DNA from: Roseburia sp.
Lineage (GTDB): Bacteria > Bacillota > Clostridia > Lachnospirales > Lachnospiraceae
DNA length: 64,000 nucleotides
Assembly: GCA_026168605.1 (NCBI GenBank)
Contig: JAPFDX010000015.1
Span: 62,001 to 126,000, forward strand
Direction: 5' to 3'
The notes below the pieces were generated by a model, which was given only the letters and a program-made list of their open reading frames with translations, searched no databases and was not told the origin of the DNA. The position numbers and the translations under genes are program-made. Positions within the stretch are counted from its first letter, which is position 1; the number at the start of each line of letters is the position of its first letter. Shown one piece after another: positions 1-64,000 of the stretch.

Positions 1-513
1 AATAAAGTGACGGATACCTATCTGGTGGATGATGGAGGAAACCGAGTGGAGCTGGAGGACGATAAGCTTTACCGCGTGGTTGCAGACCTTTACAGCGGGC
101 AGATGTTAAGCACGGTGACAGATATGTCCTACGGCCTGTTGTCGGTTGTGCCAAAATATGCAGACGGCACACCGATTGAGGATCTCGAGGATGTGATCAT
201 CATGGAGGGCAACAGAGAATTGAAGGCGTGGGACGCCATCGCCAGATATATGCAGTCATTCCCGGATGAGGACGGCGATGGCATCGGAAACGTTCCGCTT
301 TCTTACGGTGAAATGGAAGGCCGCAAGCAGGTGATAGACAGCAAAAATATTTTGGATCTGATGAAAAATCCGAATAAATATGCGGCAATGATCGTGGGAG
401 TCGCAGCGATTTTCATTTTAGTGGTTGTATTGCTTGTCCGGTTGGTGGTAAAATTGATAAAACGTATGAATGGAAAAGATACGGGCAAAATAAGACGGAA
501 CGGAAGAAAATGA
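1..513 (+). CDS. C-terminal part of a 5'-nucleotidase-like surface protein (5' end outside window)
   Basis: The reading frame is open from base 1, so the gene starts upstream. The visible part resembles the C-terminal domain of 5'-nucleotidase/UDP-sugar hydrolase family proteins (YRVVADLYSGQML, then VVPKYADGTPI), which hydrolyse extracellular nucleotides. It ends with a hydrophobic membrane segment (about codons 125-150) and a lysine/arginine-rich tail, which suggests anchoring to the cell membrane with the enzyme outside. The metallophosphatase domain that would confirm the function lies outside the window, so the family call rests on the tail only. Confidence 0.6.
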   Translation, partial: NKVTDTYLVDDGGNRVELEDDKLYRVVADLYSGQMLSTVTDMSYGLLSVVPKYADGTPIEDLEDVIIMEGNRELKAWDAIARYMQSFPDEDGDGIGNVPLSYGEMEGRKQVIDSKNILDLMKNPNKYAAMIVGVAAIFILVVVLLVRLVVKLIKRMNGKDTGKIRRNGRK

Positions 514-538
514 CATTTACCGGATATAGGAGTGAAGG

Positions 539-1333
539 ATGAGCGCGCAGGATAAGACAGAACAGGTTTTGCGGGACATTCATATTTTGCTTTCAAAAAG
601 CGAGGCATATGATGGGACGGGCAGCCGCGTGATCGTAGATAAAAAAGAAATATTGCTGCTTTTACAGCGCCTGAATGTCAGTATTTATGAGATGATGGAT
701 GAACGCGGACTGACAGAGCAGAAGCGTGACGCGGCGGAGCGGGAGTTCCGCCGCAAGGGAGAGGGCATCATTGCGGATGCAAACCATACGGCAGAGGACG
801 TCTATGCCGGGGCGGTGCTCTATACCGATGAGGCGCTGCGCCATGTGCAGGATATCATGCAGGAGGCGGCGGATTCCGTGAAGCTGGCATATGAGAAGAT
901 GAATGCGAAGCTTCAGAAGGAAAAGGCGGCGGTCTCCCGTGACCAGCTTGAACTTAGGCGGCATCTTGAGGATCTGCATGACACGGATAAGTATTTAAAG
1001 CTTATTGAGGAGCGCAACCGGAAGATGGAGAAGGAGAGGGCGAAAGAGAAGGCGGGGGGAGAAGAGCCGCCTGCTTTTACCGCTCCAAAGCCGGAGATCA
1101 AGATCAACCGGGAATATTTTGAGATGGCAGGTCTGGCGCTTCCGGAGGAGTCTGGGGATGAGCAGCCGGAGGAGAAGCTGGAGCCGGTTGCCGCGGAGGT
1201 CAGGGTAAATCTTGACTCGGAGTATTTTAAATGGAAAGAAGGAGAGGAAGGCAAAGACACAGGCGAGGAAGGGAAATCCGGAAAGCCGGAGCGGTCGTCT
1301 TTTTTCGGTAAATTTTTGAAGGGTGAGAAGTAG
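539..1333 (+). CDS. Conserved coiled-coil protein, function unknown
   Basis: 264 residues with an ATG preceded by AGGAGTGAAGG-like Shine-Dalgarno sequence, 25 bp after the 5'-nucleotidase-like gene. Residues about 35-175 are highly charged and predicted by eye to be a long helix/coiled coil; the rest is acidic and low in complexity, rich in Glu and Pro. There is no signal peptide or membrane segment, so it is probably cytoplasmic. The overall shape recalls DivIVA-like or ATPase-stalk-like helical proteins, but I see no family motif and assign no function. It probably shares a transcript with its two neighbours. Confidence 0.6.
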   Translation: MSAQDKTEQVLRDIHILLSKSEAYDGTGSRVIVDKKEILLLLQRLNVSIYEMMDERGLTEQKRDAAEREFRRKGEGIIADANHTAEDVYAGAVLYTDEALRHVQDIMQEAADSVKLAYEKMNAKLQKEKAAVSRDQLELRRHLEDLHDTDKYLKLIEERNRKMEKERAKEKAGGEEPPAFTAPKPEIKINREYFEMAGLALPEESGDEQPEEKLEPVAAEVRVNLDSEYFKWKEGEEGKDTGEEGKSGKPERSSFFGKFLKGEK

Positions 1334-1343
1334 GGGGAAAATC

Positions 1344-1661
1344 ATGCAGGAAGAAAAAATAAGATGGTTTCACGACATGACGTGGGATGAAAAGGAATCT
1401 TATATTTTTAATATGATCGCATGGCCGGTGTTTATACTGATATATGGATACCCGCTTTTTCCCGCAGAACCCAGCATTTTTTGGACGTATGTGATCGTAG
1501 ATCTTCTGATCACTTTCTTTGTTCGGGCAAACAAGAGAAAATGGATTGTTGAGCAACGTATAGAGGAAGAGGAGAGACGTTCCGGCAGAACGGAGCAGAG
1601 GATCTGCAAGCTTTTGGAGGAGCTTCAGGAGCAGGAAGAAATGAGAGATAACTATGTTTGA
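1344..1661 (+). CDS. Small membrane protein with charged coiled-coil tail, unknown
   Basis: 105 residues. I chose the ATG at 1344 because AGGGGG lies just upstream; an in-frame ATG at 1323 would overlap the preceding gene. Two hydrophobic segments (about residues 22-38 and 45-62) are followed by a basic and glutamate-rich helix to the C terminus, so it probably sits in the membrane with a cytoplasmic tail. Ten bases separate it from the upstream coiled-coil gene, which suggests joint expression. Function not recognised. Confidence 0.55.
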   Translation: MQEEKIRWFHDMTWDEKESYIFNMIAWPVFILIYGYPLFPAEPSIFWTYVIVDLLITFFVRANKRKWIVEQRIEEEERRSGRTEQRICKLLEELQEQEEMRDNYV

Positions 1662-1670
1662 AGAAAAAGA

Positions 1671-1699
1671 TTGTAAAGACAAAAATATATTGTTATAAT
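1671..1699 (+). promoter_or_regulatory. SigA-type promoter of the holin-like toxin
   Basis: TTGTAA, 17 bp, TATAAT. The predicted start at about 1706 puts the GGGAAACC arm of the long inverted repeat at the very 5' end of the toxin mRNA. Confidence 0.75.
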
Positions 1700-1707
1700 A
1701 AAGTTTA

Positions 1708-1958
1708 GGGAAACCAGAGCGAGGCGGCTTGCCCTCCTTCGGAGGGTTCACCCTCCAGACGAAAGAAAGGAGGGGTGACAATGGTTACATATTCTGATTT
1801 GATTCAGTTTTGTATATTCGTTGTGTCCCTCATAAGTCTGATTCGTCAGATATATGAGGATAAAAGAAAATAGCCGCCAACTACGCCCAATAGTTGACGG
1901 CTGACCTCGCAAGAGGTTGGTAAATTAACATTCAGGGTAAGCCGCTTCTTGGTTTCCC
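1708..1958 (+). repeat. Long-range inverted repeat enclosing the type I toxin gene
   Basis: Arms at 1708-1734 and 1934-1958 are imperfectly complementary (GGGAAACC...GGCTT.CCCT against AGGGTAAGCC...GGTTTCCC). In the toxin mRNA the 5' and 3' ends would pair, as is known for hok, fst and related type I toxin mRNAs. Inside, CCCTCC at 1732 and 1751 can pair with the GGAGGGG ribosome binding site at 1768-1775. Confidence 0.7.
1781..1873 (+). CDS. Putative holin-like toxin peptide of a type I toxin-antitoxin system
   Basis: 30 residues beginning MVTYSDLIQF: a short polar N terminus, one hydrophobic membrane segment (about residues 7-21) and a charged tail ending EDKRK. This is the layout of the putative holin-like toxin/TxpA-BsrG-type peptides, which depolarise the cell's own membrane. 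AAAGGAGGGGTG precedes the ATG. Flanking evidence is strong: a forward promoter, 5'/3' complementarity in the mRNA, a possibly sequestered ribosome binding site, and an antisense RNA that overlaps the stop codon. A second peptide with the same N terminus is encoded at 60203-60289. Toxicity is inferred. Confidence 0.75.
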   Translation: MVTYSDLIQFCIFVVSLISLIRQIYEDKRK

Positions 1959-1963
1959 TTTGT
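1860..1963 (-). ncRNA. Antisense RNA antitoxin for the holin-like toxin
   Basis: A minus-strand promoter at 1970-1998 would start an RNA near 1963. It runs across the 3' untranslated region of the toxin mRNA and ends at an 11-bp stem (1872-1882 with 1892-1902) followed on the minus strand by TATTTTCTTTT, a good intrinsic terminator. The RNA of about 100 nt is fully complementary to the toxin mRNA's 3' part, including its stop codon. Boundaries are predicted, not measured. Confidence 0.7.
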
Positions 1964-1969
1964 AATTTC

Positions 1970-1998
1970 ACTATAACACATCTGAATTTCTTTTTCAA
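1970..1998 (-). promoter_or_regulatory. SigA-type promoter of the antisense RNA
   Basis: Read on the minus strand: TTGAAA (1998-1993), 17 bp, TATAGT (1975-1970). It points towards the toxin gene and fires into its 3' region. Confidence 0.7.
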
Positions 1999-2114
1999 CC
2001 CCGGAAACGACCATAAATCTTAATGAAAGTTTAAGAAATCCCGTCTACTACAATTTATATTTTATTGATAAAATGAGTAAAAACACCATGCAGAAAGGGA
2101 TAGGAGGAGACGCG

Positions 2115-2813
2115 ATGACAGCACAGACAATTCTGGTATGTGATGACGACAGAGAAATCGTAGAGGCGATAGATATTTATTTACAGCAGGAGGGCTATCG
2201 GGTGTTAAAGGCATACGACGGGGAGGAAGCTCTGGAGATGCTAAAGGACAACGAGGTGCACCTTCTTGTTATGGATGTGATGATGCCGCGTCTGGATGGC
2301 ATCCGCGCGACACTAAAGATTCGGGAGCAGAGCAGTATTCCGATCATTATCCTTTCGGCAAAGACGGAGGATTCGGACAAGATCCTGGGGCTGAATATCG
2401 GGGCGGACGACTATGTGGAGAAACCATTTAATCCGCTGGAGCTGGTGGCGCGTGTGAAGTCGCAGCTTCGCCGCTATACGCAGCTTGGCAATGCCATGGA
2501 TGCGGGCGGAGAGGTTTACACCGTTGGCGGTCTGTCTATCAACGACGATTTAAAAGAGGTGACTGTGGACGGCGAGGTTGTGAAGATGACACCGATCGAA
2601 TACAACATCCTGCTGCTTCTGGTGAAGAATCAGGGTAAGGTTTTTTCCATCAACCAGATCTATGAGAATATCTGGAATGAGGACGCGATCGGCGCCGACA
2701 ATACGGTGGCAGTCCATATCCGCCATATCCGTGAGAAGATAGAGATCAATCCCAAGGAGCCGCGCTATCTGAAGGTGGTCTGGGGCGTTGGATACAAGAT
2801 AGATAAAAGCTAG
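2115..2813 (+). CDS. OmpR/PhoB-family response regulator
   Basis: 232 residues from the ATG at 2115, which has AGGAGGAGA upstream; an in-frame ATG at 2073 lacks one. The receiver domain (1-120) has the acidic pair D10-D12, phospho-acceptor D54 in VMDVMMPRLDG and the conserved Lys in EKPF. The C-terminal half is a winged-helix DNA-binding domain ending in the typical VVWGVGYKID. It lies 8 bp before the sensor kinase gene, with which it surely forms a pair. The signal is unknown. Confidence 0.93.
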   Translation: MTAQTILVCDDDREIVEAIDIYLQQEGYRVLKAYDGEEALEMLKDNEVHLLVMDVMMPRLDGIRATLKIREQSSIPIIILSAKTEDSDKILGLNIGADDYVEKPFNPLELVARVKSQLRRYTQLGNAMDAGGEVYTVGGLSINDDLKEVTVDGEVVKMTPIEYNILLLLVKNQGKVFSINQIYENIWNEDAIGADNTVAVHIRHIREKIEINPKEPRYLKVVWGVGYKIDKS

Positions 2814-2821
2814 GAGTTTTC

Positions 2822-4837
2822 ATGGAAAATAAATCTTACAGCTATGGAATGAAAATCACGGGTGTGCTGCTTCATTCATTTTTTACAGTGATAATGACGG
2901 TGAGCATATTTCTGCTCGTGGCGCTGATCGACAAAAATATTCTCCAACTGGCGGACATCGGGACGGAGGAATTTTTAAATTCCGGTTACTATCTGTCATG
3001 TATGGAGCAAAAGTGCAGCGATCTGAGCGAGTATATGCTGCTGACACAGCGGGGCGAATTTCGCAGCTCGGAGGAGGAGAAGCGATATCTGCGCTACAAC
3101 AATGAGTTTCAGCAGGAAAATACCAACTTTTGTTACTGGTACAAGGCAGGAGGTGTCTGGTATACCAACCAGCCGGACACTGAGGAGGGACAGGTCTTCG
3201 ACACGCAGACGATCCTGATGGAAGCCAAGACAATGGGTGACTATCTGCTCTATGACATGGAGAATAAGGAATTTGGCACGGATATCCACGGGCTGGAAAA
3301 TTACTTTTTTGACGGCTATAACAGTAAGATGTACTGGCCGCTTGAGGATGTCGTACTGGTGATCGGCGTGGATACGCAGTTGTCCGCCAAGGACGATCTG
3401 TATGAGGCGAATCTGGAATATACGAGACTGCATCCGTGGATCAAGGTCAGTCTCGCAGGTGCGATCATCGGCATGATCGGATGGCTTGTCAGCCTTGTGT
3501 ATCTGACACTGGCTGCCGGACGCCGCGAGGACTCGGAGGAGATCAGCTTAAGCTTTGTCGACCGGATCAAGACGGAGATTCTGATCGCAGTTTTTGTGCT
3601 GATCGCGAGTGAACTTTTGTACGTGGTGGCAAAGGTCGCGAACCAGAAATGGGATGTATCAGGACTTCTCGTTGCGTCGGGAAGCGTCAGCTTTTTGATC
3701 GACGCTGTTTTTCTGATTTTCTATCTGAGCATGGTGCGCCGCCTCAAGGCGGAGGTGATGTGGAAAAACAGTCTGGTGTGCTGGCTCGGCAGGGGACTGG
3801 AAAAGACATTCCGTGAGCGCTCCGTGACGGTGCGTGTGCTGATCACATTTTCGGTGCATCTCGTGGTCTGCTTTGTGCTGGCGCTGGGCGCGTTCCACTA
3901 TAAAAGCATTGGGGCTATGCTGCTGCTAGCTGCATTCTGTGGTATGGAGGCATACCTGATGCTGCGCAAAGCGGTGGAGCACTACCGTATTCTCGAGGGC
4001 GTGGAGGAGATCGCCGACGGTGACTTAAATTCCAAGATCGATGTGGATGATCTGCACGGAGAGGACAGAAAGCTGGCGGAGGCGATCAACAATATCGGCG
4101 CCGGACTTTTGCACGCGGTGGATGACAACACAAAAAATGAGCGCATGAAGGCGGATCTGATCACCAATGTTTCGCACGATATCAAGACGCCCCTGACTTC
4201 GATCATCAATTATGTGAATCTGATCAAAATAGAGGACATTGAAAACGAGCGTGTCAAAAACTATGTGCGGATTCTGGATGAGAAGTCACAGCGTCTGAAG
4301 CAGTTGACGGAGGATCTGGTGGAAGCGTCGAAGGTGAGTTCCGGCAATGTGAAACTGGATATGCAGCAGATCGATATTGTGGAACTGGTATGCCAGACCG
4401 GCGGTGAGTTCAATGAAAAATTTGAGACCAAGGAGCTGACGATCGTGACGAAGCTGCCGAAGCAGGCGGTCTATATCTGGTCGGACGGCAGGCATCTCTA
4501 CCGTGTGATTGAAAATCTGTATAATAATGTTGCAAAATACGCCCTGGAGAAAACGAGGGTTTATGTTGAGGTCAGTCAGCAGGAGGATCAGGCTGTCTTT
4601 TCCATTAAAAATGTGTCGGAGCGTTCGCTTGCAATGGAAAACAGCAGTGTGGACGATCTGACGGAGCGTTTTATCCGGGGGGATTCCTCGCGCACGACAG
4701 AGGGTAGCGGTCTCGGACTTTCGATCGCGAAAAATCTGACGAATCTGATGGGCGGCAGCCTCGAGATCACTGTGGACGGCGATCTGTTCCGTGCGACCAT
4801 CCGTTTCCCGCTGTATCGGGTAGAATTGGAACGATGA
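2822..4837 (+). CDS. Membrane sensor histidine kinase
   Basis: 671 residues. A first membrane helix (about 14-36) is followed by an extracellular region of about 165 residues and then a block of further membrane segments (about 205-230, 250-270, 280-300, 340-385). A HAMP-like linker (ADGDLNSKIDVDD) leads to the HisKA domain with H452 in NVSHDIKTPL, and then an HATPase domain with N-box NLYNNVAKYA and GSGLGLSIAKN. The polytopic sensor is larger than in standard EnvZ-type kinases. It partners the response regulator immediately upstream; ligand unknown. Confidence 0.92.
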   Translation: MENKSYSYGMKITGVLLHSFFTVIMTVSIFLLVALIDKNILQLADIGTEEFLNSGYYLSCMEQKCSDLSEYMLLTQRGEFRSSEEEKRYLRYNNEFQQENTNFCYWYKAGGVWYTNQPDTEEGQVFDTQTILMEAKTMGDYLLYDMENKEFGTDIHGLENYFFDGYNSKMYWPLEDVVLVIGVDTQLSAKDDLYEANLEYTRLHPWIKVSLAGAIIGMIGWLVSLVYLTLAAGRREDSEEISLSFVDRIKTEILIAVFVLIASELLYVVAKVANQKWDVSGLLVASGSVSFLIDAVFLIFYLSMVRRLKAEVMWKNSLVCWLGRGLEKTFRERSVTVRVLITFSVHLVVCFVLALGAFHYKSIGAMLLLAAFCGMEAYLMLRKAVEHYRILEGVEEIADGDLNSKIDVDDLHGEDRKLAEAINNIGAGLLHAVDDNTKNERMKADLITNVSHDIKTPLTSIINYVNLIKIEDIENERVKNYVRILDEKSQRLKQLTEDLVEASKVSSGNVKLDMQQIDIVELVCQTGGEFNEKFETKELTIVTKLPKQAVYIWSDGRHLYRVIENLYNNVAKYALEKTRVYVEVSQQEDQAVFSIKNVSERSLAMENSSVDDLTERFIRGDSSRTTEGSGLGLSIAKNLTNLMGGSLEITVDGDLFRATIRFPLYRVELER

Positions 4838-4930
4838 TTTAAAATGGTAATATTTTAACGTGTAAAAGTCTTGATTTTTGAAAGAAGTTGTTGCAAAATG
4901 GGTATATCAAAAAGTGAGGAGGAACGCTTT

Positions 4931-7234
4931 ATGAAGTTATACGACAGCGGTGTGTATCTGATAGATGGCAGCAGGTTGGTGGCAGATACGAAGGATGCGC
5001 CGGCAGAAGTAAAGAGTTTGACCGGAACAGAGGTGACAAGAGAGCAGGCAGCGGAGCAGACGATCGCCTACGGCATTTTAAAGGAACACAATATCTCCGG
5101 CAATATGGAGAAATTGCAGATTAAGTTTGACAAGCTGACGTCGCATGACATCACGTTTGTCGGCATTATCCAGACAGCGCGCGCGTCGGGTCTGGAGCGT
5201 TTTCCGATTCCGTATGTGCTGACGAACTGCCACAACAGTCTCTGTGCGGTGGGCGGCACGATCAATGAGGATGACCATATGTTTGGACTGACCTGCGCGA
5301 AGCGCTACGGTGGTATCTATGTGCCACCCCATCAGGCGGTGATCCACCAGTTTGCGCGTGAGATGTTAGCAGGCGGCGGCAGGATGATCCTCGGCTCTGA
5401 TTCCCATACGAGATACGGTGCGCTCGGCACGATGGCAGTTGGAGAGGGCGGTCCCGAGCTGGTAAAGCAGCTTCTTTCCAGAACCTATGATATTGATATG
5501 CCGGATGTGGTCGGCGTCTATCTGACCGGAACACCGCAAAAGGGCGTTGGACCGCAGGACGTGGCGCTTGCGATCATCGGCGAGGTGTTTGACCGTGGTT
5601 ATGTGAAGAATAAAGTCATGGAGTTCGTCGGACCGGGCGTTTCCAATCTGAGCGTGGATTTCCGTATTGGCGTGGACGTGATGACAACGGAGACAACCTG
5701 TCTCTCCTCCATCTGGAGAACGGACGATGCTGTGAGGGAGTTTTATGAGATTCACGGCAGGGCAGAGGATTACAGAGAATTAAATCCGGGCAGGGTGGCT
5801 TACTATAACGGCATGATCGAGATTGACCTGGACGAGATCAAGCCGATGATCGCGATGCCGTTCCACCCGAGCAATACCTATACGATCGAGGAACTGAATC
5901 GTAATCTGATGGATATTCTGGATGACTGTGAGAAACGCGCAAAGGTCAGCTTTGACGGTGCGGTGGAGCTTGATCTAAAGAGCAAGGTCAGAAATGGCAG
6001 ACTTTATGTGGATCAGGGAATCATTGCGGGCTGCGCGGGCGGCGGGTTTGAAAACATCTGTGATGCGGCGGATATTCTAAAGGGCGCGTCGATCGGACCG
6101 GATGAGTTCTCTCTGAGTGTTTACCCGGCGAGCACGCCGATCTACATGGAACTCGTGAAAAACGGCGCGGTGGCAACATTGATGCAGACGGGAGCGATCG
6201 TCAAGACCGCGTTCTGCGGACCGTGCTTCGGTGCGGGCGACACCCCGGCAAACAATGCATTTTCGATCCGCCACTCCACGAGAAACTTCCCGAACCGCGA
6301 GGGCTCTAAGGTGCAGAATGGCCAGGTGGCTTCCGTGGCGCTGATGGATGCGCGTTCCATTGCCGCAACCGCAGCAAATAAGGGGTATCTGACAGCCGCG
6401 ACCGACGTGGATGCAGTATATACAAAGCCAAAATATTTCTTTGACAAGACGATTTATGAGAACCGCGTATTTGACAGCAGGGGTGTGGCGGACGAGTCTG
6501 TGGAGATACAGCTTGGGCCAAACATCAAGGACTGGCCGGCGATGAGCGCGCTGCCGGAGAATCTGGTGCTCAAGGTTGTCTCCGAGATCCACGATCCGGT
6601 GACGACGACCGACGAGCTGATCCCGTCCGGTGAGACGTCCTCCTTCCGATCCAATCCGCTTGGACTGGCAGAGTTTGCGCTTTCCAGAAAAGATCCGCTC
6701 TATGTGGGGCGCGCGAAGGAGATCCAGAAGGCGCAGAAGGCGCTTGAAGCGGGAAGCTGCCCGGTGGAAGCGTATGAGGAATTAAGACCGGTTATGGAAG
6801 CCATCGGCAGGGCATTTCCGGACAAGCAGTTTGGAGAGGGGCAAAAGCCGGGGACACTCGGATTCGGAAGCACGATTTTTGCGGTAAAGCCGGGAGACGG
6901 CTCGGCGCGCGAGCAGGCGGCGTCCTGCCAGAAAGTGCTCGGCGGCTGGGCGAACATCGCCAACGAGTATGCGACGAAGCGTTACCGTTCGAATCTGATC
7001 AACTGGGGTATGCTGCCGTTTATCATCCCGGAGGGCGAGTTGCCGTTCCACAATCTCGACTATCTTTTCCTGCCGGATATCCGTAAGGCGGTGGAGGAGA
7101 AGCGCAGCGAGATTACTGCATATGTGGTGGATGGCGCTAAGCTGCGGCAGTTCTCACTAAAACTCGGCGCAATGACGGACGATGAGCGCGAGATTATTTT
7201 AAAGGGCTGCCTGATCAATTATTATAGGGCATAA
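4931..7234 (+). CDS. Aconitase-family hydratase
   Basis: 767 residues from the ATG at 4931, which follows GAGGAGG. Aconitase landmarks are in order: [12 protein letters not shown] near residue 155-165, candidate 4Fe-4S ligands in GCAGG and CGPCFG, the arginine-rich segment around [12 protein letters not shown], and the swivel-domain GSARE near residue 655. The family isomerises citrate/isocitrate or related hydroxy acids by dehydration and rehydration. Similarity in shape to the uncharacterised hydratase YbhJ means the substrate need not be citrate. Monocistronic, closed by a terminator at 7243. Confidence 0.85.
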
Positions 7235-7242
7235 TTACCATA

Positions 7243-7298
7243 GAAAAGAGAAAAGTGGGTTTTGAGTTTGTCAAAACTAACTTTTCTCTTTTTTGTTG
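7243..7298 (+). terminator. Intrinsic terminator after the hydratase gene
   Basis: Outer stem AGAGAAAAGT (7247-7256) with ACTTTTCTCT (7280-7289), an inner TTTTGA/TCAAAA stem, then a run of six T. Confidence 0.8.
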
Positions 7299-7380
7299 TT
7301 TTAACAACGGAATTTTATGGAAAAAATGGGTACACTAAGACTATAACGAAATCAGAATGGAAAGAGAGGATATATAAATT

Positions 7381-8325
7381 ATGATGAATGCAAGAAAAGT
7401 AGCGGTGATCGGATGTGGATTTGTGGGGGCGTCGATCGCGTTCAGCCTGATGCAGAAGGGAATTTTTTCAGAGATGGTGTTAATTGACGCAAACCATGCA
7501 AAGGCGGAAGGTGAGGCGATGGATCTAAGCCACGGGCTTCCCTATACGGCGTCCATGGATATTTATGCGGGTGACTACAAGGATGTGGCGGACTGCGCCC
7601 TGATCATTATCACAGCAGGAGCCAATCAGAAGCCGGGCGAGACAAGGCTGGATCTGATCGAGAAGAATGTAGGGATCTTAAAATCCATCATTCCGCAGAT
7701 CACGGCGACTTCCTTTGAGGGAATCCTCATGATGGTAGCGAATCCGGTGGATGTGCTGACCTATGCGGCGCAGCGCATTTCCGGTTATCCGGTGGAGCGG
7801 GTGTTTGGGTCGGGAACCGTTCTTGACACCGCGCGTCTGAAACATCTGCTTGGGCGCCATCTGGATGTGGACAGCCGCAGTGTGCACGCGGTCATCATTG
7901 GCGAGCACGGAGACAGCGAGCTTCCGGTGTGGAGCGGCGCGAATATTTCGGGGATCGAACTCAATCATTTCTGTGAGCTGCGCGGGCATTACAGCCATGA
8001 GGATTCCATGAAGCGCATCTATGAGGATGTGCGGGACAGCGCGTACCAGATCATTGAGCGAAAGGGCGCGACCTATTACGGCATTGCGATGGCGGTTGCG
8101 CGTATTGCGGAGAGCATTGTAAAGGATGAGCAGGCGGTACTTCCGGTTTCCGTGGAGCTGCGGGGCGAATACGGATTGGACGGACTGGCGCTCAGCATCC
8201 CGTCCGTTATCGGAAAGAATGGAATCGAGAAGGTGCTTGAGATCCCGCTGAGTGCGGAGGAGAGTGAGAAGCTCCAGGCTTCGGCGGCGCAGTTGAAGGA
8301 GGTTATAGATTCGTTAAAATTATAA
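7381..8325 (+). CDS. ldh: L-lactate dehydrogenase
   Basis: 314 residues. The Rossmann motif GCGFVGASIA lies at 11-20. The substrate loop reads GANQKPGETR, where Gln at the specificity position favours lactate dehydrogenase over malate dehydrogenase, and the catalytic His176 sits in GEHGDSELP. The enzyme reduces pyruvate to lactate with NADH in fermentation. GAGAGG lies ahead of the ATG; the doubled ATG ATG leaves the start ambiguous by one codon. It stands alone between a terminator and the promoter of the next gene. Confidence 0.92.
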   Translation: MMNARKVAVIGCGFVGASIAFSLMQKGIFSEMVLIDANHAKAEGEAMDLSHGLPYTASMDIYAGDYKDVADCALIIITAGANQKPGETRLDLIEKNVGILKSIIPQITATSFEGILMMVANPVDVLTYAAQRISGYPVERVFGSGTVLDTARLKHLLGRHLDVDSRSVHAVIIGEHGDSELPVWSGANISGIELNHFCELRGHYSHEDSMKRIYEDVRDSAYQIIERKGATYYGIAMAVARIAESIVKDEQAVLPVSVELRGEYGLDGLALSIPSVIGKNGIEKVLEIPLSAEESEKLQASAAQLKEVIDSLKL

Positions 8326-8342
8326 AATAAAGACTCTTCCGA

Positions 8343-8370
8343 TTGAAAAAAATACGGTATCGGTTATAAT
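8343..8370 (+). promoter_or_regulatory. SigA-type promoter upstream of the AI-2E family gene
   Basis: TTGAAA, 16 bp, TATAAT. It lies between ldh and the hairpin at 8384. Confidence 0.6.
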
Positions 8371-8383
8371 GGACGTAGAGGAG

Positions 8384-8415
8384 ATGTCAGGCGGCGCGAA
8401 AGCGGCGTCTGACAT
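8384..8415 (+). other. GC-rich hairpin in the leader of the AI-2E family gene
   Basis: Stem of 14 with one mismatch and one G-U (ATGTCAGGCGGCGC / GCGGCGTCTGACAT) and a GAAA tetraloop. No T run follows closely. It lies downstream of the promoter at 8343, so it would be in the 5' leader; it could also stop ldh read-through. Confidence 0.55.
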
Positions 8416-8448
8416 TGTCGTTATTATAAGAGAAAGAGGAAGAACAGA

Positions 8449-9759
8449 TTGGGCATCGGGAAAGAGACAGGGGACAATTCGGAAGACAAAAAGGGGAAAG
8501 ACTGGGATGTGAAACAGTATCTGACAATCGCACTTCTGACGTTTGGTACAGTGTGCGGCTGTATACTGTTTTTCTTTATGGTATACCGTTATCACGGCTT
8601 TGCAGATTTCTGGAGGAATCTGGTCTGGATTTTGCAGCCGATCACGATCGGCGTGATCCTGGCATATCTTTTGAATCCGGTTATGATGTTTATTGAGAAA
8701 TATCTGCTGAAGTTTGCACTGCCGCGCATGAAAAGTGAGAAGCGCGCACGCAAGTTGGGGCGCGCCGTGGCGATCGCAGGGGCGCTGCTGTTTCTCGCAG
8801 GGATCTTGATCCTTTTGTTCTGGGTGGTTGTGCCGTCGGTGACGCGCAGTATCCAGAATATGATCTCCGTATTTCCGAGCGAGGTCAATAATCTGATCCG
8901 GTGGGTCGAGGATTTCACAAAAGGGGATTCCCAGATGGCGGAGATGGTCAGCGACGGAATTGAGAAGGCGGGCGTGATGCTCCAGACTTTTGTGGAGAAA
9001 GAGCTGCTGCCGCAGGCACAGGTATATCTCGCCTCTATTACAAGCGGTGTCATCTACGGTGTGAAGCTTGTGACCAATATACTCGTCGGTGTGATCGTCT
9101 CTGTCTATGTGCTCTCGAGCAAAGAGACGTTTGCGGGGCAGGCGAAGAAAATTGTTTACGCGGTTTTGAAACCGGCACGTGCAAATCTTGTGATCAAGAC
9201 GGTGCGAAAGAGCAACGAGATATTCGGCGGCTTTATCTCCGGAAAACTGCTGGATTCCGCGATTATCGGCGTGCTGGCGTACATTGTGCTTGCCATTATG
9301 AAAATGCCTGATACGATGCTGCTCGCGGTGATCATCGGCGTGACAAACGTAATCCCGTTTTTCGGACCGTTTATCGGGGCGATCCCGTCCTTTATCATCG
9401 TCGTATTGCAAAATCCGGTGCAGGGGCTTTATTTCCTGATATTTATCTTTATTTTGCAGCAGATCGATGGAAATATCATCGGCCCAAAGATTCTTGGCGA
9501 CTCGACCGGAATTACGCCGTTCTGGGTGGTGACCTCCATTCTGGTATTTGGCGGTCTCTGGGGATTTCCGGGGATGCTGCTCGGCGTTCCGGTCATGGCG
9601 GTGCTCCAGTACATCGTGCGGAATCTGCTGGCTTACGCGCTCAAAAAGCGCGGGCTTGTGTCCGATACGGCAAGCTATGTGAAACTGTTGCGGGTGGATA
9701 AAAAGACGAATGAACTCATCTATTCTGACGAGCAGGAGACAGAGCATCCGGAGCGCTGA
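8449..9759 (+). CDS. AI-2E family (PerM/YdbI-type) membrane transporter
   Basis: 436 residues from a TTG start at 8449 preceded by AGAGGAAG. It has a charged N terminus, paired membrane helices near 25-45 and 60-80, another at about 105-125, a soluble helical region, and a C-terminal group of helices with the family motif FGPFIGAIPS and the later PKILGDSTGITPFWV. Members export small molecules or ions; despite the family name, autoinducer-2 transport is shown for only a few. Its own promoter suggests monocistronic expression. Confidence 0.88.
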   Translation: MGIGKETGDNSEDKKGKDWDVKQYLTIALLTFGTVCGCILFFFMVYRYHGFADFWRNLVWILQPITIGVILAYLLNPVMMFIEKYLLKFALPRMKSEKRARKLGRAVAIAGALLFLAGILILLFWVVVPSVTRSIQNMISVFPSEVNNLIRWVEDFTKGDSQMAEMVSDGIEKAGVMLQTFVEKELLPQAQVYLASITSGVIYGVKLVTNILVGVIVSVYVLSSKETFAGQAKKIVYAVLKPARANLVIKTVRKSNEIFGGFISGKLLDSAIIGVLAYIVLAIMKMPDTMLLAVIIGVTNVIPFFGPFIGAIPSFIIVVLQNPVQGLYFLIFIFILQQIDGNIIGPKILGDSTGITPFWVVTSILVFGGLWGFPGMLLGVPVMAVLQYIVRNLLAYALKKRGLVSDTASYVKLLRVDKKTNELIYSDEQETEHPER

Positions 9760-9799
9760 AAATTTATGTCTTCGGGAGCGTTTTCTGCGGCGATAATTT

Positions 9800-9828
9800 T
9801 TGACATCTTAAGATGCGTATGATAAACT
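9800..9828 (+). promoter_or_regulatory. SigA-type promoter of the TPR/P-loop gene
   Basis: Consensus TTGACA, 17 bp, TAAACT; the start would lie near 9835. Confidence 0.65.
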
Positions 9829-9875
9829 AAAAGTTAAAGAAAATAGATAAATTTGGGCATTTTGAGGTGGCACGA

Positions 9876-12638
9876 TTGGATAAATATGAATACAAGATAA
9901 AGCTGGATCAGATGAAGTCTCTCGCCGCAGAGCACAAGTACGAAGCGGCGGCGGAGCTTGCAGATACAATTAACTGGCACAAGATAAAAAATGTCAACGC
10001 ACTGATGAAAGCAGGCGAGATCTACGAGAAGGTAGAGCGCTATGAGGAGAGCCGTGATATTCTTCTGATGGCGTATGACCGTTCGCCCATCGGGCGCATG
10101 ATCATTTACCGTCTGGCGGAAGTCGCCATCAAGATGGGAAATTACAGTGAGGCGAAGGAATACTACGATGAGTTTGTCGAGATTGCACCGCATGACAATC
10201 TGAAATATGTACTGCGTTATGAGATAAGCAAGGCGCAGGGCGCGGACGTCAATACGCTGATTGCCATACTGGAAGAACTGAAAGAGCAGGAATATCTGGA
10301 GGAGTGGGCGTTTGAGCTCGCTTGTCTGTACCACCGGGCGGGGATGAGTGAGAAGTGTATTGAAGCGTGCGATGAGCTGATCTTGTGGTTTGGCGACGGA
10401 CCGTATGTGGAGCACGCGCTGGAGCTCAAGATGCTCTACCAGCCGCTGACGCGCCAGCAGGAGGAGAAATACCGCGGATTCCGTCAGAAAAAAGAGGGAA
10501 TGATCGAGGTGACGCCGGATGAACCGTTGGAGTCCGGCGAGATCATCAGCGAGACGGTACAGATTCCGAAGGTGAAACTCAATCCGGAGCGGTTTAACAC
10601 ACAGAATCTCCAGGAGGAGCTGCAAAAGAGTATGCAGCAGATCATGGAAGCCACGGAGAAGGAGACCGTGGACGACAGCATGGACAATATCAAGAAGCTG
10701 GTCGAGGATATCCCGTATTTGCAGATCCCAAAGGATGAAGAAGTGATCAGACAGCAGACGGCGGAAATGCCGCATATCGAGACGGATGCTGAGATTGACG
10801 ATTCCTTAAAGACGAATTTCAGGGAGTTTCTGGCGGAGGACAGGGACGGACAGATGAGTCTGTATGTGCCGGAGCACGGGCATATGGAGTCGCAGATCAC
10901 GGGACAGCTCTGCATTGACGAGGTTCTCGCCGAGTGGGAAAAGACCAAGCGCGCGGCGGAGGCGGCGCTTTTGGAGGCAGAGCAGCGCAAACTGGAATCC
11001 GCCAAGGCACGGGCGCTTCAGGAGGCGGGCGATATTATGGAACGTCTGGCGGATGTGATCCCGAAGCTGGATTCCGGGCTTACGCCGAAAGATCTTCTGG
11101 ATGAGCAGTATCTCGGCGGCAAGCCGATCGCGGAAGACAGGGCGGCAGAGATGGTTGCAAATATGAACCAGCTTTTGCAGCAGGAGATCGACCGTCTCTC
11201 CAATGAAAATGCACAGATCGACGAGCAGCTTGCGGCTGCCGGCCTGGTATCGGAAAGCGTTGCGCCGGCAGTGCGGACGATGGCAGGCGGCTACGGCAGC
11301 GGTGCCGGAGATATCGAGAACATTGACAATATTGGCAATACCGGGGCAGGTGCGGGATCAGCTTTCGCAGAGCCGGAGCAGGAGATTTTACCGGAGATAG
11401 ACGTCAGATCGGTGCTCTGGGACGAGCCGGAGCAGACGGCACCGGGTGCCGGGGAATTTGTGGGTGCCACAGAGCCGGAGATTGAGGATTTTGCGACCGT
11501 GGACACCGCGGATTTGGAGACAGCGGGTTCTGCAACTGGGGAAATGGCAGATTTCCAGACCACGGATTTGGAGACGGCAGGAACGGCGCGGGAAAGATTC
11601 CGGGTCGTACAGCCGGAAATGGCAGAGCCGGAATTTGCAGAGGCTGTCGAAGGGGAAATGACAGAGCCGGAGCAGGCGGTATATGAGAAAGAATCGGCGC
11701 AGGGAAGAACAGCGGAGGAGATCGAAGCGGAGCTTTTGGCGCAGATGGCGCGGGACATCCAGACGGAGGTTCAGACCGCATCCGGCAAAAGGCAGTCCAC
11801 ACAGCGCGTGAGACAGCCGCAGGTGGCAGTGCCGGAGGTTTCTGTTTCTGAGGAGGACGACGGACACGTGATCCGCAAGCTCTCCAAAGAGCAGCGGGAG
11901 CTTTTCACCTACTTTGTGCCGATCAGCGGCATGGAAAAGCAGCTCTGCCAGGCGCTTACGGGCGCGTCGGCGAGACTGACGTCGGGAAAGAGTGCGGCTA
12001 CGGGCAATATGATCATTCAGGGTGGAAAGGGAAGCGGTAAGACTGTGCTTGCGACAAGTGTGGTGAAGGCGCTCCAGAAGGAGTGCGGCAAGCCGGACGG
12101 ACGCATCGGCAAGATCGAGGCGTCCACACTGAACCAGAAGAATCCGGCGGTGCTTTTGGGGAAGGTGGCAGGAGGCTGCCTGATCATCGAGCGCGCCGGA
12201 GGCATTTCAAAGAGCACGGCGCACCAGTTGGGCGCACTTCTTGCGCGCGATACCAGCGGCGTACTGGTGATCATAGAGGATACGCCGAAGGGAATCCGCA
12301 AGGCGCTTAGCAGGGATGCGGAATTTGCCGCAAGATTTTCTGAGAAGATCAATATCCCGATCTTTACCAGCGATGAGCTTGTAATGTTTGCAAAATCCTA
12401 CGCAAGTGAGCTGGGATATACGATCGATGAGATGGGTGTGCTTGCCCTTTACAACTGCATCAGCAATATCCAGAAGCTCGACGAGGCGACGACCTTGACC
12501 GAGGTGAAAGAGATTGTCGACAAGGCGATTGCACGGGCGGAGCGCGGGGGACTGAAAAAGGCGTTCAGCATCATTACATCGCAGCGGTATGACGAGGATG
12601 ATTACATCATTCTCCGTGAGAAGGATTTTGAATTTTAA
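9876..12638 (+). CDS. Large cytoplasmic protein with TPR-like N terminus and C-terminal P-loop ATPase domain
   Basis: About 920 residues. I prefer TTG 9876, six bases after GAGGTG, over the GTG at 9867 that lies inside that ribosome binding site. Residues 1-190 are helical-repeat/TPR-like. Residues 200-480 are charged with coiled-coil stretches, and 480-660 are low in complexity (many Glu-Pro, Ala, Thr). The C-terminal 220 residues hold Walker A GGKGSGKT (near residue 720) and Walker B CLIIE, resembling CbxX/AAA-type ATPases. No signal or membrane segment. Partner and role unknown; probably co-transcribed with glgB 20 bp downstream. Confidence 0.75.
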   Translation: MDKYEYKIKLDQMKSLAAEHKYEAAAELADTINWHKIKNVNALMKAGEIYEKVERYEESRDILLMAYDRSPIGRMIIYRLAEVAIKMGNYSEAKEYYDEFVEIAPHDNLKYVLRYEISKAQGADVNTLIAILEELKEQEYLEEWAFELACLYHRAGMSEKCIEACDELILWFGDGPYVEHALELKMLYQPLTRQQEEKYRGFRQKKEGMIEVTPDEPLESGEIISETVQIPKVKLNPERFNTQNLQEELQKSMQQIMEATEKETVDDSMDNIKKLVEDIPYLQIPKDEEVIRQQTAEMPHIETDAEIDDSLKTNFREFLAEDRDGQMSLYVPEHGHMESQITGQLCIDEVLAEWEKTKRAAEAALLEAEQRKLESAKARALQEAGDIMERLADVIPKLDSGLTPKDLLDEQYLGGKPIAEDRAAEMVANMNQLLQQEIDRLSNENAQIDEQLAAAGLVSESVAPAVRTMAGGYGSGAGDIENIDNIGNTGAGAGSAFAEPEQEILPEIDVRSVLWDEPEQTAPGAGEFVGATEPEIEDFATVDTADLETAGSATGEMADFQTTDLETAGTARERFRVVQPEMAEPEFAEAVEGEMTEPEQAVYEKESAQGRTAEEIEAELLAQMARDIQTEVQTASGKRQSTQRVRQPQVAVPEVSVSEEDDGHVIRKLSKEQRELFTYFVPISGMEKQLCQALTGASARLTSGKSAATGNMIIQGGKGSGKTVLATSVVKALQKECGKPDGRIGKIEASTLNQKNPAVLLGKVAGGCLIIERAGGISKSTAHQLGALLARDTSGVLVIIEDTPKGIRKALSRDAEFAARFSEKINIPIFTSDELVMFAKSYASELGYTIDEMGVLALYNCISNIQKLDEATTLTEVKEIVDKAIARAERGGLKKAFSIITSQRYDEDDYIILREKDFEF

Positions 12639-12658
12639 AGCAAAAAGGGGTATGGGGT

Positions 12659-14557
12659 ATGGCAAATTTTTCTGAATTGGACCGTTATCTGTTCGGGCAG
12701 GCAACACATTACGACATTTACCGGAAGCTGGGAGCGCATCTGACGGATCAGTACGGGATCCGCGGCGTCTGTTTTGATCTGTGGGCGCCGAATGCCAGCA
12801 GGGTGTGGATCATTGGAACGTTCAACAACTGGGATGAGACCGCGAACGAGATGGAATGTCTGGAACCGGAGACGATGGGGATTTTTGAGCTTTTTATTCC
12901 GGGTGTGGAGGAAGGCGAGCTCTATAAGTATGTGATAGAGACGAAGGACGGAAAGCGTCTTTACAAGGCAGACCCGTATGCAAATTATGCGGAACTTCGT
13001 CCGGGGACGGCTTCGGCGATTGCGGATATTGACCATTTTAAATGGACGGATTCCAAATGGATGACGGACCGGGCAAAGACAGAGGACATTTATGCAGAAC
13101 CGATGGCGATTTATGAGGTGCATCCGGGCTCGTGGATGCGTCATCCGGGCAGGGAGGACGACGGCTTTTATACTTACAGAGAGCTGGCGGCAGCGCTGAT
13201 TCCGTATGTGACGGACATGGGTTACACGCACATTGAGCTGATGGGGATTTCAGAGTATCCGTATGACGGTTCCTGGGGGTATCAGGTCACCGGCTACTAT
13301 GCGCCGACTTCGCGCTATGGAACGCCGGAGGATTTTGCATATTTTGTAAATGAGTGCCATAAGCATAAGATCGGCGTTATTTTGGACTGGGTACCGGCGC
13401 ATTTTCCGCGCGACGCCCACGGGCTGGCAGAATTTGACGGCACCTGCCTTTACGAGTATGCAGATCCCAGAAAAGGAGAACACCCGGACTGGGGCACCAA
13501 AATTTTTGACTACGGAAAAAATGAGGTCAAAAATTTCCTGATCGGAAGCGCGCTGATGTGGATCGAGCACTATCATATTGACGGACTGCGCGTGGATGCG
13601 GTGGCGTCCATGCTGTACCTGGATTACGGCAAGCAGGAAGGGCAGTGGGTGCGCAACAAATACGGCGACAATAAAAATCTTGAGGCGATCGAGTTTTTTA
13701 AACATATCAATACACTGATCATTGGAAGGAATCCGGGCGCGGTGATGATCGCGGAGGAATCCACGGCATGGCCAAAGGTGACGGGACCGGTGGAGGAGGA
13801 TGGTCTGAATTTCAGCTATAAGTGGAATATGGGCTGGATGCATGACTTTCTGGATTATATGAAGCTGGATCCGTACTTCCGCAAAAATAATCATCACAAG
13901 ATGACTTTTGCCATGTCATACAACGAGAGTGAAAAATACATTCTGGTGCTCTCCCATGACGAGGTTGTGCATCTGAAATGCTCCATGCTCAACAAAATGC
14001 CGGGGCTTGGCATTGACAAGTACCGCAATCTGATGGCGGGCTACGCCTTTATGATGGGGCATCCGGGCAAAAAGCTGCTCTTTATGGGGCAGGAGTTTGC
14101 ACAGCAGCAGGAGTGGAGCGAGGAGCGCGAACTCGACTGGTATCTGCTTGAGAATCCGGATCATAAGCATATGCAAAACTGGGTGAAGGCGCTGTTACAT
14201 ATGTACCGGAAAAACCGTGCGCTCTATGAGCTTGACAGCAGTTGGAAGGGCTTTGAGTGGATCAATGCCAATGACGCCGACCGTAGCATTTACAGTTTCC
14301 TGCGCAAGAGCAAGGATGGCAAAAATAATTTGCTGTTTGTATGCAATTTTACTCCGATGGAGCGGAAGGATTATCGGGTAGGCGTTCCGAAAAAAGGGAA
14401 TTATAAGCTGATCCTGGACAGTGATGCGAAGGAGTTTGGAGGGGAAGGCGCAGAGCGGCCGGCAGTCTTTCGGGCAGAGCGTTCCGAGTGTGACGGCAGA
14501 CCATATTCGATTTCTTATCCGCTGTCCCCGTACGGGGTGGCAGTGTTCCGGTTTTAA
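12659..14557 (+). CDS. glgB: 1,4-alpha-glucan branching enzyme
   Basis: 632 residues, the usual length for GlgB. An N-terminal CBM48 module (FDLWAPNASRVWIIGTFNNW) precedes a GH13 barrel with the conserved DGLRVDAVASM (catalytic Asp), AEEST (catalytic Glu) and LSHDEVVH. It makes alpha-1,6 branches in glycogen. No other glycogen gene is in the window, so here glgB is separated from a glg operon. GGGGT precedes the ATG. Confidence 0.93.
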   Translation: MANFSELDRYLFGQATHYDIYRKLGAHLTDQYGIRGVCFDLWAPNASRVWIIGTFNNWDETANEMECLEPETMGIFELFIPGVEEGELYKYVIETKDGKRLYKADPYANYAELRPGTASAIADIDHFKWTDSKWMTDRAKTEDIYAEPMAIYEVHPGSWMRHPGREDDGFYTYRELAAALIPYVTDMGYTHIELMGISEYPYDGSWGYQVTGYYAPTSRYGTPEDFAYFVNECHKHKIGVILDWVPAHFPRDAHGLAEFDGTCLYEYADPRKGEHPDWGTKIFDYGKNEVKNFLIGSALMWIEHYHIDGLRVDAVASMLYLDYGKQEGQWVRNKYGDNKNLEAIEFFKHINTLIIGRNPGAVMIAEESTAWPKVTGPVEEDGLNFSYKWNMGWMHDFLDYMKLDPYFRKNNHHKMTFAMSYNESEKYILVLSHDEVVHLKCSMLNKMPGLGIDKYRNLMAGYAFMMGHPGKKLLFMGQEFAQQQEWSEERELDWYLLENPDHKHMQNWVKALLHMYRKNRALYELDSSWKGFEWINANDADRSIYSFLRKSKDGKNNLLFVCNFTPMERKDYRVGVPKKGNYKLILDSDAKEFGGEGAERPAVFRAERSECDGRPYSISYPLSPYGVAVFRF

Positions 14558-14627
14558 CCAGATGGGAAATCTCTCACGCAAAACTTAACAATCGGGCTGA
14601 TATTACCGATATATATATCAGCTATGG

Positions 14628-14675
14628 ATGGCGCATAGCGCCGCAGATTTTCTGCGGCAGGATATGCGCCATTTT
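14628..14675 (+). terminator. Long imperfect hairpin after glgB
   Basis: ATGGCGCATA (14628-14637) pairs with TATGCGCCAT (14663-14672), enclosing GCCGCAGA/TCTGCGGC. Only a short TTTTA follows, so termination is likely but not certain. Confidence 0.55.
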
Positions 14676-14704
14676 ATATCGGATTTTATTTGGGGAGAGT
14701 ACAG

Positions 14705-17700
14705 ATGAGAGTAGAGCAGCAGAATACGAATATCGTGGATAAATTAAAGAAGAGTATCGGACCGGAGAATCCGGAAAACAGACTTTTGGCAGAGATGTCC
14801 GCAAAAGAGGCATTTTTTGCGGGAGAGAAGACAGAGAAGACGGAGCATACCGAGTCGGTCAATTTAAAGGATGCGACTTATTTAAAGCCAAAGGCGGAGG
14901 AGAAAAAAAGCGCGCTGGAAAGTTATGAGCAGGGAAGCGCACTGGATGCGGCAGAGCGCAAGGACCAGATGGTGGTGCTCGCAGGTACGACCTCGGCTGA
15001 GGATTATGCCAAGATGCAGGAGAGCGGTTTCTCGCTGGATGAGACGTCCTCCAATACGATCGTGACAGAGACGGACAAGATCAAGGCACAGCTCGCAAAA
15101 GCCGGAGTTGATATTTCCTTTTTCGGGGATGACCTTAGCATGGAGGAACTGGAATCGATCGCAGGAAGCCCGGAGGCTGCCGCACAGATCGCGCGGGCGA
15201 TGCAGCAGGCGGATCTTCCGTGTACGGAGGAGAATGTCAGGGACGCCGCGGAGGCGTTAAACATGGCGGGTACTCTGGGAAAACCGGACGCGGGAGCAGT
15301 GAAATATCTGCTCGACAATGGACTTCCCCCAACGATTGAAAATCTGTATAAAGCGGAGCACAGCAGCAACAAATTGCCAGTCTCCGGTACGCCGGTCGAT
15401 ATGGAAGCGCTGCACGGGCAGGTGGAGCGTGTGATCGGGGAGGCGGGACTTCCGGTCAACGACGAGACACTGGCAGAAAGTAAGTGGATGGTGGAGAACA
15501 ATATTCCGCTGAATGCAGAAAATTTAGAGTATGTTCATCGCCTGCATGAGACGGCGCTTCCGGCAGACAGCGGGATGCTGCTTGAGGGAATTGCATCTGC
15601 AGTTGCAGAGGGAGGACGTCCGCAGGATGCGCTGTTGCTGCCGGGGTACAGTCTTAGCGAGCAGGCAGAGAAGGCATATGATACGCTGCAGCAGGCGACA
15701 GATGCAGATCTTGGTTATCTCACAGAGCATGGAATGGAGCTGACCATCAAAAATCTTTCCCATGCCATCGCCGCACGGGAAGCGACTGCCGCAAACGGCA
15801 GCGTGACAGAGGGCGGTGTGGCGGAAAGCTATACACAGCAGGGGCTTGCGCTTGTCACGGCGCGCAGACAGCTTGAGGAAGCGCGTCTTGCCATGACGGC
15901 GGAGGCGAACTACGCATTGTTAAAACGCGGGATCCAGATCGACACACAGCCGCTTGCAAAGCTTGTGGAGGAGCTGCGCGCGGTTGAAAATTCCTATTAT
16001 GAGAATCTGCTCCGCGGGCAGGGCGTGGAGGCGTCCGGCGAGAATGTGTCCGTGCTGCGGGAAACTGCCGAGAAGATCGCGGACTTAAAGAGTGCTCCGG
16101 CTTATGTCCTCGGCATGAGGGAGATTCGTACGGCTACCGTGGACGAGGTACATACGAGAGCGGAGGAGATGCGGGAAGCATTCCTGCGGGCGAATGAGCG
16201 CTATGAGACGCTGATGACAGCCCCGCGCGCAGATCTGGGAGATTCCATTCAGAAGGCATTTCGCAATGTGGATGATATTCTGGCAGATCTCGGAGTGGAT
16301 GCGACAGAGGCAAACCGCAGGGCAGTCCGCATTCTGGGATATAATGAGCTTCCGGTGACGCCTGAGCATATCGCGGAGGTAAAAGCAGTGGACGAAGAGG
16401 TGCAGCGGACCTTCCGCAATTTGAAACCTGCGACTGTCATAGAGATGATCCGCCGCGGCATCAATCCGCTTGATATGGATTTTGCAAGTGTGAATGAGGC
16501 GGCAGAGCAGATTGCCGCAGAGAATGGCAGTGCGGAGGACAGCCGGAAGTTTGGGGAATTTTTGTGGAAACTGGAGCATGACCATGCGATCAGCGAGGAG
16601 GAGCGTGATTCCTATATCGGTACCTACCGTCTGATCCATCAGGTAGAACAGACGGATGGTGCGGTGATCGGTGCGCTGCTGCATCAGGGCACGGATATCA
16701 CGATGCGCAATCTCATGATGGCGGTGCGCAACGCCCGCCACAGTGGAAAAATGGACTACACGGTGGATGACAGCTTCGGGGAAAAGGAGCAGAGCAGCTC
16801 TCTCTCCGGTTCGATCACAGAACAGATGGAGACGGCATACCAGAAAAACTGTCTGAAGGATGCGGCGGACATACTGACTCCGCACCGGATGAAACAGTTG
16901 ATGCGCGATGAAGCTGCGTGGGAGGATCTCACGCCAGAGCAGTTGAAGGAAGCCTTGCAGCAGGCGGACGGTGATGCGCAGGAGAGACTGGCGGATGCGG
17001 CATATGCCAGAGAGCAGCTCGCACGTCTGACGCAGAGTGCAAATGTGACCGAGGATATTTATGCGGTTTTGGAAAAGTATGATATGCCGAATACGGTATC
17101 GAATATTCTGGCAATGGAGGCAATGCTTAGAAACCGCAACGGTATGTTCCGCCAGATTTTTGGAAATGGCACGAAGGAAGCCGGAGAGGAAGTCGGCGCG
17201 GATGATATAGAAGAGATGAAGCAGAAGGTGCTGGATGCATTCGGCGAGGCGATCGCAGCGCCGGAGGAGATGGCAGAAGCGCAGGAGAAGCTTGGCGTAC
17301 TCGCGGAGAATGTCATGCGCGGAATGATAGAGAAGGATGATGTGACAAGCATTGATGTGAGAGAGATGCGCCTTTTGTCCGCACAGCTTTCGATCAGCAA
17401 TGCACTCACAAAGCACGAGCAGTATTCCGTTCCGGTTATGACGGGAGACGGTGTGGTGAGCGTGTCTCTTAAGATTGTCCGCGGTGTGGATAAGAAGGGC
17501 GTTGTCGATATCACGATGGAAAGCGCGCTGCGCGGCAAGATTGCGGCAACCTTCCATGCGAAAGAGCAGGGCGTGACCGGACTGATCGCCGCGGAGAGCG
17601 GAGAGACAAGAGAGCTGTTAGAGCAGCACCGGGAAGAACTGTTGGAAGGACTGACCGGGGAGCAGGCAGCGGATATTCATTATGCACATATTGAGGATTT

Positions 17701-17845
17701 GGATCTGAACCGCTTTGGAAGCTTTGCGGGCAGTGCCGGGGAGCAGGAGACTCCGGCTGGCGGAGAAAAAAATTACCAGGTACAGACCACCCGCTTGTAT
17801 CAGATCGCAGAGACCTTTATCCGCCAGATGCGCGAAGTGTTATAA
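14705..17845 (+). CDS. 1046-residue helical repeat protein, possibly DUF6240 type
   Basis: The ATG at 14705 follows GGGGAGAG. There is no signal peptide or membrane segment. A degenerate unit, roughly L..nGlP.T.eNL..a, recurs at about residues 164, 199, 261, 337, 404, 542, 580, 657 and 788 (for example DNGLPPTIENL, ENNIPLNAENL, EHGMELTIKNL). The spacers are helical and Glu/Ala rich. The C-terminal 150 residues differ and look alpha/beta. From memory it may match DUF6240, which I could not check. The 3' end overlaps the convergent cwlD gene by 6 bp. Function unknown. Confidence 0.7.
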   Translation: MRVEQQNTNIVDKLKKSIGPENPENRLLAEMSAKEAFFAGEKTEKTEHTESVNLKDATYLKPKAEEKKSALESYEQGSALDAAERKDQMVVLAGTTSAEDYAKMQESGFSLDETSSNTIVTETDKIKAQLAKAGVDISFFGDDLSMEELESIAGSPEAAAQIARAMQQADLPCTEENVRDAAEALNMAGTLGKPDAGAVKYLLDNGLPPTIENLYKAEHSSNKLPVSGTPVDMEALHGQVERVIGEAGLPVNDETLAESKWMVENNIPLNAENLEYVHRLHETALPADSGMLLEGIASAVAEGGRPQDALLLPGYSLSEQAEKAYDTLQQATDADLGYLTEHGMELTIKNLSHAIAAREATAANGSVTEGGVAESYTQQGLALVTARRQLEEARLAMTAEANYALLKRGIQIDTQPLAKLVEELRAVENSYYENLLRGQGVEASGENVSVLRETAEKIADLKSAPAYVLGMREIRTATVDEVHTRAEEMREAFLRANERYETLMTAPRADLGDSIQKAFRNVDDILADLGVDATEANRRAVRILGYNELPVTPEHIAEVKAVDEEVQRTFRNLKPATVIEMIRRGINPLDMDFASVNEAAEQIAAENGSAEDSRKFGEFLWKLEHDHAISEEERDSYIGTYRLIHQVEQTDGAVIGALLHQGTDITMRNLMMAVRNARHSGKMDYTVDDSFGEKEQSSSLSGSITEQMETAYQKNCLKDAADILTPHRMKQLMRDEAAWEDLTPEQLKEALQQADGDAQERLADAAYAREQLARLTQSANVTEDIYAVLEKYDMPNTVSNILAMEAMLRNRNGMFRQIFGNGTKEAGEEVGADDIEEMKQKVLDAFGEAIAAPEEMAEAQEKLGVLAENVMRGMIEKDDVTSIDVREMRLLSAQLSISNALTKHEQYSVPVMTGDGVVSVSLKIVRGVDKKGVVDITMESALRGKIAATFHAKEQGVTGLIAAESGETRELLEQHREELLEGLTGEQAADIHYAHIEDLDLNRFGSFAGSAGEQETPAGGEKNYQVQTTRLYQIAETFIRQMREVL

Positions 17846-18535
17846 GAGCGATTCTGTCTCCAGATATTTTAAAATACCCATATAGATCGCACGGGCAAGC
17901 TTGTTCTGGTAATCGTCATCCAGCAATAAAGCCGCTTCGTCCGGATTACTTAAAAACCCACATTCTACGATCACCGTAGGTGTGGGTGTTTTTTTGAGCA
18001 GATAATAGCTCTCATTTGCTTTTGCGACCCGCTTGTTTTCGGGGTCTACACGCGAGACGAGACTTTCCTGAAGGGTCTCTGCGAGTAGTTTCCCCTGGGT
18101 TGACTGACCATAATAGAATACCTGCGCGCCCTTCACTTCCGGAGATGGGTAGCTGTTCTGGTGCAGGCTGACAGTGAAAACGGGATTGGCGTCGGAGATG
18201 ATCTCACAGCGCTTTTGCATATCGGAAGCCTTCTTATTTGTCGCATCTGCCGGATAGAGTCCGGCGTCGGAATCTCTGGTGAGCACGACAGAAATCTTTT
18301 TTTGCTCGAGAAGATCACGAAGCTTTAGCGCGAGCGAGAGGTTGATGTCCTTTTCGAGGGCATCGTTGACGCCGACCTTGCCGGGATCACTGCCGCCATG
18401 ACCGGCGTCTATGACGATACAGATTTTCTTTTCTTCTGTCCGTGCGCTCTGCACATAGACAGCGCCCTGTCTGGCGAGAAAAAAGGAGGCGGTGAGCAGG
18501 CAGAGTACCATGATGAGTTCCAGCTTTTTTTTCAT
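17840..18535 (-). CDS. cwlD: Germination-type N-acetylmuramoyl-L-alanine amidase
   Basis: 231 residues. The N-terminal KKK plus a hydrophobic segment (about 8-28) act as signal or anchor, and an Amidase_3 domain fills the rest: IDAGHGGSDPG with zinc-binding His, a Glu about 15 residues later, SLHQNS, and catalytic Glu in VIVECGFLSN. CwlD removes stem peptides from cortex muramic acid to allow muramic-lactam formation in spores. The start ATG abuts the T run of an intrinsic terminator and has no clear ribosome binding site. Confidence 0.88.
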   Translation of the reverse strand: MKKKLELIMVLCLLTASFFLARQGAVYVQSARTEEKKICIVIDAGHGGSDPGKVGVNDALEKDINLSLALKLRDLLEQKKISVVLTRDSDAGLYPADATNKKASDMQKRCEIISDANPVFTVSLHQNSYPSPEVKGAQVFYYGQSTQGKLLAETLQESLVSRVDPENKRVAKANESYYLLKKTPTPTVIVECGFLSNPDEAALLLDDDYQNKLARAIYMGILKYLETESLL

Positions 18536-18588
18536 AAAAAATTCCCGGAAATTCGTTTATAGAATCTTATTCACGAATCCCGGGAATT
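18535..18588 (-). terminator. Intrinsic terminator between the GH18 gene and cwlD
   Basis: On the minus strand AATTCCCGG/CCGGGAATT (18588-18580 with 18548-18540) plus an inner ATTCG/CGAAT stem, followed by TTTTTT that runs directly into the cwlD ATG. Confidence 0.75.
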
Positions 18589-18594
18589 ATGAAG

Positions 18595-20358
18595 TTAGTT
18601 GATGTATTTGATGACGGTATCCCAGACGTCACTCGTCTCTAAGCCGAGTTTCCAGAAAGCGCCGCCGGCAAGCTGGTTTGCCTGCATAACTTTAAGCTTC
18701 TCCTCCAGTGACGTGGCATCCTCCATCCAGATCTTGTAGGTGACGCCGTCATTGATGTATTCCACATAATACTGTTTTGCCTCGTCAGACCATACCGGAA
18801 CAGCTCCGTTTGTATTGACAAGGTTCTGCGCTTCCTTCATGCCAACGGAATAGCAGTCCAGCTTAAACGGAACCGTATCTTCGGAAGTGCCTTCTGCTTC
18901 CTGAGATCCGTCGGTCACCGGCGTCTCGCTCCACACACGCGTATAGAACGGCATACCAAGGATCAACTGGTCGGCGGGTACCTCAAGCAGTGTTTTGGCA
19001 ACGCTGTCGTTGACGAAACCGATCGAAGCGACAGAGCCTGCTTCGGGTGAGCCGGAGTAGTGCTCGTCGTATGCCATAACGATGACATAGTCGGCAAAGA
19101 CAGCCTGCTCTGCACGGTTGTAAAATGCGGTGTAATCGGTCGGTGAATAGTTGTCCACGGACAACACCAGTCCGTTGTTTGCACATTTTAAGGAAAGCTC
19201 GCGGATAAACTGGATGTAAGCGTCGCCGACTGCCGGGTCTACCGACTCGAAATCGACGTTAATACCGTCCAGATTATACTGGATCGCAGCGGAGATCAGG
19301 TTGTTGATGAGAGCCTCGCGCCGTGAAGTATATGTCAGTATCTCGGTGAGGTTCGGATTCTCAAGCCCCTGATCCTTTGCGCCGAAGTTGCTCACAAGAG
19401 CCCACACTTCGACACCGTTCTGGTGGCAGTAATTTACGTAGTCGAGGCTTGCGAGAGAACCGATATTTCCGCTGGTATCCTTCAGATAAAACCAGGTCGG
19501 AGAGATCACGTTGATCCCCTTTGTGTTCTGCAGGATCGTGCTGACGTTATTGTTGGCGGTGGTATTTGTCACCTGATGCCAGCCGAGATTGATCTTAAAG
19601 TCTTTCCTTAAATGTGTAAATTCTTCCTCCACATAATCGCTGACGCGTGTCTCCGTGGAAGTGTTTCCAAGCGCCTTGGACTTGATATAGCCGACGATGC
19701 CGTTTGCAGTCGCAACCTGCGTCCACGTCTCATCCGGCGCCAGTACCGTAAGCACAGTCCCCTTCTCGACTTCGGCGAGGATCGGGCTCTTGATACCGCC
19801 AAGCACACGGATCTCCGTGTCTTTTTTTGCGGAAGCCACCGTGTAATCGCCCCACTGTGTCGTGATCACGACGCGGTTTGGATCTTCGAATATCTCATAG
19901 GAGAAATCTGCATACTGTTTTACGAAATCAATTGCCACATAGGCGGTGTCTGCACCGGATTTTACAATGGTGTGATCCATGGAGTGAGAGTCCTTCGTCA
20001 CATAGTACGAGGTGCTCTCAGCATCTGCGGTTATGAGGTCTGTCGCTGTGGTGTAGAGCAGCTTGTTTTCATTGTGATCCCAGAAGAAACGGCTGTTGAT
20101 CCTGTCGTGGATCGTGTTGAAATCCAGATAGACATGACCGTCGATCAGCTTGCCGTGTGTGGGCAGGATTTCATTATTAAAGATAATGGCGACGTCCTCC
20201 GCTGTGGTCATCTGGTAGTATTCAGACAGATCCTGATGCTCTTTGGAAGGCGTATATTTCTCAATAACCTTTGCGAGCAGCAGAAAGAGCACTACGACAA
20301 GGATGAGCACAATCACGGCGATCACCGGGATAAAGTTTTTCTTCGTGCGTTTTTTCAT
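18595..20358 (-). CDS. Membrane-anchored GH18 family glycosidase with copper-amine-oxidase-like and SH3 domains
   Basis: 587 residues. An N-terminal basic stretch and membrane helix (8-30) are followed by a region typical of the copper amine oxidase N-terminal-like domain, a bacterial SH3 module (about 180-235), and a GH18 barrel. The catalytic motif reads DGINVDFES (near residue 365), as in spore-type YaaH/SleL enzymes, with the glutamate kept. GH18 enzymes of this group cut N-acetylglucosaminyl bonds in spore cortex fragments. It lies upstream of cwlD on the same strand, which supports a link to spore or wall metabolism; the substrate itself is inferred. Confidence 0.85.
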   Translation of the reverse strand: MKKRTKKNFIPVIAVIVLILVVVLFLLLAKVIEKYTPSKEHQDLSEYYQMTTAEDVAIIFNNEILPTHGKLIDGHVYLDFNTIHDRINSRFFWDHNENKLLYTTATDLITADAESTSYYVTKDSHSMDHTIVKSGADTAYVAIDFVKQYADFSYEIFEDPNRVVITTQWGDYTVASAKKDTEIRVLGGIKSPILAEVEKGTVLTVLAPDETWTQVATANGIVGYIKSKALGNTSTETRVSDYVEEEFTHLRKDFKINLGWHQVTNTTANNNVSTILQNTKGINVISPTWFYLKDTSGNIGSLASLDYVNYCHQNGVEVWALVSNFGAKDQGLENPNLTEILTYTSRREALINNLISAAIQYNLDGINVDFESVDPAVGDAYIQFIRELSLKCANNGLVLSVDNYSPTDYTAFYNRAEQAVFADYVIVMAYDEHYSGSPEAGSVASIGFVNDSVAKTLLEVPADQLILGMPFYTRVWSETPVTDGSQEAEGTSEDTVPFKLDCYSVGMKEAQNLVNTNGAVPVWSDEAKQYYVEYINDGVTYKIWMEDATSLEEKLKVMQANQLAGGAFWKLGLETSDVWDTVIKYIN

Positions 20359-20462
20359 GTAAAAAACCCTTTCTTTCTCTGTAACGTTTACCTGCCTATT
20401 GTAGCATACTGTCCGTCAAATTCAAAGTATTTTTGACAGTTTAAGGGTTGGCGGAATGTGGA

Positions 20463-20493
20463 AACCGGGACAGCGCATAGCGGTGTCCCGGTT
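20463..20493. terminator. GC-rich hairpin between convergent or minus-strand genes
   Basis: AACCGGGACA (20463-20472) pairs with TGTCCCGGTT (20484-20493). A loose T-rich stretch follows on the plus strand. It lies after the small minus-strand gene at 20578. Confidence 0.5.
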
Positions 20494-20577
20494 CGTATCT
20501 TTTATCAAATTATTCGCTGTATATCACAGTATGACTGGGCATTGAGGAACTCAGTCATTCTGTTTCCCTGTCAATAG

Positions 20578-20793
20578 TTACAATCTGTTCAATTTGTCAA
20601 AATGCAGTTCTTTTAACACCCCCTTGTCATCGTCAAAAATATAGTCTCTCATATACGTGCTCTCTTCATGAGCGCACAGCCGGCTGGCGACACTCCTTGA
20701 CGTGTCAGGACACCCTTCCAGCCAGATGGTGATACCTCTGTCCTCTAAGGACAGCAGTTCCATATAAAGTGCGTATTCAGATTCATGCTCCAA
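20578..20793 (-). CDS. Small acidic protein, unknown
   Basis: 71 residues from a TTG start (20793) with GGGAGA upstream. It contains a Glu-rich N terminus and an unremarkable alpha/beta pattern, without membrane segment or known motif. It is the last gene of the kinase/MinD-like minus-strand group, 104 bp after the MinD-like gene, and may share its transcript. Function not recognised. Confidence 0.5.
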   Translation of the reverse strand: MEHESEYALYMELLSLEDRGITIWLEGCPDTSRSVASRLCAHEESTYMRDYIFDDDKGVLKELHFDKLNRL

Positions 20794-20897
20794 TTTGTAT
20801 ATCTCCCATATGTAAATTGACTGCCAAAAGGAATAATCCGCGGGTTACAAATTCGTGATATAAGTTGCCTGATCCCCGGCAGGCTGCCAGAACAAAA

Positions 20898-21521
20898 TTA
20901 AAGTTCTGTGGATAAAGCTCCCAGAAAAGGGAAGAGTTCCTTCTCGATCCGAAAAGGGTTTTTGATAAAAGGGACGGTTTGCAGATAGATGTGGTGTGTT
21001 TTGGAAAAAGAAGCCGATTCCTTTGCATTTCCCGTCTGCACAAGATAATCAAAACCTTTCCTAAGATCAATGTTGTCTGTAAATTTTTGAAAGAAAGCTT
21101 CGTATTCCCGGGACTTCCACGGGGCGAGACTGCCCAAAACCAGTTTGCGGTCACATCGCAGGAATTCCGGCAGCAGTCCTTCCTCCAGCGTTCCTGCATC
21201 GAGAACCAGACAGTCGTATCCCTGATTATAAAGAGCCGGTATTTCGTCGGCGGTGACCAGAGGATAGTAATCTGTTCGGCAGATGCGGATGTGGGGGCGT
21301 GTGTCCGGGCTGCCCGTGGAATGTAAAAATGTTTCCTCCGGGACGAGTCCTGCAATCTCATTTCTGCTGTGAAGCTCCAGATAGGCGCATTTTTTTCCGT
21401 ATCTGGAGGAACAATAACTGCAAAGGGAGATCGCGAGGTGTGTAACGCCCGCGCCACGGCTGCATCCGAGGATTCCGATGGTCAGATGTGACCCGTGTCC
21501 GTTTTTATCAAAGTGAAAAAT
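20898..21521 (-). CDS. MinD/ParA-like protein with degenerate P-loop; no standard start codon
   Basis: The frame is open from just after an in-frame TAA at about 21540 to 20898, yet it has no ATG, GTG or TTG before 21137. The N-terminal half reads LTIGILGCSRGAGVTH, a MinD-like P-loop in which the catalytic Lys is replaced by Val, and LVLDAG resembles Walker B. Two start routes are possible. One is ATT at 21521, eight bases after GGAGAGGAGG (207 residues). The other is a +1 shift from the kinase frame at CTT TGA, which would fuse the two. Role unknown; it may be a partner of the MinD-like tail of the kinase. Confidence 0.7.
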   Translation of the reverse strand: MFHFDKNGHGSHLTIGILGCSRGAGVTHLAISLCSYCSSRYGKKCAYLELHSRNEIAGLVPEETFLHSTGSPDTRPHIRICRTDYYPLVTADEIPALYNQGYDCLVLDAGTLEEGLLPEFLRCDRKLVLGSLAPWKSREYEAFFQKFTDNIDLRKGFDYLVQTGNAKESASFSKTHHIYLQTVPFIKNPFRIEKELFPFLGALSTEL

Positions 21522-22890
21522 GTCTAAGACCTCCTCTCCGTTTTAAGATCAGTGAAAAAAGCTGTTTTTTCTCGGAAGTGACGCTGTAAGCGTCCGTGTC
21601 GCTCGGAAAGCAATAGACCGCGCAGTCGAGCTGCTTTGCAAGACGCTTTGCAGCCGTTTTGTTTCCGTGGTTGCAGAGCAGTACCGTCTGCGGCAGCAGC
21701 GCAAGCTGCTTTGCAAACTGCTTTGCAGCGGAAATATCCCAGTCGCTGCCGGAGAGGACAAGCAGAATACAGTCTGCGGCTTTCACCGTTTCCCAGTCTG
21801 TACATTGTGTCCCGTAATCCCTGACGATACAGTCGTCAAAGGGCAGTGCGAGGGAAACGCCGTCCCCGTAATCGGGGACGCCCTTAAAATGCCGGTAGTA
21901 AAAGATGCCGTCCTGCTCTTTTACATGACGGTTGGAAACTGCGATTGCGTCAAGCGTCGCCTGCCCGTCTGCGGGCTGGTACAGTGCCGGTATGCCCCGA
22001 TTCTGCAGGGTGCAGACAAGCGATATGGCAATGTGTGTTGCGCCCGCGCCGGGGCGGCTCCCGAGAACAGCAATATTTCGGATGAGATGCAGATTCTGCC
22101 TGCGAGGTTTCTTTTGTGCGCGAAGCAGTGCCAGCTTCAGCTCGGAGACAGAAGGATAGCGCCGGTCGGGAAGCGGATCGCAGGCACACTGTATGATGTG
22201 CAGAAGACGCCGGGAGCATTTGACACCGGCGGCATCCGCCAGAAATTTCAAAATTTTCCCAAGTCCGAAAATGTCTGCCGCCGTCGTGACGGGTTGTCCC
22301 GACAGCGCTTCCGGAGCGCTGAATTCTTTTGTTCCGTAAAGCTGGAAATAGTTACCGGAACCGGTAAAAAAAGATGCAATTCCAAAGTCGATTAATTTCA
22401 CCTGATTTCCACATAATATAATATGCTCTGGTTTTAAATCCTGATACAGGATAGGGTATGGAGATAAATGATGCAGATAATCAAGGATATCGCACAACTG
22501 GATGCCGATTTTAAGGATCAGTTCCGGTGAGATGTCTCTTGGATGGAGCACAAATGTGTCCAGTGATTCACCCTGGATATATTCTTCAACCATATAAATG
22601 AAATCGTCGTCCTCGTCGATATCATATATGAGGGGGATTCCGGGATGATTCAGATTCTTCAGAAGCTCGGCTTCCATAGGAAAGCCTGAGTCCAGAGAAA
22701 ACGAAGAAGTTTCCGCCGTGTTTCTGGGGATACATTTGATGGCGCGAAAAATCTTCAGTTTGAGATGTTCGGCAAGATAAACGGTACCGAAACTACCGGA
22801 ACCGAGCACGGAGATTATCCGGTACTTGCCAGACAGAATAAATGGTTCTATTGCAAAATCCGCTCCTTTCATGGCGAAGCAGATCTGCAT
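21508..22890 (-). CDS. Hanks-type Ser/Thr kinase fused to a degenerate MinD-like domain
   Basis: 460 residues. The kinase domain (about 20-258) has the glycine loop LGSGSFGTVY, Lys52 in AIKCI, and DFG at 168-170. The HRD motif is YQD (149-151), keeping the catalytic Asp but losing His and Arg. The C-terminal part (270-460) is MinD/ParA-like; its P-loop GSRPGAGATH has Ala where Lys is expected, so ATP hydrolysis there is doubtful. There are no membrane helices or PASTA repeats, unlike PrkC. The start is 22890, or 22872 from a second in-frame ATG. It overlaps the next gene by 14 bp. Confidence 0.82.
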   Translation of the reverse strand: MQICFAMKGADFAIEPFILSGKYRIISVLGSGSFGTVYLAEHLKLKIFRAIKCIPRNTAETSSFSLDSGFPMEAELLKNLNHPGIPLIYDIDEDDDFIYMVEEYIQGESLDTFVLHPRDISPELILKIGIQLCDILDYLHHLSPYPILYQDLKPEHIILCGNQVKLIDFGIASFFTGSGNYFQLYGTKEFSAPEALSGQPVTTAADIFGLGKILKFLADAAGVKCSRRLLHIIQCACDPLPDRRYPSVSELKLALLRAQKKPRRQNLHLIRNIAVLGSRPGAGATHIAISLVCTLQNRGIPALYQPADGQATLDAIAVSNRHVKEQDGIFYYRHFKGVPDYGDGVSLALPFDDCIVRDYGTQCTDWETVKAADCILLVLSGSDWDISAAKQFAKQLALLPQTVLLCNHGNKTAAKRLAKQLDCAVYCFPSDTDAYSVTSEKKQLFSLILKRRGGLRHFSL

Positions 22891-23022
22891 CTCATGTACT
22901 GGTTATAACATGAAAGATGTAGTTTGACAATTGTTTTTCAAAAGATTGTGCATATTTCACAAATTTTAAGGTAAAAAAGGCGGCACGTATTTAGTTTACA
23001 AACTTTTAATAAAAAGGTATAC

Positions 23023-23051
23023 TTTACATCATTATGGCATTTGTTTATAAT
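23023..23051 (+). promoter_or_regulatory. SigA-type promoter of mecA
   Basis: TTTACA, 17 bp, TATAAT, about 40 bp before the mecA start in the 205-bp space between divergent genes. I see no clear promoter for the kinase in the same space. Confidence 0.65.
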
Positions 23052-23095
23052 AAATGTACAGTTTACAAGGTTTTCCGGATAAAGGAAGTGATGGA

Positions 23096-23875
23096 ATGAG
23101 AATTGAAAAGGTAAGCGATAATCAGATTCGTTGTACATTGACAAGAGAAGACTTGGCAGAGCGGCAGATCAAGCTCAGTGAACTGGCATATGGAACAGAG
23201 AAGGCGAAGCTTTTGTTTCGCGATATGATGCAGCAGGCAGCATATGAGTTCGGTTTTGAGGCAGATGATATACCGCTTATGATAGAGGCGATTCCGTTGT
23301 CGGCGGATACGATCATATTAGTTGTTACAAAAGTAGAATATCCGGAGGAGCTTGACACCCGGTTCTCGAAGTTTTCAGAGCCGGATCCGGAGGATGTTTA
23401 TGAGGACGGGGCGGATGGTGCGGAAACCGCAGGATTTGAAGGCGCGGACGACGTACTCGGATTGTTCCGTAAGATTCAGGAGGAACGGCGCAAGGCGGAG
23501 GAAGCGGAGAAGAAAGAGGACAGCGGCGCTGCCACAGAGGAGAGCGCGAAGAAGAAAAATACACCGGTAAACGTACTTGTAGACATTACGAAGCTGTTTG
23601 TTTTTAGCGATCTCGCAGATGTGATCCGGCTCGCGCACGTACTGGACGGTTTTTACACGGGTACGAACGATCTGTATAAGAGTGTGGAAGGACATCGGTA
23701 CTATCTTGTGATCAGCAAGAACCGGCAGACGCCGGAGGAGTTTAACAAGGTCTGCAATATCCTTTCGGAATACGGGGCGCCGCAGACCTGCACGGCGGCG
23801 ACGGGAGCTTTTTTTGAAGAGCACTACCAGCCGGTGGTGAAGGGTACAGCGCTTCAGACACTGGCACAATTATAA
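23096..23875 (+). CDS. mecA: MecA-family adaptor protein
   Basis: 259 residues from the ATG at 23096 (MRIEKVSDNQIRC). The N-terminal domain ends near residue 90, followed by an acidic linker (100-165) and the C-terminal domain (FVFSDLADVIRLA ... YYLVISKNR). MecA delivers substrates to the ClpC ATPase; in Bacillus the main target is ComK. This family is widespread in Firmicutes that are not competent, so the target here is open. It has its own promoter and terminator. Confidence 0.88.
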   Translation: MRIEKVSDNQIRCTLTREDLAERQIKLSELAYGTEKAKLLFRDMMQQAAYEFGFEADDIPLMIEAIPLSADTIILVVTKVEYPEELDTRFSKFSEPDPEDVYEDGADGAETAGFEGADDVLGLFRKIQEERRKAEEAEKKEDSGAATEESAKKKNTPVNVLVDITKLFVFSDLADVIRLAHVLDGFYTGTNDLYKSVEGHRYYLVISKNRQTPEEFNKVCNILSEYGAPQTCTAATGAFFEEHYQPVVKGTALQTLAQL

Positions 23876-23921
23876 AAAAACAGGGTTCAGATATCAAGTA
23901 AATATCTGAACCCTGTTTTTT
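23876..23921. terminator. Bidirectional terminator between mecA and the DUF1858 gene
   Basis: A perfect 14-bp stem, CAGGGTTCAGATAT (23881-23894) with ATATCTGAACCCTG (23902-23915), flanked by A7 and T6, serves both converging genes. Confidence 0.92.
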
Positions 23922-24129
23922 ATGCGAGATCCTTTGCAAGGAAATCGTTGATCTCTTTTACCAGTGCGTCCGGCTCAATCCCGTGAACCATAGCAGCCTC
24001 CTCAATCGTCTCCATCTGGGAAGACGGACATCCGAGACAGTGCATACCAATATTTAAAAGAACCGGAGCGATATTCTGGTCGATCTGTAATAATTCACCA
24101 ATCATGGTTGATTTGGTAACCTGCGTCAT
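23920..24129 (-). CDS. DUF1858 domain protein
   Basis: 69 residues. MIGELLQIDQNIAPVLLNIG followed by a CLGCPSS motif is typical of DUF1858, a small redox-disulfide-type domain often fused or linked to hybrid-cluster and other iron-sulfur proteins. The two cysteines (CxxC) are present. A good AGGAGG lies upstream of the ATG. It converges with mecA through the shared terminator. Its cellular role is not known. Confidence 0.85.
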   Translation of the reverse strand: MTQVTKSTMIGELLQIDQNIAPVLLNIGMHCLGCPSSQMETIEEAAMVHGIEPDALVKEINDFLAKDLA

Positions 24130-24253
24130 TTTCTATTCCTCCTAATTGTGTTTCTATGGGCAAAGCCTATGCGGCATATCTGGTATTATGCCCTGCAATG
24201 CACTGATTATAATACGAAACAGGGCAGAATGCAAATAAAATTTGCCGTACCCC

Positions 24254-24281
24254 TTTAGGGAACGGGACAGCACGCCGATAT
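24254..24281 (+). promoter_or_regulatory. Candidate SigD/FliA-type promoter of the flagellin gene
   Basis: The -10 GCCGATAT (24274-24281) matches the sigma-28 consensus GCCGATAA in 7 of 8. A weak TTTA at 24254 sits 16 bp upstream as the -35. Confidence 0.6.
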
Positions 24282-24313
24282 ATAAGGCAGATTGGATAAA
24301 GGAGAACAGTGGT

Positions 24314-25795
24314 ATGAGAATCAATTATAATGTATCAGCAGCAGTTGCAAATAAGCGCCTGCTCGGCATAGAAGGCAATCTTGCCAAGTCGATGGAGCGT
24401 CTTTCCTCAGGACTGAAAATCAATCATGCCAAGGATAATCCGGCGGGAATGGCAATCTCCAACAAGATGCGCGCGCAGATCAGCGGTCTTGACCGTGCCT
24501 CCGGCAATGCGTCGGACGGTATTTCTGCCCTTCATATTGCAGACGGCGCTCTGGGTGAGATCACAGATATTTTACAGCGTATGCGTGAGCTTTCCGTGCA
24601 GGCGGCAAACTCGGGTACGATGTCGCTGGATGATAAGCAGGCGGTCCAGGATGAGATTGAATCCTTGAAGAAGGAAGTAGACCGTATCTCCTCCGACACG
24701 GAGTACAATACAAAGACATTGCTGGACGGATCGCTCGACACGAGAGTTTACGGGGATCATGTAAGCCGTGTGCAGGTTTCCGATCATGTGAAAGAGGGTA
24801 TGTACGGTCTGACGATCGAGGAGGCTGCAAAGCAGGCGACGGTCGGAACAGATGGCAAAGATTTCAGAGACGATACGAATAAGGTTGGGGCTTCCGGTGT
24901 GATCTCCATCAACGGCTCATCCGTGGAGATCAGTGCGGACGATACCTATGCGCAGGCGTATGAGAAAATCCGCAATGCCGCAGAGATCGGCGGTGTGTCC
25001 GCGCTCCGTGATGAGAATACGGGAGCCGTGTCATTTGTCTCTGACGATTACGGCAGGAGCGCAGGTGTGGAGATCACATTTGACAATGAGGATCTGGCAA
25101 ATGCGATCGGTCTTAAGGCGGCAGACGGATATGGTGTGGTGGAAGACAAGGATAACGACAGATGGGTTTACGGAAAGAATGATCCGGCAGCGAACAAGAT
25201 TGTGACGCCGACAGGTTCGGACATTCAGTTTGAAAAAGACCCGGCGACCGGGAAGGTAAAACTGGACGGCTTTTCAAGTTCTGCCACGGTTAAAACAGAT
25301 GGAAACCGCGTGACGATCACAGATATTGGCGGTGTGTCGATTTCTTTCCTCGCAGAGGCAGGATATAAAGGAGACATCAATCTTGAGGTGACGGACATCG
25401 GCAGAATGACGCTTCATGTCGGCGCCAATAAGGATCAGAATATGGAAGTGCGTATTCCGGAGGTTTCCTGCGAGAGCCTTTACATTGACGATCTGAATGT
25501 GATGACCGTAGACGGTGCAGACCGTGGAATGACGAGACTTTCGGAGGCGATCGCACAGGCGAGCAGCGTCCGTTCTGGTATCGGTGCGTACGAGAACCGT
25601 CTGGAGTATTCCGTAAACAGCCTGGACGCTTTTGAGGAAAATATGACGGGAGCCCTTTCCAGACTGACAGATCTGGATATGGCGGACGAGATGACGGAGT
25701 ACACGCACCAGAATGTTTTAAATCAGGCGGCAATTTCCGTGCTGACGCAGGCAAATGAACTGCCGCAGCAGGTATTGCAGATTTTACGGCCTTAA
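24314..25795 (+). CDS. Flagellin
   Basis: 493 residues from the ATG at 24314 (MRINYNVSAAVANKR). The N-terminal D0/D1 region (1-150) carries RLSSGLKINHAKDNPAGMAIS, and the C-terminal D1/D0 region (about 410-493) ends ANELPQQVLQILRP. The middle (150-400) is the variable surface domain and looks like a flagellin hypervariable insert (IN-type repeat). It is exported by the flagellar type III system and polymerises into the filament. The chaperone gene fliS follows 25 bp later. Confidence 0.93.
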   Translation: MRINYNVSAAVANKRLLGIEGNLAKSMERLSSGLKINHAKDNPAGMAISNKMRAQISGLDRASGNASDGISALHIADGALGEITDILQRMRELSVQAANSGTMSLDDKQAVQDEIESLKKEVDRISSDTEYNTKTLLDGSLDTRVYGDHVSRVQVSDHVKEGMYGLTIEEAAKQATVGTDGKDFRDDTNKVGASGVISINGSSVEISADDTYAQAYEKIRNAAEIGGVSALRDENTGAVSFVSDDYGRSAGVEITFDNEDLANAIGLKAADGYGVVEDKDNDRWVYGKNDPAANKIVTPTGSDIQFEKDPATGKVKLDGFSSSATVKTDGNRVTITDIGGVSISFLAEAGYKGDINLEVTDIGRMTLHVGANKDQNMEVRIPEVSCESLYIDDLNVMTVDGADRGMTRLSEAIAQASSVRSGIGAYENRLEYSVNSLDAFEENMTGALSRLTDLDMADEMTEYTHQNVLNQAAISVLTQANELPQQVLQILRP

Positions 25796-25820
25796 TGGAA
25801 GCTGAGAACGGAGGTCTGTT

Positions 25821-26297
25821 TTGACAAAAGAACAGATTGGAGATTTTACGAGAAGGATCAGTCAGTCCAACCGCGGCGAACTGGTTGTGATCATGTATGA
25901 TATCGCGTTTGTTTACATGGAGGACGCCGTCCGGGCGCATGAGGAAGAATCGTGGGAAGCCTATAAGGAGGCGCTGCGCAAGGGGCAGCAGATGATGAAT
26001 GAGCTGATCGGAGCGCTGGACTTCTCCTATGATATGGCAAAAAATCTCTGCAGTATCTACATTTTTTGCAGGGATCTGCTTGCCGGGGCGATCTATAAAA
26101 GAGAGACGGAGGACATTGCTGCCGCAGAGCGATTGCTGCGAAAGCTCTACGATGGTTTTGTCCATGCCGCGAAAGAGGATACGTCGGAGCCGCTCATGAG
26201 GAATACCCAGCAGATTTATGCCGGGTATACCTACGGGCGCGGTGATCTGGTAGAGACGTGTCAGGATTCCGGTACATCCAGAGGATTCTTTGCATAA
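25821..26297 (+). CDS. fliS: Flagellar export chaperone FliS
   Basis: 158 residues from TTG 25821 with a perfect GGAGGT upstream. The helical bundle contains ISQSNRGELVVIMYDIA near the N terminus, a sequence typical of FliS, which caps the C terminus of flagellin to stop early polymerisation. The C-terminal tail is longer than the usual 120-130 residues. Position directly after flagellin supports the call. Its end overlaps the converging DUF2508 gene by 37 bp. Confidence 0.85.
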   Translation: MTKEQIGDFTRRISQSNRGELVVIMYDIAFVYMEDAVRAHEEESWEAYKEALRKGQQMMNELIGALDFSYDMAKNLCSIYIFCRDLLAGAIYKRETEDIAAAERLLRKLYDGFVHAAKEDTSEPLMRNTQQIYAGYTYGRGDLVETCQDSGTSRGFFA

Positions 26298-26518
26298 GAA
26301 TCCTCTGTGGTGTATTTTTTTATGCTTGTGAGAAGAAATTTATAGCGCATCTGTACAGAATTTAATTCGTAAATATAGCAGTCGATCAAATCTGGGTCTA
26401 CGACGTTTCCAAGATTGTGGTACGCATCTTGTAATTCCTGTGCCGTCTTTTGAAGATCGTTCATAAGCAGGGTATAGTGGTTATCATTCGTTTTTCCGGT
26501 TTGAAAAAAACGTAACAT
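26261..26518 (-). CDS. DUF2508 (YaaL-like) family protein
   Basis: 85 residues from the ATG at 26518, preceded by GGGAGG. The open frame continues upstream, but the extra part is not protein-like. DPDLIDCYIYELNSVQMRYKFLL is the DUF2508 signature. The family is small, helical and of unknown function, common in sporulating Firmicutes near recR in other genomes. Here it converges on fliS. Confidence 0.75.
   Translation of the reverse strand: MLRFFQTGKTNDNHYTLLMNDLQKTAQELQDAYHNLGNVVDPDLIDCYIYELNSVQMRYKFLLTSIKKYTTEDSYAKNPLDVPES
26279..26317. terminator. Hairpin terminator at the fliS/DUF2508 junction
   Basis: A perfect 12-bp stem, CAGAGGATTCTT (26279-26290) with AAGAATCCTCTG (26296-26307). A T7 tract 11 bp further on favours the fliS direction. 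It lies inside the coding overlap of both genes. Confidence 0.7.
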
Positions 26519-26683
26519 ACAGCCTCCCAATTCTGTGGACTGCCTATTGGCAAGGCAGAGTCTGTTTCTATATCTATATTCGGAGTATAAGCAAAAAAAT
26601 CCCATTCTATACAAAAAACGGAAAATTTTAGGCGCAAAATTTCGTAAAAAGCTTACAAATGTAAAAAAGTTTTGCCAAATTGC

Positions 26684-26712
26684 TGGACAAAGAGAAAGGC
26701 GGTTGCTATAAT
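26684..26712 (+). promoter_or_regulatory. SigA-type promoter of the Tad pilus operon
   Basis: TGGACA, 17 bp, TATAAT. It lies about 50 bp before the first tad gene and is the only clear promoter before the run of closely spaced genes to 35915. Confidence 0.7.
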
Positions 26713-26760
26713 GCGACTTACAAACGAAAAGAGAGGTGATGAATTGGGGACGGTAAAAGC

Positions 26761-27195
26761 TTGACACTGTCTGTACTATTGCTGGCAGCAGTGTTTATGG
26801 ACTTCCGGGAGCAGCGCATCAGTAACCGGCTGATCGCTTTCGGACTATTCAGTGGTCTGATACTCCGCATCGTGGGGGAGGGAAGTATCGGCATCGTTCA
26901 TTTCATGGTGAACATTTCTATTCCGGTTATCTTATTATTTCTTTTATTTCAACTGCGTGCACTGGGCGCAGGAGATATCAAATTGTTTTCCGTAGTAGGT
27001 GGATTTTTGATGATGGAACAGCTATTTGCAGTCATGCTCGCTTCATTTTTTGCGGGTGCGGTGATTGGTCTGGGGAAGAAGCTGTACCGGAAGTTTCTGC
27101 TGGGAAAGGAAAACGAGACAAGAACTCTGATACATTTTTCACTTGCAATTTTAATTGGATATGCAGTAGTAGTCTGGGGGTGTGCCATTGGGTAA
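26761..27195 (+). CDS. tadV: A24-family prepilin peptidase (TadV/CpaA type)
   Basis: About 144 residues, all membrane helices. The two catalytic aspartates of the A24 family are in FMDFREQRI and GAGDIK. It cleaves the leader of Flp prepilins. The start is uncertain: TTG 26761 has little ribosome binding site, while GAGAGGTGAT at 26733-26740 is placed for an in-frame ATT at 26743, and the nearby TTG at 26744 is out of frame. First gene of the Tad operon; its end overlaps the next gene. Confidence 0.82.
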   Translation: MTLSVLLLAAVFMDFREQRISNRLIAFGLFSGLILRIVGEGSIGIVHFMVNISIPVILLFLLFQLRALGAGDIKLFSVVGGFLMMEQLFAVMLASFFAGAVIGLGKKLYRKFLLGKENETRTLIHFSLAILIGYAVVVWGCAIG

Positions 27196-28228
27196 AATCG
27201 AGGTGGCGGTCTGCGACACGGATCACGGATACAGGGAGCGGTTCGTCACATATTTGGTAGAACATAAATCGAAGGAGTTTACTGTACACGCCTTTTCGTC
27301 GGCGGAGTATTTTCTGGAGGCGCTGGAAAAGTGCGGTTTTGACGTTGCCGTATTCGGGAGGGGCTTCGCAGAGGCAGAGGAGACGGTGCGCGGGCAGGGG
27401 ATTCCGCTGGTGCTGTTAAAAGATACCATGACAGAGTGTGCGGCGGAAAGCTCTCCCTATCTGGAGGGAGAGAAAATTATGATAGCATCCGTGTTCCGCT
27501 ATCAGCCGGTGGAGATGATTCTCCATGAAGTGCAGGCGCTGGCCGGGGGGAGCAAGACGGAGAAGGAGACTTTTATGCGCCTGGCGCGTCTGGAAGTCAT
27601 CGGTGTCTGCTCGCCCATCGTACATGAGATGCAGATGCCTTTTTCGCTGGTGCTGACGGAGCTTCTGGCAGAAAAAAGAAAGGTGCTCTATATCAATCTG
27701 ATGCGCTTTAGCGGGTTTCTGGAACTGTTTGGGCTGCCGGGATCGTGCGATATGGGAGACATTATTTTGCGGCTGCGTGGCAGGCGGCTTAAGACGGAGA
27801 ATTTCCGGAAGTGCGTTTATGAAAACAACGGAATTTATTACATACCGCCGTTTGGCAATCCGGATAATCTTTATGACATGACGGGCAGAGATCTTTTAAA
27901 CTTTCTTTCCTTTCTGGAGGAGGAAACCGATTTTGAGACGGTGCTTCTGGATCTTGGCGAGGGAATCCGCAATCTGCAGGAAATACTCGGCACGTGCAGC
28001 AGCATTTACTGTCTTGTAAAGGCGGGATTCTTTTATGAGACCAGAATTGCGGAGTTTCAGGAGTATCTGCAAAAGAGCGGTGTGCAAGACGTAGCCGAGC
28101 GTCTGCAAATGGTTGCGCTCCCGTTTTCTGCGAAGCAGCTTCGGGGCGGTATGGATGTAAGACGACAGCTTTTGTGGAGTGAGTTTGGCGATTATGTGCG
28201 GAATATCTTTCGGGGAGGCGGGCTATGA
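27188..28228 (+). CDS. tadZ: TadZ/CpaE-like pilus assembly ATPase homologue
   Basis: 346 residues from TTG 27188 with GGGGGTG upstream (a GTG at 27182 is possible). A receiver-like N-terminal domain (1-115) precedes a MinD-like domain (about 135-340). The P-loop position (GVCSPIVHEMQMPF) has lost the Walker A residues, as is frequent in TadZ. LLDLGEG resembles Walker B. TadZ marks the pilus assembly site at the pole in known systems. It overlaps tadV and, by ATGA, tadA. Confidence 0.75.
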   Translation: MGKIEVAVCDTDHGYRERFVTYLVEHKSKEFTVHAFSSAEYFLEALEKCGFDVAVFGRGFAEAEETVRGQGIPLVLLKDTMTECAAESSPYLEGEKIMIASVFRYQPVEMILHEVQALAGGSKTEKETFMRLARLEVIGVCSPIVHEMQMPFSLVLTELLAEKRKVLYINLMRFSGFLELFGLPGSCDMGDIILRLRGRRLKTENFRKCVYENNGIYYIPPFGNPDNLYDMTGRDLLNFLSFLEEETDFETVLLDLGEGIRNLQEILGTCSSIYCLVKAGFFYETRIAEFQEYLQKSGVQDVAERLQMVALPFSAKQLRGGMDVRRQLLWSEFGDYVRNIFRGGGL

Positions 28229-29454
28229 GACTGCCGGAGGAGGATTTTGCAACGCTTCGGGAGCAGATTCTGGCGGAGATGGACTTAAGCCGTGAGCTGA
28301 CGGATGCGGAGATAGAAAATCTGATCGCTCTGTATGTGGATGAGTATGCGCATACAAAGCTGCTGACTTTAAAAGAGAGGGAGATGGCGGAGCAGTCACT
28401 GTTTCATTCGCTGCGCAAGCTGGATGTTCTTCAGGAACTTTTGGAGGATGAGGAGATCACGGAGATCATGGTAAACGGGGCAGACCGGATTTTCTATGAG
28501 AAAAGAGGGAGGATTTATGAGTCTGGGAAACGCTTTTCTTCCAGAGAGAAACTGGATGATGTGATACAGCAGATTGCCGGGTACAGTAACCGTATGGTAA
28601 ACGAGGCGTCGCCGATCGTTGATGCACGTCTTGCCGACGGTTCGCGTGTCAATATCGTGCTTGCCCCCGTCGCGCTTGACGGGGCGACAGTTTCCATCCG
28701 TAAATTTCCGAAGCATCCGATCGGGATGGAGGAGCTGATCGACAGAAAGTCGATCTCGGCGGAGGCGGCAGAATTTTTAAAAAAGCTTGTTATCGCAGGA
28801 TACAATATTTTTATTTCGGGAGGTACCGGTTCCGGAAAGACGACTTTTCTGAATGCGCTTTCCCAGTATATTCCGAAGGCAGAGCGCATCATTACTATCG
28901 AGGATTCCGCAGAGCTGCAACTGATCGATAAGCCGAATCTCATCCGGCTGGAGGCGCGGAACGCCAACACCGAAGGGGTGAAGCCGATCACGATCCGGGA
29001 TCTCATAAAGACGGCGCTTCGGATGCGTCCCGACCGGATCATTGTCGGGGAGTGTCGCGGAGCTGAGACGCTGGATATGCTTCAGGCGATGAACACCGGT
29101 CATGACGGGAGTCTGTCTACGGGGCACGCCAACAGTGCCCGGGATATGTTGAGCCGTCTTGAGACGATGGTGCGCATGGGAATGGATCTGCCGCTACCTG
29201 CGATCCGCAGCCAGATCGCATCGGGAATCGACATTTTCGTACACCTGGGGAGATTGCGTGACGGCAGCAGGCGGGTGCTTGGCATCGCGGAGCTGACTGG
29301 TATTTCCGACGGCGAGATCCAGTTGCGGGAACTTTTTGGTTCTACAGAAGGAATGAGGGAGAAACGTGATACGGGAGAACTTGTGCGGCTGAACGCACTG
29401 TATCACACGGAAAAGCTGTGTCGCGCAGGCTTTTTGGAAACGGAGGAGGAATGA
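28225..29454 (+). CDS. tadA: TadA/CpaF secretion ATPase
   Basis: 409 residues. Walker A GGTGSGKT near residues 199-206, Asp box, Walker B VGECRGAE and the His box (TGHDGSLSTGHANSA) are all present. TadA is the hexameric cytoplasmic motor that drives Flp pilus assembly. The ATG follows GGGGAGG and overlaps tadZ by 4 bp, so translation is probably coupled. Confidence 0.95.
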   Translation: MRLPEEDFATLREQILAEMDLSRELTDAEIENLIALYVDEYAHTKLLTLKEREMAEQSLFHSLRKLDVLQELLEDEEITEIMVNGADRIFYEKRGRIYESGKRFSSREKLDDVIQQIAGYSNRMVNEASPIVDARLADGSRVNIVLAPVALDGATVSIRKFPKHPIGMEELIDRKSISAEAAEFLKKLVIAGYNIFISGGTGSGKTTFLNALSQYIPKAERIITIEDSAELQLIDKPNLIRLEARNANTEGVKPITIRDLIKTALRMRPDRIIVGECRGAETLDMLQAMNTGHDGSLSTGHANSARDMLSRLETMVRMGMDLPLPAIRSQIASGIDIFVHLGRLRDGSRRVLGIAELTGISDGEIQLRELFGSTEGMREKRDTGELVRLNALYHTEKLCRAGFLETEEE

Positions 29455-30221
29455 AGGGAAGCAGAAAAACCGGAGAAGAAGAATTAGACTATGGAAGGTA
29501 TGTATTTTCAAAAAAGGAATGTCTGCACTGCCTTCTGGTGTCGTTGGGGTTATCGGGGCTTGTGGCATGGCTGTTTTACCGCTCGCCGTGGGGGATGTTG
29601 TTGTTTCCGGCGGTATGTCCGGTATATGCCGGCGTATTTCGCGGGGAACAGCGAAAGAAACGGCAGGAACGCCTGATGCTGGAATTTCAGGCGGTGATGC
29701 AGGCGCTTTCCACAGCGCTTCTTGCGGGATATTCCATGGAAAATGCGTGGCGTGATGCGGAGCGGGAGATTACGGCATTGTATGGAAAAGAATCGCTGAT
29801 GCTGCCGGAGGTACGCCGGATCAATGCGGCGGTTCGTCTGAATGAACCGGTGGAGCAGCTACTGGCCGAATTTGCAAAGCGAAGCGCGTGTGAGGAGATC
29901 GAGAGTTTTGCCGCGATCTTTCTGTTTGCAAAAAGAAGCGGCGGTGATTTCGTCAAAATCATCCAGACAACCGTAAAGAAACTGACCGGAAGGATGGAAG
30001 TGGAGCAGGAGATCGCTACCGTGCTTGCGGGAAAACGGCTGGAGGGCAGAGTGATGAACGCGATGCCGCTTTTGATCCTTGCCTACATGACGCTGACGTC
30101 AGGAGACTTTCTGGATGTGCTGTACGGGAACACATTTGGGGTATGTGTGATGACTGCCGTTCTGGCAGGCTATGGGATGGCGTTAAGGCTGTCGGCTCAT
30201 GTGTTGGAAATTGAGATTTAG
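29451..30221 (+). CDS. tadB: TadB-like inner-membrane platform protein
   Basis: 256 residues from the ATG at 29451, which overlaps the tadA stop by 4 bp and follows GGAGGAG. Two membrane helices near 30-65 and two C-terminal ones (about 205-250) flank a T2SSF-type helical cytoplasmic domain (LSTALLAGYSMENAW ... SGGDFVKII). With TadC it forms the platform on which TadA acts. Confidence 0.88.
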   Translation: MKGSRKTGEEELDYGRYVFSKKECLHCLLVSLGLSGLVAWLFYRSPWGMLLFPAVCPVYAGVFRGEQRKKRQERLMLEFQAVMQALSTALLAGYSMENAWRDAEREITALYGKESLMLPEVRRINAAVRLNEPVEQLLAEFAKRSACEEIESFAAIFLFAKRSGGDFVKIIQTTVKKLTGRMEVEQEIATVLAGKRLEGRVMNAMPLLILAYMTLTSGDFLDVLYGNTFGVCVMTAVLAGYGMALRLSAHVLEIEI

Positions 30222-30247
30222 ATTATGTGGAAAACTGGGAGAAGAGG

Positions 30248-31534
30248 ATGATACTGTGTGGAAGCTTTTTGGCAGCAGCCGCTTTTGTGTGGATATTTTT
30301 CAGAAAAAAGCTGTCGCCGGAAAAGAAACGTATGCTTGGCATCGTAGCCATGGCGGCGGGAATGGGGGTTCTCGCGGGGGCGGGAGACGGTGCGGATTCC
30401 GGTCTTGCGGAAGGAAATCTTCTGGAGCGGAAGGAATATGGGGCGGGAAGCTATGAAGAACAGCTCACGCTGTCGGTGGGTGAGGACGGAGAACCGTTTC
30501 CATATAATGTTGCGGTGCCGGAACAGATCCTGACGACGGCGGAGGAGCAGGCATTTCTTGCGGCGGCTGTGGAAGAGATCGCAAGGGAATTTCCGGGTGA
30601 AAATGCGTCGGTCAACCATATCGAAGGAGCAGTCGCGGTGAGAGATTCCTATCAGGAAGAAAAGGTGCTTGCGACGTGGAGTTTCGATCAGCCGGAGATC
30701 GTGAATATGCAGGGAAAGGTGATCGCGGGGGAACTGCCCGGGGAGGGTGTGCTCGTAAAGGCGAAGGCTGTACTTGTATGTGGGGAGAGTGAGCGGACAG
30801 AGGAATTTTATTTCCGGGTATTTCCGCTGGAAAGAAGCGGGACGGAGGAAGTGCTCTGGCAGATTGAAAAGGATCTAAAGGAGCAGGGGACGCTTGCGGG
30901 AGAGACACACCTGAAGCTGCCGGAGACGGCAGATGGAAACAGGCTCATCTGGCGGGGAGTAAAAGACCGCACACCGGAAAAAGTATTGCTCCTTGGCATC
31001 GTGATGGCTGTTTTTGTGCCGCTTTTGGAACACAGCCGGGCACGGGAGAAAGAGGAGAGGCGGCAGCGGTTGTTGGAGTTGGAATACCCCGAACTTGTGA
31101 GCAAAATTGCGCTCCTTCTGGGCGCGGGTATGACTTTACAGGGGGCTCTCAGGAAAATCGCGCAGACTTATGGGACAAAGAAAAAGAGCGGAAAAGAGCA
31201 GGAACTTCCGGCGTATGAGGAGCTGTTGGTTCTCTGCCGTGAAATGGAAAATGGCATGGGGGAGGCTGCGGCGTATCAGAGACTTGGCGAGCGGTGTAAA
31301 AATGCGGAGTATAGGAGGCTTGGAACGATGCTGGCTCAGAATCTTAAAATGGGGAGCTATGGTCTGGTGGCATTGTTAGAGCAGGAGGCAGAGCGGGCGT
31401 TTGAGGTACGGAAGGCTTCGGCGAAACGCTATGGGGAGGAAGCGGGAACAAAACTTCTGTTTCCGATGATGCTGATGCTTGGACTTGTGATCGTGGTGCT
31501 GATGGTGCCGGCAGTGATGGCATTTCAAATGTAA
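30248..31534 (+). CDS. tadC: TadC-like inner-membrane platform protein
   Basis: 428 residues from ATG 30248, six bases after GGAG; a GTG at 30227 lacks such a site. An N-terminal membrane segment precedes an unusual region of about 210 residues with no close parallel in standard TadC. Next come a membrane helix (about 240-258) and a T2SSF domain (LVSKIALLLGAGMTLQGAL), ending in a membrane helix. The long inserted domain resembles extracytoplasmic sequence and may be group-specific. Confidence 0.82.
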   Translation: MILCGSFLAAAAFVWIFFRKKLSPEKKRMLGIVAMAAGMGVLAGAGDGADSGLAEGNLLERKEYGAGSYEEQLTLSVGEDGEPFPYNVAVPEQILTTAEEQAFLAAAVEEIAREFPGENASVNHIEGAVAVRDSYQEEKVLATWSFDQPEIVNMQGKVIAGELPGEGVLVKAKAVLVCGESERTEEFYFRVFPLERSGTEEVLWQIEKDLKEQGTLAGETHLKLPETADGNRLIWRGVKDRTPEKVLLLGIVMAVFVPLLEHSRAREKEERRQRLLELEYPELVSKIALLLGAGMTLQGALRKIAQTYGTKKKSGKEQELPAYEELLVLCREMENGMGEAAAYQRLGERCKNAEYRRLGTMLAQNLKMGSYGLVALLEQEAERAFEVRKASAKRYGEEAGTKLLFPMMLMLGLVIVVLMVPAVMAFQM

Positions 31535-31568
31535 GATATAAAATATAAAATTTCAGGGAGGTATTTTT

Positions 31569-31736
31569 ATGAGAGGAATCAGAGAATTTATGATGGAAGA
31601 AGACGGCGTGGGTGTTGTGGAACTGATTTTGATACTGGTGGTTCTGATCGGACTGGTGCTCATCTTTAAGGACAAGCTGACAGAGCTGGTCAATGACATT
31701 TTCCAGACAATCGCCAAGGATGCCGGGAAGGTCTGA
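31569..31736 (+). CDS. flp: Flp1-type type IVb pilin
   Basis: 55 residues, beginning MRGIREFMMEEDGVGVVE. After a short basic-acidic leader comes GVGVVE, with Glu18 at +5 if cleavage follows Gly13, and then a continuous hydrophobic helix (19-33) and a short polar tail. This is the layout of Flp pilins, which are processed by the A24 peptidases encoded on both sides. GGGAGG precedes the ATG. It is the only candidate for the main pilus subunit in the cluster. Confidence 0.88.
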   Translation: MRGIREFMMEEDGVGVVELILILVVLIGLVLIFKDKLTELVNDIFQTIAKDAGKV

Positions 31737-31737
31737 T

Positions 31738-33261
31738 ATGAGAAGGCGGGGGAGTATCACGGTCTTTGCGTCTCTGCTGTTTATGCTTGTGGCGTCTCTG
31801 CTGTTTTCTTTGCTGGAGGGAGCGCGTGTCACCATGCTGGGCGCATATGCGGATATGGCGACAGAGCTTTCTGTGGAATCTGTTTTTGCAGAATATCAGC
31901 CGTGTCTTTGGGAAGATTATCAACTGCTGTGCCTTGACGGGGCGTATGGCGGAAGTGTTTTCTCGGAGGATTATGCGGCTGGTGTGCTCGGCTCGAGGGT
32001 GCGGGAGAATCTCAGACCGGAAGGTGACGGCGGCAGAATGATGCAGCTTTTCTGTCAGTCTGCTGTGACAGAGGAGTACCAGCTTCTGACAGATGGGGAT
32101 GGTCAGGTCTTTCTGCACTGCGTTGCGGAGAATATGAAAAAGACACTGCCGCAGGCGGCGGCACAGCTACTGTATGAACGTTACGTGGGCGGGCAGGCAG
32201 TAGGGGAAGAAAGCCATGTGGAGGAGAGTATTCTGGATGCGAAGCAGGCGCTTGCAGATGCCGCAGAACAGGAAAATGACGGGGAAAAGGATGGTGGGCG
32301 GGAAAGTTCCGGACAGAGCGCGGTGCAGAAATCAGGGAGCCGGGCGGTGTCCGTGGAAACGCCTGCAAACGCCCCTTCGGGCGCAAATCCTCTGGATGCA
32401 GCGCTGGCTTCCAAACAGAGCCTGTTACTGGCACAGGTGCTTCCGGACACAGCACAGCTTTCGGTAAAAACCATCGATGGAGGAGAATTTCTCGAAGACC
32501 GTCAGTTGCAGAGAGGAAACAGTACAAACATCCCACGCACGGGGTGGTATGAGAAAATCCTCGCGATGGAGTATGCGGATCAGCACTTTTCCGACTTTTC
32601 TGTATCCGGTGGAGATCGTGTGATCGATTACGAGCTTGAGTATCTTGTGGCAGGGAAGAATAGCGACAAGGAGAACCTGGAAGCGGTGGTAGGCAGGATC
32701 CTTTTAATGCGGGAAGCTGCAAATGTGGTTCACATTATGACAGATCCGGATAAACGGCTGATGGTATCGGAGATGGCGTTGGGACTTGCGGGGGTAACGG
32801 TAAATGCCGCGGTCATCAAGGCGGTGGAATATGGACTGATCGGTGCATGGGCGTATGCTGAGAGTGTGCTGGATGTCCGTGCCCTGCTTTGCGGGGATAA
32901 GATTGCACTTGTCAAAAGCGATGCACAGTGGACGAGTAGTCTTGGCAATCTGGCGCAGCTTTTTGCGGGAAGTCTGCGTGCGACAGATTGTGCGAACGGA
33001 TGGAGCTATCAGGATTACCTGAAAGGGTTTTTGTTCCTGCTGCGGGAAAAAACGCTGGCTTACCGTATGATGGATATGATGGAGCAGAATTTGCGGAGTA
33101 TCTATCTGTACAGAAATTCCAGAATGGACCATATGATAAGTGCGGCAGATTATACGGTTGACTATGGGGCTGATACACTGTTCTGGAAATTTTCCGTGCT
33201 GGGGCAGGAGGAAATCGGGCGGTTGCGGTATCAGACACGACAGAGTTTTTCTTATTATTGA
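31738..33261 (+). CDS. Tad-locus surface/pseudopilin-like protein, DUF5702 type
   Basis: 507 residues from the ATG at 31738, one base after the pilin stop. RRRGSITVFASLLFMLVASLLFSLLE is a prepilin-like N terminus with membrane helix. The rest is a long extracytoplasmic region with a low-complexity Ser/Gly/Glu stretch near 180-220. From memory it fits DUF5702, a family tied to Clostridia tad loci. Probably a minor pilus or assembly component facing outside. Confidence 0.7.
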   Translation: MRRRGSITVFASLLFMLVASLLFSLLEGARVTMLGAYADMATELSVESVFAEYQPCLWEDYQLLCLDGAYGGSVFSEDYAAGVLGSRVRENLRPEGDGGRMMQLFCQSAVTEEYQLLTDGDGQVFLHCVAENMKKTLPQAAAQLLYERYVGGQAVGEESHVEESILDAKQALADAAEQENDGEKDGGRESSGQSAVQKSGSRAVSVETPANAPSGANPLDAALASKQSLLLAQVLPDTAQLSVKTIDGGEFLEDRQLQRGNSTNIPRTGWYEKILAMEYADQHFSDFSVSGGDRVIDYELEYLVAGKNSDKENLEAVVGRILLMREAANVVHIMTDPDKRLMVSEMALGLAGVTVNAAVIKAVEYGLIGAWAYAESVLDVRALLCGDKIALVKSDAQWTSSLGNLAQLFAGSLRATDCANGWSYQDYLKGFLFLLREKTLAYRMMDMMEQNLRSIYLYRNSRMDHMISAADYTVDYGADTLFWKFSVLGQEEIGRLRYQTRQSFSYY

Positions 33262-33277
33262 GAATGGGGGTGTCGCG

Positions 33278-34141
33278 GTGTCTCTTTATTTGGTAAATAG
33301 AACCAGACAAAGAAAATTTTGTGGAAAGGAAGAGTCTCTCCCCGGAACATATTGCTTTCTCCTTCGTAAAGGGGCACCGCGATGCCCCCGTTGGAAGGCA
33401 TCCTTCACTTTGGAAGCGGCGGTAGTACTTCCGCTTCTGGCGTGCTTTTTCGTGAGCCTGCTCTTTTTCTTCCGGGTTATGCAGATCCAGATTGTTGTGC
33501 AAAAGGCGCTGAATGATACGGGAAGACAGATGGCTGTTCTTGCAGCAGAGCAGGAAAATGGCGTGGCAGACATTGCTGCTGCGCAGACGCTGTTTTTGAA
33601 AGAGTTGGGGGAGCTGCCCCTGGAGGAGGCTTATATCAGTGGCGGAAAATGGGGGATCAGTCTGTTGCAGTCTGAATTTGACGCAAGAGAAGTCCGGCTG
33701 CGTGTATCTTATGAGGTCCGGCTACCCCTGCGCATATTCTGGGTGCAGGAGTTAGCAATGGAGCAGCACGCGGACTGCCGGAAATGGAATGGCTGGAAAC
33801 CGGGGGCAGGCGGTGATGATGCTGATCTGTGGGTTTATATCACAGAGACCGGAAGTGTGTACCACAGCACGGATACCTGCACGCATCTGGAGTTGAGTAT
33901 CCGGTCGGTAAAGCCTGAACAGATCGACCATTTGCGGAATGAAAATGGTGCAAAATACTATGCGTGCAGCCAGTGTGCCGATCAGACGAATGGCACGGGG
34001 AGCCTTTATATCACGAATCAGGGCGACCGCTACCACAGAGACTTAAATTGCAGTGGAATTAAGCGCACAGTCTATATGGTGAGACTTTCTGAGGTAGGCG
34101 CACGGACGCCATGCAGACGTTGTGGGGCGCCTGTGGAATAG
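33278..34141 (+). CDS. TadE-like pseudopilin with Cys/His-rich C-terminal repeats
   Basis: 287 residues. I chose GTG 33278, which follows GGGGGTG. Near residues 40-70 KASFTLEAAVVLPLLA starts a TadE-like pseudopilin helix. The C-terminal 95 residues hold two copies of a Y.T..G..YH....C..L unit (VYITETGSVYHSTDTC and LYITNQGDRYHRDLNC), each with later Cys-x-x-Cys (CSQC, CRRC). These look like small metal-binding or disulfide-bonded knots. Most TadE proteins lack such a tail. Confidence 0.75.
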   Translation: MSLYLVNRTRQRKFCGKEESLPGTYCFLLRKGAPRCPRWKASFTLEAAVVLPLLACFFVSLLFFFRVMQIQIVVQKALNDTGRQMAVLAAEQENGVADIAAAQTLFLKELGELPLEEAYISGGKWGISLLQSEFDAREVRLRVSYEVRLPLRIFWVQELAMEQHADCRKWNGWKPGAGGDDADLWVYITETGSVYHSTDTCTHLELSIRSVKPEQIDHLRNENGAKYYACSQCADQTNGTGSLYITNQGDRYHRDLNCSGIKRTVYMVRLSEVGARTPCRRCGAPVE

Positions 34142-34157
34142 ACAGAGGGGAGATTTT

Positions 34158-34580
34158 ATGGAAAATCAGGTGTCATGTGTGGTGCTGCTTTTGGTTCTGG
34201 CAGGAGCGGCATATGAGGATTTAAAAGAAAAAAGGATCCATGTTTTTATACCTGTTGGCGCGGCAGCCATAGGTCTTCTGCTGCATCTGCTTTGGCGGCA
34301 GCGGACATTCGGGGATGTTCTGCTTGGCATGGCAGTTGGAGTGGCAGTGCTTTTACCTGCGGTTTTAGGCAGAGGGAGCATAGGAGCGGGGGATGGAATG
34401 ATTTTGGCAGCCTGCGGGATTTTTCTTGGTTTTTGGGCGAACCTGACATTGCTTATGACGGCGCTCATGTTTGCGGGCATGGCGGCATTGTTTCTGCTCG
34501 TTATAAAACGAAAAGGGAGGAATTACAGGATGCCGTTTGTGCCTTTTTTACTTGCGGCATATCTGTTCGGACTGTTATGA
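34158..34580 (+). CDS. Second A24-family prepilin peptidase
   Basis: 140 residues, hydrophobic throughout. The catalytic aspartates are in AYEDLKEKRI and IGAGDGM. AGAGGGGAGA precedes the ATG. A second peptidase in one tad locus suggests that the Flp pilin and the TadE-like pseudopilins may be processed by separate enzymes, as described for some Tad systems. It overlaps the next gene by ATGA. Confidence 0.82.
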   Translation: MENQVSCVVLLLVLAGAAYEDLKEKRIHVFIPVGAAAIGLLLHLLWRQRTFGDVLLGMAVGVAVLLPAVLGRGSIGAGDGMILAACGIFLGFWANLTLLMTALMFAGMAALFLLVIKRKGRNYRMPFVPFLLAAYLFGLL

Positions 34581-34798
34581 AGAAAGTAAGGGGAAGTCTT
34601 ACGGTGGAGGCGGCGGTTATGATCCCGCTGGTGTTGTTTTTGACAGTGACTGCGGTCAGGGGCGGAGTGGAGTTGTATCAGGAGTGCAGAGCCACCGTGC
34701 AGGAACTGGAAGCGGAGCAGGAGATTCGGATTGTGCGTCTGCTTTATTTATATGAAGGAATAGGAGATCTGACGGAAAATGGAGATACGCTATATTAG
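34577..34798 (+). CDS. Small TadE-like pseudopilin
   Basis: 73 residues from the ATG at 34577. MKKVRGSLTVEAAVMIPLVL is the TadE-like signature, with the Gly-Ser-Leu-Thr-Val-Glu cleavage region and hydrophobic helix. The short soluble tail is acidic. It overlaps the peptidase upstream by 4 bp and the FHA gene downstream by 20 bp. Confidence 0.75.
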   Translation: MKKVRGSLTVEAAVMIPLVLFLTVTAVRGGVELYQECRATVQELEAEQEIRIVRLLYLYEGIGDLTENGDTLY

Positions 34799-35915
34799 AA
34801 AACTGATGACAAGTCATATGGTGATCGGGCAGACGGCGGTGCCGGACGAATGGGAGAGTTCTATGATCGCGCACGCGTCTCTGGAGAGTGTGCTGTTTGC
34901 AGAGAGTGTCTGCGAAGATGGAAAAAGTGAGTTGTGGTACGACATTACGGGAAAGCAATCGCTGGATGTATTGCTGGAAAGCAGGGAGCTGGGGTATGCT
35001 TTGCTGTGCCGGATCCTTATGGGAATTTATGACGCCGCAGAAGGTCTGGAAGGGATTTTGTTGCGGGCGGAAAGCCTATTGCTGGAACCGGAGTGTATTT
35101 TTGGCGATTATGATGCAGAGCATATATGGGTATGCTATTGTCCGGGAAATACGGGGACAGTGGACGAGGCGTTTTTGCGGCTGATGGAATATCTCTTGAC
35201 AAAGCTCGACCATGAGGATGCGCGGGCGGTGGAACTGGCATATGGAATTTATGGTGAGGCGGCAAAAAGCGGTTTTCGCCTGGGAAGGATCAAGGAGGAG
35301 GTACGCCTCTCTTATCAGGAGGAAGAACAGCCGGAAGAGACAGAATACCGGCAGGAAGAGAGCTCGGATGTGCCGGGGGAGGGGGAACTTCCGGAGGAAG
35401 ATACGGACGGGACACAGAGACGCGGCTTGGAAAATGTTATTCATCGACTTTGGATGAAATGGCAAAAAAAGCTCCCGCAGAGCGTGCGAGGATTTTTGGA
35501 AAAAAGACCGCGCAAAAAGACACAGAGGGAGAAGGAAAAGGAGCGGTTTGTGTTTGAGCCGGAGGAAGAACAGCCGGAAACGGTGACGAGACCGACTGTG
35601 CTGCTAAAGGAAATCTGTAAGAAGCCGGAGGGGATTTTCCGCTATGAGGGGGCGGGGCAGTGCGCAAATCTTGTGGTCGTGGACGGGGAATGTCTGATCG
35701 GAAGTGACCCTTCATGCGGCGGTTATATTCCGAGCCAGACTGTGAGCAGGAAACACGCGAGAGTCACGCGCGTGGATGATATATATTTTTTGGAGGATCT
35801 GAATTCTTCCAATGGAACTTACGTGGGGGGAGAACCTTTGAATTATAAGACAAAGATGAGTCTGCAAAAAAATGAGGTCGTGTTGTTTGCGGACGAGAAG
35901 TTTCGGTTTATTTAG
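34779..35915 (+). CDS. FHA-domain protein of the Tad locus (DUF6382-like N terminus)
   Basis: 378 residues. Residues 1-165 form an alpha/beta domain I recall as DUF6382. Residues 175-275 are charged and disordered-looking, and 285-378 are a Forkhead-associated domain: IGSDPSCGGYI, SRKHARV, LEDLNSSNGTYVGG. FHA domains bind phosphothreonine peptides, so a Ser/Thr kinase should be involved; the only Hanks kinase in the window is at 21508-22890. It has no membrane segment and ends the tad operon. Confidence 0.82.
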   Translation: MEIRYIRKLMTSHMVIGQTAVPDEWESSMIAHASLESVLFAESVCEDGKSELWYDITGKQSLDVLLESRELGYALLCRILMGIYDAAEGLEGILLRAESLLLEPECIFGDYDAEHIWVCYCPGNTGTVDEAFLRLMEYLLTKLDHEDARAVELAYGIYGEAAKSGFRLGRIKEEVRLSYQEEEQPEETEYRQEESSDVPGEGELPEEDTDGTQRRGLENVIHRLWMKWQKKLPQSVRGFLEKRPRKKTQREKEKERFVFEPEEEQPETVTRPTVLLKEICKKPEGIFRYEGAGQCANLVVVDGECLIGSDPSCGGYIPSQTVSRKHARVTRVDDIYFLEDLNSSNGTYVGGEPLNYKTKMSLQKNEVVLFADEKFRFI

Positions 35916-35933
35916 GAAATGTGGAGGTGGCGT

Positions 35934-35962
35934 TTGCATTCTGGCGGCACAGTCTCTATAAT
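35934..35962 (+). promoter_or_regulatory. SigA-type promoter of the rhomboid gene
   Basis: TTGCAT, 17 bp, TATAAT, about 50 bp before the rhomboid ATG. A small ATAATG/TCATTAT hairpin with T5 follows at about 35970-35992. Confidence 0.65.
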
Positions 35963-36011
35963 GAACATAATGGCATGAGGTCATTATTTTTAGAAGGAAA
36001 GCAGGAACAGA

Positions 36012-37034
36012 ATGCAGAGAGAACTGGAAAGATTGTTTTTAAATGCCGGTTACCGTATGTTGCGGGGACGGCGTGAGGAATTGAGAATTTATTACCGGTA
36101 TTACCAGGAGGGCTTTCATGCGGTTATTGCCGCAGATCAGACGGGTGGTTACGAGATGACGCCGGAGCAGCAGCGCTATGAGGAGGAATGGGTGATGGGA
36201 AATTTTTATCACCCGCAGGGGATTCTCCCCGATTTCCCGGACGGGTTTCCGGTGTACCATGTGGAGGCGCTGACACTTTTGGTCGGAGGGGCACAGGAGC
36301 AGGTGCGCGCACTGTGTGCGTCGTGTAAAAATGTCTGGGCATATCAGCCGGGACTGCATCGTGTGTTGATTTACGAGAATCAGCCCGGAGAGTTCTATGG
36401 ATTGCGCCGGATGCTTGAGGAAATGCAGCCGACGGAAAAGAGAAAGAAAATTTCGCTTCCTTATACGACCACAGGGATCATAGCGGTGAATGTACTTGTT
36501 TATCTTTTGATGGAATTGCTGGGAAGTACGTATGATGTCAGTTTTGTCGTCAGGGCAGGCGGTATGTATCCGGCGCTTGTTGCGGAGGGACATCAGTGGT
36601 GGAGACTGATCACGGCAGGGTTTATTCATTTTGGGGCGGCTCATCTGGTCAATAACATGGTGATACTCTATGGGATCGGTGAGCGGCTGGAGCGGTCGGT
36701 TGGAGCGCTGCGGATGCTTTTGATTTATTTTGTGTCCCTGCTGGGTGGGAGTATCTGCTCCTGCGCAATGATGCTGATGACCGGGGACTATGCAGTTTCA
36801 GCAGGTGCGTCCGGGGCGGTATATGGCGTGATTGGCGGTTTTTTATGGCTGCTGATTCTGCACAAGGGGCATCTGGAAGGCATCACAGCGAGAAGGCTGG
36901 TATTTTCGATCGCGCTGATGATCTATTTTGGATTTTCGTCGAGCGGTGTTGACAACTGGGCGCATATCGGAGGTCTGATCAGTGGATTTTTGATCACTGC
37001 TATTTTGTATCACAGAAAACGGCAAAAAGATTGA
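36012..37034 (+). CDS. Rhomboid-family intramembrane serine protease
   Basis: 340 residues. A soluble N-terminal domain (1-150) precedes six membrane helices. The catalytic Ser267 lies in GASGAVYG and His318 in NWAHIGG; the family's HxxxN is present as HFGAAHLVNNM. Rhomboids cut single-pass membrane proteins within the bilayer. The gene has its own promoter directly after the tad operon; the substrate is unknown. Confidence 0.9.
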   Translation: MQRELERLFLNAGYRMLRGRREELRIYYRYYQEGFHAVIAADQTGGYEMTPEQQRYEEEWVMGNFYHPQGILPDFPDGFPVYHVEALTLLVGGAQEQVRALCASCKNVWAYQPGLHRVLIYENQPGEFYGLRRMLEEMQPTEKRKKISLPYTTTGIIAVNVLVYLLMELLGSTYDVSFVVRAGGMYPALVAEGHQWWRLITAGFIHFGAAHLVNNMVILYGIGERLERSVGALRMLLIYFVSLLGGSICSCAMMLMTGDYAVSAGASGAVYGVIGGFLWLLILHKGHLEGITARRLVFSIALMIYFGFSSSGVDNWAHIGGLISGFLITAILYHRKRQKD

Positions 37035-37088
37035 TTTTAGCGGCGAAAATTTATATACTAAAGAAAGAACTCAGGTGGGAGGCTACAA

Positions 37089-38081
37089 ATGAAAGTAAAT
37101 ATTTATTATGGAGGCAGGGGACTTCTTGATGACCCGACCTTATATGTATTAAATAAAATGGAAGAAGTGCTGTATGAGCTGCGTGTGACCGTGGAGAGGA
37201 TCAATATCTACGAGCACAAGAATGAGATTGCAACATTGCCGCAGACGATGAAGGATGCCGATGGGATTATTCTGGCGACGACGGTGGAATGGCTTGGGAT
37301 CGGCGGCTATATGCAGCAGTTTCTGGACGCCTGCTGGCTGTATGGGGATAAGGAGAAGATCCAGAAGACGTATATGCAGCCGGTTGTGATGTCGACGACA
37401 TATGGCGAGCGAGAGGGTGAGATGACACTTGCAAATGCATGGGAGCTTTTGGGCGGACTGCCATGCCAGGGGCTATGCGGCTATGTCGAGGATCTGGTAA
37501 GCTTTGAAGTGAACGAGGATTACACACTGATCATCGAGAAAAAAGCGGAGAATCTATACCGCACGATTTCCCAGAAGGTGAAGAGCCTTCCGACAAGCAA
37601 TCTTGCAGTGAAGCAGAGCGTACTGCGCACACCGCAGATGGAGCTGACGCCGCAGGAGAGCGAAGAATTGTCAAAGTATGTATCTGACGACAGCTATGTC
37701 AAGAAACAGAAAGAGGATTTAAAAGAGCTTGCTTCTATGTTTAAGGACATGATGGGCAAAGTGAATCAGGATGAAGACACCGCCTATATCGAACAGTTTG
37801 AGGAGAAGTTTGTGCCGCAGCCGGATTTTAGTGCGAGATATCTGTTTTTACTGACAGATAAGAAGAAGCCGCTTTTTATCGAGGTAAGCAGAGAGAACCT
37901 GACCATCCGCTATGGACAGGAAGAGAATATTGATATCTATGCAAAGCTAAGTCCAGAGGTGATGGAAGCAATCATTAGTGGAAGAATGACTTTCCAGCGG
38001 GCATTTATGACGGGCGAAATGACAGCCAAGGGGAATTTTAAGACCTTGCGGATGCTGGACACACTCTTTAACTTTGGCTAA
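37089..38081 (+). CDS. Flavodoxin-fold protein fused to an SCP2-like domain
   Basis: 330 residues. Residues 1-160 look like an NAD(P)H-dependent FMN reductase/flavodoxin fold (DADGIILATTVEWLGIGGYMQQFLD matches the flavin loop region). Residues 225-330 (GRMTFQRAFMTGEMTAKGN) match the SCP2 sterol-carrier fold. The fusion is seen in Clostridia but has no established reaction. The 3' end overlaps the convergent kinase gene by 14 bp. GTGGGAGG lies near the ATG. Confidence 0.75.
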   Translation: MKVNIYYGGRGLLDDPTLYVLNKMEEVLYELRVTVERINIYEHKNEIATLPQTMKDADGIILATTVEWLGIGGYMQQFLDACWLYGDKEKIQKTYMQPVVMSTTYGEREGEMTLANAWELLGGLPCQGLCGYVEDLVSFEVNEDYTLIIEKKAENLYRTISQKVKSLPTSNLAVKQSVLRTPQMELTPQESEELSKYVSDDSYVKKQKEDLKELASMFKDMMGKVNQDEDTAYIEQFEEKFVPQPDFSARYLFLLTDKKKPLFIEVSRENLTIRYGQEENIDIYAKLSPEVMEAIISGRMTFQRAFMTGEMTAKGNFKTLRMLDTLFNFG

Positions 38082-38715
38082 GCGGCAGACCGATGGTGAA
38101 CGTACAACCGTCACCCGGTCGCGATTCGCAGTCCAGTGTGCCGTGATGTGCTTCGATGATCTGTCTGGTGATGACAAGTCCGAGTCCGCTGCCACCGGTT
38201 TTTGAGGTAATAAAAGGCTGGAAAATGGTGTCTGCGAGCGCAGGATCCAGTCCGCCGCCTTTGTCTGTTATGGCAATCTGTAACCGGTCATTCAGACAGA
38301 AAACGTGGAGCGTGGCAGTTCCGGTGCAGTCCATCGCCTCGCAGGCATTTTTGATCAGGTTTACGATCGCCTGTTTTAATAACTGGGGATCAAGCTCAAT
38401 CAGAGGGAGGTCATCATCAAGGTTGACATTGCAGGTAAAGTTATCCGATGAGAGAGTGTGCAATGTGCGCATGATCTGATGGATAAAGGAGTAGATATTT
38501 ACCTGCATGAGATTTAACCTCTCGCAGAGGCGTGCAGAGGAGAGCTGTGTCACCATATTCTTGAGAAAATCGATTTCGGACATAGCTTCCTTCCAGTAGT
38601 CGAAATCAACAACTTCCGGGTGTTTTTTTGCTACAAGTTGCAGGGAACTGCTTACCAGCGTAATAGAATTTTTTGTTTCGTGAAAAATATTAAGATAATC
38701 TTTGTTGCTCAGCAC
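38068..38715 (-). CDS. Cytoplasmic histidine kinase (HisKA/HATPase only)
   Basis: 215 residues from GTG 38715, which has CAGGAG five bases upstream. The ATG at 38778 lacks one. There is no sensor domain or membrane helix. The phospho-acceptor region reads NIFHETKNSITLVSSSLQ, and the ATPase domain has NLIKNACEAM, DKGGG and GGSGLGLVITRQI. The form recalls soluble sporulation-type (Kin) kinases. It is an orphan; no response regulator adjoins. Confidence 0.82.
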   Translation of the reverse strand: MLSNKDYLNIFHETKNSITLVSSSLQLVAKKHPEVVDFDYWKEAMSEIDFLKNMVTQLSSARLCERLNLMQVNIYSFIHQIMRTLHTLSSDNFTCNVNLDDDLPLIELDPQLLKQAIVNLIKNACEAMDCTGTATLHVFCLNDRLQIAITDKGGGLDPALADTIFQPFITSKTGGSGLGLVITRQIIEAHHGTLDCESRPGDGCTFTIGLPLSQS

Positions 38716-38846
38716 GATGACTCCTGACTTATCTGTGAAACCATAACAAAAATAAAAGTTCACGATATAGTTTAACACTAATAAGAATGAAGTTCAACAA
38801 CAATAGTACTACAAATTTCGACAAATGATCATTAAGGAGGAAAAAT

Positions 38847-39269
38847 ATGAAGGACACAAACTGTATTTTCTGTAAAATTGCAGCGGGAGATATTCCGTCT
38901 AACACAATTTATGAGGATGAGGAATTTCGTGTGATTCTCGATCTGGCACCTGCATCAAAGGGACACGCGCTGATCCTGCCAAAAGAACACTGTGCAGACA
39001 TTTATGAGATCGACGCGGAGGTTGCAGGCAGGGCGATGAAGCTTGCAAAGAAACTTGCAATGCATATGACGGATGTGCTTGGATGTGAGGGATTTAATAT
39101 TCTCCAGAACAATCATGAGGTTGCGGGACAGACGGTGTTCCATTTTCATATGCATTTGATCCCGCGCTATAAAAATGCAAAGAATAACGATATTCTGATG
39201 TGGACTCATGAGACGTTTTCCGAGGAGGAGATGGCGGAAATCAGGGATTCGTTACAGTATAGGCAATAA
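38847..39269 (+). CDS. HIT-family nucleotide hydrolase
   Basis: 140 residues. The zinc-site motif CIFCKIAAGDIPS is at the N terminus and the histidine triad HFHMH at 99-103. HIT enzymes split nucleoside phosphoramidates and similar bonds (Hint group). AAGGAGG lies upstream of the ATG. It stands alone, facing murG across a terminator. Confidence 0.92.
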   Translation: MKDTNCIFCKIAAGDIPSNTIYEDEEFRVILDLAPASKGHALILPKEHCADIYEIDAEVAGRAMKLAKKLAMHMTDVLGCEGFNILQNNHEVAGQTVFHFHMHLIPRYKNAKNNDILMWTHETFSEEEMAEIRDSLQYRQ

Positions 39270-39328
39270 GGCGGGATGTGACGGAGCGCATTTTTCATCC
39301 GGTGACATGGTGAGAGTGCGGTTATGTG

Positions 39329-39356
39329 AAAAATCTCCGGTCAAATGACCGGAGAT
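39329..39356 (-). terminator. Terminator of murG
   Basis: A perfect 11-bp stem, ATCTCCGGTCA (39333-39343) with TGACCGGAGAT (39346-39356). On the minus strand it is followed by TTTTTC. Confidence 0.85.
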
Positions 39357-39364
39357 CTATACGA

Positions 39365-40441
39365 TCAGGCTTTCTTTGCCGCTTCATTGATGAGACCGAT
39401 GATAGTCTGAATGGAATTTCCCATTTTACTCTGTTCCATTGCATCGAGATAGGAAGTTTTCTTGTGGAAAACGTGCTCGATCGCATCGAGCAAAGTTGTG
39501 TTGGCGAGCTGTTCTTCGTCGAGTACATAGCTAAAGCCCTGCGAGCGGAAAGAGCTTGCATTTAAGATCTGATCGCCACGGCTCGCAGATGCGGGCAGCG
39601 GAATCAGGATATTCGGTTTGCGCAGTGCGAGAAGTTCGCAGATGGCATTGGCTCCGGCGCGTGAGATGACGAGACTTGCCAGTGCAAACATATCGGCGAG
39701 CTCCTGATTGGCATACTCGAACTGTGCATAGCCGGGTACGGCATTGAGCGTGGAATCCAGATTGCCCTTGCCGCACAGATGGATGATATTGTAATTTTTG
39801 ACCAGCTCCGGGAGCAGACCACGGATGGCAGTGTTGATGGCACGCGAGCCGCTGCTGCCGCCGATAATTAAAATGACAGGTTTGGAGTGTTCCTTGAATT
39901 TACACAGTTGAAAAGCTGCCTCTGCGCTGCCGGATAAAAGCTCCCTGCGGATCGGTGATCCGGTGAGAACCGCCTTATCCTCCGGCAGATAGGACAGCGT
40001 TTCCGGGAAATTGCAGCAGACCTTTGTTGCGCGCGGGATGGCAATACGGTTTGCAAGACCCGGCGTCAGATCGGATTCGTGGATGATGGCAGGAATTTTA
40101 CAACGTCTTGCAGCCAGCACCACGGGAACAGATACGAACCCCCCTTTGGAAAAGACGACGTCAGGTTTTAATTTTTTTAACAGTTTTACAGACTGATGGT
40201 AGCCTTTTAATACCTTAAACGGATCTGAAAAGTTCTTCGGATCAAAGTAGCGCCGGAGCTTTCCGGATGCAATTCCGTAATAAGGAATGTTCTGGTCTTC
40301 GATCAGACCTTTTTCAATGCCCTCATAAGAGCCGATATAAGAAATATCATAACCCTCGGCGCGCAGCGCGGGCAGCAACGCGATATTTGGCGTTACATGA
40401 CCTGCCGTCCCCCCTCCGGTCATCACAATTTTTTTTGTCAT
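39365..40441 (-). CDS. murG: UDP-GlcNAc:lipid-linked muramoyl-pentapeptide transferase MurG
   Basis: 358 residues. It has the glycine-rich loop TGGGTAGHVTPN, the central GGSSGSRAIN, and the UDP-binding region RAGANAICELLAL with GDQ later. MurG adds GlcNAc to lipid I on the inner face of the membrane to give lipid II. It is outside a dcw cluster here, as a single gene with its own terminator. The start ATG follows GGGATAC weakly. Confidence 0.94.
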   Translation of the reverse strand: MTKKIVMTGGGTAGHVTPNIALLPALRAEGYDISYIGSYEGIEKGLIEDQNIPYYGIASGKLRRYFDPKNFSDPFKVLKGYHQSVKLLKKLKPDVVFSKGGFVSVPVVLAARRCKIPAIIHESDLTPGLANRIAIPRATKVCCNFPETLSYLPEDKAVLTGSPIRRELLSGSAEAAFQLCKFKEHSKPVILIIGGSSGSRAINTAIRGLLPELVKNYNIIHLCGKGNLDSTLNAVPGYAQFEYANQELADMFALASLVISRAGANAICELLALRKPNILIPLPASASRGDQILNASSFRSQGFSYVLDEEQLANTTLLDAIEHVFHKKTSYLDAMEQSKMGNSIQTIIGLINEAAKKA

Positions 40442-40693
40442 AGTAAGTATCCCTTTCCGCTAATCTACTTCCCTTATTTATAATACCCTTATGTCTAAAA
40501 GTCAAGAAAAGACTTGTAAATTCAGCCATAGTGGATAAAATAAAAAGAGACTGCCAAAATGTGTTTCCGTGTGCAGAAAGTGTCGGAAATTGCGTTCAAA
40601 ACTGCTTGTATTTCTTTTCCCAAGCCTTAAAATAATTCTATATAAATAGAAATAATTTGCCGTGTGAAAAGGCAGGAAAAGAGAGGTAATGAT

Positions 40694-41044
40694 ATGACGC
40701 AGGCGATGGACTTTCTGGCTGGATATGCAGGTGAACTGGCAGTGCTCTGGGGAGCTTTTGTAACTGTTTTTCTGCTTGTCATATTACATAGGATGAGGAA
40801 AATCACGAAACTGATGCAGGGGATTGCAGGAAATATAAAAGAGATGGGACAGGCATTGCAGCAGCCGGGAAAAGAACAGGAGAACAGAGTGGATAGCGTG
40901 TCACAGATGAAGGAGCAGCCGCGCGGGGACGGGCAGGCGGATGTTTGGAGTGATGTGCCGGAGCAGGCAACCGTTTCGCAGGAGCCGAAGGCGGCAGAGC
41001 AGCAGAAACTGATCTCTGCAGTGCTTGACGAGGTATTCCCCTGA
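40694..41044 (+). CDS. Small single-span membrane protein, unknown
   Basis: 116 residues from the ATG at 40694, which follows AGAGGTAATG. One membrane helix (about residues 14-34) is followed by a basic stretch and a polar, Gln/Glu-rich tail that is probably cytoplasmic. No known motif. It precedes pgi by 92 bp. About 250 bp upstream, back to murG, hold no gene that I can see. Confidence 0.5.
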
Positions 41045-41136
41045 AATGCTTGCGGGACGGGTGCAGGTTTGATAAAATAGTACTTAATAAATTTTATATA
41101 AAATTAAGTAATTTTAGGGACAAAGGAGTGTACAAC

Positions 41137-42483
41137 ATGGAAAAAGTATCTTTTGATTATGGAAAAGCGCGCGCATTTATCAGCGATGAAGAAATTGCTT
41201 ATATGAGCAAACTGACAATGGATGCGAAAGAGCAGCTTGTGTCAAAGAGTGGCGCTGGCAATGATTTTCTGGGATGGATCGACCTCCCGGTGGACTATGA
41301 CAAGGAGGAGTTTGCCAGAATCAAAAAGGCAGCGGAGAAGATCCAGTCGGATTCCGAGGTTCTGGTGGTGATCGGCATTGGCGGTTCCTATCTCGGCGCC
41401 AGAGCAGCGATCGAGTTTTTGAGACACGGATTCTACAATAACCTCCCAAAAGAGGTGAGAAAGACACCGGAGATTTACTATGCGGGAAACAGCATCAGCG
41501 GTACATATTTAAAGGGACTTGTGGATGTGATCGGCGACAGGGATTTCTCTGTCAATATTATTTCAAAATCTGGAACAACCACAGAGCCGGCGATCGCATT
41601 CCGTGTATTCAAGGAAATGCTTGAGAAGAAATATGGAAAAGAGGGTGCGGCAAAGAGAATTTACGCGACCACAGACAAGGCAAAGGGAGCGCTGAAAAAC
41701 CTTGCAACTGAGGAAGGCTATGAGACCTTTGTTGTTCCGGATGATGTCGGAGGACGTTTCTCCGTACTTACAGCGGTTGGACTTCTGCCGATCGCAGTCA
41801 GCGGCGCAGACATCGATAAGCTGATGGAAGGTGCGGCAGAGGGAAGAAGGCTTGCGCTCGAAAAAGATTTCGGGGAGAACGATGCGCTTTTGTATGCGGC
41901 GATCCGCAACATTTTGCTCCGCAAGGGAAAGGCTATAGAGGTGCTGGCGGATTATGAGCCGAGCCTGCACCATGTGGCAGAGTGGTGGAAGCAGCTTTAC
42001 GGCGAGAGTGAAGGAAAAGACCAGAAAGGACTGTTCCCGGCATCTGTGGATCTGACCACAGATTTACATTCTATGGGACAGTTTATCCAGGACGGCGCAA
42101 GGATCATGTTTGAGACTGTGCTGAATGTAGAGAAGTCCAGAGAGACCGTTGTTTTAAATGAGGAGCCGGTGGATCTTGACGGCTTAAATTATCTTGCCGG
42201 AAAGGACATGGATTTTGTCAATAAGAGTGCGATGAACGGAACGATCCTCGCGCATACCGATGGAAACGTGCCGAATCTGATGGTGACGATTCCGGAGCAG
42301 AATGAGTTTTATTTAGGTGAGCTGTTCTACTTCTTTGAGTTTGCGGTCGGTGTGAGCGGATATCTGCTTGGCGTCAATCCGTTTAACCAGCCGGGTGTTG
42401 AGAGTTACAAGAAAAATATGTTTGCACTGCTTGGAAAACCGGGCTTCGAGGAGGCGAGAGAGGCTCTGCTGAAAAGACTTTAA
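41137..42483 (+). CDS. pgi: Glucose-6-phosphate isomerase
   Basis: 448 residues from the ATG at 41137 with AAAGGAG upstream. Signature segments are [25 protein letters not shown] and [12 protein letters not shown]. The enzyme interconverts glucose-6-phosphate and fructose-6-phosphate. Length is that of the short Firmicutes form. No terminator is obvious before the promoter at 42493. Confidence 0.95.
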
Positions 42484-42492
42484 TCCGAAAGC

Positions 42493-42521
42493 TTGACAAA
42501 AAATGTACGTTTTGCTATAAT
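42493..42521 (+). promoter_or_regulatory. Near-consensus SigA promoter of the SleB-like gene
   Basis: TTGACA, 17 bp, TATAAT: a perfect match. The leader to the ATG at 42622 is about 95 nt. Confidence 0.85.
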
Positions 42522-42621
42522 GCCGCTGTAACAAATCCGTAATAATTGTAACAAATACGAATAAAATAGCACAAAGGTGTAATACTATTTCAATAATATA
42601 GTAACGCCGATGGAGGATTCT

Positions 42622-43824
42622 ATGAGTTTAAAAAAGAGGGCGATTGAGGGCGTCGTGATTTCCGGATTGCTGGTAACGATGAGCGCAGTCGCAACATCTG
42701 CGGATATGGTTGTGGCGGAAGTGACACCAGTGGCTGCGGAGGTAAAGGCAAAGACGGACTTAGCTACAAGAGGAACGGCGGGAGTTGTTATACCGCTGAA
42801 CCAGATGCAGGAGACAGCGCTGGCAGATATGGAAGAGATTGCGGCAAATGTGGAACAGACGACCCATACGCTTGTCGCTGCGGCAGAGGAAGAGGTTCCG
42901 GTGGAGCCGCCATTATCTGAGGAAGAGCTTGCATGGCAGAACCGGTTGATGGCAGATGTGCAGGAATTTCTGTATGTGCGTGCAGCGGGCGATGAGAATT
43001 CCGAGATCGTCGGAAAACTCTACAAGGGCGACGTGGCTGAGATCGTGGAGCGCGGAGATGTCTGGACACATATTGTTTCCGGCAATGTAGACGGATATGT
43101 TTTAAACTCGTACTGTGTATTTGGAACAGATGCGATGAATTATGCGTCGGCGAATTTTGACACAGAGGCTGATATTCAGACGAACGGTCTCAGGATTCGA
43201 AGGGATGCGAACGCAGACGGTTCTGTGATCGCAGCCGTATCGACGGGGATGTCGCTGACGGTTGATACAGATGCAGAGGTAGTGGACGGCTGGGTTGCCG
43301 TGACTTACGGCGGAGAGACGGGATATGTCAGCGCCGAGTATGTGACGACAGAGCTTGCGCTTGGCGAAGGCGTGACGATAGAGGAGGAGCAGGCAGAGCT
43401 TGCGCGCATAGAGGAAGAGAAAGCTGCTGCGGCAGCGGCGCAGGTGCCAAGCTCCGGCACAGTTCAGAATCAGTCGGTGGCGGCATCCGTAGATGACGTT
43501 ACGCTGTTGGGAGCGCTGATCCAGTGCGAGGCAGGAAATGAGCCATATGAGGGACAGCTTGCAGTTGGAGCGGTTGTGATGAACCGTGTGAAATCGGGTA
43601 GCTATCCGGGTTCCATTTACGACGTGATCTACCAGCCGAGCCAGTTCCCGCCGGCAGGACGTGGCGCTGTGGCAAATAAGATTGCAAGCGGCGTCAAGGC
43701 GAGCTGCCTTCAGGCAGCGCAGGAGGCGATCAACGGTATGGACAATACCGGCGGAGCAATGAGTTTCCGCAGAGCTTCTTCCGGTCATGCGGGAGTAGTG
43801 ATCGGCAACCACGTATTTTACTGA
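42622..43824 (+). CDS. Secreted SH3-domain cell wall hydrolase, SleB type
   Basis: 400 residues. I chose ATG 42622 after GGAGGA over ATG 42610. A signal peptide (about 1-28) is followed by two bacterial SH3 modules (about 115-165 and 190-245), a Glu/Ala-rich linker, and a Hydrolase_2 (SleB) domain (about 290-400) with catalytic Glu in QCEAGNEPYEGQLAVGAVVMN. Such enzymes cut muropeptide glycan strands in cortex or wall. The perfect vegetative-type promoter suggests growth-phase expression rather than strictly spore expression. Confidence 0.88.
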   Translation: MSLKKRAIEGVVISGLLVTMSAVATSADMVVAEVTPVAAEVKAKTDLATRGTAGVVIPLNQMQETALADMEEIAANVEQTTHTLVAAAEEEVPVEPPLSEEELAWQNRLMADVQEFLYVRAAGDENSEIVGKLYKGDVAEIVERGDVWTHIVSGNVDGYVLNSYCVFGTDAMNYASANFDTEADIQTNGLRIRRDANADGSVIAAVSTGMSLTVDTDAEVVDGWVAVTYGGETGYVSAEYVTTELALGEGVTIEEEQAELARIEEEKAAAAAAQVPSSGTVQNQSVAASVDDVTLLGALIQCEAGNEPYEGQLAVGAVVMNRVKSGSYPGSIYDVIYQPSQFPPAGRGAVANKIASGVKASCLQAAQEAINGMDNTGGAMSFRRASSGHAGVVIGNHVFY

Positions 43825-43846
43825 TAAAAATATAAGCGGCAGGACG

Positions 43847-43889
43847 GCCGGAGAAAATCTGTCTTTCAGATTTTCTCCGGCTGTTCTTG
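43847..43889 (+). terminator. Terminator after the SleB-like gene
   Basis: A perfect 15-bp stem, GCCGGAGAAAATCTG (43847-43861) with CAGATTTTCTCCGGC (43867-43881), and TGTTCTTGT after it. Confidence 0.8.
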
Positions 43890-43977
43890 TAATTTGAAAT
43901 CAAGTATAGTAATATGTTTACAAGCAGGCAAAATACCGGAGAGGTACGCCTGAGATGTGGAAATGGAGGAGATAAGT

Positions 43978-44910
43978 ATGGGATTTTTAGTTGCAGCATT
44001 TATTGTTATGGTAATTCTGGTGCTGGCAGTGCTGGCGTCCTGCATTAAGATCGTACCGCAGGCACACGCTTATATTGTAGAGCGTCTGGGCGGCTATCTG
44101 GCAACATGGTCTGTCGGCGTTCATGTGAAGGTGCCGTTTATTGACCGCGTGGCAAAGAAGCTTACCTTAAAGGAGCAGGTGGTTGACTTCCCGCCGCAGC
44201 CGGTAATTACAAAGGATAACGTAACCATGCAGATCGATACGGTCGTGTTTTTCCAGATCACTGATCCAAAGCTTTATACTTATGGTGTGGAGAATCCGAT
44301 CATGGCAATCGAGAATCTGACGGCGACGACACTCCGTAACATTATCGGTGACATGGAACTCGATGAGACGCTGACTTCAAGAGAGACGATCAATACACAG
44401 ATGCGTGCTACTCTGGATGTAGCCACAGATCCGTGGGGTATCAAGGTAAACCGCGTCGAGCTGAAAAATATCATTCCGCCTGCAGCCATTCAGGATGCGA
44501 TGGAGAAGCAGATGAAGGCAGAGCGCGAGCGTAGAGAAGCGATCCTTCGTGCAGAGGGTGAGAAGAAATCAACCGTCCTTGTGGCAGAGGGTAATAAAGA
44601 ATCTGCAATCCTGGATGCAGAGGCAGAGAAACAGGCGGCGATCCTTCGCGCAGAAGCGCGGAAGGAAGCGACGATCCGTGAGGCGGAAGGTCAGGCGGAG
44701 GCGATTCTTAAAATCCAGCAGGCAAATGCAGACGGTTTGCGTATGATCAAAGAGGCTGCTCCGGATGAGAGTGTGATTCAGCTCAAGAGTCTGGAGGCAT
44801 TTGCAAAGGCGGCAGACGGCAAGGCGACGAAGATTATTATCCCATCCGAGATTCAGGGAATTGCAGGACTGGTGAAATCCGTGACAGAGGTTGCGACGGG
44901 GGATAAATAA
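43978..44910 (+). CDS. SPFH/band 7 (stomatin-like) membrane protein
   Basis: 310 residues from the ATG at 43978 after GGAGGAG. A single N-terminal membrane helix (3-22) leads to the band 7 domain (VPQAHAYIVERLGGYLATWSVG ... NPIMAIENLTATTLRNIIGDM) and an Ala/Glu-rich coiled coil (about 175-250). These proteins form oligomeric membrane scaffolds (QmcA/HflK-like). An NfeD partner is often adjacent but is not seen here. Confidence 0.9.
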   Translation: MGFLVAAFIVMVILVLAVLASCIKIVPQAHAYIVERLGGYLATWSVGVHVKVPFIDRVAKKLTLKEQVVDFPPQPVITKDNVTMQIDTVVFFQITDPKLYTYGVENPIMAIENLTATTLRNIIGDMELDETLTSRETINTQMRATLDVATDPWGIKVNRVELKNIIPPAAIQDAMEKQMKAERERREAILRAEGEKKSTVLVAEGNKESAILDAEAEKQAAILRAEARKEATIREAEGQAEAILKIQQANADGLRMIKEAAPDESVIQLKSLEAFAKAADGKATKIIIPSEIQGIAGLVKSVTEVATGDK

Positions 44911-44930
44911 AGCAGGGATATGGAGTTTAC

Positions 44931-44961
44931 GGGCTGCCACAAATGTGGCAGCCCGACTGTT
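44931..44961 (+). terminator. Hairpin between the SPFH gene and argF
   Basis: A perfect 11-bp stem, GGGCTGCCACA (44931-44941) with TGTGGCAGCCC (44944-44954). The T run is weak (CTGTTTC), so termination may be partial. Confidence 0.65.
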
Positions 44962-44997
44962 TCATTCATAGGAATTCTGGCAGAAGGAGAGAAGGTT

Positions 44998-45987
44998 ATG
45001 AATTTAAAAGGACGCAGCTTTTTGAAACTCGTGGACTACACACCGGAGGAGATTTTATATCTGGTAGATCTGGCGGCGGAGCTGAAAAGCAAAAAGAAGC
45101 AAGGGATCATGCACAACAGTCTTGCAGGAAAAAATATTGTTCTGATCTTTGAAAAGGCAAGTACGCGCACACGCTGTTCTTTCGAGGTGGCGGCGCATGA
45201 TCTGGGGATGCACGTGACCTATCTCGATCCGTCGGCATCCCAGATTGGCAAGAAGGAGAGTATCGCAGATACCGCGCGTGTTCTGGGCAGAATGTTTGAC
45301 GGTATCGAGTACCGCGGCTATGGGCAGGAGAAGGTTGAGGCGCTTGCAAAGTATGCAAAGGTTCCGGTCTGGAACGGTCTGACAAACGAATTTCATCCGA
45401 CCCAGATGCTGGCGGATATGCTGACCATCAAAGAAAAGTTTGGCAGATTAAACGGAATCCGTCTTGTATATATGGGCGACGCCCGCTATAATATGGGCAA
45501 TTCGCTGATGGTCACCTGCGCAAAGCTCGGCATGGATTTTGTGGCGTGCACGAACCGGAAATATTTTCCGGAGGAAGAGTTGACGGATTACTGCCGCAAG
45601 CTTGCGGCGGGGACGGGCGCGACGATCACACTGACTGAGGATGTGCAGGAGGCTGCGCGTGACGCGGATGTCATCTATACGGATGTCTGGGTTTCGATGG
45701 GAGAGCCGGATGAGATCTGGGAGGAGCGTCTGCGGGATCTGATGCCGTACCAGGTAAACCGGACAGTTATGTCATATGCGAAGCCGGACGCGGTTTTTAT
45801 GCACTGTCTGCCGGCATTTCATGATCTGGATACGGGGATTGGAAAAACAATTTACGAGAAGTTTGGCTACACCGAACTGGAAGTGACAGACGAGGTGTTT
45901 GAGGGTCCGCAGTCGGTTGTATTTGACGAGGCGGAGAACCGGATGCACACGATCAAGGCGGTTATGCTGGCGACTCTGGGCGAATAG
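44998..45987 (+). CDS. argF: Ornithine carbamoyltransferase
   Basis: 329 residues from the ATG at 44998 after GAAGGAGA. The carbamoyl-phosphate motif STRTR is at 55-59, HPTQMLAD near 130 and HCLPAFHD near 269. It joins carbamoyl phosphate and ornithine to give citrulline. Anabolic (ArgF) and catabolic (ArcB) forms cannot be told apart from sequence alone; no arcA/arcC gene is nearby, so the biosynthetic name is preferred. birA follows after 13 bp. Confidence 0.93.
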
Positions 45988-46000
45988 ATGGAGAAAAGGA

Positions 46001-46978
46001 ATGAAAACGGAACTACTTACCGTACTGCGGGAGGCGGACGGTTATGTGTCCGGGCAGGATCTGTGTGAGAAATTCGGCGTTTCGCGCACGGCTGTCTGGA
46101 AAGCGGTCAATCAGTTAAAAGAGGCGGGCTATGAGATCGAGTCGGTCCAGAACAAGGGCTATCGTCTGGTGACATCTCCCGATACGGTTTCTGAGGAAGA
46201 GTTAAAGAGTATTCGAAAGACGGAGTGGATCGGTCAGGAAATTTTTTATTTTCCGGTGCTGGATTCCACAAATACAAAGGCAAAGCAGCTTGCCGAGGAG
46301 GGGTATCCCTCGGGGACGCTGGTGGTTGCGGAGCAGCAGGACGCCGGCAGGGGCAGGCGTGGGAGAGACTGGGCGTCGCCGCGCGGCGTCGGGATTTTCA
46401 TGACACTTATGCTGAAACCGAATATTTTGCCGAACAATGCGTCGATGCTGACACTTGTCGCAGCGCTTGCCGTGGCGGCAGCAATTCGAAAATGTACCGG
46501 GAGACCGGCGGGCATTAAATGGCCGAATGATATTGTGATGAATAGAAAGAAAGTCTGCGGGATCCTGACGGAGATGAGCGCGCAGATTGACTATGTCAAT
46601 CATGTGGTTGTCGGGATCGGGATCAATGTGCACAACGAGAGCTTTCCGGAGGACATCGCGCCGACCGCGACTTCCCTGTACCTTGAGACGGGAGTGCACT
46701 ATCGGCGGGCGGCGCTGATCGAGGAAATCTGGGAACAGTTTGAACGATATTATGCAGTCTTTTTGCAGACGCAGGATCTGAGCGGTCTGGTAAAAGAATA
46801 CGAAGCGCATCTGGTCAATATGCACCAGAGCGTGAGGGTCATCGACCCGAAAGAGCCGTTTGAGGGCAGGGCGATGGGCATTACACCGCGCGGCGAGCTG
46901 ATGGTGGACACATGGGAGAGCCGCAGGCTCGTCTCAGCCGGTGAGGTGTCGGTGCGCGGAATTTACGGATATGTGTAG
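46001..46978 (+). CDS. birA: Bifunctional biotin ligase / biotin operon repressor
   Basis: 325 residues. The N-terminal winged helix (1-58, FGVSRTAVWKAVNQL) is present, so it is the class II regulatory form. The ligase has GRGRRGR at 116-122 and KWPND at 173-177. It attaches biotin to carboxylases and probably represses biotin genes. It begins the tight set birA, small gene, coaX, dusB, which look co-transcribed. Confidence 0.94.
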   Translation: MKTELLTVLREADGYVSGQDLCEKFGVSRTAVWKAVNQLKEAGYEIESVQNKGYRLVTSPDTVSEEELKSIRKTEWIGQEIFYFPVLDSTNTKAKQLAEEGYPSGTLVVAEQQDAGRGRRGRDWASPRGVGIFMTLMLKPNILPNNASMLTLVAALAVAAAIRKCTGRPAGIKWPNDIVMNRKKVCGILTEMSAQIDYVNHVVVGIGINVHNESFPEDIAPTATSLYLETGVHYRRAALIEEIWEQFERYYAVFLQTQDLSGLVKEYEAHLVNMHQSVRVIDPKEPFEGRAMGITPRGELMVDTWESRRLVSAGEVSVRGIYGYV

Positions 46979-46990
46979 AAAGGATATTGT

Positions 46991-47302
46991 ATGGAAGAGG
47001 TAGTGCTTTGCGGCGCGAGTGCGTACAATAAAAAGTTTTATCTGAATGAGGAGTTCCGGGGGCTGCCCGCGCAGGTGAAGGACGAGCTCAAAATTATGTG
47101 CGTGCTGTTTACGGAGGATATTGGCGGCATTTTTCAGCTTGTTTTCGACGGGGAGGGGAATCTGGAATTTCGCACCTCCTGCGATGAGGGCGATTTGCTC
47201 TACGATGACATTGGATGTGCGCTCAAGATCAAAGAATTACAGCGGAAAAAGCAGGATTTGTTAGAGGGATTGCAGCTATACTACAGGCTGCTTGGAGCCT
47301 GA
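46991..47302 (+). CDS. Small conserved protein (DUF6145-like), unknown
   Basis: 103 residues. The sequence is soluble, with an alpha/beta start and a helical end; LFTEDIGGIFQLVFD and a central RTSCDEGDLLYDDIG are its most distinctive parts. From memory it may be DUF6145, a family I associate with Lachnospiraceae, often between birA and coaX. Function unknown. It is 12 bp after birA and 22 bp before coaX. Confidence 0.65.
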   Translation: MEEVVLCGASAYNKKFYLNEEFRGLPAQVKDELKIMCVLFTEDIGGIFQLVFDGEGNLEFRTSCDEGDLLYDDIGCALKIKELQRKKQDLLEGLQLYYRLLGA

Positions 47303-47324
47303 TGGGGAAAGGATGGGATGAACT

Positions 47325-48116
47325 ATGATAATGACGGTGGATGTGGGAAATACGAACATTACAGTCGGAGTATTCCGGGGAGACGAGGTGGTGACAAGCT
47401 TTCGCATCACCACAAAGATGTCGCGGACATCGGATGAATATGGGATTTTGCTGATCAATTTACTGGAGCAGAACAAGATCGGTCATGACGAGATCGTGGA
47501 TGTGATCATCGCGTCTGTCGTGCCGAATGTGATGCATTCTCTGGAGGGAGCGGTGGTGAAATATTTTAATATCCTGCCGATCATTATCGAGATGGGGATC
47601 AAGACCGGTATCCGCATCATCACGGAGAATCCGCGCCAGATCGGCGCAGACCGTATCGTGGATGCGGCGGCAGCCTATGAGTTGTATGGCGGTCCGGTTC
47701 TGGTGCTGGATTTCGGGACGGCGACCACCTACGATCTGATCGACAAGGACGGTGCGTTTGTGTCGGGAGTTACGGCGCCGGGGATCCGCATTTCAGCAAA
47801 AGCCCTCTGGGAGGATGCGGCGAGACTGCCGGAGATCGAGATCCGCAAGCCGGAGAGTATTCTCGCAAAGGAGACGATCTCTTCCATGCAGGCGGGGCTC
47901 GTCTATGGGCAGATCGGACAGACCGAGTACATTGTCCGCCACATGATCGAGGAGGCGAATATGGGCGAGATCAAGGTTGTGGCAACCGGCGGTCTTGGTC
48001 GCATTATCGCCAGCGAGACGGATGTGATCGACGTGTATGACCCGAACCTTACCTTAAAGGGAATGAACCTGATTTACAAAAAACAGAACCGCAAGAGTGG
48101 AAAGATAAGAGCATAG
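47325..48116 (+). CDS. coaX: Type III pantothenate kinase
   Basis: 263 residues. The ASKHA phosphate-1 motif TVDVGNTN is at the N terminus, followed by [11 protein letters not shown] and DFGTATTYD. It makes 4'-phosphopantothenate, the first step of CoA synthesis. The type III enzyme needs a monovalent cation and is not inhibited by CoA. The dusB gene follows after 3 bp. Confidence 0.95.
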
Positions 48117-48119
48117 GAA

Positions 48120-49118
48120 ATGGAACACAGAGACATCATAAAACCATTGCAGATCGGCAATGTGACAATGGAAAACAATTTGATACTGGCACCGATGGCA
48201 GGCGTGAGCGACCTGCCATTTCGCTTGCTGTGCAGAGAGCAGGGAGCGGGGCTTGTGTGTATGGAGATGGTCAGCGCGAAGGCGATCCTCTATAAAAACC
48301 GGAACACGGAGGAACTTTTGACGATCGACCCAAAGGAGCATCCGGTGTCACTCCAACTGTTTGGATCAGATCCGGACATCATGGGAGAGATCGCAAAGCA
48401 GATCGAGGAGCGTCCGTTTGACATCCTGGATATCAATATGGGCTGTCCCGTTCCAAAGGTCGTAAACAACGGCGACGGTTCGGCGCTGATGAAAAATCCG
48501 GTTCTGGCAGGGAAGATCATTGAAAAGACTGCGCGGGCGGTCAAAAAGCCCGTCACGGTAAAAATACGCAAGGGTTTTGACGACGTGCATATCAATGCGG
48601 TGGAGCTGGCACACATTGCGCAGGAGTCCGGCGCGGCGGCTGTGGCAGTGCACGGACGGACGAGAGAGCAGTTTTATTCCGGCAAGGCGGACTGGGATAT
48701 CATTCGCCGGGTGAAGGAGGCAGTCTCGATCCCGGTGATCGGAAACGGGGACATCCTGACTGCGGAGGATGTTGCCGCGATGGCGGAGCAGACGGGATGC
48801 GATGGATTTATGATCGCGCGCGGTGCAGAGGGGAATCCGTGGATCTTTCGCCAGATCCTCCACTATTTTCAGACAGGGGAGACACTCGCAAAGCCGTCCT
48901 TTGCAGAGGTGACGGAAATGCTGCTGCGCCACGCGAGGATGCAGCTTGATTGTAAAGGGGAGTATACCGGGATCCGTGAGATCCGCAAACACGCGGCATG
49001 GTACACGGCGGGGTATCGCAATTCCTCGAAGCTGCGTGGAAGGATCAATGAGATCGAGAGCTTTGACGACTTGCAGGCATTATTTGAAGAGACGCTTTCA
49101 TATAATGAAGAAAAGTAA
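48120..49118 (+). CDS. dusB: tRNA-dihydrouridine synthase B
   Basis: 332 residues. The FMN barrel begins LAPMAGVSDLPFR; the catalytic Cys109 lies in INMGCPVPKV, with later HGRTREQFYSG and GNGDI. It reduces specific uridines in tRNA using FMN and NADPH. A ribosome binding site is weak; the gene may be translationally coupled to coaX. Confidence 0.94.
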   Translation: MEHRDIIKPLQIGNVTMENNLILAPMAGVSDLPFRLLCREQGAGLVCMEMVSAKAILYKNRNTEELLTIDPKEHPVSLQLFGSDPDIMGEIAKQIEERPFDILDINMGCPVPKVVNNGDGSALMKNPVLAGKIIEKTARAVKKPVTVKIRKGFDDVHINAVELAHIAQESGAAAVAVHGRTREQFYSGKADWDIIRRVKEAVSIPVIGNGDILTAEDVAAMAEQTGCDGFMIARGAEGNPWIFRQILHYFQTGETLAKPSFAEVTEMLLRHARMQLDCKGEYTGIREIRKHAAWYTAGYRNSSKLRGRINEIESFDDLQALFEETLSYNEEK

Positions 49119-49136
49119 TCGGGAGAGCAGACGGAT

Positions 49137-49670
49137 ATGTCGTATTCCAATGCTTTTTTACGGGACTTCCGCCCCGTGTTTCTGGGGATTTTAAAAGAGA
49201 AAAAACTGCCGCCCGCAAAGGTGGCGTTAGAGATCATTGATGAAGAGCCGGGCGGCGCCGGGATTTTTGAGCCGGCAGGCGTGATGGAGGTGCTGGGACA
49301 ACTGCGGGGAGACTTAAATTTTCTTACAATATACACGCAGCGCCCCGCATATTTCTATGAATTTGCAGAGACAATGTATGAGGAGAACGGACTGTTGGTG
49401 CGGCTTTTCCCGAAGGAGGGAAAGCGCGTGGAGACGCTGCAGGCGACAGCGACGCTGGTGCTCGATTTCGAGTGGGAGGGCGGCTGTCATTTCTGCCAGA
49501 TCGGCAAGGGCAGATATTATGTCCCAATCCACAAAAAACCGTGGAAACAAGGCGAAAATCTTGACATCATGGTACCTATCGGGTATAATACTGTGATTGT
49601 CAAGAGCATACAGGAAGAGAAGAAAAGGCCGGGACGTGACCGATTTGAAGAGGCTTTTTATAATTCATGA
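49137..49670 (+). CDS. Conserved protein of unknown function
   Basis: 177 residues, soluble, mixed alpha/beta. No catalytic motif is visible. One CHFC pair lies near residue 120, followed by the KGRYYVPIHKKPWKQG segment. It lies between dusB and greA, 18 and 33 bp away, and is likely in the same transcript. I do not recognise a family and give no function. Confidence 0.6.
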   Translation: MSYSNAFLRDFRPVFLGILKEKKLPPAKVALEIIDEEPGGAGIFEPAGVMEVLGQLRGDLNFLTIYTQRPAYFYEFAETMYEENGLLVRLFPKEGKRVETLQATATLVLDFEWEGGCHFCQIGKGRYYVPIHKKPWKQGENLDIMVPIGYNTVIVKSIQEEKKRPGRDRFEEAFYNS

Positions 49671-49703
49671 AGAAAATAAAGATACAAAGAAGGGTAGAGA
49701 GCA

Positions 49704-50183
49704 ATGGATAAGAAAAACATTCTGACTTACGAGGGACTGAAAAAGCTGGAGGATGAGCTTCAGGATTTAAAGGTTGTGCGCAGAAAAGAGGTTGCGCAGA
49801 AGATCAAGGAAGCCAGAGAGCAGGGCGATTTATCGGAGAACGCAGAGTATGATGCGGCGAAGGATGAGCAGCGCGATATCGAGGCGCGTATCGAGGAGCT
49901 CGAGAAGATCCTCAAAAATGCGGAGGTCGTTGTAGAGGAAGAGGTTGACCTGGAGAAGATCAGCATCGGATGCAGCGTCAGAATCTTAGACTGCGAGTTT
50001 GATGAGGAGCTGGAGTACAAGATTGTCGGCTCTACCGAGGCGAACAGCTTAAAAGGCAAGATTTCCAATGAGTCTCCGGTGGGCAAGGCGCTGCTTGGCA
50101 AAAAGGTCGGAGATACCGTAAAGGTTGAGACGCAGGCAGGCGAACTCGAGTACAAGGTACTTTCCATTCACAGGGCGAACTAA
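49704..50183 (+). CDS. greA: Transcription elongation factor GreA
   Basis: 159 residues, the normal GreA length. The N-terminal coiled coil carries the tip acidic residues in [17 protein letters not shown]. The C-terminal FKBP-like domain has [14 protein letters not shown]. It rescues backtracked RNA polymerase by stimulating transcript cleavage. Located before lysS, a common arrangement in Firmicutes. Confidence 0.96.
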
Positions 50184-50239
50184 CGGAAAAGCTTTGCAGG
50201 AAGAGGATTTTTGCAGAGAACAGATAATGGAGGAAGAAG

Positions 50240-52174
50240 ATGGCGAATAATCAGGGAAATAACGGCGGTGCGCAGCAGGATGTAAACCAACTGCTTCAGG
50301 TGCGCTATGACAAGCTGCATGAGCTTCAGGCGAATGGCAAGGATCCGTTTGTGATCACAAAATATGATGTGACAAACCACAGCGCAGATATCAGAGAACA
50401 GTATGACGAGCTTGAGGGCAAAGAGGTTTCCCTTGCCGGACGTATGATGTTTAAGCGCGTGATGGGCAAGGCGTCGTTCTGTAATATTCAGGATATCAAG
50501 GGGCGTATGCAGATTTATGTGGCAAGGGACGACATTGGAGAGGATTCCTATAAGGATTTCAAGAAATATGATGTCGGCGATATTCTCGGCGTCCGCGGTA
50601 TCGTTTTCACCACAAAGACGGGCGAGATTTCCGTTCACGCCAAAGAGGTTGTGCTGCTTTCCAAGAGTTTGCAGATTCTTCCGGAGAAGTTCCACGGACT
50701 GACTGACACGGATACGAGATACCGTCAGCGTTATGTGGATCTGATCATGAATGAGGACGTAAAGGATACGATGATCAAGCGCTCTAAGGTCATCAGTAGT
50801 ATCAGACGTTTTCTTGATGCACAGAATTTTATCGAGGTGGAGACGCCGATGCTTGTGTCCAATGCGGGCGGCGCGGCGGCAAGACCGTTTGAGACGCACT
50901 ACAATGCGTTAAATGAGGATGTGAAGCTCCGTATTTCCCTGGAACTGTACTTAAAGAGACTGATCGTCGGCGGACTTGAGCGGGTATATGAAATTGGACG
51001 TGTATTCCGCAACGAGGGCGTTGACACGAGACATAATCCGGAGTTTACCCTGATGGAGCTGTATCAGGCATACACCGACTATCACGGCATGATGGATCTG
51101 ACCGAGAAGCTGTTTCGCTATGTTGCGCAGGAGGTCAACGGTTCGCTGACACTGACCTACGGCGAGCATACGATGGATCTGTCCCAGCCGTTTGAGCGGA
51201 TCACGATGGTCGATGCGGTCAAGAAGTATGCCAATGTAGATTTTAACGAGATCAAGGATACCGAGGAAGCGAAAAAGGTTGCAGACGAGCACCATGTAGA
51301 GTACGAGCCGCACCACAAGAAGGGCGATATCTTAAGTCTGTTCTTCGAGACGTATGTGGAGGAGCATCTGATCCAGCCGACCTTTGTCATGGATCATCCG
51401 ATCGAGATCTCCCCGCTGACGAAGAAGAAACCGGAGAATCCGGAATACACCGAGCGTTTTGAGTTCTTCATGAACGGCTGGGAGATGGCGAATGCCTATT
51501 CCGAGCTGAACGATCCGGAGGATCAGAGAAAGCGCTTCGAGGCTCAGGAGGAGCTCTTTGCCGCAGGCGATGACGAGGCGAACCACACTGACGAGGATTT
51601 CCTAAATGCGCTCGCAGTCGGTATGCCGCCGACCGGAGGCATCGGTTACGGTATCGACCGCATGACGATGCTGATGACAAATTCCCCGGCAATCCGCGAC
51701 GTGATCTTGTTCCCCACAATGAAATCCTTAGACGCGAAGAAGAGCGAGGGTGGAGCGGGAAAAGCAGTCCGGACAGAGGAGAAATCCGCAGAAAAGATTG
51801 ATTTTTCCAACGTAAAAATCGAGCCGCTGTTTGAGGAGGATGTAGATTTTGAGACATTTTCCAAGTCCGATTTCCGTGCGGTGAAGATCAAAGCCTGCGA
51901 GGCAGTGCCAAAGAGCAAGAAGTTGCTCCAGTTTACGCTGGATGACGGAACCGGCACAGACCGTATCATTTTAAGCGGTATTCATGAATACTACGAGCCG
52001 GAGGAGCTGGTTGGAAAGACCGCTATCGCCATCGTAAATCTGCCGCCGAGAAAAATGATGGGTATCGATTCCTGCGGTATGCTGATCTCAGCCGTGCATG
52101 AGGAGGACGGTCAGGAAGGACTGAATCTTCTGATGGTGGATGATAGGATTCCGGCGGGGGCGAAGCTGTATTAA
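50240..52174 (+). CDS. lysS: Class II lysyl-tRNA synthetase with C-terminal tRNA-binding domain
   Basis: 644 residues, about 140 more than a standard bacterial LysRS. The OB-fold anticodon domain (55-150) and class II core with motif 2 (FRNEGVDTRHNPEFT) and motif 3 (GIGYGIDRMTM) end near residue 500. After a Lys/Glu linker, residues about 535-644 form an EMAPII/Trbp111-like tRNA-binding domain (SDFRAVKIKACEAVP ... GIDSCGMLISA), as found at the C terminus of MetRS. GGAGGAAG precedes the ATG. Confidence 0.94.
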   Translation: MANNQGNNGGAQQDVNQLLQVRYDKLHELQANGKDPFVITKYDVTNHSADIREQYDELEGKEVSLAGRMMFKRVMGKASFCNIQDIKGRMQIYVARDDIGEDSYKDFKKYDVGDILGVRGIVFTTKTGEISVHAKEVVLLSKSLQILPEKFHGLTDTDTRYRQRYVDLIMNEDVKDTMIKRSKVISSIRRFLDAQNFIEVETPMLVSNAGGAAARPFETHYNALNEDVKLRISLELYLKRLIVGGLERVYEIGRVFRNEGVDTRHNPEFTLMELYQAYTDYHGMMDLTEKLFRYVAQEVNGSLTLTYGEHTMDLSQPFERITMVDAVKKYANVDFNEIKDTEEAKKVADEHHVEYEPHHKKGDILSLFFETYVEEHLIQPTFVMDHPIEISPLTKKKPENPEYTERFEFFMNGWEMANAYSELNDPEDQRKRFEAQEELFAAGDDEANHTDEDFLNALAVGMPPTGGIGYGIDRMTMLMTNSPAIRDVILFPTMKSLDAKKSEGGAGKAVRTEEKSAEKIDFSNVKIEPLFEEDVDFETFSKSDFRAVKIKACEAVPKSKKLLQFTLDDGTGTDRIILSGIHEYYEPEELVGKTAIAIVNLPPRKMMGIDSCGMLISAVHEEDGQEGLNLLMVDDRIPAGAKLY

Positions 52175-52252
52175 GATATAGATGTATCAAACTTCCGTCA
52201 TTCGATGCAGAAGACGGTGCAGAGCAAAAATCGCATAATTTGGAGTGGTAAG

Positions 52253-52284
52253 AAACGGGCAGTCCTAAATGGGATTGCCCGTTT
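52253..52284 (+). terminator. Terminator of lysS
   Basis: AAACGGGCAGTCC (52253-52265) pairs with GGATTGCCCGTTT (52272-52284), one G-U pair, with a short T-rich end. It marks the end of the core block. Confidence 0.7.
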
Positions 52285-52378
52285 GTTGAAGATGCACGAT
52301 TAGAAAATGCCGATATTTGCAGGCGGTACAAGAGAGAATGAGCATTGGATCATAAAACTATGAAGAGGGGTAGCAGAT

Positions 52379-52582
52379 ATGGAAAAAGACCCGTTTAAGG
52401 AATATTTGAAAGAGTCTGAACCTGATAAAGTCAGTAAGGGCTATGCGTGGAGTACAGCAATCGGACTTCAGGCTGTGGACGGACTGAAACCCTCTCAGCA
52501 TTTGATAGATACAGCCATCCAAAATATTGAGGGTAAAATCACGATAAAAGAAGCGCAAAATCTTATCGACAAACTACTATGA
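52379..52582 (+). CDS. VbhA-like antitoxin of a Fic toxin
   Basis: 67 residues. WSTAIGLQAVDGLKPSQ followed by a IEGKITIKEAQNLI tail matches the VbhA-type antitoxin fold, in which a small helical protein blocks the ATP site of a Fic AMP-transferase. The start has GGGTAGCAG rather than a strong ribosome binding site. The cognate Fic gene 10 bp downstream is broken, so the antitoxin is an orphan. Confidence 0.7.
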   Translation: MEKDPFKEYLKESEPDKVSKGYAWSTAIGLQAVDGLKPSQHLIDTAIQNIEGKITIKEAQNLIDKLL

Positions 52583-52592
52583 GGAAAGACCG

Positions 52593-52919
52593 ATGCATTT
52601 GTTGGACGACGAGCGTACAGAAGAAGCGGATAAGGTATCTTCACGTATTGCACAGATACTTTCGGAAACAGCGTTTTCGTTTTCTCCAAATGAGTATATC
52701 TCTATTCATCGAAAACTATTTCAAGGTATCTATAAACACGCCGGAAAGATAAGAGATTACAATATTACAAAAAAGAATGGGTGCTTGACGGAGCGAACGT
52801 TCTCTATGGCAGCGCTTCGGAACTGAAAGCAACCCTTGAATATGATTTTCACAGGAAAAAGACTTTAGCTACAAGGGACTTTCGATGGAAGAAATCATTC
52901 ATCACCTTGCTGTTGAAAC
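52593..52919 (+). pseudogene. Broken Fic-family toxin gene
   Basis: The first 60 codons (to ITKK) match the N-terminal part of Fic proteins (SFSPNEYISIHRKLFQGIY). Similarity then continues in a second frame from about 52775 (EWVLDGANVLYGSASELKA) and a third from about 52862 (DFSYKGLSMEEIIHHLAV). Each shift lies in an A run that is one A short. After HHLAV the catalytic HPFxxGNGR region is absent, so the gene is deleted as well as frameshifted and cannot make an active toxin. Confidence 0.75.
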
Positions 52920-53273
52920 TTGCTTTTGAATGAGAAGAATGAACTGCACAATCGCAATCTCCACATAAGTAGACTTTGGAACGATAAAAAAGTGGACAGT
53001 GAAGAAACAAAAGTGGACATTGAAACTGAAAAGGTGGATATTGGGAATGTACTTACCGAAAAAGGACAAGATTTCACAGCCAAAACGACAGTTCATATCC
53101 ATAGGCTCTTTGATAAATTTGGCTATGAGAAAATCTTCGGAAGAAGCGCTGTTATGGAACTTCTTGAACTAAAGGCTTCTGGTGCTTCCAAACTGCTTTC
53201 CAATTTGGTAGAGGCAGATGTGATTGAAGCGGTATCGGGTTATGGAAAAGGAAAGTATAGGTTTAAGAAATAA
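52920..53273 (+). pseudogene. C-terminal winged-helix remnant, probably of an ATP-binding or Fic protein
   Basis: 117 codons remain open. The last 60 (FDKFGYEKIFGRSAVMELL ... GYGKGKYRFKK) look like the winged-helix tail found in Fic and AlbA_2-type ATP-binding proteins. The N-terminal part is Glu/Lys/Val-rich. It has no matching catalytic domain, and joins the Fic remnant directly. Most likely the tail of a deleted gene; a small independent DNA-binding protein is less likely. Confidence 0.5.
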
Positions 53274-53351
53274 CGACGCATGACAGGAACTTTAACTTTT
53301 AACATTATCAATGTTAAATTGAAAAAGTTGAGTTAAAAAGGAGCGATTGCT

Positions 53352-54482
53352 ATGGAGAATAAACTGATGAATATCGGAAAAAATAGCATTATGGATAATT
53401 TTGTGAAAACCGACGACATCTTAAAAGATATGTGCGGGATTATTGAGTCCTCACAAAAAGCAGCATATCAGGCGGTCAATATAGCACTTGTGCAGAGAAA
53501 TTGGCTGCTTGGCTATCGCATTGCCAGTGAAGAACTGCAAGGCGAGGACAGAGCAAAATACGGAGCTGAGATTATCAAAAAACTTTCAAAAGAACTGACA
53601 GCAGAGTATGGGAAAGGTTATACGAAGTCTAATCTATATAACTTTTATTCCTTCTATAAGACGTTTCCTGAAATTTTCCACTCATCAAGTGGAAAATCCA
53701 ATACCCTGCTTTCTTGGACACATTACAGAGTGCTATTACAGGTCAAAGACTCCAAAGCCCGTGATTGGTATGAGAAGGAAGCTGTCGAACAGACCTGGAG
53801 TGTTCGTACTTTACAGAGAAATATTTCTTCCCAGTATTATTACCGTATGCTTCAGACACAGAAAAAAGAGCTTGTAGAAAGTGAAATGAAAGAACTGACA
53901 GCACCGTGTCAAAATGAAAAGTTGGAATTTATTAAAAATCCGGTGATTGCAGAGTTTTTAGGATTCTCACAAGATACAGATTTTACGGAAAGTGACCTTG
54001 AGAAAAGTATTCTTTCAAATTTACAGAAGTTTTTGATGGAACTTGGAAAAGGGTATGCTTTTGTGGCAAGGCAGCAGCATATTCATACTGAAAAACAGGA
54101 CTATTATATTGATCTTGTATTTTACAATTACATACTGAAATGTTTTGTCCTCATTGATCTGAAAACAGAGAAAATAACCCATCAGGATGTCGGGCAGATG
54201 GATATGTATATCCGTATGTATGATGAATTGAAACGCAGCGAAGGTGATAATCCTACAATGGGTATTGTGTTATGTTCTGATACGGATGAGGATATTGCAA
54301 GATATTCTGTTATGCACGGTAACGAACAATTATTTGCTTCCAAGTATAAGCTTTATCTGCCCACGGAAGAAGAATTGAGGGAAGAAATTGAAACGCAAAA
54401 GACAATGTTTTATCTTCAACAGCAGGAAAGTATAGATTCAAAAAGTAGTAATTTGTCTGGGGAGGATGGTCAGGAAAGATGA
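53352..54482 (+). CDS. DUF1016/YhcG-type PDDEXK nuclease domain protein
   Basis: 376 residues. The N-terminal DUF1016 region (about 25-175: YQAVNIALVQRNWLLGYRI ... SWTHYRVLLQVKDS) is followed by a PD-(D/E)XK nuclease fold with YYIDLVFYN and VLIDLKTEK. Family members are common in defence islands and mobile DNA; their substrate is poorly known. GAGCGATT precedes the ATG; a second ATG lies 18 bp later. It overlaps the next response regulator by 4 bp, an odd partnership that may be chance insertion. Confidence 0.85.
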   Translation: MENKLMNIGKNSIMDNFVKTDDILKDMCGIIESSQKAAYQAVNIALVQRNWLLGYRIASEELQGEDRAKYGAEIIKKLSKELTAEYGKGYTKSNLYNFYSFYKTFPEIFHSSSGKSNTLLSWTHYRVLLQVKDSKARDWYEKEAVEQTWSVRTLQRNISSQYYYRMLQTQKKELVESEMKELTAPCQNEKLEFIKNPVIAEFLGFSQDTDFTESDLEKSILSNLQKFLMELGKGYAFVARQQHIHTEKQDYYIDLVFYNYILKCFVLIDLKTEKITHQDVGQMDMYIRMYDELKRSEGDNPTMGIVLCSDTDEDIARYSVMHGNEQLFASKYKLYLPTEEELREEIETQKTMFYLQQQESIDSKSSNLSGEDGQER

Positions 54483-55168
54483 ATATCTTACTGGTTGAAG
54501 ACGATAAAAATATTCGTGAAATGGTGTTTGATTTTCTGGCAAGTGAAAACTATAATGTCATAACAGCCATTGACGGACAGACTGCAATCGATATATTTAA
54601 AGAACGTACATTTGACATTGTACTGCTGGATTTAATGTTGCCGAAAGCCGGCGGATTTGAGGTCTTGAAATATATAAGGAGTGTGAGCGTAATTCCTGTC
54701 ATTATCGCTACTGCTAAAGACAGTGATACAGATAAAATGATGGGGTTAAATTTAGGTGCAGATGATTATATTACAAAGCCGTTTTCTCTTGTCGAATTAC
54801 TGGCAAGAATTAAAGCCAATATACGTCGTGCCACAGTCTATAGCGGCTCAGACAGTTCCAGGGATAGGGTGATCAAATACAAGGATTTGACCATCAATGT
54901 ATCAAAATATACGGTTTCGAAAAATGGCGTTGACTTAAATCTTACACATACAGAGTTTGAGATCATCAGACTTCTTGCGACGAATCAGGGACGGGCTTTT
55001 TCAAAAGAACAGATCTACAATACCATTTGGAAAGAGGCATATTACGGAAACGAGAGTGTACTCAATACACACATCAACAGATTGAGAAATAAGCTGTCTG
55101 ACGGTACAGATAAGGCGAATTACATCAAGACTCTTTGGGGAATTGGTTACAAGATGGAGGAAGAATAA
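54479..55168 (+). CDS. OmpR-family response regulator (peptide-resistance type)
   Basis: 229 residues. The receiver has D8-D9, phospho-acceptor D51 in LLDLMLPKAGG and the Lys in TKPF. The winged helix ends LWGIGYKMEEE. GGTCAGGAAAG precedes the ATG. It overlaps the kinase gene by one base, and an ABC transporter follows, so it probably controls that transporter. Confidence 0.92.
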   Translation: MNILLVEDDKNIREMVFDFLASENYNVITAIDGQTAIDIFKERTFDIVLLDLMLPKAGGFEVLKYIRSVSVIPVIIATAKDSDTDKMMGLNLGADDYITKPFSLVELLARIKANIRRATVYSGSDSSRDRVIKYKDLTINVSKYTVSKNGVDLNLTHTEFEIIRLLATNQGRAFSKEQIYNTIWKEAYYGNESVLNTHINRLRNKLSDGTDKANYIKTLWGIGYKMEEE

Positions 55169-56085
55169 TGGAAGTTGTATTCGCTGTAATTTCGATTGTG
55201 TTACTTGTTCTCTACTTCAGGGAGCATAGCAGAAATAAGAAAATGGAAAGCGATTATAAATACATCAATGCAAGACTTCTCGATATAACCAATGATGATG
55301 AGAGCAATTATATCCTTGTGCCATCGGATAGGAAGGTTGTAAAAGAAACTGCGGAGGAGATCAACAATCTTCTGGAAAAATTTTATGGCAGACAGATTGA
55401 GTACAATAGAAGTCAAAAAACAATTTTGCAGATAGTTACGAACATCTCGCATGACCTTAGGACACCTATTACCGTTTTGAGGGGGTATATTGAAATGCTT
55501 TATCTGCAAAGTCAAAAAGAAGAATTATCCCCTGTGATGCGTACCACGATTGAAAAAATGCAGAGCAATTCCGGGGAGCTGGTTCACTCTGTAAACAACT
55601 TATTTGATATGGCAAAAATACAGTCCGGGGATATGGCTTTGAATATTCAAAAAGTTAATTTGACACAAGTTTGCCATGAGATTATTTTAGAGTTTTACGA
55701 TCTGTTGGAAAGAGAAAATTTTCAGGTAGAGGTCGATATCGAGGATCAACCGTTATATGCGAATGTCGATACAGAAGCGGTGCGGCGTATCCTCAAAAAT
55801 TTAATTGACAATGCGATCAAGTATGGTTGCGCTGGCAAATTTTTAGGAATTTCCCTCTATGAAAGGAGCGGTTATAGCTATATTGCAGTTGAGGATCACG
55901 GAGCCGGTATTACTGAACAAGACAAAGAACATATTTTTACAAGAGCATATACGGCAGACAGAAAAAAGGGAAATGGACTGGGCTTAGCCATTTCACAAGG
56001 ACTCGCAAGTTCTATGGGTGGTTCAATTTCAGTAAGCAGCATCCCCCGGGAGAAAACAGTATTTACAGTCAGGTTACAAAGTTAG
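55168..56085 (+). CDS. Sensor histidine kinase with short membrane anchor
   Basis: 305 residues. One N-terminal membrane helix (2-17), almost no extracellular part, H95 in NISHDLRTPI, N-box NLIDNAIKYG and KGNGLGLAIS. It resembles the kinases placed beside bacitracin and lantibiotic-type ABC transporters, which sense flux through the transporter rather than a ligand. It overlaps the regulator gene by one base. Confidence 0.9.
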   Translation: MEVVFAVISIVLLVLYFREHSRNKKMESDYKYINARLLDITNDDESNYILVPSDRKVVKETAEEINNLLEKFYGRQIEYNRSQKTILQIVTNISHDLRTPITVLRGYIEMLYLQSQKEELSPVMRTTIEKMQSNSGELVHSVNNLFDMAKIQSGDMALNIQKVNLTQVCHEIILEFYDLLERENFQVEVDIEDQPLYANVDTEAVRRILKNLIDNAIKYGCAGKFLGISLYERSGYSYIAVEDHGAGITEQDKEHIFTRAYTADRKKGNGLGLAISQGLASSMGGSISVSSIPREKTVFTVRLQS

Positions 56086-56155
56086 AAAAAAGTTAGAATC
56101 AAAAGAGAGAAAAGATAACTTTGTTTTGTATACTGTTTTAAAAGGAGGCAGCGTG

Positions 56156-57082
56156 ATGAATGGTATCATAGAAACGCATCATTTAAAGAAGATTTATAAA
56201 GATAAAGTGGTAGTCAACGATGTAAGTATCCATGTCAAAAAAGGAGAAATCTACGGTTTTGTCGGTCCAAATGGGGCTGGAAAAAGTACCTTGATGAAAA
56301 TGTTACTTAACCTGGTTCAACCAGATTCCGGCGAAATTGTTATATTTGGGAAAAAGGTCGTTGAAAATGACTTTGAAATGTTGAAAAAAATCGGATCAAT
56401 TATCGAAAATCCATATTTCTACGAAAAATTAACAGCGAGACAAAATCTTGATCTGCATTGTGAATATATGGGGTATCATAACAAGAACCATATCGTGGAA
56501 ATGCTGGAGTGTGTAGGATTGTTGAAAGACGCTGACAAAAAAGTATCCCAATATTCGTTGGGAATGAAACAACGTCTTGCAATCGCCAGAGCCATTTTGA
56601 CAAAGCCGGAGCTATTGATACTGGATGAACCGATCAATGCTCTTGACCCGGAGGGTATCCGGGAAATGAGAGAATTATTCCGTAAACTCAATACAGATTA
56701 TGGGACAACAATTTTTATTTCTAGTCATATCCTCTCAGAAGTAGAGCAGATTGCAGATACGATTGGTATTATCCAGAATGGCACGCTCATGAAAGAGGTT
56801 GCGATGTCAGACGTACATAAATATCAGACAGACTACGTGGAAGCAGAAGTCGATAATGTGGAGTTTGCAGGTTATATCCTCGAACAGAAATTTGGAATAC
56901 GGGATTTTAAAGTGATTTCACAAAATCTCATTGAAATTTATGATTTCAGAAAAGAGGTAAAAGAACTTTCCGCTGCATTTATTCAAAACGGTATCGGTAT
57001 TAACAGTATTGGACGTAAGCAAAATTCCCTGGAAGATTACTTTTTCCAGATTACTGGAGGAGGGGCGGTGGAAAATCTATGA
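56156..57082 (+). CDS. ABC transporter ATPase, BcrA/lantibiotic-protection type
   Basis: 308 residues from the ATG at 56156 with AAAGGAGG upstream. Walker A GPNGAGKST, signature LGMKQRLAIARA (YSLGM form), Walker B LLILDEP and H-loop SSHILSE are present. The extra C-terminal domain is typical of BcrA-like ATPases. With the permease it probably exports or expels peptide antibiotics. Likely controlled by the upstream two-component system. Confidence 0.92.
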   Translation: MNGIIETHHLKKIYKDKVVVNDVSIHVKKGEIYGFVGPNGAGKSTLMKMLLNLVQPDSGEIVIFGKKVVENDFEMLKKIGSIIENPYFYEKLTARQNLDLHCEYMGYHNKNHIVEMLECVGLLKDADKKVSQYSLGMKQRLAIARAILTKPELLILDEPINALDPEGIREMRELFRKLNTDYGTTIFISSHILSEVEQIADTIGIIQNGTLMKEVAMSDVHKYQTDYVEAEVDNVEFAGYILEQKFGIRDFKVISQNLIEIYDFRKEVKELSAAFIQNGIGINSIGRKQNSLEDYFFQITGGGAVENL

Positions 57083-57759
57083 TACATTTGATGAAACTTG
57101 AATTGAAAAAAGTTGGTTTGAAAAAATATGTATTATTCTCGATCACTGGTATTTTCATTAGTATGTTTTTTCTGTTTGTCGGACTAAATGACAGTTCCAC
57201 AATAAAATCCAGTTATGAAACGGCGTTTTCAACAGTTGGATTGATATTCTGTTTTTATTATATTGTGCTGTTTTCTGTCCTTGTCTCCGCCTATATTGTG
57301 AATGAATATAATCATAAAACAATTTTGGTTATGTTTTCATACCCAGTAGACCGCAGGAAACTGATGATTGCAAAATTGCTTCTGATCACATTACTTGTGA
57401 TGTTTTCGATGATAATTGGATATCTATGCTGTGGAACATTTATTGTTATTGCAGACCGGTATTGGGAACTTATAGAGGGTGAATTTGAAATTTCTGTTTT
57501 ACGCTATTGGATACCGACGGCCCTTAAAGCGATTATTACATTTTGCGCGTTTGGTATCGGAACATTTGTGGTCGGTATGATGAAGAAATCTGTTTCGATG
57601 ACAATCATAAGTTCAATTATTTTCTGCTATATCCGACAGTTTTATATAGCAGGCATGGATTTATACGAAGAAAACTGGCTATTTGTGATAGGGGTGGTGG
57701 TTATAACTGTTATAGGTGTATGGTACACACTCGCTTACAAGATAGGACAGATTGATTAA
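57079..57759 (+). CDS. ABC-2 type permease of the peptide-resistance transporter
   Basis: 226 residues with six membrane segments (about 18-36, 48-70, 95-120, 135-165, 170-190, 200-220). No enzymatic motif. It overlaps the ATPase gene by 4 bp (ATGA), so the two are a unit. Substrate unknown; a lantibiotic or bacitracin-like peptide is a fair guess from the family. Confidence 0.87.
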   Translation: MIHLMKLELKKVGLKKYVLFSITGIFISMFFLFVGLNDSSTIKSSYETAFSTVGLIFCFYYIVLFSVLVSAYIVNEYNHKTILVMFSYPVDRRKLMIAKLLLITLLVMFSMIIGYLCCGTFIVIADRYWELIEGEFEISVLRYWIPTALKAIITFCAFGIGTFVVGMMKKSVSMTIISSIIFCYIRQFYIAGMDLYEENWLFVIGVVVITVIGVWYTLAYKIGQID

Positions 57760-57768
57760 ACAATACTT

Positions 57769-57818
57769 AAAAAATGGGTTTGTGCACCAAATGATCAGAG
57801 TGCACAAACCCATTTTTT
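57769..57818. terminator. Bidirectional terminator flanking the tRNA-Ser remnant
   Basis: A perfect 18-bp inverted repeat (57769-57786 with 57801-57818), with A6 and T6 at the ends. Reading leftward it follows the tRNA 3' fragment by one base, so it is probably the original tRNA terminator. Confidence 0.9.
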
Positions 57819-57819
57819 G

Positions 57820-57843
57820 TAGCGGAGACGGCGGGATTCGAAC
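57820..57843 (-). other. Element attachment site: 3' fragment of a tRNA-Ser gene
   Basis: On the minus strand GTTCGAATCCCGCC leads to CGTCTCCG plus CTA, matching the T loop, 3' T stem and acceptor of tRNA-Ser. The 5' T stem does not match (GTCTT), so similarity starts exactly at the T loop. It is a displaced 3' end, as left when an integrase inserts into a tRNA gene. The full tRNA would lie at the far end of the element, beyond the window. Confidence 0.75.
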
Positions 57844-57917
57844 AAGACGACAAAATCCGCATAAACACTGATTTTTAAGGGTTTTACAAAATTTGTGACA
57901 AATTTCATGACAAAATT

Positions 57918-58913
57918 TTATTCTATAAGCACTTCTTTTATGTATTCAGCGGCAAAATTCAGCATATCCTGCTTTTTATCCGCCATAGCGTGTTGGTACA
58001 CATTTTTTAAAACGTTATCTGTTTTCCAGCCGCCATTTGCCATAATATACTGATCCGGTATACCTAAGCTGTGGGACATACTTGCATAGTAGTGTCTGAG
58101 TTTATGTAAAGAAAAATGCGGCAGACCGAGTTCTGACTGCTTCTTTGCGAGGAAGCGGGAGATTCTGCTGGGATCGCCAGAATATATTTTCCCCAATACC
58201 TTAATTTTTTCTATTACTTCATCCGGCACATAAATGGTCCGTGTGCTGTCTGTCGTTTTGGTGGTTTTTATTACCCATTCTCCCCGTTCATTCTGAACCT
58301 TCGCTTTGTTGATCGTTATCATATTTCCGTCGATGTCGTCCAGTGTCAGTGCGCATATCTCAGAGCGCCGCATCCCATAAACGGCTAAGAGCAGGGGAAC
58401 TTCAAAACGTGTCCCCTGAGCAGCTTTAAGCACGGAACGGACATCTTCATCGGTCGGAATGTATGCTGTTTTTTTAATATTTTGTGGTAAGGTGGTCGTT
58501 ATTACTTTCTGGGGGCAAAACATCTTCAGTACAGCAGAGATAAATGCGTTGGCATTGCGCGTAGTTTTTGGGGAGCGTGTTTTACTATAACTGTTGATTT
58601 CCTTTTGCACATCCAGACTTGATATATCAGTTATGCGTTTCTGGGTAAATTTTTCAGACAGATTGCTTAGTATGCCGCTGTAACTCCGGATTGTTGAAGG
58701 GGACAATACATTCTTTTTTGCGCTGACATATTCTTCTGCAGCGTCCTTGAAGGTTAGCCTTGGGTGCTCCCGGTCAATCTGATTGAGCTCATCAGAGAGG
58801 AGCTGCAGCGCCTCCTTCTGTGTCGGCTTGTAGTCTGTGATAACCGTGTAGGTTTTACCCTTGTACATTTTCCTGATTCGGTATGAGCCGGATGGTAGTT
58901 TTTCGATTTTCAT
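57918..58913 (-). CDS. int: Tyrosine-recombinase integrase
   Basis: 331 residues from the ATG at 58913 after AAGGAGGA. It has an AP2-like/Arm-binding N terminus, a SAM-like core-binding domain (about 60-160), and a catalytic domain with Arg in YGMRRSEICAL, His-x-x-Arg in HKLRHYYAS, and nucleophile Tyr in NVYQHAMADK. The stop lies 75 bp from the attachment site. It directs integration and excision at the tRNA-Ser site. Confidence 0.93.
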   Translation of the reverse strand: MKIEKLPSGSYRIRKMYKGKTYTVITDYKPTQKEALQLLSDELNQIDREHPRLTFKDAAEEYVSAKKNVLSPSTIRSYSGILSNLSEKFTQKRITDISSLDVQKEINSYSKTRSPKTTRNANAFISAVLKMFCPQKVITTTLPQNIKKTAYIPTDEDVRSVLKAAQGTRFEVPLLLAVYGMRRSEICALTLDDIDGNMITINKAKVQNERGEWVIKTTKTTDSTRTIYVPDEVIEKIKVLGKIYSGDPSRISRFLAKKQSELGLPHFSLHKLRHYYASMSHSLGIPDQYIMANGGWKTDNVLKNVYQHAMADKKQDMLNFAAEYIKEVLIE

Positions 58914-58974
58914 TACTTCATCCTCCTTAAAAATGGGTATAAAAATAACAGCCAGAAGAGAACAGTAGTTCCGC

Positions 58975-59003
58975 TTGCGGTGGCTGCCCGGAGATGATAC
59001 AAT
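58975..59003 (+). promoter_or_regulatory. Candidate promoter of a small RNA
   Basis: TTGCGG, 17 bp, TACAAT, divergent from the integrase gene. Confidence 0.45.
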
Positions 59004-59009
59004 ATTTTT

Positions 59010-59113
59010 GGCGAAATGCTGTAGCATCTCCGGAGATGTTATGGTTAAGTCGTCCTCTCTGGCATCCGGAGAGGGCGCATGAACCGTTCCTGTTGGCGCA
59101 GGGGCGGTTTTTT
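59010..59113 (+). ncRNA. Candidate small RNA of the element
   Basis: An RNA of about 105 nt would run from the promoter at 58975 to a strong terminator (59084-59113). It contains GCATCTCCGGAGATG and CCTCTCTGG/CCGGAGAGG hairpins and no convincing reading frame. No target is evident. The 200-bp space between int and the DinD-like gene holds nothing else. Confidence 0.4.
59084..59113 (+). repeat. Terminator-like repeat, copy 1
   Basis: CCGTTCCTG, loop TTGGCG, CAGGGGCGG, then T6. It is present three times in the element (also 60041 and 60421), each time on the plus strand. Confidence 0.7.
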
Positions 59114-60014
59114 ATTTCTTTTTTGCTAAAGCTCGTTGTTCTTTTTCAATTTGTTTTATACTTTTCTCTGGAGTTGGAAGATTTTCTGGCATTGTTCCAC
59201 CAAGTCTTCCGATTGTTTCACGGACTTCTTTTCCAACTTCATAATGAGCTTGGTTGGCTTTTTCTTTTCCCTGTATGTTTTCCCTTCGGAGTTTGGCTTC
59301 TGTTTGTGTTGCTCGGAATAAGTTGGCGGCGAGTTCTTCATGTCCCATATAATCGAGTATATCGTCCTTTTTATCAAGATGTTTCCTTGCTTTTATATCT
59401 TTCGCAGTCAAACCACCATACAAGCCTTTGTAACCGGAATTCTGAAAAATTGCGTAGTCTAGTCCGGTTTGAACGCCAGCGTCTTTAGCGGCAGCAACCA
59501 AGAGCTTGTTATGCTCTTTCATTTCTTTACGGATAGCAAGACGTTTTTGATCTTCGTTAAGAGCGTCATAATTGTTGATAAGTTCTTGCTGCCTTGTTTT
59601 AATCGCAAAATAAGATTGTCCGAGTGCGATTACTTTTTTCCGTGGATCACCATTTTGTACAATGAGATAACAAGCATATCTGGAAAGTTCATAGTCGTCA
59701 ATTTCTTTGGTTGCATTTTTGGGCATATCTATCGTTTTGGTGACGTCAACAAAATGTTCGGAAACGGCATTTTCACTGCCTTCGCATGCAGTCATAGCTT
59801 TATCTATTACTTTATGAAAATTTCGCCATTCTTTATATTCAAGAGCAATCTGCAATTCACGTGCATACCAAAATTCTTGTCCGTATTCGTTGGTATGGCG
59901 TATTGATTCAAAAAGAGATTCGGTATAATTTGCTTCATCATCTTTGGTAAATGCATTTGTGATGACCCTCTGGTGTAAGGCTTGCAGTTGTTCATTAAAT
60001 TCATTTTCGTTCAC
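59112..60014 (-). CDS. dinD: DinD-like protein (DNA damage-inducible protein D family)
   Basis: 300 residues from GTG 60014, six bases after GAGAGGTG (GTG 60023 lies within that site). Landmarks are EFWYARELQIALEYKEWRNFHKVI and LSRYACYLIVQNGDP (a Bro-N/KilA-N-like domain), then a helical C terminus with MGHEELAANLFRATQTE. E. coli DinD binds RecA and limits strand exchange; family members are SOS-linked. Inside a lysogeny module it may help couple induction to DNA damage. Confidence 0.85.
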   Translation of the reverse strand: MNENEFNEQLQALHQRVITNAFTKDDEANYTESLFESIRHTNEYGQEFWYARELQIALEYKEWRNFHKVIDKAMTACEGSENAVSEHFVDVTKTIDMPKNATKEIDDYELSRYACYLIVQNGDPRKKVIALGQSYFAIKTRQQELINNYDALNEDQKRLAIRKEMKEHNKLLVAAAKDAGVQTGLDYAIFQNSGYKGLYGGLTAKDIKARKHLDKKDDILDYMGHEELAANLFRATQTEAKLRRENIQGKEKANQAHYEVGKEVRETIGRLGGTMPENLPTPEKSIKQIEKEQRALAKKK

Positions 60015-60040
60015 GAAGAACACCTCTCTTTATCTGTATT

Positions 60041-60067
60041 GTTCCTGTTGTAGCAGGGGCGGTTTTT
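60041..60067 (+). repeat. Terminator-like repeat, copy 2
   Basis: GTTCCTG, loop TTGTAG, CAGGGGCGG, T6. It lies just upstream of the DinD-like start and four bases before the antisense RNA promoter. Confidence 0.65.
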
Positions 60068-60070
60068 TAT

Positions 60071-60099
60071 TTGACAATTCTTAAAAAGTGCCATATAAT
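60071..60099 (+). promoter_or_regulatory. Consensus SigA promoter of the second antisense RNA
   Basis: TTGACA, 17 bp, TATAAT: a perfect match. The start near 60106 puts AACAAGGGAGC at the 5' end of the RNA. Confidence 0.85.
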
Positions 60100-60105
60100 A
60101 CACTT

Positions 60106-60211
60106 AACAAGGGAGCCGGTCGGATAGATGAGGACTATCCGCTCCGGCGTTATAGTTTTAAGTTACGAAATAACCGTCCAACCTTTAGCTGGGAGTGGAC
60201 GGTTATTTTTT
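60106..60211 (+). ncRNA. Antisense RNA antitoxin of the prophage type I module
   Basis: About 105 nt. It has a hairpin with CCGG and GGATAG/CTATCC stems (60117-60147) and ends at a strong terminator: AAATAACCGTCCA (60168-60180) with TGGACGGTTATTT (60196-60208) plus T run. It overlaps the last codons and 3' region of the toxin mRNA made from the other strand. The arrangement is the same as at 1860-1963. Confidence 0.75.
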
Positions 60212-60289
60212 GCGCTTGTAATTACTCACAAGTGTAATGATTGCACAAAGCATGATGACGAAATCAAATAAGTCAGAATATGTAACCAT
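60203..60289 (-). CDS. Second putative holin-like type I toxin peptide
   Basis: 28 residues beginning MVTYSDLFDF, with a hydrophobic helix (about 8-22) and a basic end (NYKRKK). The first seven residues equal those of the peptide at 1781-1873. GGAAGGTGG precedes the ATG. The stop codon lies in the terminator of the antisense RNA. In an element it could act in stability or defence; that is inferred. Confidence 0.72.
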   Translation of the reverse strand: MVTYSDLFDFVIMLCAIITLVSNYKRKK

Positions 60290-60420
60290 TGTTTGTCCAC
60301 CTTCCGCAAGGCCTCGGAACGGATGGCAAAACCGTCTTCACAGCTCCCTTGTTACGTATATTAAGTTTTTAAGGATGCCTCCACTCCGTGGAGCAGAGGC
60401 TTTTCATACATTCAGTGAAT

Positions 60421-60450
60421 CCGTTCCTGTTGGCGCAGGGGCGGTTTTTA
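60421..60450 (+). repeat. Terminator-like repeat, copy 3
   Basis: CCGTTCCTG, TTGGCG, CAGGGGCGG, T5, nearly identical to copy 1. A separate GCCTC/GAGGC hairpin with T4 lies just before, at 60377-60403. Between 60290 and 60451 I see no gene other than the toxin leader. Confidence 0.65.
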
Positions 60451-60451
60451 T

Positions 60452-61720
60452 TTAATCGTGATTTTTCATTTTAATAGATTCTCTATATTGTTGAGCATCT
60501 GGATAATCGGTAAATTCAACTGTCTTGTCGTAATTATTTCTGACAACTTCTTTTATTTCATCCAGCGTTACATTGAAAAATTCTCTTCGCTGATTTATCA
60601 TATTTATTTTTCGATTTTCAAAAGCCTTGTGCAGAGCATTTTCTAAAGCTGGTGCGTCGTCTGAGAAAATCATAGCATGTACATCAAAGTTGAACGGAAC
60701 AGATGCATCGCCTAGTTCGTCAATCCGGTCTTGGGGGTCAAGTCTACGAGTCATACCAATTTTGTATACATTTTCGCCAAAGGCACCAATGTTTGAAATG
60801 ATATATACATAGCCGGCTTTTTGATTAGCTTCACGATAATCCAAATTTTTTATGGTAAGTTCAATTTCGCCAAGTTGACTTTCTAACTCAGATTTTTTAT
60901 TTAATAAATCCTCTGATGGGGTATCGCAAGATTCGATTTGCTTGAGAATCTGCAATAGGGCATTCTTATAATGAGTTTGTTCTTTCTCGACTTTTTTTCG
61001 CTGCTCTTCAATTTCTTTTTGCAGTTTTGCAGCTTCACGCATTTCGGCACGGGCTTCTTTTAAGGCTTCTTTTTCTTCTTGCTTTTTCTGCTGATATTCA
61101 AATGCAAGATAAAGTTCCTGAAGCTTTAAATTGTAATAATTTTGCGTTATTACAATGTGCATCATAGAACCTAACTTTGAAATTGCATCGCAAGAAGTTT
61201 TTATACGCTTTTCGGATGCTTCAATATTGTTGTACTTTACCTTGCTTATTGTCTCGTCACATTCACTATTAAAGGCTCTAAGCAAAAGTTTTTGCATATC
61301 TTTTACCATCTTATTACCTTGGGACTTGCTGCCATTCACGGTCCAAGACATATCTCCAGAAACTGCATTACCAAGTTTGATTGCTTGCTTTTGCTGCTTT
61401 CGGATATCTTGTAATCGTTCTTTATATTCATCAGAGTTGCAAAATTCATACCTAGGCTTATAAAGAGCAAAATCTTGAAAGAGCAATTCATCATCCATCA
61501 CAATGATTTGTTGCTTTAATGTGGCTTGCTGTTGCTGTAATTGTGTCAATTTATTGCTCTCATTGTTGATACATTTATTCATGTCATCAATTTTTTTCTG
61601 CAATTCAGAAATATGATTTTGCAAATTTACAGCATCTTGCATTTCTGGTGTCATTAGTTGCTTTAATTGTTCATTTTCTTGTTTAATTTGTGATATCCGT
61701 AAAATATCTAAAAATCCCAT
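60452..61720 (-). CDS. DUF4041 coiled-coil protein with C-terminal GIY-YIG (T5orf172) nuclease domain
   Basis: 422 residues from the ATG at 61720 with GTGGGA upstream. A long N-terminal coiled coil (15-70), a DUF4041-like central region (85-190), a second charged coiled coil (200-300), then GIY-YIG: GYVYIISN near residue 305 and VYKIGMTRRLDPQDRI with the conserved Arg. T5orf172 proteins are common in phages; nuclease activity here is unproven. It ends 2 bp into copy 3 of the terminator repeat. Confidence 0.85.
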   Translation of the reverse strand: MGFLDILRISQIKQENEQLKQLMTPEMQDAVNLQNHISELQKKIDDMNKCINNESNKLTQLQQQQATLKQQIIVMDDELLFQDFALYKPRYEFCNSDEYKERLQDIRKQQKQAIKLGNAVSGDMSWTVNGSKSQGNKMVKDMQKLLLRAFNSECDETISKVKYNNIEASEKRIKTSCDAISKLGSMMHIVITQNYYNLKLQELYLAFEYQQKKQEEKEALKEARAEMREAAKLQKEIEEQRKKVEKEQTHYKNALLQILKQIESCDTPSEDLLNKKSELESQLGEIELTIKNLDYREANQKAGYVYIISNIGAFGENVYKIGMTRRLDPQDRIDELGDASVPFNFDVHAMIFSDDAPALENALHKAFENRKINMINQRREFFNVTLDEIKEVVRNNYDKTVEFTDYPDAQQYRESIKMKNHD

Positions 61721-61787
61721 AGTCGTTCCCACTCTTTCGTATATTCTACTAAGATAGTAACATACAAAAGTAGAAAAAGCCAGTTAT

Positions 61788-62420
61788 TTACTTGACATCA
61801 CTCTGAAAAGCAATCGCTTTTCCTAACACATGTACCTGCTCCAACTCCTCACCGGAATATATCTGGTCCTCATAAGAAGGGTTCTCCGGCTTTAATATGA
61901 GCATAGCCTTTTCCCGATAGTAGTAGAAACGCTTTAGAGTTGCTTCGCTGTCCCCATTTACAACCACCGCCGCGATGTCTCCGTTTTCCACCATGTCCTG
62001 CTTTTGTATGAATACGACGTCACCGTCATGGATTCTGGCGTTTATCATCGAATCGCCCTTTGCTTTTAGGCAGAAGTCGGCATTGATGTCCGTACCAGAT
62101 AAAATATAGCTTTCGCGATCCTCATTTGTGAATATCGGCTGTCCGCATGCGATTTCTCCCAAAAGAGGGAATTTCTTAAGTTCGATCGGGAAGATGTTTG
62201 AAACTTCACGTTCTATAGAGTCGTCGAATCCTAATAAATAGGTTGGTGAACATTCCAAGATTGTTGCCATATTACATATAACACTTCTTTTTATATTTTC
62301 AACTCTTCCATTTTCATATTTTGCGATGGCAGATTTTTGCAAACCAAGCTTATCAGCAAGTTCCTCTTGTGTATACCCCATATATTGTCGTCGTTCTTTT
62401 ATCCTTTGAGACATACTCAT
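61788..62420 (-). CDS. CI/LexA-like phage repressor with HTH and S24 peptidase domains
   Basis: 210 residues from ATG 62420 after GGAGGTG. The HTH_XRE domain is at 5-60 (YTQEELADKLGLQKSAIAKYE). The S24 part has the Cys92-Gly93 self-cleavage site in EIACGQP, Ser124 in KGDSM and Lys163. RecA-stimulated self-cleavage after DNA damage would release the lytic genes. It has its own leftward promoter and divergent operators shared with the Cro-like gene. Confidence 0.92.
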   Translation of the reverse strand: MSMSQRIKERRQYMGYTQEELADKLGLQKSAIAKYENGRVENIKRSVICNMATILECSPTYLLGFDDSIEREVSNIFPIELKKFPLLGEIACGQPIFTNEDRESYILSGTDINADFCLKAKGDSMINARIHDGDVVFIQKQDMVENGDIAAVVVNGDSEATLKRFYYYREKAMLILKPENPSYEDQIYSGEELEQVHVLGKAIAFQSDVK

Positions 62421-62449
62421 AAGCGCACCTCCATTATGTTTGTGTCTTG

Positions 62450-62478
62450 ATTTTACTACATAAATTCAAAAAACGCAA
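62450..62478 (-). promoter_or_regulatory. Promoter of the repressor gene
   Basis: On the minus strand TTGCGT (62478-62473), 17 bp, TAAAAT (62455-62450). A GTGTCT half-operator at 62442-62447 covers the expected start point, consistent with autoregulation. Confidence 0.6.
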
Positions 62479-62518
62479 GAAATATTAGAAAAAGTGTCTT
62501 GAAATTCAAACAAATGAG

Positions 62519-62547
62519 TTGACACAAAGAAAATGATATGGTATAAC
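62519..62547 (+). promoter_or_regulatory. Rightward early promoter of the Cro-like gene
   Basis: TTGACA, 17 bp, TATAAC. The start near 62554 lies inside the operator at 62552-62568. A further GTGTCT half-site is at 62494. Confidence 0.75.
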
Positions 62548-62551
62548 AAAA

Positions 62552-62568
62552 GTGTCTCAAAAAGACAC
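62552..62568. promoter_or_regulatory. Repressor operator palindrome
   Basis: GTGTCT-CAAAA-AGACAC, a perfect 6-bp palindrome over the start point of the rightward promoter. The same pattern recurs at 62794. Confidence 0.75.
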
Positions 62569-62582
62569 GAAAGGAGGAAGTA

Positions 62583-62813
62583 TTGTTGAACAAAAATAAG
62601 TTGGAGTCGGTAATGAAACTTAATGGAGACACGGGCAAGACACTTTCCGCATATCTCGGAATTGCGAGAAGTACATTTTCCGCAAAGCTAAATGAAACTA
62701 ATGGGTCGGAGTTTACGCAAGGAGAGATTTCTGCAATAAAAGAAAAATATAACTTGACCGCAGATGATGTGGTTGGAATTTTTTTTGCAAAAAGTGTCTT
62801 TAAAAGACACTAG
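62583..62813 (+). CDS. Cro-like small DNA-binding protein
   Basis: 76 residues from TTG 62583 (or TTG 62586) after AAAGGAGG. LSAYLGIARSTFSAKLNE is a helix-turn-helix of the phage XRE/Cro type. First gene of the rightward operon, divergent from the repressor, so it probably competes for the same operators. Its last codons contain a second operator palindrome. Confidence 0.8.
   Translation: MLNKNKLESVMKLNGDTGKTLSAYLGIARSTFSAKLNETNGSEFTQGEISAIKEKYNLTADDVVGIFFAKSVFKRH
62794..62810. promoter_or_regulatory. Second operator palindrome, inside the end of the Cro-like gene
   Basis: GTGTCT-TTAAA-AGACAC, identical in both arms to the palindrome at 62552. It encodes the last residues of the Cro-like protein and adjoins its stop codon. 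Confidence 0.65.
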
Positions 62814-62818
62814 AGAGC

Positions 62819-62840
62819 TGGTACATCAGTGAGGAGGTGA
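62819..62840 (+). repeat. Translation-initiation repeat, copy 1
   Basis: GGTACATCAGTGAGGAGGTGA. Similar copies stand at 63259-63280 and 63980-64000, each with the extended 16S-complementary AGGAGGTG at its end. Confidence 0.65.
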
Positions 62841-62842
62841 GA

Positions 62843-63112
62843 GTGGTGCAGTCTCAGGAGGAAATGAATTATAGGATACGCAAGGCGAGTAGAAGAAAAA
62901 TACTCCGCCGACAGCTAGAACTGTTAGCGGAGTGGTGTCGGATATCTGGTCAGGAACAGATACCCGATGCATCAAAAGCAATGATTTCAGTGCACAAAGA
63001 ATTAGTGAAAACTGATAGCTTGTTGCTTGTGGGTCTCATTATAGTTTTTTTCACACTGTTGCATAGTGTGAAGCGCTTCCCGATAGCGGGCATAAAGTTC
63101 ATCCGCCGTTAG
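62843..63112 (+). CDS. Small basic protein of the early operon, unknown
   Basis: About 89 residues from a GTG (62843 or 62846) after GAGGAGGTGA. The N-terminal half is basic and helical (RKASRRKILRRQLELL) and could bind nucleic acid. The C-terminal part after residue 60 contains a hydrophobic run, but it overlaps a plausible minus-strand gene and may be fortuitous. Function unknown. Confidence 0.5.
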   Translation: MVQSQEEMNYRIRKASRRKILRRQLELLAEWCRISGQEQIPDASKAMISVHKELVKTDSLLLVGLIIVFFTLLHSVKRFPIAGIKFIRR

Positions 63113-63172
63113 GGATTTTGTATCTTGGTTCAAAAGATACAGTAAAGTAGCATTTTCTATATGGCTGTTCAT
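63002..63172 (-). CDS. Small helical protein, unknown
   Basis: 56 residues with ATG at 63172, seven bases after AAAGGAG. The sequence (starting MNSHIENATLLYLLNQ) looks protein-like, with an acidic start and a Lys/Gln-rich helical end. It lies antisense to the 3' part of the gene at 62843, so at most one of the overlapping ends may be real. Unknown. Confidence 0.5.
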   Translation of the reverse strand: MNSHIENATLLYLLNQDTKSLTADELYARYREALHTMQQCEKNYNETHKQQAISFH

Positions 63173-63252
63173 GTCAGAACTCCTTTCCTATGTATTTCAG
63201 TGCGGCAACACTGATAAGACAATTATAGGTTGGATAGAAAGGAAAAGCAAGC

Positions 63253-63531
63253 ATGAGCTGGTGCAGCAGTGAGGAGGTGATGAAAATAAAGGTTTGTGAC
63301 GTAGATGCATCGCTAAAGTGGATAAATTTCGAATCAGAAGGAAAGAACTACTCGATTCTTTTTAGAGACAATCTGGTAAAGGGAGTAAATCTGGTTGGGG
63401 TTTATGTTGATGGCAAAAAGATGGATGCAACACCTCGAAGCACATATCCGCCAGTAAGTAAGATTTTGAGAGATGTTTGGCAGATATGGCTTGTGCGGTG
63501 GTTTCGACAAATTATAAAGCGTCGGCGATGA
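63253..63531 (+). CDS. Small early-operon protein, unknown
   Basis: 92 residues from ATG 63253 (AAAGGAAAAG upstream), or 83 from ATG 63280, which sits only two bases after the AGGAGG of repeat copy 2. MKIKVCDVDASLKWINFE looks like a natural start, so 63280 may be right. Alpha/beta sequence with a basic C terminus (RWFRQIIKRRR). Function not recognised. Confidence 0.55.
   Translation: MSWCSSEEVMKIKVCDVDASLKWINFESEGKNYSILFRDNLVKGVNLVGVYVDGKKMDATPRSTYPPVSKILRDVWQIWLVRWFRQIIKRRR
63259..63280 (+). repeat. Translation-initiation repeat, copy 2
   Basis: GGTGCAGCAGTGAGGAGGTGA, one to two changes from copies 1 and 3. Confidence 0.65.
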
Positions 63532-63688
63532 CGAAGCCGAGAGCGCGGGATTTTACGATTATGTAGCCGCTGGATTCTAATTCATCTATTGCTTGTATTT
63601 CGAGATATTTTATAGAAGAATCCTCTGAATAATTGTATTGTTTTTGAGTTTTGAAGTGCTCATACATTTTTTGAGCAGTATCCGTCAT
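63512..63688 (-). CDS. Small protein, unknown
   Basis: 58 residues from ATG 63688 with AAAGGAGGAGG upstream. Residues 1-30 are polar and helical; SSGYIIVKSRALGFVIADAL at the C-terminal end looks like a beta-rich or winged element. Its 3' end overlaps the convergent gene at 63253 by 20 bp. Unknown. Confidence 0.55.
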   Translation of the reverse strand: MTDTAQKMYEHFKTQKQYNYSEDSSIKYLEIQAIDELESSGYIIVKSRALGFVIADAL

Positions 63689-63809
63689 AGCAAATCCTCC
63701 TCCTTTCGTATGTACTCGGTCATGGCAGTGACCTGTACCTACAGTATAAGTCTGGAGGATGAAAATGGCAACGAGTTAATAAGAAGGGAGATGATGAAAA
63801 GTGGGAATT

Positions 63810-63977
63810 ATGGAAACACCGAGAGAGCCGATGTTTTATCCCAAACATGAAAAAGGGAGTATTCAAATTGAAGTTAATACAAAACAGTTAGATGTTGCTT
63901 TGGAAAAAGCGAATCAGCTTGCTGAGAAGTTAAAAGAGGTTGAGCAGATAGCGAATTCGCTTTTGGGAAGAGACTAA
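63810..63977 (+). CDS. Small phage-type helical protein, unknown
   Basis: 55 residues from ATG 63810 after GTGGGA. VNTKQLDVALEKANQLAEKL followed by KEVEQIANSLL is a short coiled coil seen in many Firmicutes phage early proteins of unknown role. Two bases after its stop comes repeat copy 3, which introduces the next gene beyond the window. Confidence 0.6.
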   Translation: METPREPMFYPKHEKGSIQIEVNTKQLDVALEKANQLAEKLKEVEQIANSLLGRD

Positions 63978-63979
63978 AT

Positions 63980-64000
63980 TGGTGCATCAGTGAGGAGGTG
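63980..64000 (+). repeat. Translation-initiation repeat, copy 3 (at window edge)
   Basis: GGTGCATCAGTGAGGAGGTG; the gene it serves lies outside the window. Confidence 0.6.

Follow-up and report, generated by a model that had tools for sequence, protein, structure and literature searches.

The MinD2 gene of the window (the whole stretch of 64,000 nucleotides of Roseburia sp. DNA analyzed here) is very likely translated from an AUU codon at 21521-21519, independently of the kinase-MinD1 gene that it overlaps; the latter probably starts at the AUA codon 22851-22849, and the operon formed by the two genes is most likely throttled, as judged from comparative sequence analysis. In the mechanism that we propose, a strong Shine-Dalgarno sequence (SD) located within the last part of the kinase gene would place ribosomes on the AUU, and kinase-MinD1 would be translated from the AUA. 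Both start codons would be discriminated against by the initiation factor IF3, and a low output of both proteins is therefore the most likely outcome; this output would possibly follow the condition of the initiation machinery, in the manner of infC. IF3 is described as disfavoring both non-canonical triplets and SDs of excessive length (PMC4611024), and non-canonical starts with a strong SD in Staphylococcus aureus are reported to yield about 10% of an AUG reporter, with ccpN reaching up to 30% in rich medium (PMC13009471).

All the elements named in the original prediction are present, at positions that were right to within a few bases (Table 1). The MinD2 frame, on the minus strand, is closed upstream by a TAA at exactly 21545-21543, ends at the TAA 20900-20898 and, as had been claimed, contains no ATG, GTG or TTG before 21137; its only standard starts are TTG 21137 and GTG 21041, both within the domain. 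The SD stands where it was predicted, eight bases ahead of the ATT when counted from the SD core. The kinase frame ends with CTT TGA T, from which a +1 shift enters the MinD2 frame, also as predicted, and the two genes overlap by 14 nt.

Table 1. Coordinates of the two genes and of their putative initiation signals in the window
Feature	Position	Strand	Remarks
MinD2 gene, MinD/FlhG-like protein	20898..21521	(-)	207 codons + stop
In-frame TAA closing the MinD2 frame upstream	21543..21545	(-)	
MinD2 Shine-Dalgarno GGAGAGGAGG	21530..21539	(-)	Within the kinase-MinD1 coding sequence
MinD2 putative start codon ATT (AUU)	21519..21521	(-)	ATT 43, ATC 6, ATA 4, ATG 4 of 57 same-genus genomes
Kinase-MinD1 gene, Ser/Thr kinase + C-terminal MinD/ParA-like domain	21508..22851	(-)	Pfam PF00069, PDB PknB-like chains, weak ParA match
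Kinase-MinD1 stop TGA	21508..21510	(-)	CTT directly before
Kinase-MinD1 Shine-Dalgarno AAAGGAG	22863..22869	(-)	
Kinase-MinD1 proposed start ATA	22849..22851	(-)	AUH at site in 22/25 readable loci of the window's clade

The upstream protein bears a protein kinase domain of the type found in PknB-like Ser/Thr kinases (PF00069, E 1.6e-37, 129.8 bits), and its residues 273-395 gave a ParA match that is weak (E 0.0014). MinD2 matched no Pfam family at E 0.1 and gave a weak profile match to the site-determining-protein chains 4rz2 and 4rz3 (E 0.004-0.006), which we take to be FlhG. The motif of the MinD/ParA family is a deviant Walker A with a signature lysine and a P-loop lysine. Alignments inspected by eye did not reveal this motif: at 20901-21521 and at about 21511-22080 (-), the P-loop region reads GAGxTH without a lysine (GCSRGAGVTH and GSRPGAGATH; by eye), and both MinD-like domains may therefore not be ordinary ATPases. 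MinD2 thus resembles the MinD/FlhG/CpaE-TadZ-like ATPases through its weak FlhG-type profile match, but differs from them by its lack of signature lysines and of a Pfam family.

The putative MinD2 start across the genus

A match to MinD2 was found in 57 of the 62 same-genus genomes searched. Only the best match per genome (30 loci and 27 loci) entered the genus set, eight weaker second matches being excluded. The named relatives, 19 loci obtained by profile search, are records of Roseburia sp., other Lachnospiraceae or Clostridiales; scanning named genomes with the single protein as the query returned no match. Eight or nine nucleotides after the SD core, the MinD2 codon is distributed as listed in Table 1, and GTG or TTG occupies this position in none of the 57 genomes. 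Manual placement was used for the starts of L031, L047 and L054; in L047, the ATG lies at a spacing of 7. An SD followed by AUU, AUC or AUA (hereafter AUH) in the MinD2 frame is found in 53 of the 57 genomes, and in 39 of these 53 loci the stretch that separates the start from the in-frame stop upstream contains no ATG, GTG or TTG. An automatic SD-anchored rule assigned AUH to 47 of the 57 loci, a standard codon to 4, another codon to 1 and no SD to 5, and the same rule applied to the other two frames returned AUH in 2/57 and 2/57. Since AUH occurs at 53 of 57 loci, and in frame at 47 as against 2 and 2 out of frame, the association of the SD with AUH in the MinD2 frame exceeds chance.

The original prediction had proposed that conservation of AUU together with its ribosome binding site would argue for AUU initiation, and this is what the genus displays: a weak codon (AUU, or else AUC or AUA) kept across relatives, at the proper distance from an SD and in the right frame. 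It had also held that homologues with an ordinary ATG would speak against such initiation. These do exist, often outside the genus and in four genomes within it, where they represent four separate changes at the tips of a tree of the joined kinase and MinD2 proteins; AUH is retained elsewhere in the genus. AUU initiation of MinD2 is thus strongly supported by sequence conservation.

The most serious competing explanation is that MinD2 is translated by termination-reinitiation after the kinase, the strong SD tolerating weak codons and leaving the start free to drift. Indeed, 54 of the 57 loci have the kinase stop 1-116 nt 3′ of the position where MinD2 starts, and excess IF3 is reported to lower reinitiation in Escherichia coli too (PMC2268962). 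However, free drift predicts GTG and TTG as well, neither of which occurs in the 57 genomes, and the codons used are strongly biased toward ATT. Moreover, some overlaps span 43 to 116 nt, long distances for reinitiation, and the kinase, although the first gene of the pair, has AUH starts as well. On balance, reinitiation as the source of MinD2 appears rather unlikely, and coupling to kinase translation through the overlap may act alongside the weak codon. In three loci (L006, L041 and L053), the kinase terminates short of MinD2, the codon at the MinD2 start being ATT, ATC and ATT, respectively; AUH is thus retained where the genes do not overlap, and the overlapping kinase frame therefore does not force it.

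Independent initiation at AUH also has to be weighed against the reading of the conserved triplet as an elongator isoleucine codon within a longer protein begun at an upstream standard codon. At least one upstream in-frame ATG, GTG or TTG is indeed carried by 14 of the 53 AUH loci, but the remaining 39 carry none, and the aligned column itself does not behave like an internal isoleucine: it contains Ile in 53 sequences, Met in 4 and neither Val nor Leu, so that Ile is exchanged with Met only. In eight internal MinD2 columns with at least 40% Ile, this residue is exchanged with Val, Leu or Phe, one of these columns also having a single Met along with some other residues. Codon usage differs likewise, with ATT/ATC/ATA counts of 43/6/4 at the start versus 336/263/155 at internal isoleucines (chi-square 28.7, P 6e-7, a value that ignores the kinship of the species and hence overstates the evidence). 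An elongator codon is accordingly a highly improbable explanation.

The original prediction had offered as its alternative a +1 frameshift of the prfB type at CUU UGA, yielding a kinase-MinD-MinD fusion, together with a search for conserved CUUUGA in related genomes. The end of the kinase frame in the window is compatible with such an event, and the junction shares CUU UGA with prfB, but the resemblance stops there. CTTTGA is present in just 3 of the 57 loci, the shift needed would be -1 in 38, +1 in 18 and neither in 1, and the register is therefore not a constant +1. In that one locus, both frames lie in the same register with a stop between them, and in L006, L041 and L053 the kinase terminates 5′ of the MinD2 start. 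The SD of prfB sits about 3 nt ahead of the shift site; here, the spacing fits the ATT, in agreement with the earlier remark that the ribosome binding site is placed for an AUU start and not for stimulation of a frameshift. With the heptad not conserved and the registers differing, the fusion is scarcely credible, and the comparison of registers and stops led to its rejection.

That a sequencing or assembly error, or the decay of a pseudogene, removed an ordinary MinD2 start, as could happen in a single draft genome, has a practically negligible probability given that the same layout recurs in 53 of 57 genomes and that the MinD2 frame is open, with invariant residues over 43 aligned sequences; a sequence error at the start was ruled out by conservation in relatives.

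The probable kinase start and controls

The kinase-MinD1 gene probably starts at the ATA listed in Table 1, a point absent from the original prediction. Its AAAGGAG precedes the ATA by 10 nt, counted from the SD core, and none of the window's in-frame ATGs ahead of the kinase domain is preceded at 5-11 nt by an SD match of at least 5 nt. When the kinase 5′ ends of the window's clade are aligned, AAAGGAG is followed by ATA at 8-10 nt from the SD core, ahead of the domain. Among the 56 same-genus loci that include the 5′ end, the codon at the kinase start is ATG in 28, ATA in 19, ATT in 4, ATC in 1 and GTT in 1, with 3 unresolved. The AUH codons are found in 22 of the 25 readable members of one clade of 26 species (SH-aLRT 100), as well as in L055 and L056; the exceptions in the clade are L011, which is cut off, L017 and L018, which have ATG, and L024, which has GTT at the position of the AUA. 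Seven loci (L002, L005, L006, L008, L012, L014 and L019) contain no standard start from the in-frame stop to the kinase domain, and the sole standard codon of four further AUH loci is a TTG beyond SD range; several relatives, like the window, carry in-frame ATGs upstream of the AUH. The kinase gene hence also displays a weak codon placed in frame by an SD and kept across relatives. With spacings of 2-11, the automatic rule returned AUH for 26 of the 56 loci, a standard codon for 21, CUG/ACG for 1, another codon for 1 and no SD for 7. With spacings of 5-10, AUH was found in frame in 25/56 loci versus 11/56 and 0/56 out of frame, a control that is less clean than that of MinD2. In the kinase leader, at about 22870-22905 (-), the two clades of the genus share a conserved GAGATGC-like stretch, as judged by eye, and among the small upstream open reading frames (ORFs) of this leader no single frame is kept between species (by eye).

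The starts of infC and rpmI served as controls. The infC gene of the same genome has the arrangement TGGAGGTACGGTACA-ATT; across 30 loci, the infC start is ATT in 29/29 parsed and that of rpmI is ATG in 28/28 parsed. The usual 16S tail, including the anti-SD, is also matched perfectly in the genome. Fifty conserved ORFs of the window were then compared with up to seven relatives, an ORF being called AUH-only when it had an SD-supported AUH or CUG without any SD-supported standard start. Only MinD2 and the kinase were AUH/CUG-only in all 8 genomes; the A24 peptidase was so in 2/8. The anchored rule applied to the other 48 ORFs gave 85 standard codons, 12 AUH (6 of which belong to the A24 peptidase), 4 CUG/ACG, 17 other codons, 16 without a codon and 183 without an SD; these 183 of 317 control readings lack a 6-nt SD, and the control rests on the remainder. 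A cruder control on 19 loci and the window, which took the longest ORF as the start and is superseded by the two preceding ones, gave AUH/CUG-only calls for MinD2 in 19/20 and for the kinase in 18/19, and also for the A24 peptidase (11/14), flagellin (2/15), a FliK-like gene (1/11) and an amidase (1/15). Searches for other control elements were negative or uninformative: predicted RNA accessibility at the MinD2 start averages 0.44, versus 0.44 at control positions, that of the SD being level with controls too, and indicates no structural switch; Rfam returned zero matches in 20500-23200 of the window at E up to 1; and a promoter and terminator scan found 6 and 3 matches versus 3.5 and 2.7 in shuffled sequences, which is uninformative.

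Other genera and genomic neighborhood

A profile search of 397 genomes of the family returned matches in 114, including two from the window's genus, and 60 loci from other genera (20 and 40) were examined among the better-scoring, mostly stand-alone matches. For the kinase, the SD-anchored rule with spacings of 5-10 gave AUH in 21 of these 60 loci and a standard codon in 1, the remainder showing a different codon, lacking an SD or offering no codon within the open frame; the 21 AUH loci represent 18 genus codes (counted by hand). With spacings of 2-11, the same 60 loci gave AUH in 27, ATG in 7, CUG/ACG in 4, other codons in 8, none in 4 and no SD in 10. Without the open-frame limit, AUH was found in 22 loci in frame versus 6 and 4 out of frame. 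The SD matches of some of these kinase genes reach 10-11 nt. Five loci (L215, L220, L233, L234 and L238) pair a kinase SD that matches over 8-10 nt with TTA or ACG where the start would be expected; some of them may have an in-frame GTG within the SD.

MinD2 starts beyond the genus are mixed. The 60 loci have 32 standard, 6 AUH, 2 CTG and 3 ambiguous starts, with none in 17, and the anchored rule applied to the same loci gave 9 standard, 7 AUH, 2 CUG/ACG, 17 other, 1 none and 24 without an SD. An earlier pass over 28 other-genus loci, some of them included in these 60, counted 13 standard, 7 non-standard and 6 weak starts, plus 2 loci without an SD. It is a tentative possibility, more doubtful than not, that the operon is family-wide with both cistrons on IF3-discriminated starts, in which case the output of the kinase would read the state of initiation (IF3 level, growth) and not only transcription.

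With respect to the neighborhood, genes of a Tad cluster lie upstream in 13 of the 19 named loci, 4 loci end too early and 2 (L134 and L136) have none. Within about 9 kb, the 20 other-genus loci all have GH18, 19 have MecA and 17 an amidase; a CpaF relative occurs in 1, and a link to the Tad pilus was thus not established. Co-occurrence with DUF6382 is uninformative, this domain being present in 384 of the 397 family genomes. Directly 3′ of MinD2 lies a small conserved gene of 71 codons (20581-20793, minus strand) with no Pfam match at E 0.01, which is near MinD2 in 16/19 named and 10/20 other-genus loci; its aligned start reads TTG in 15 of the 17 printed rows (by eye). TTG is also found at the aligned start of a TadZ-like gene (27182-28228, plus strand) and of a FliS-like gene (25821-26297, plus strand), in 12 of 13 printed rows each (by eye); weak starts are therefore frequent in the region. 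The prepilin peptidase of the Tad locus (PF01478; 26743-27195, plus strand) has an SD-like AGAGGTGATGA and then an ATT, immediately after an in-frame TGA. By eye, this codon is ATT in 17, ATC in 1, GTT in 4 and GTC in 2 of 30 same-genus loci, the other 6 having another layout, and no standard start is nearby in L186, L191 and L203; because GTT and GTC occur at the site, an ATT start of this gene is uncertain.

Comparison with known weak-start genes

The closest parallel is infC, the gene of IF3, which starts at AUU and is autoregulated. In the same genome, infC also has an SD, 9 nt and an ATT, and its AUU is conserved. On the other hand, infC encodes the discriminating factor itself, whereas the genes described here encode a kinase and MinD-like products, and the MinD2 start overlaps another gene. 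To our knowledge, few genes besides infC retain AUU, AUA or AUC starts over evolutionary time. Here, putative weak starts are kept almost genus-wide for MinD2, and in one clade and 21 other-genus loci for the kinase, which suggests that translation is deliberately throttled. The kinase-MinD operon thereby makes it possible to ask, in a natural setting, whether genes other than that of IF3 are regulated through IF3-discriminated starts. Gene finders that accept only ATG, GTG and TTG would miss these starts or put them in the wrong place, and the kinase-MinD2 family is therefore likely misannotated. None of the titles and abstract openings searched describes this operon.

Other single genes share part of the arrangement. 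The S. aureus genes ccpN (AUA) and cvfC1 (AUU) are reported to combine a conserved non-canonical start with a strong SD, ccpN being a regulator as well; these are single genes documented by ribosome profiling and reporters (PMC13009471), whereas an overlapping pair known from its sequence is described here in Lachnospiraceae. The pcnB gene of E. coli, with an AUU start (cited in PMC13009471), likewise has a weak start that limits its translation. Its function differs. RcsD-Hpt of Yersinia is reported to start at an AUU located inside another gene (PMC10191623), and pncA of Borrelia, which also starts at AUU, is reported to be still mis-annotated in databases (PMC13398362). As described, the last two are single cases, whereas the putative weak start of MinD2 is kept across a genus.

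By their sequence features, the kinase and MinD2 genes thus appear to join infC, pcnB, cvfC1 and ccpN among the genes with weak starts. We know of no partner gene with a weak start for pcnB; the unusual points here are the putative weak start of each gene in an overlapping pair and the breadth over which these starts are kept.
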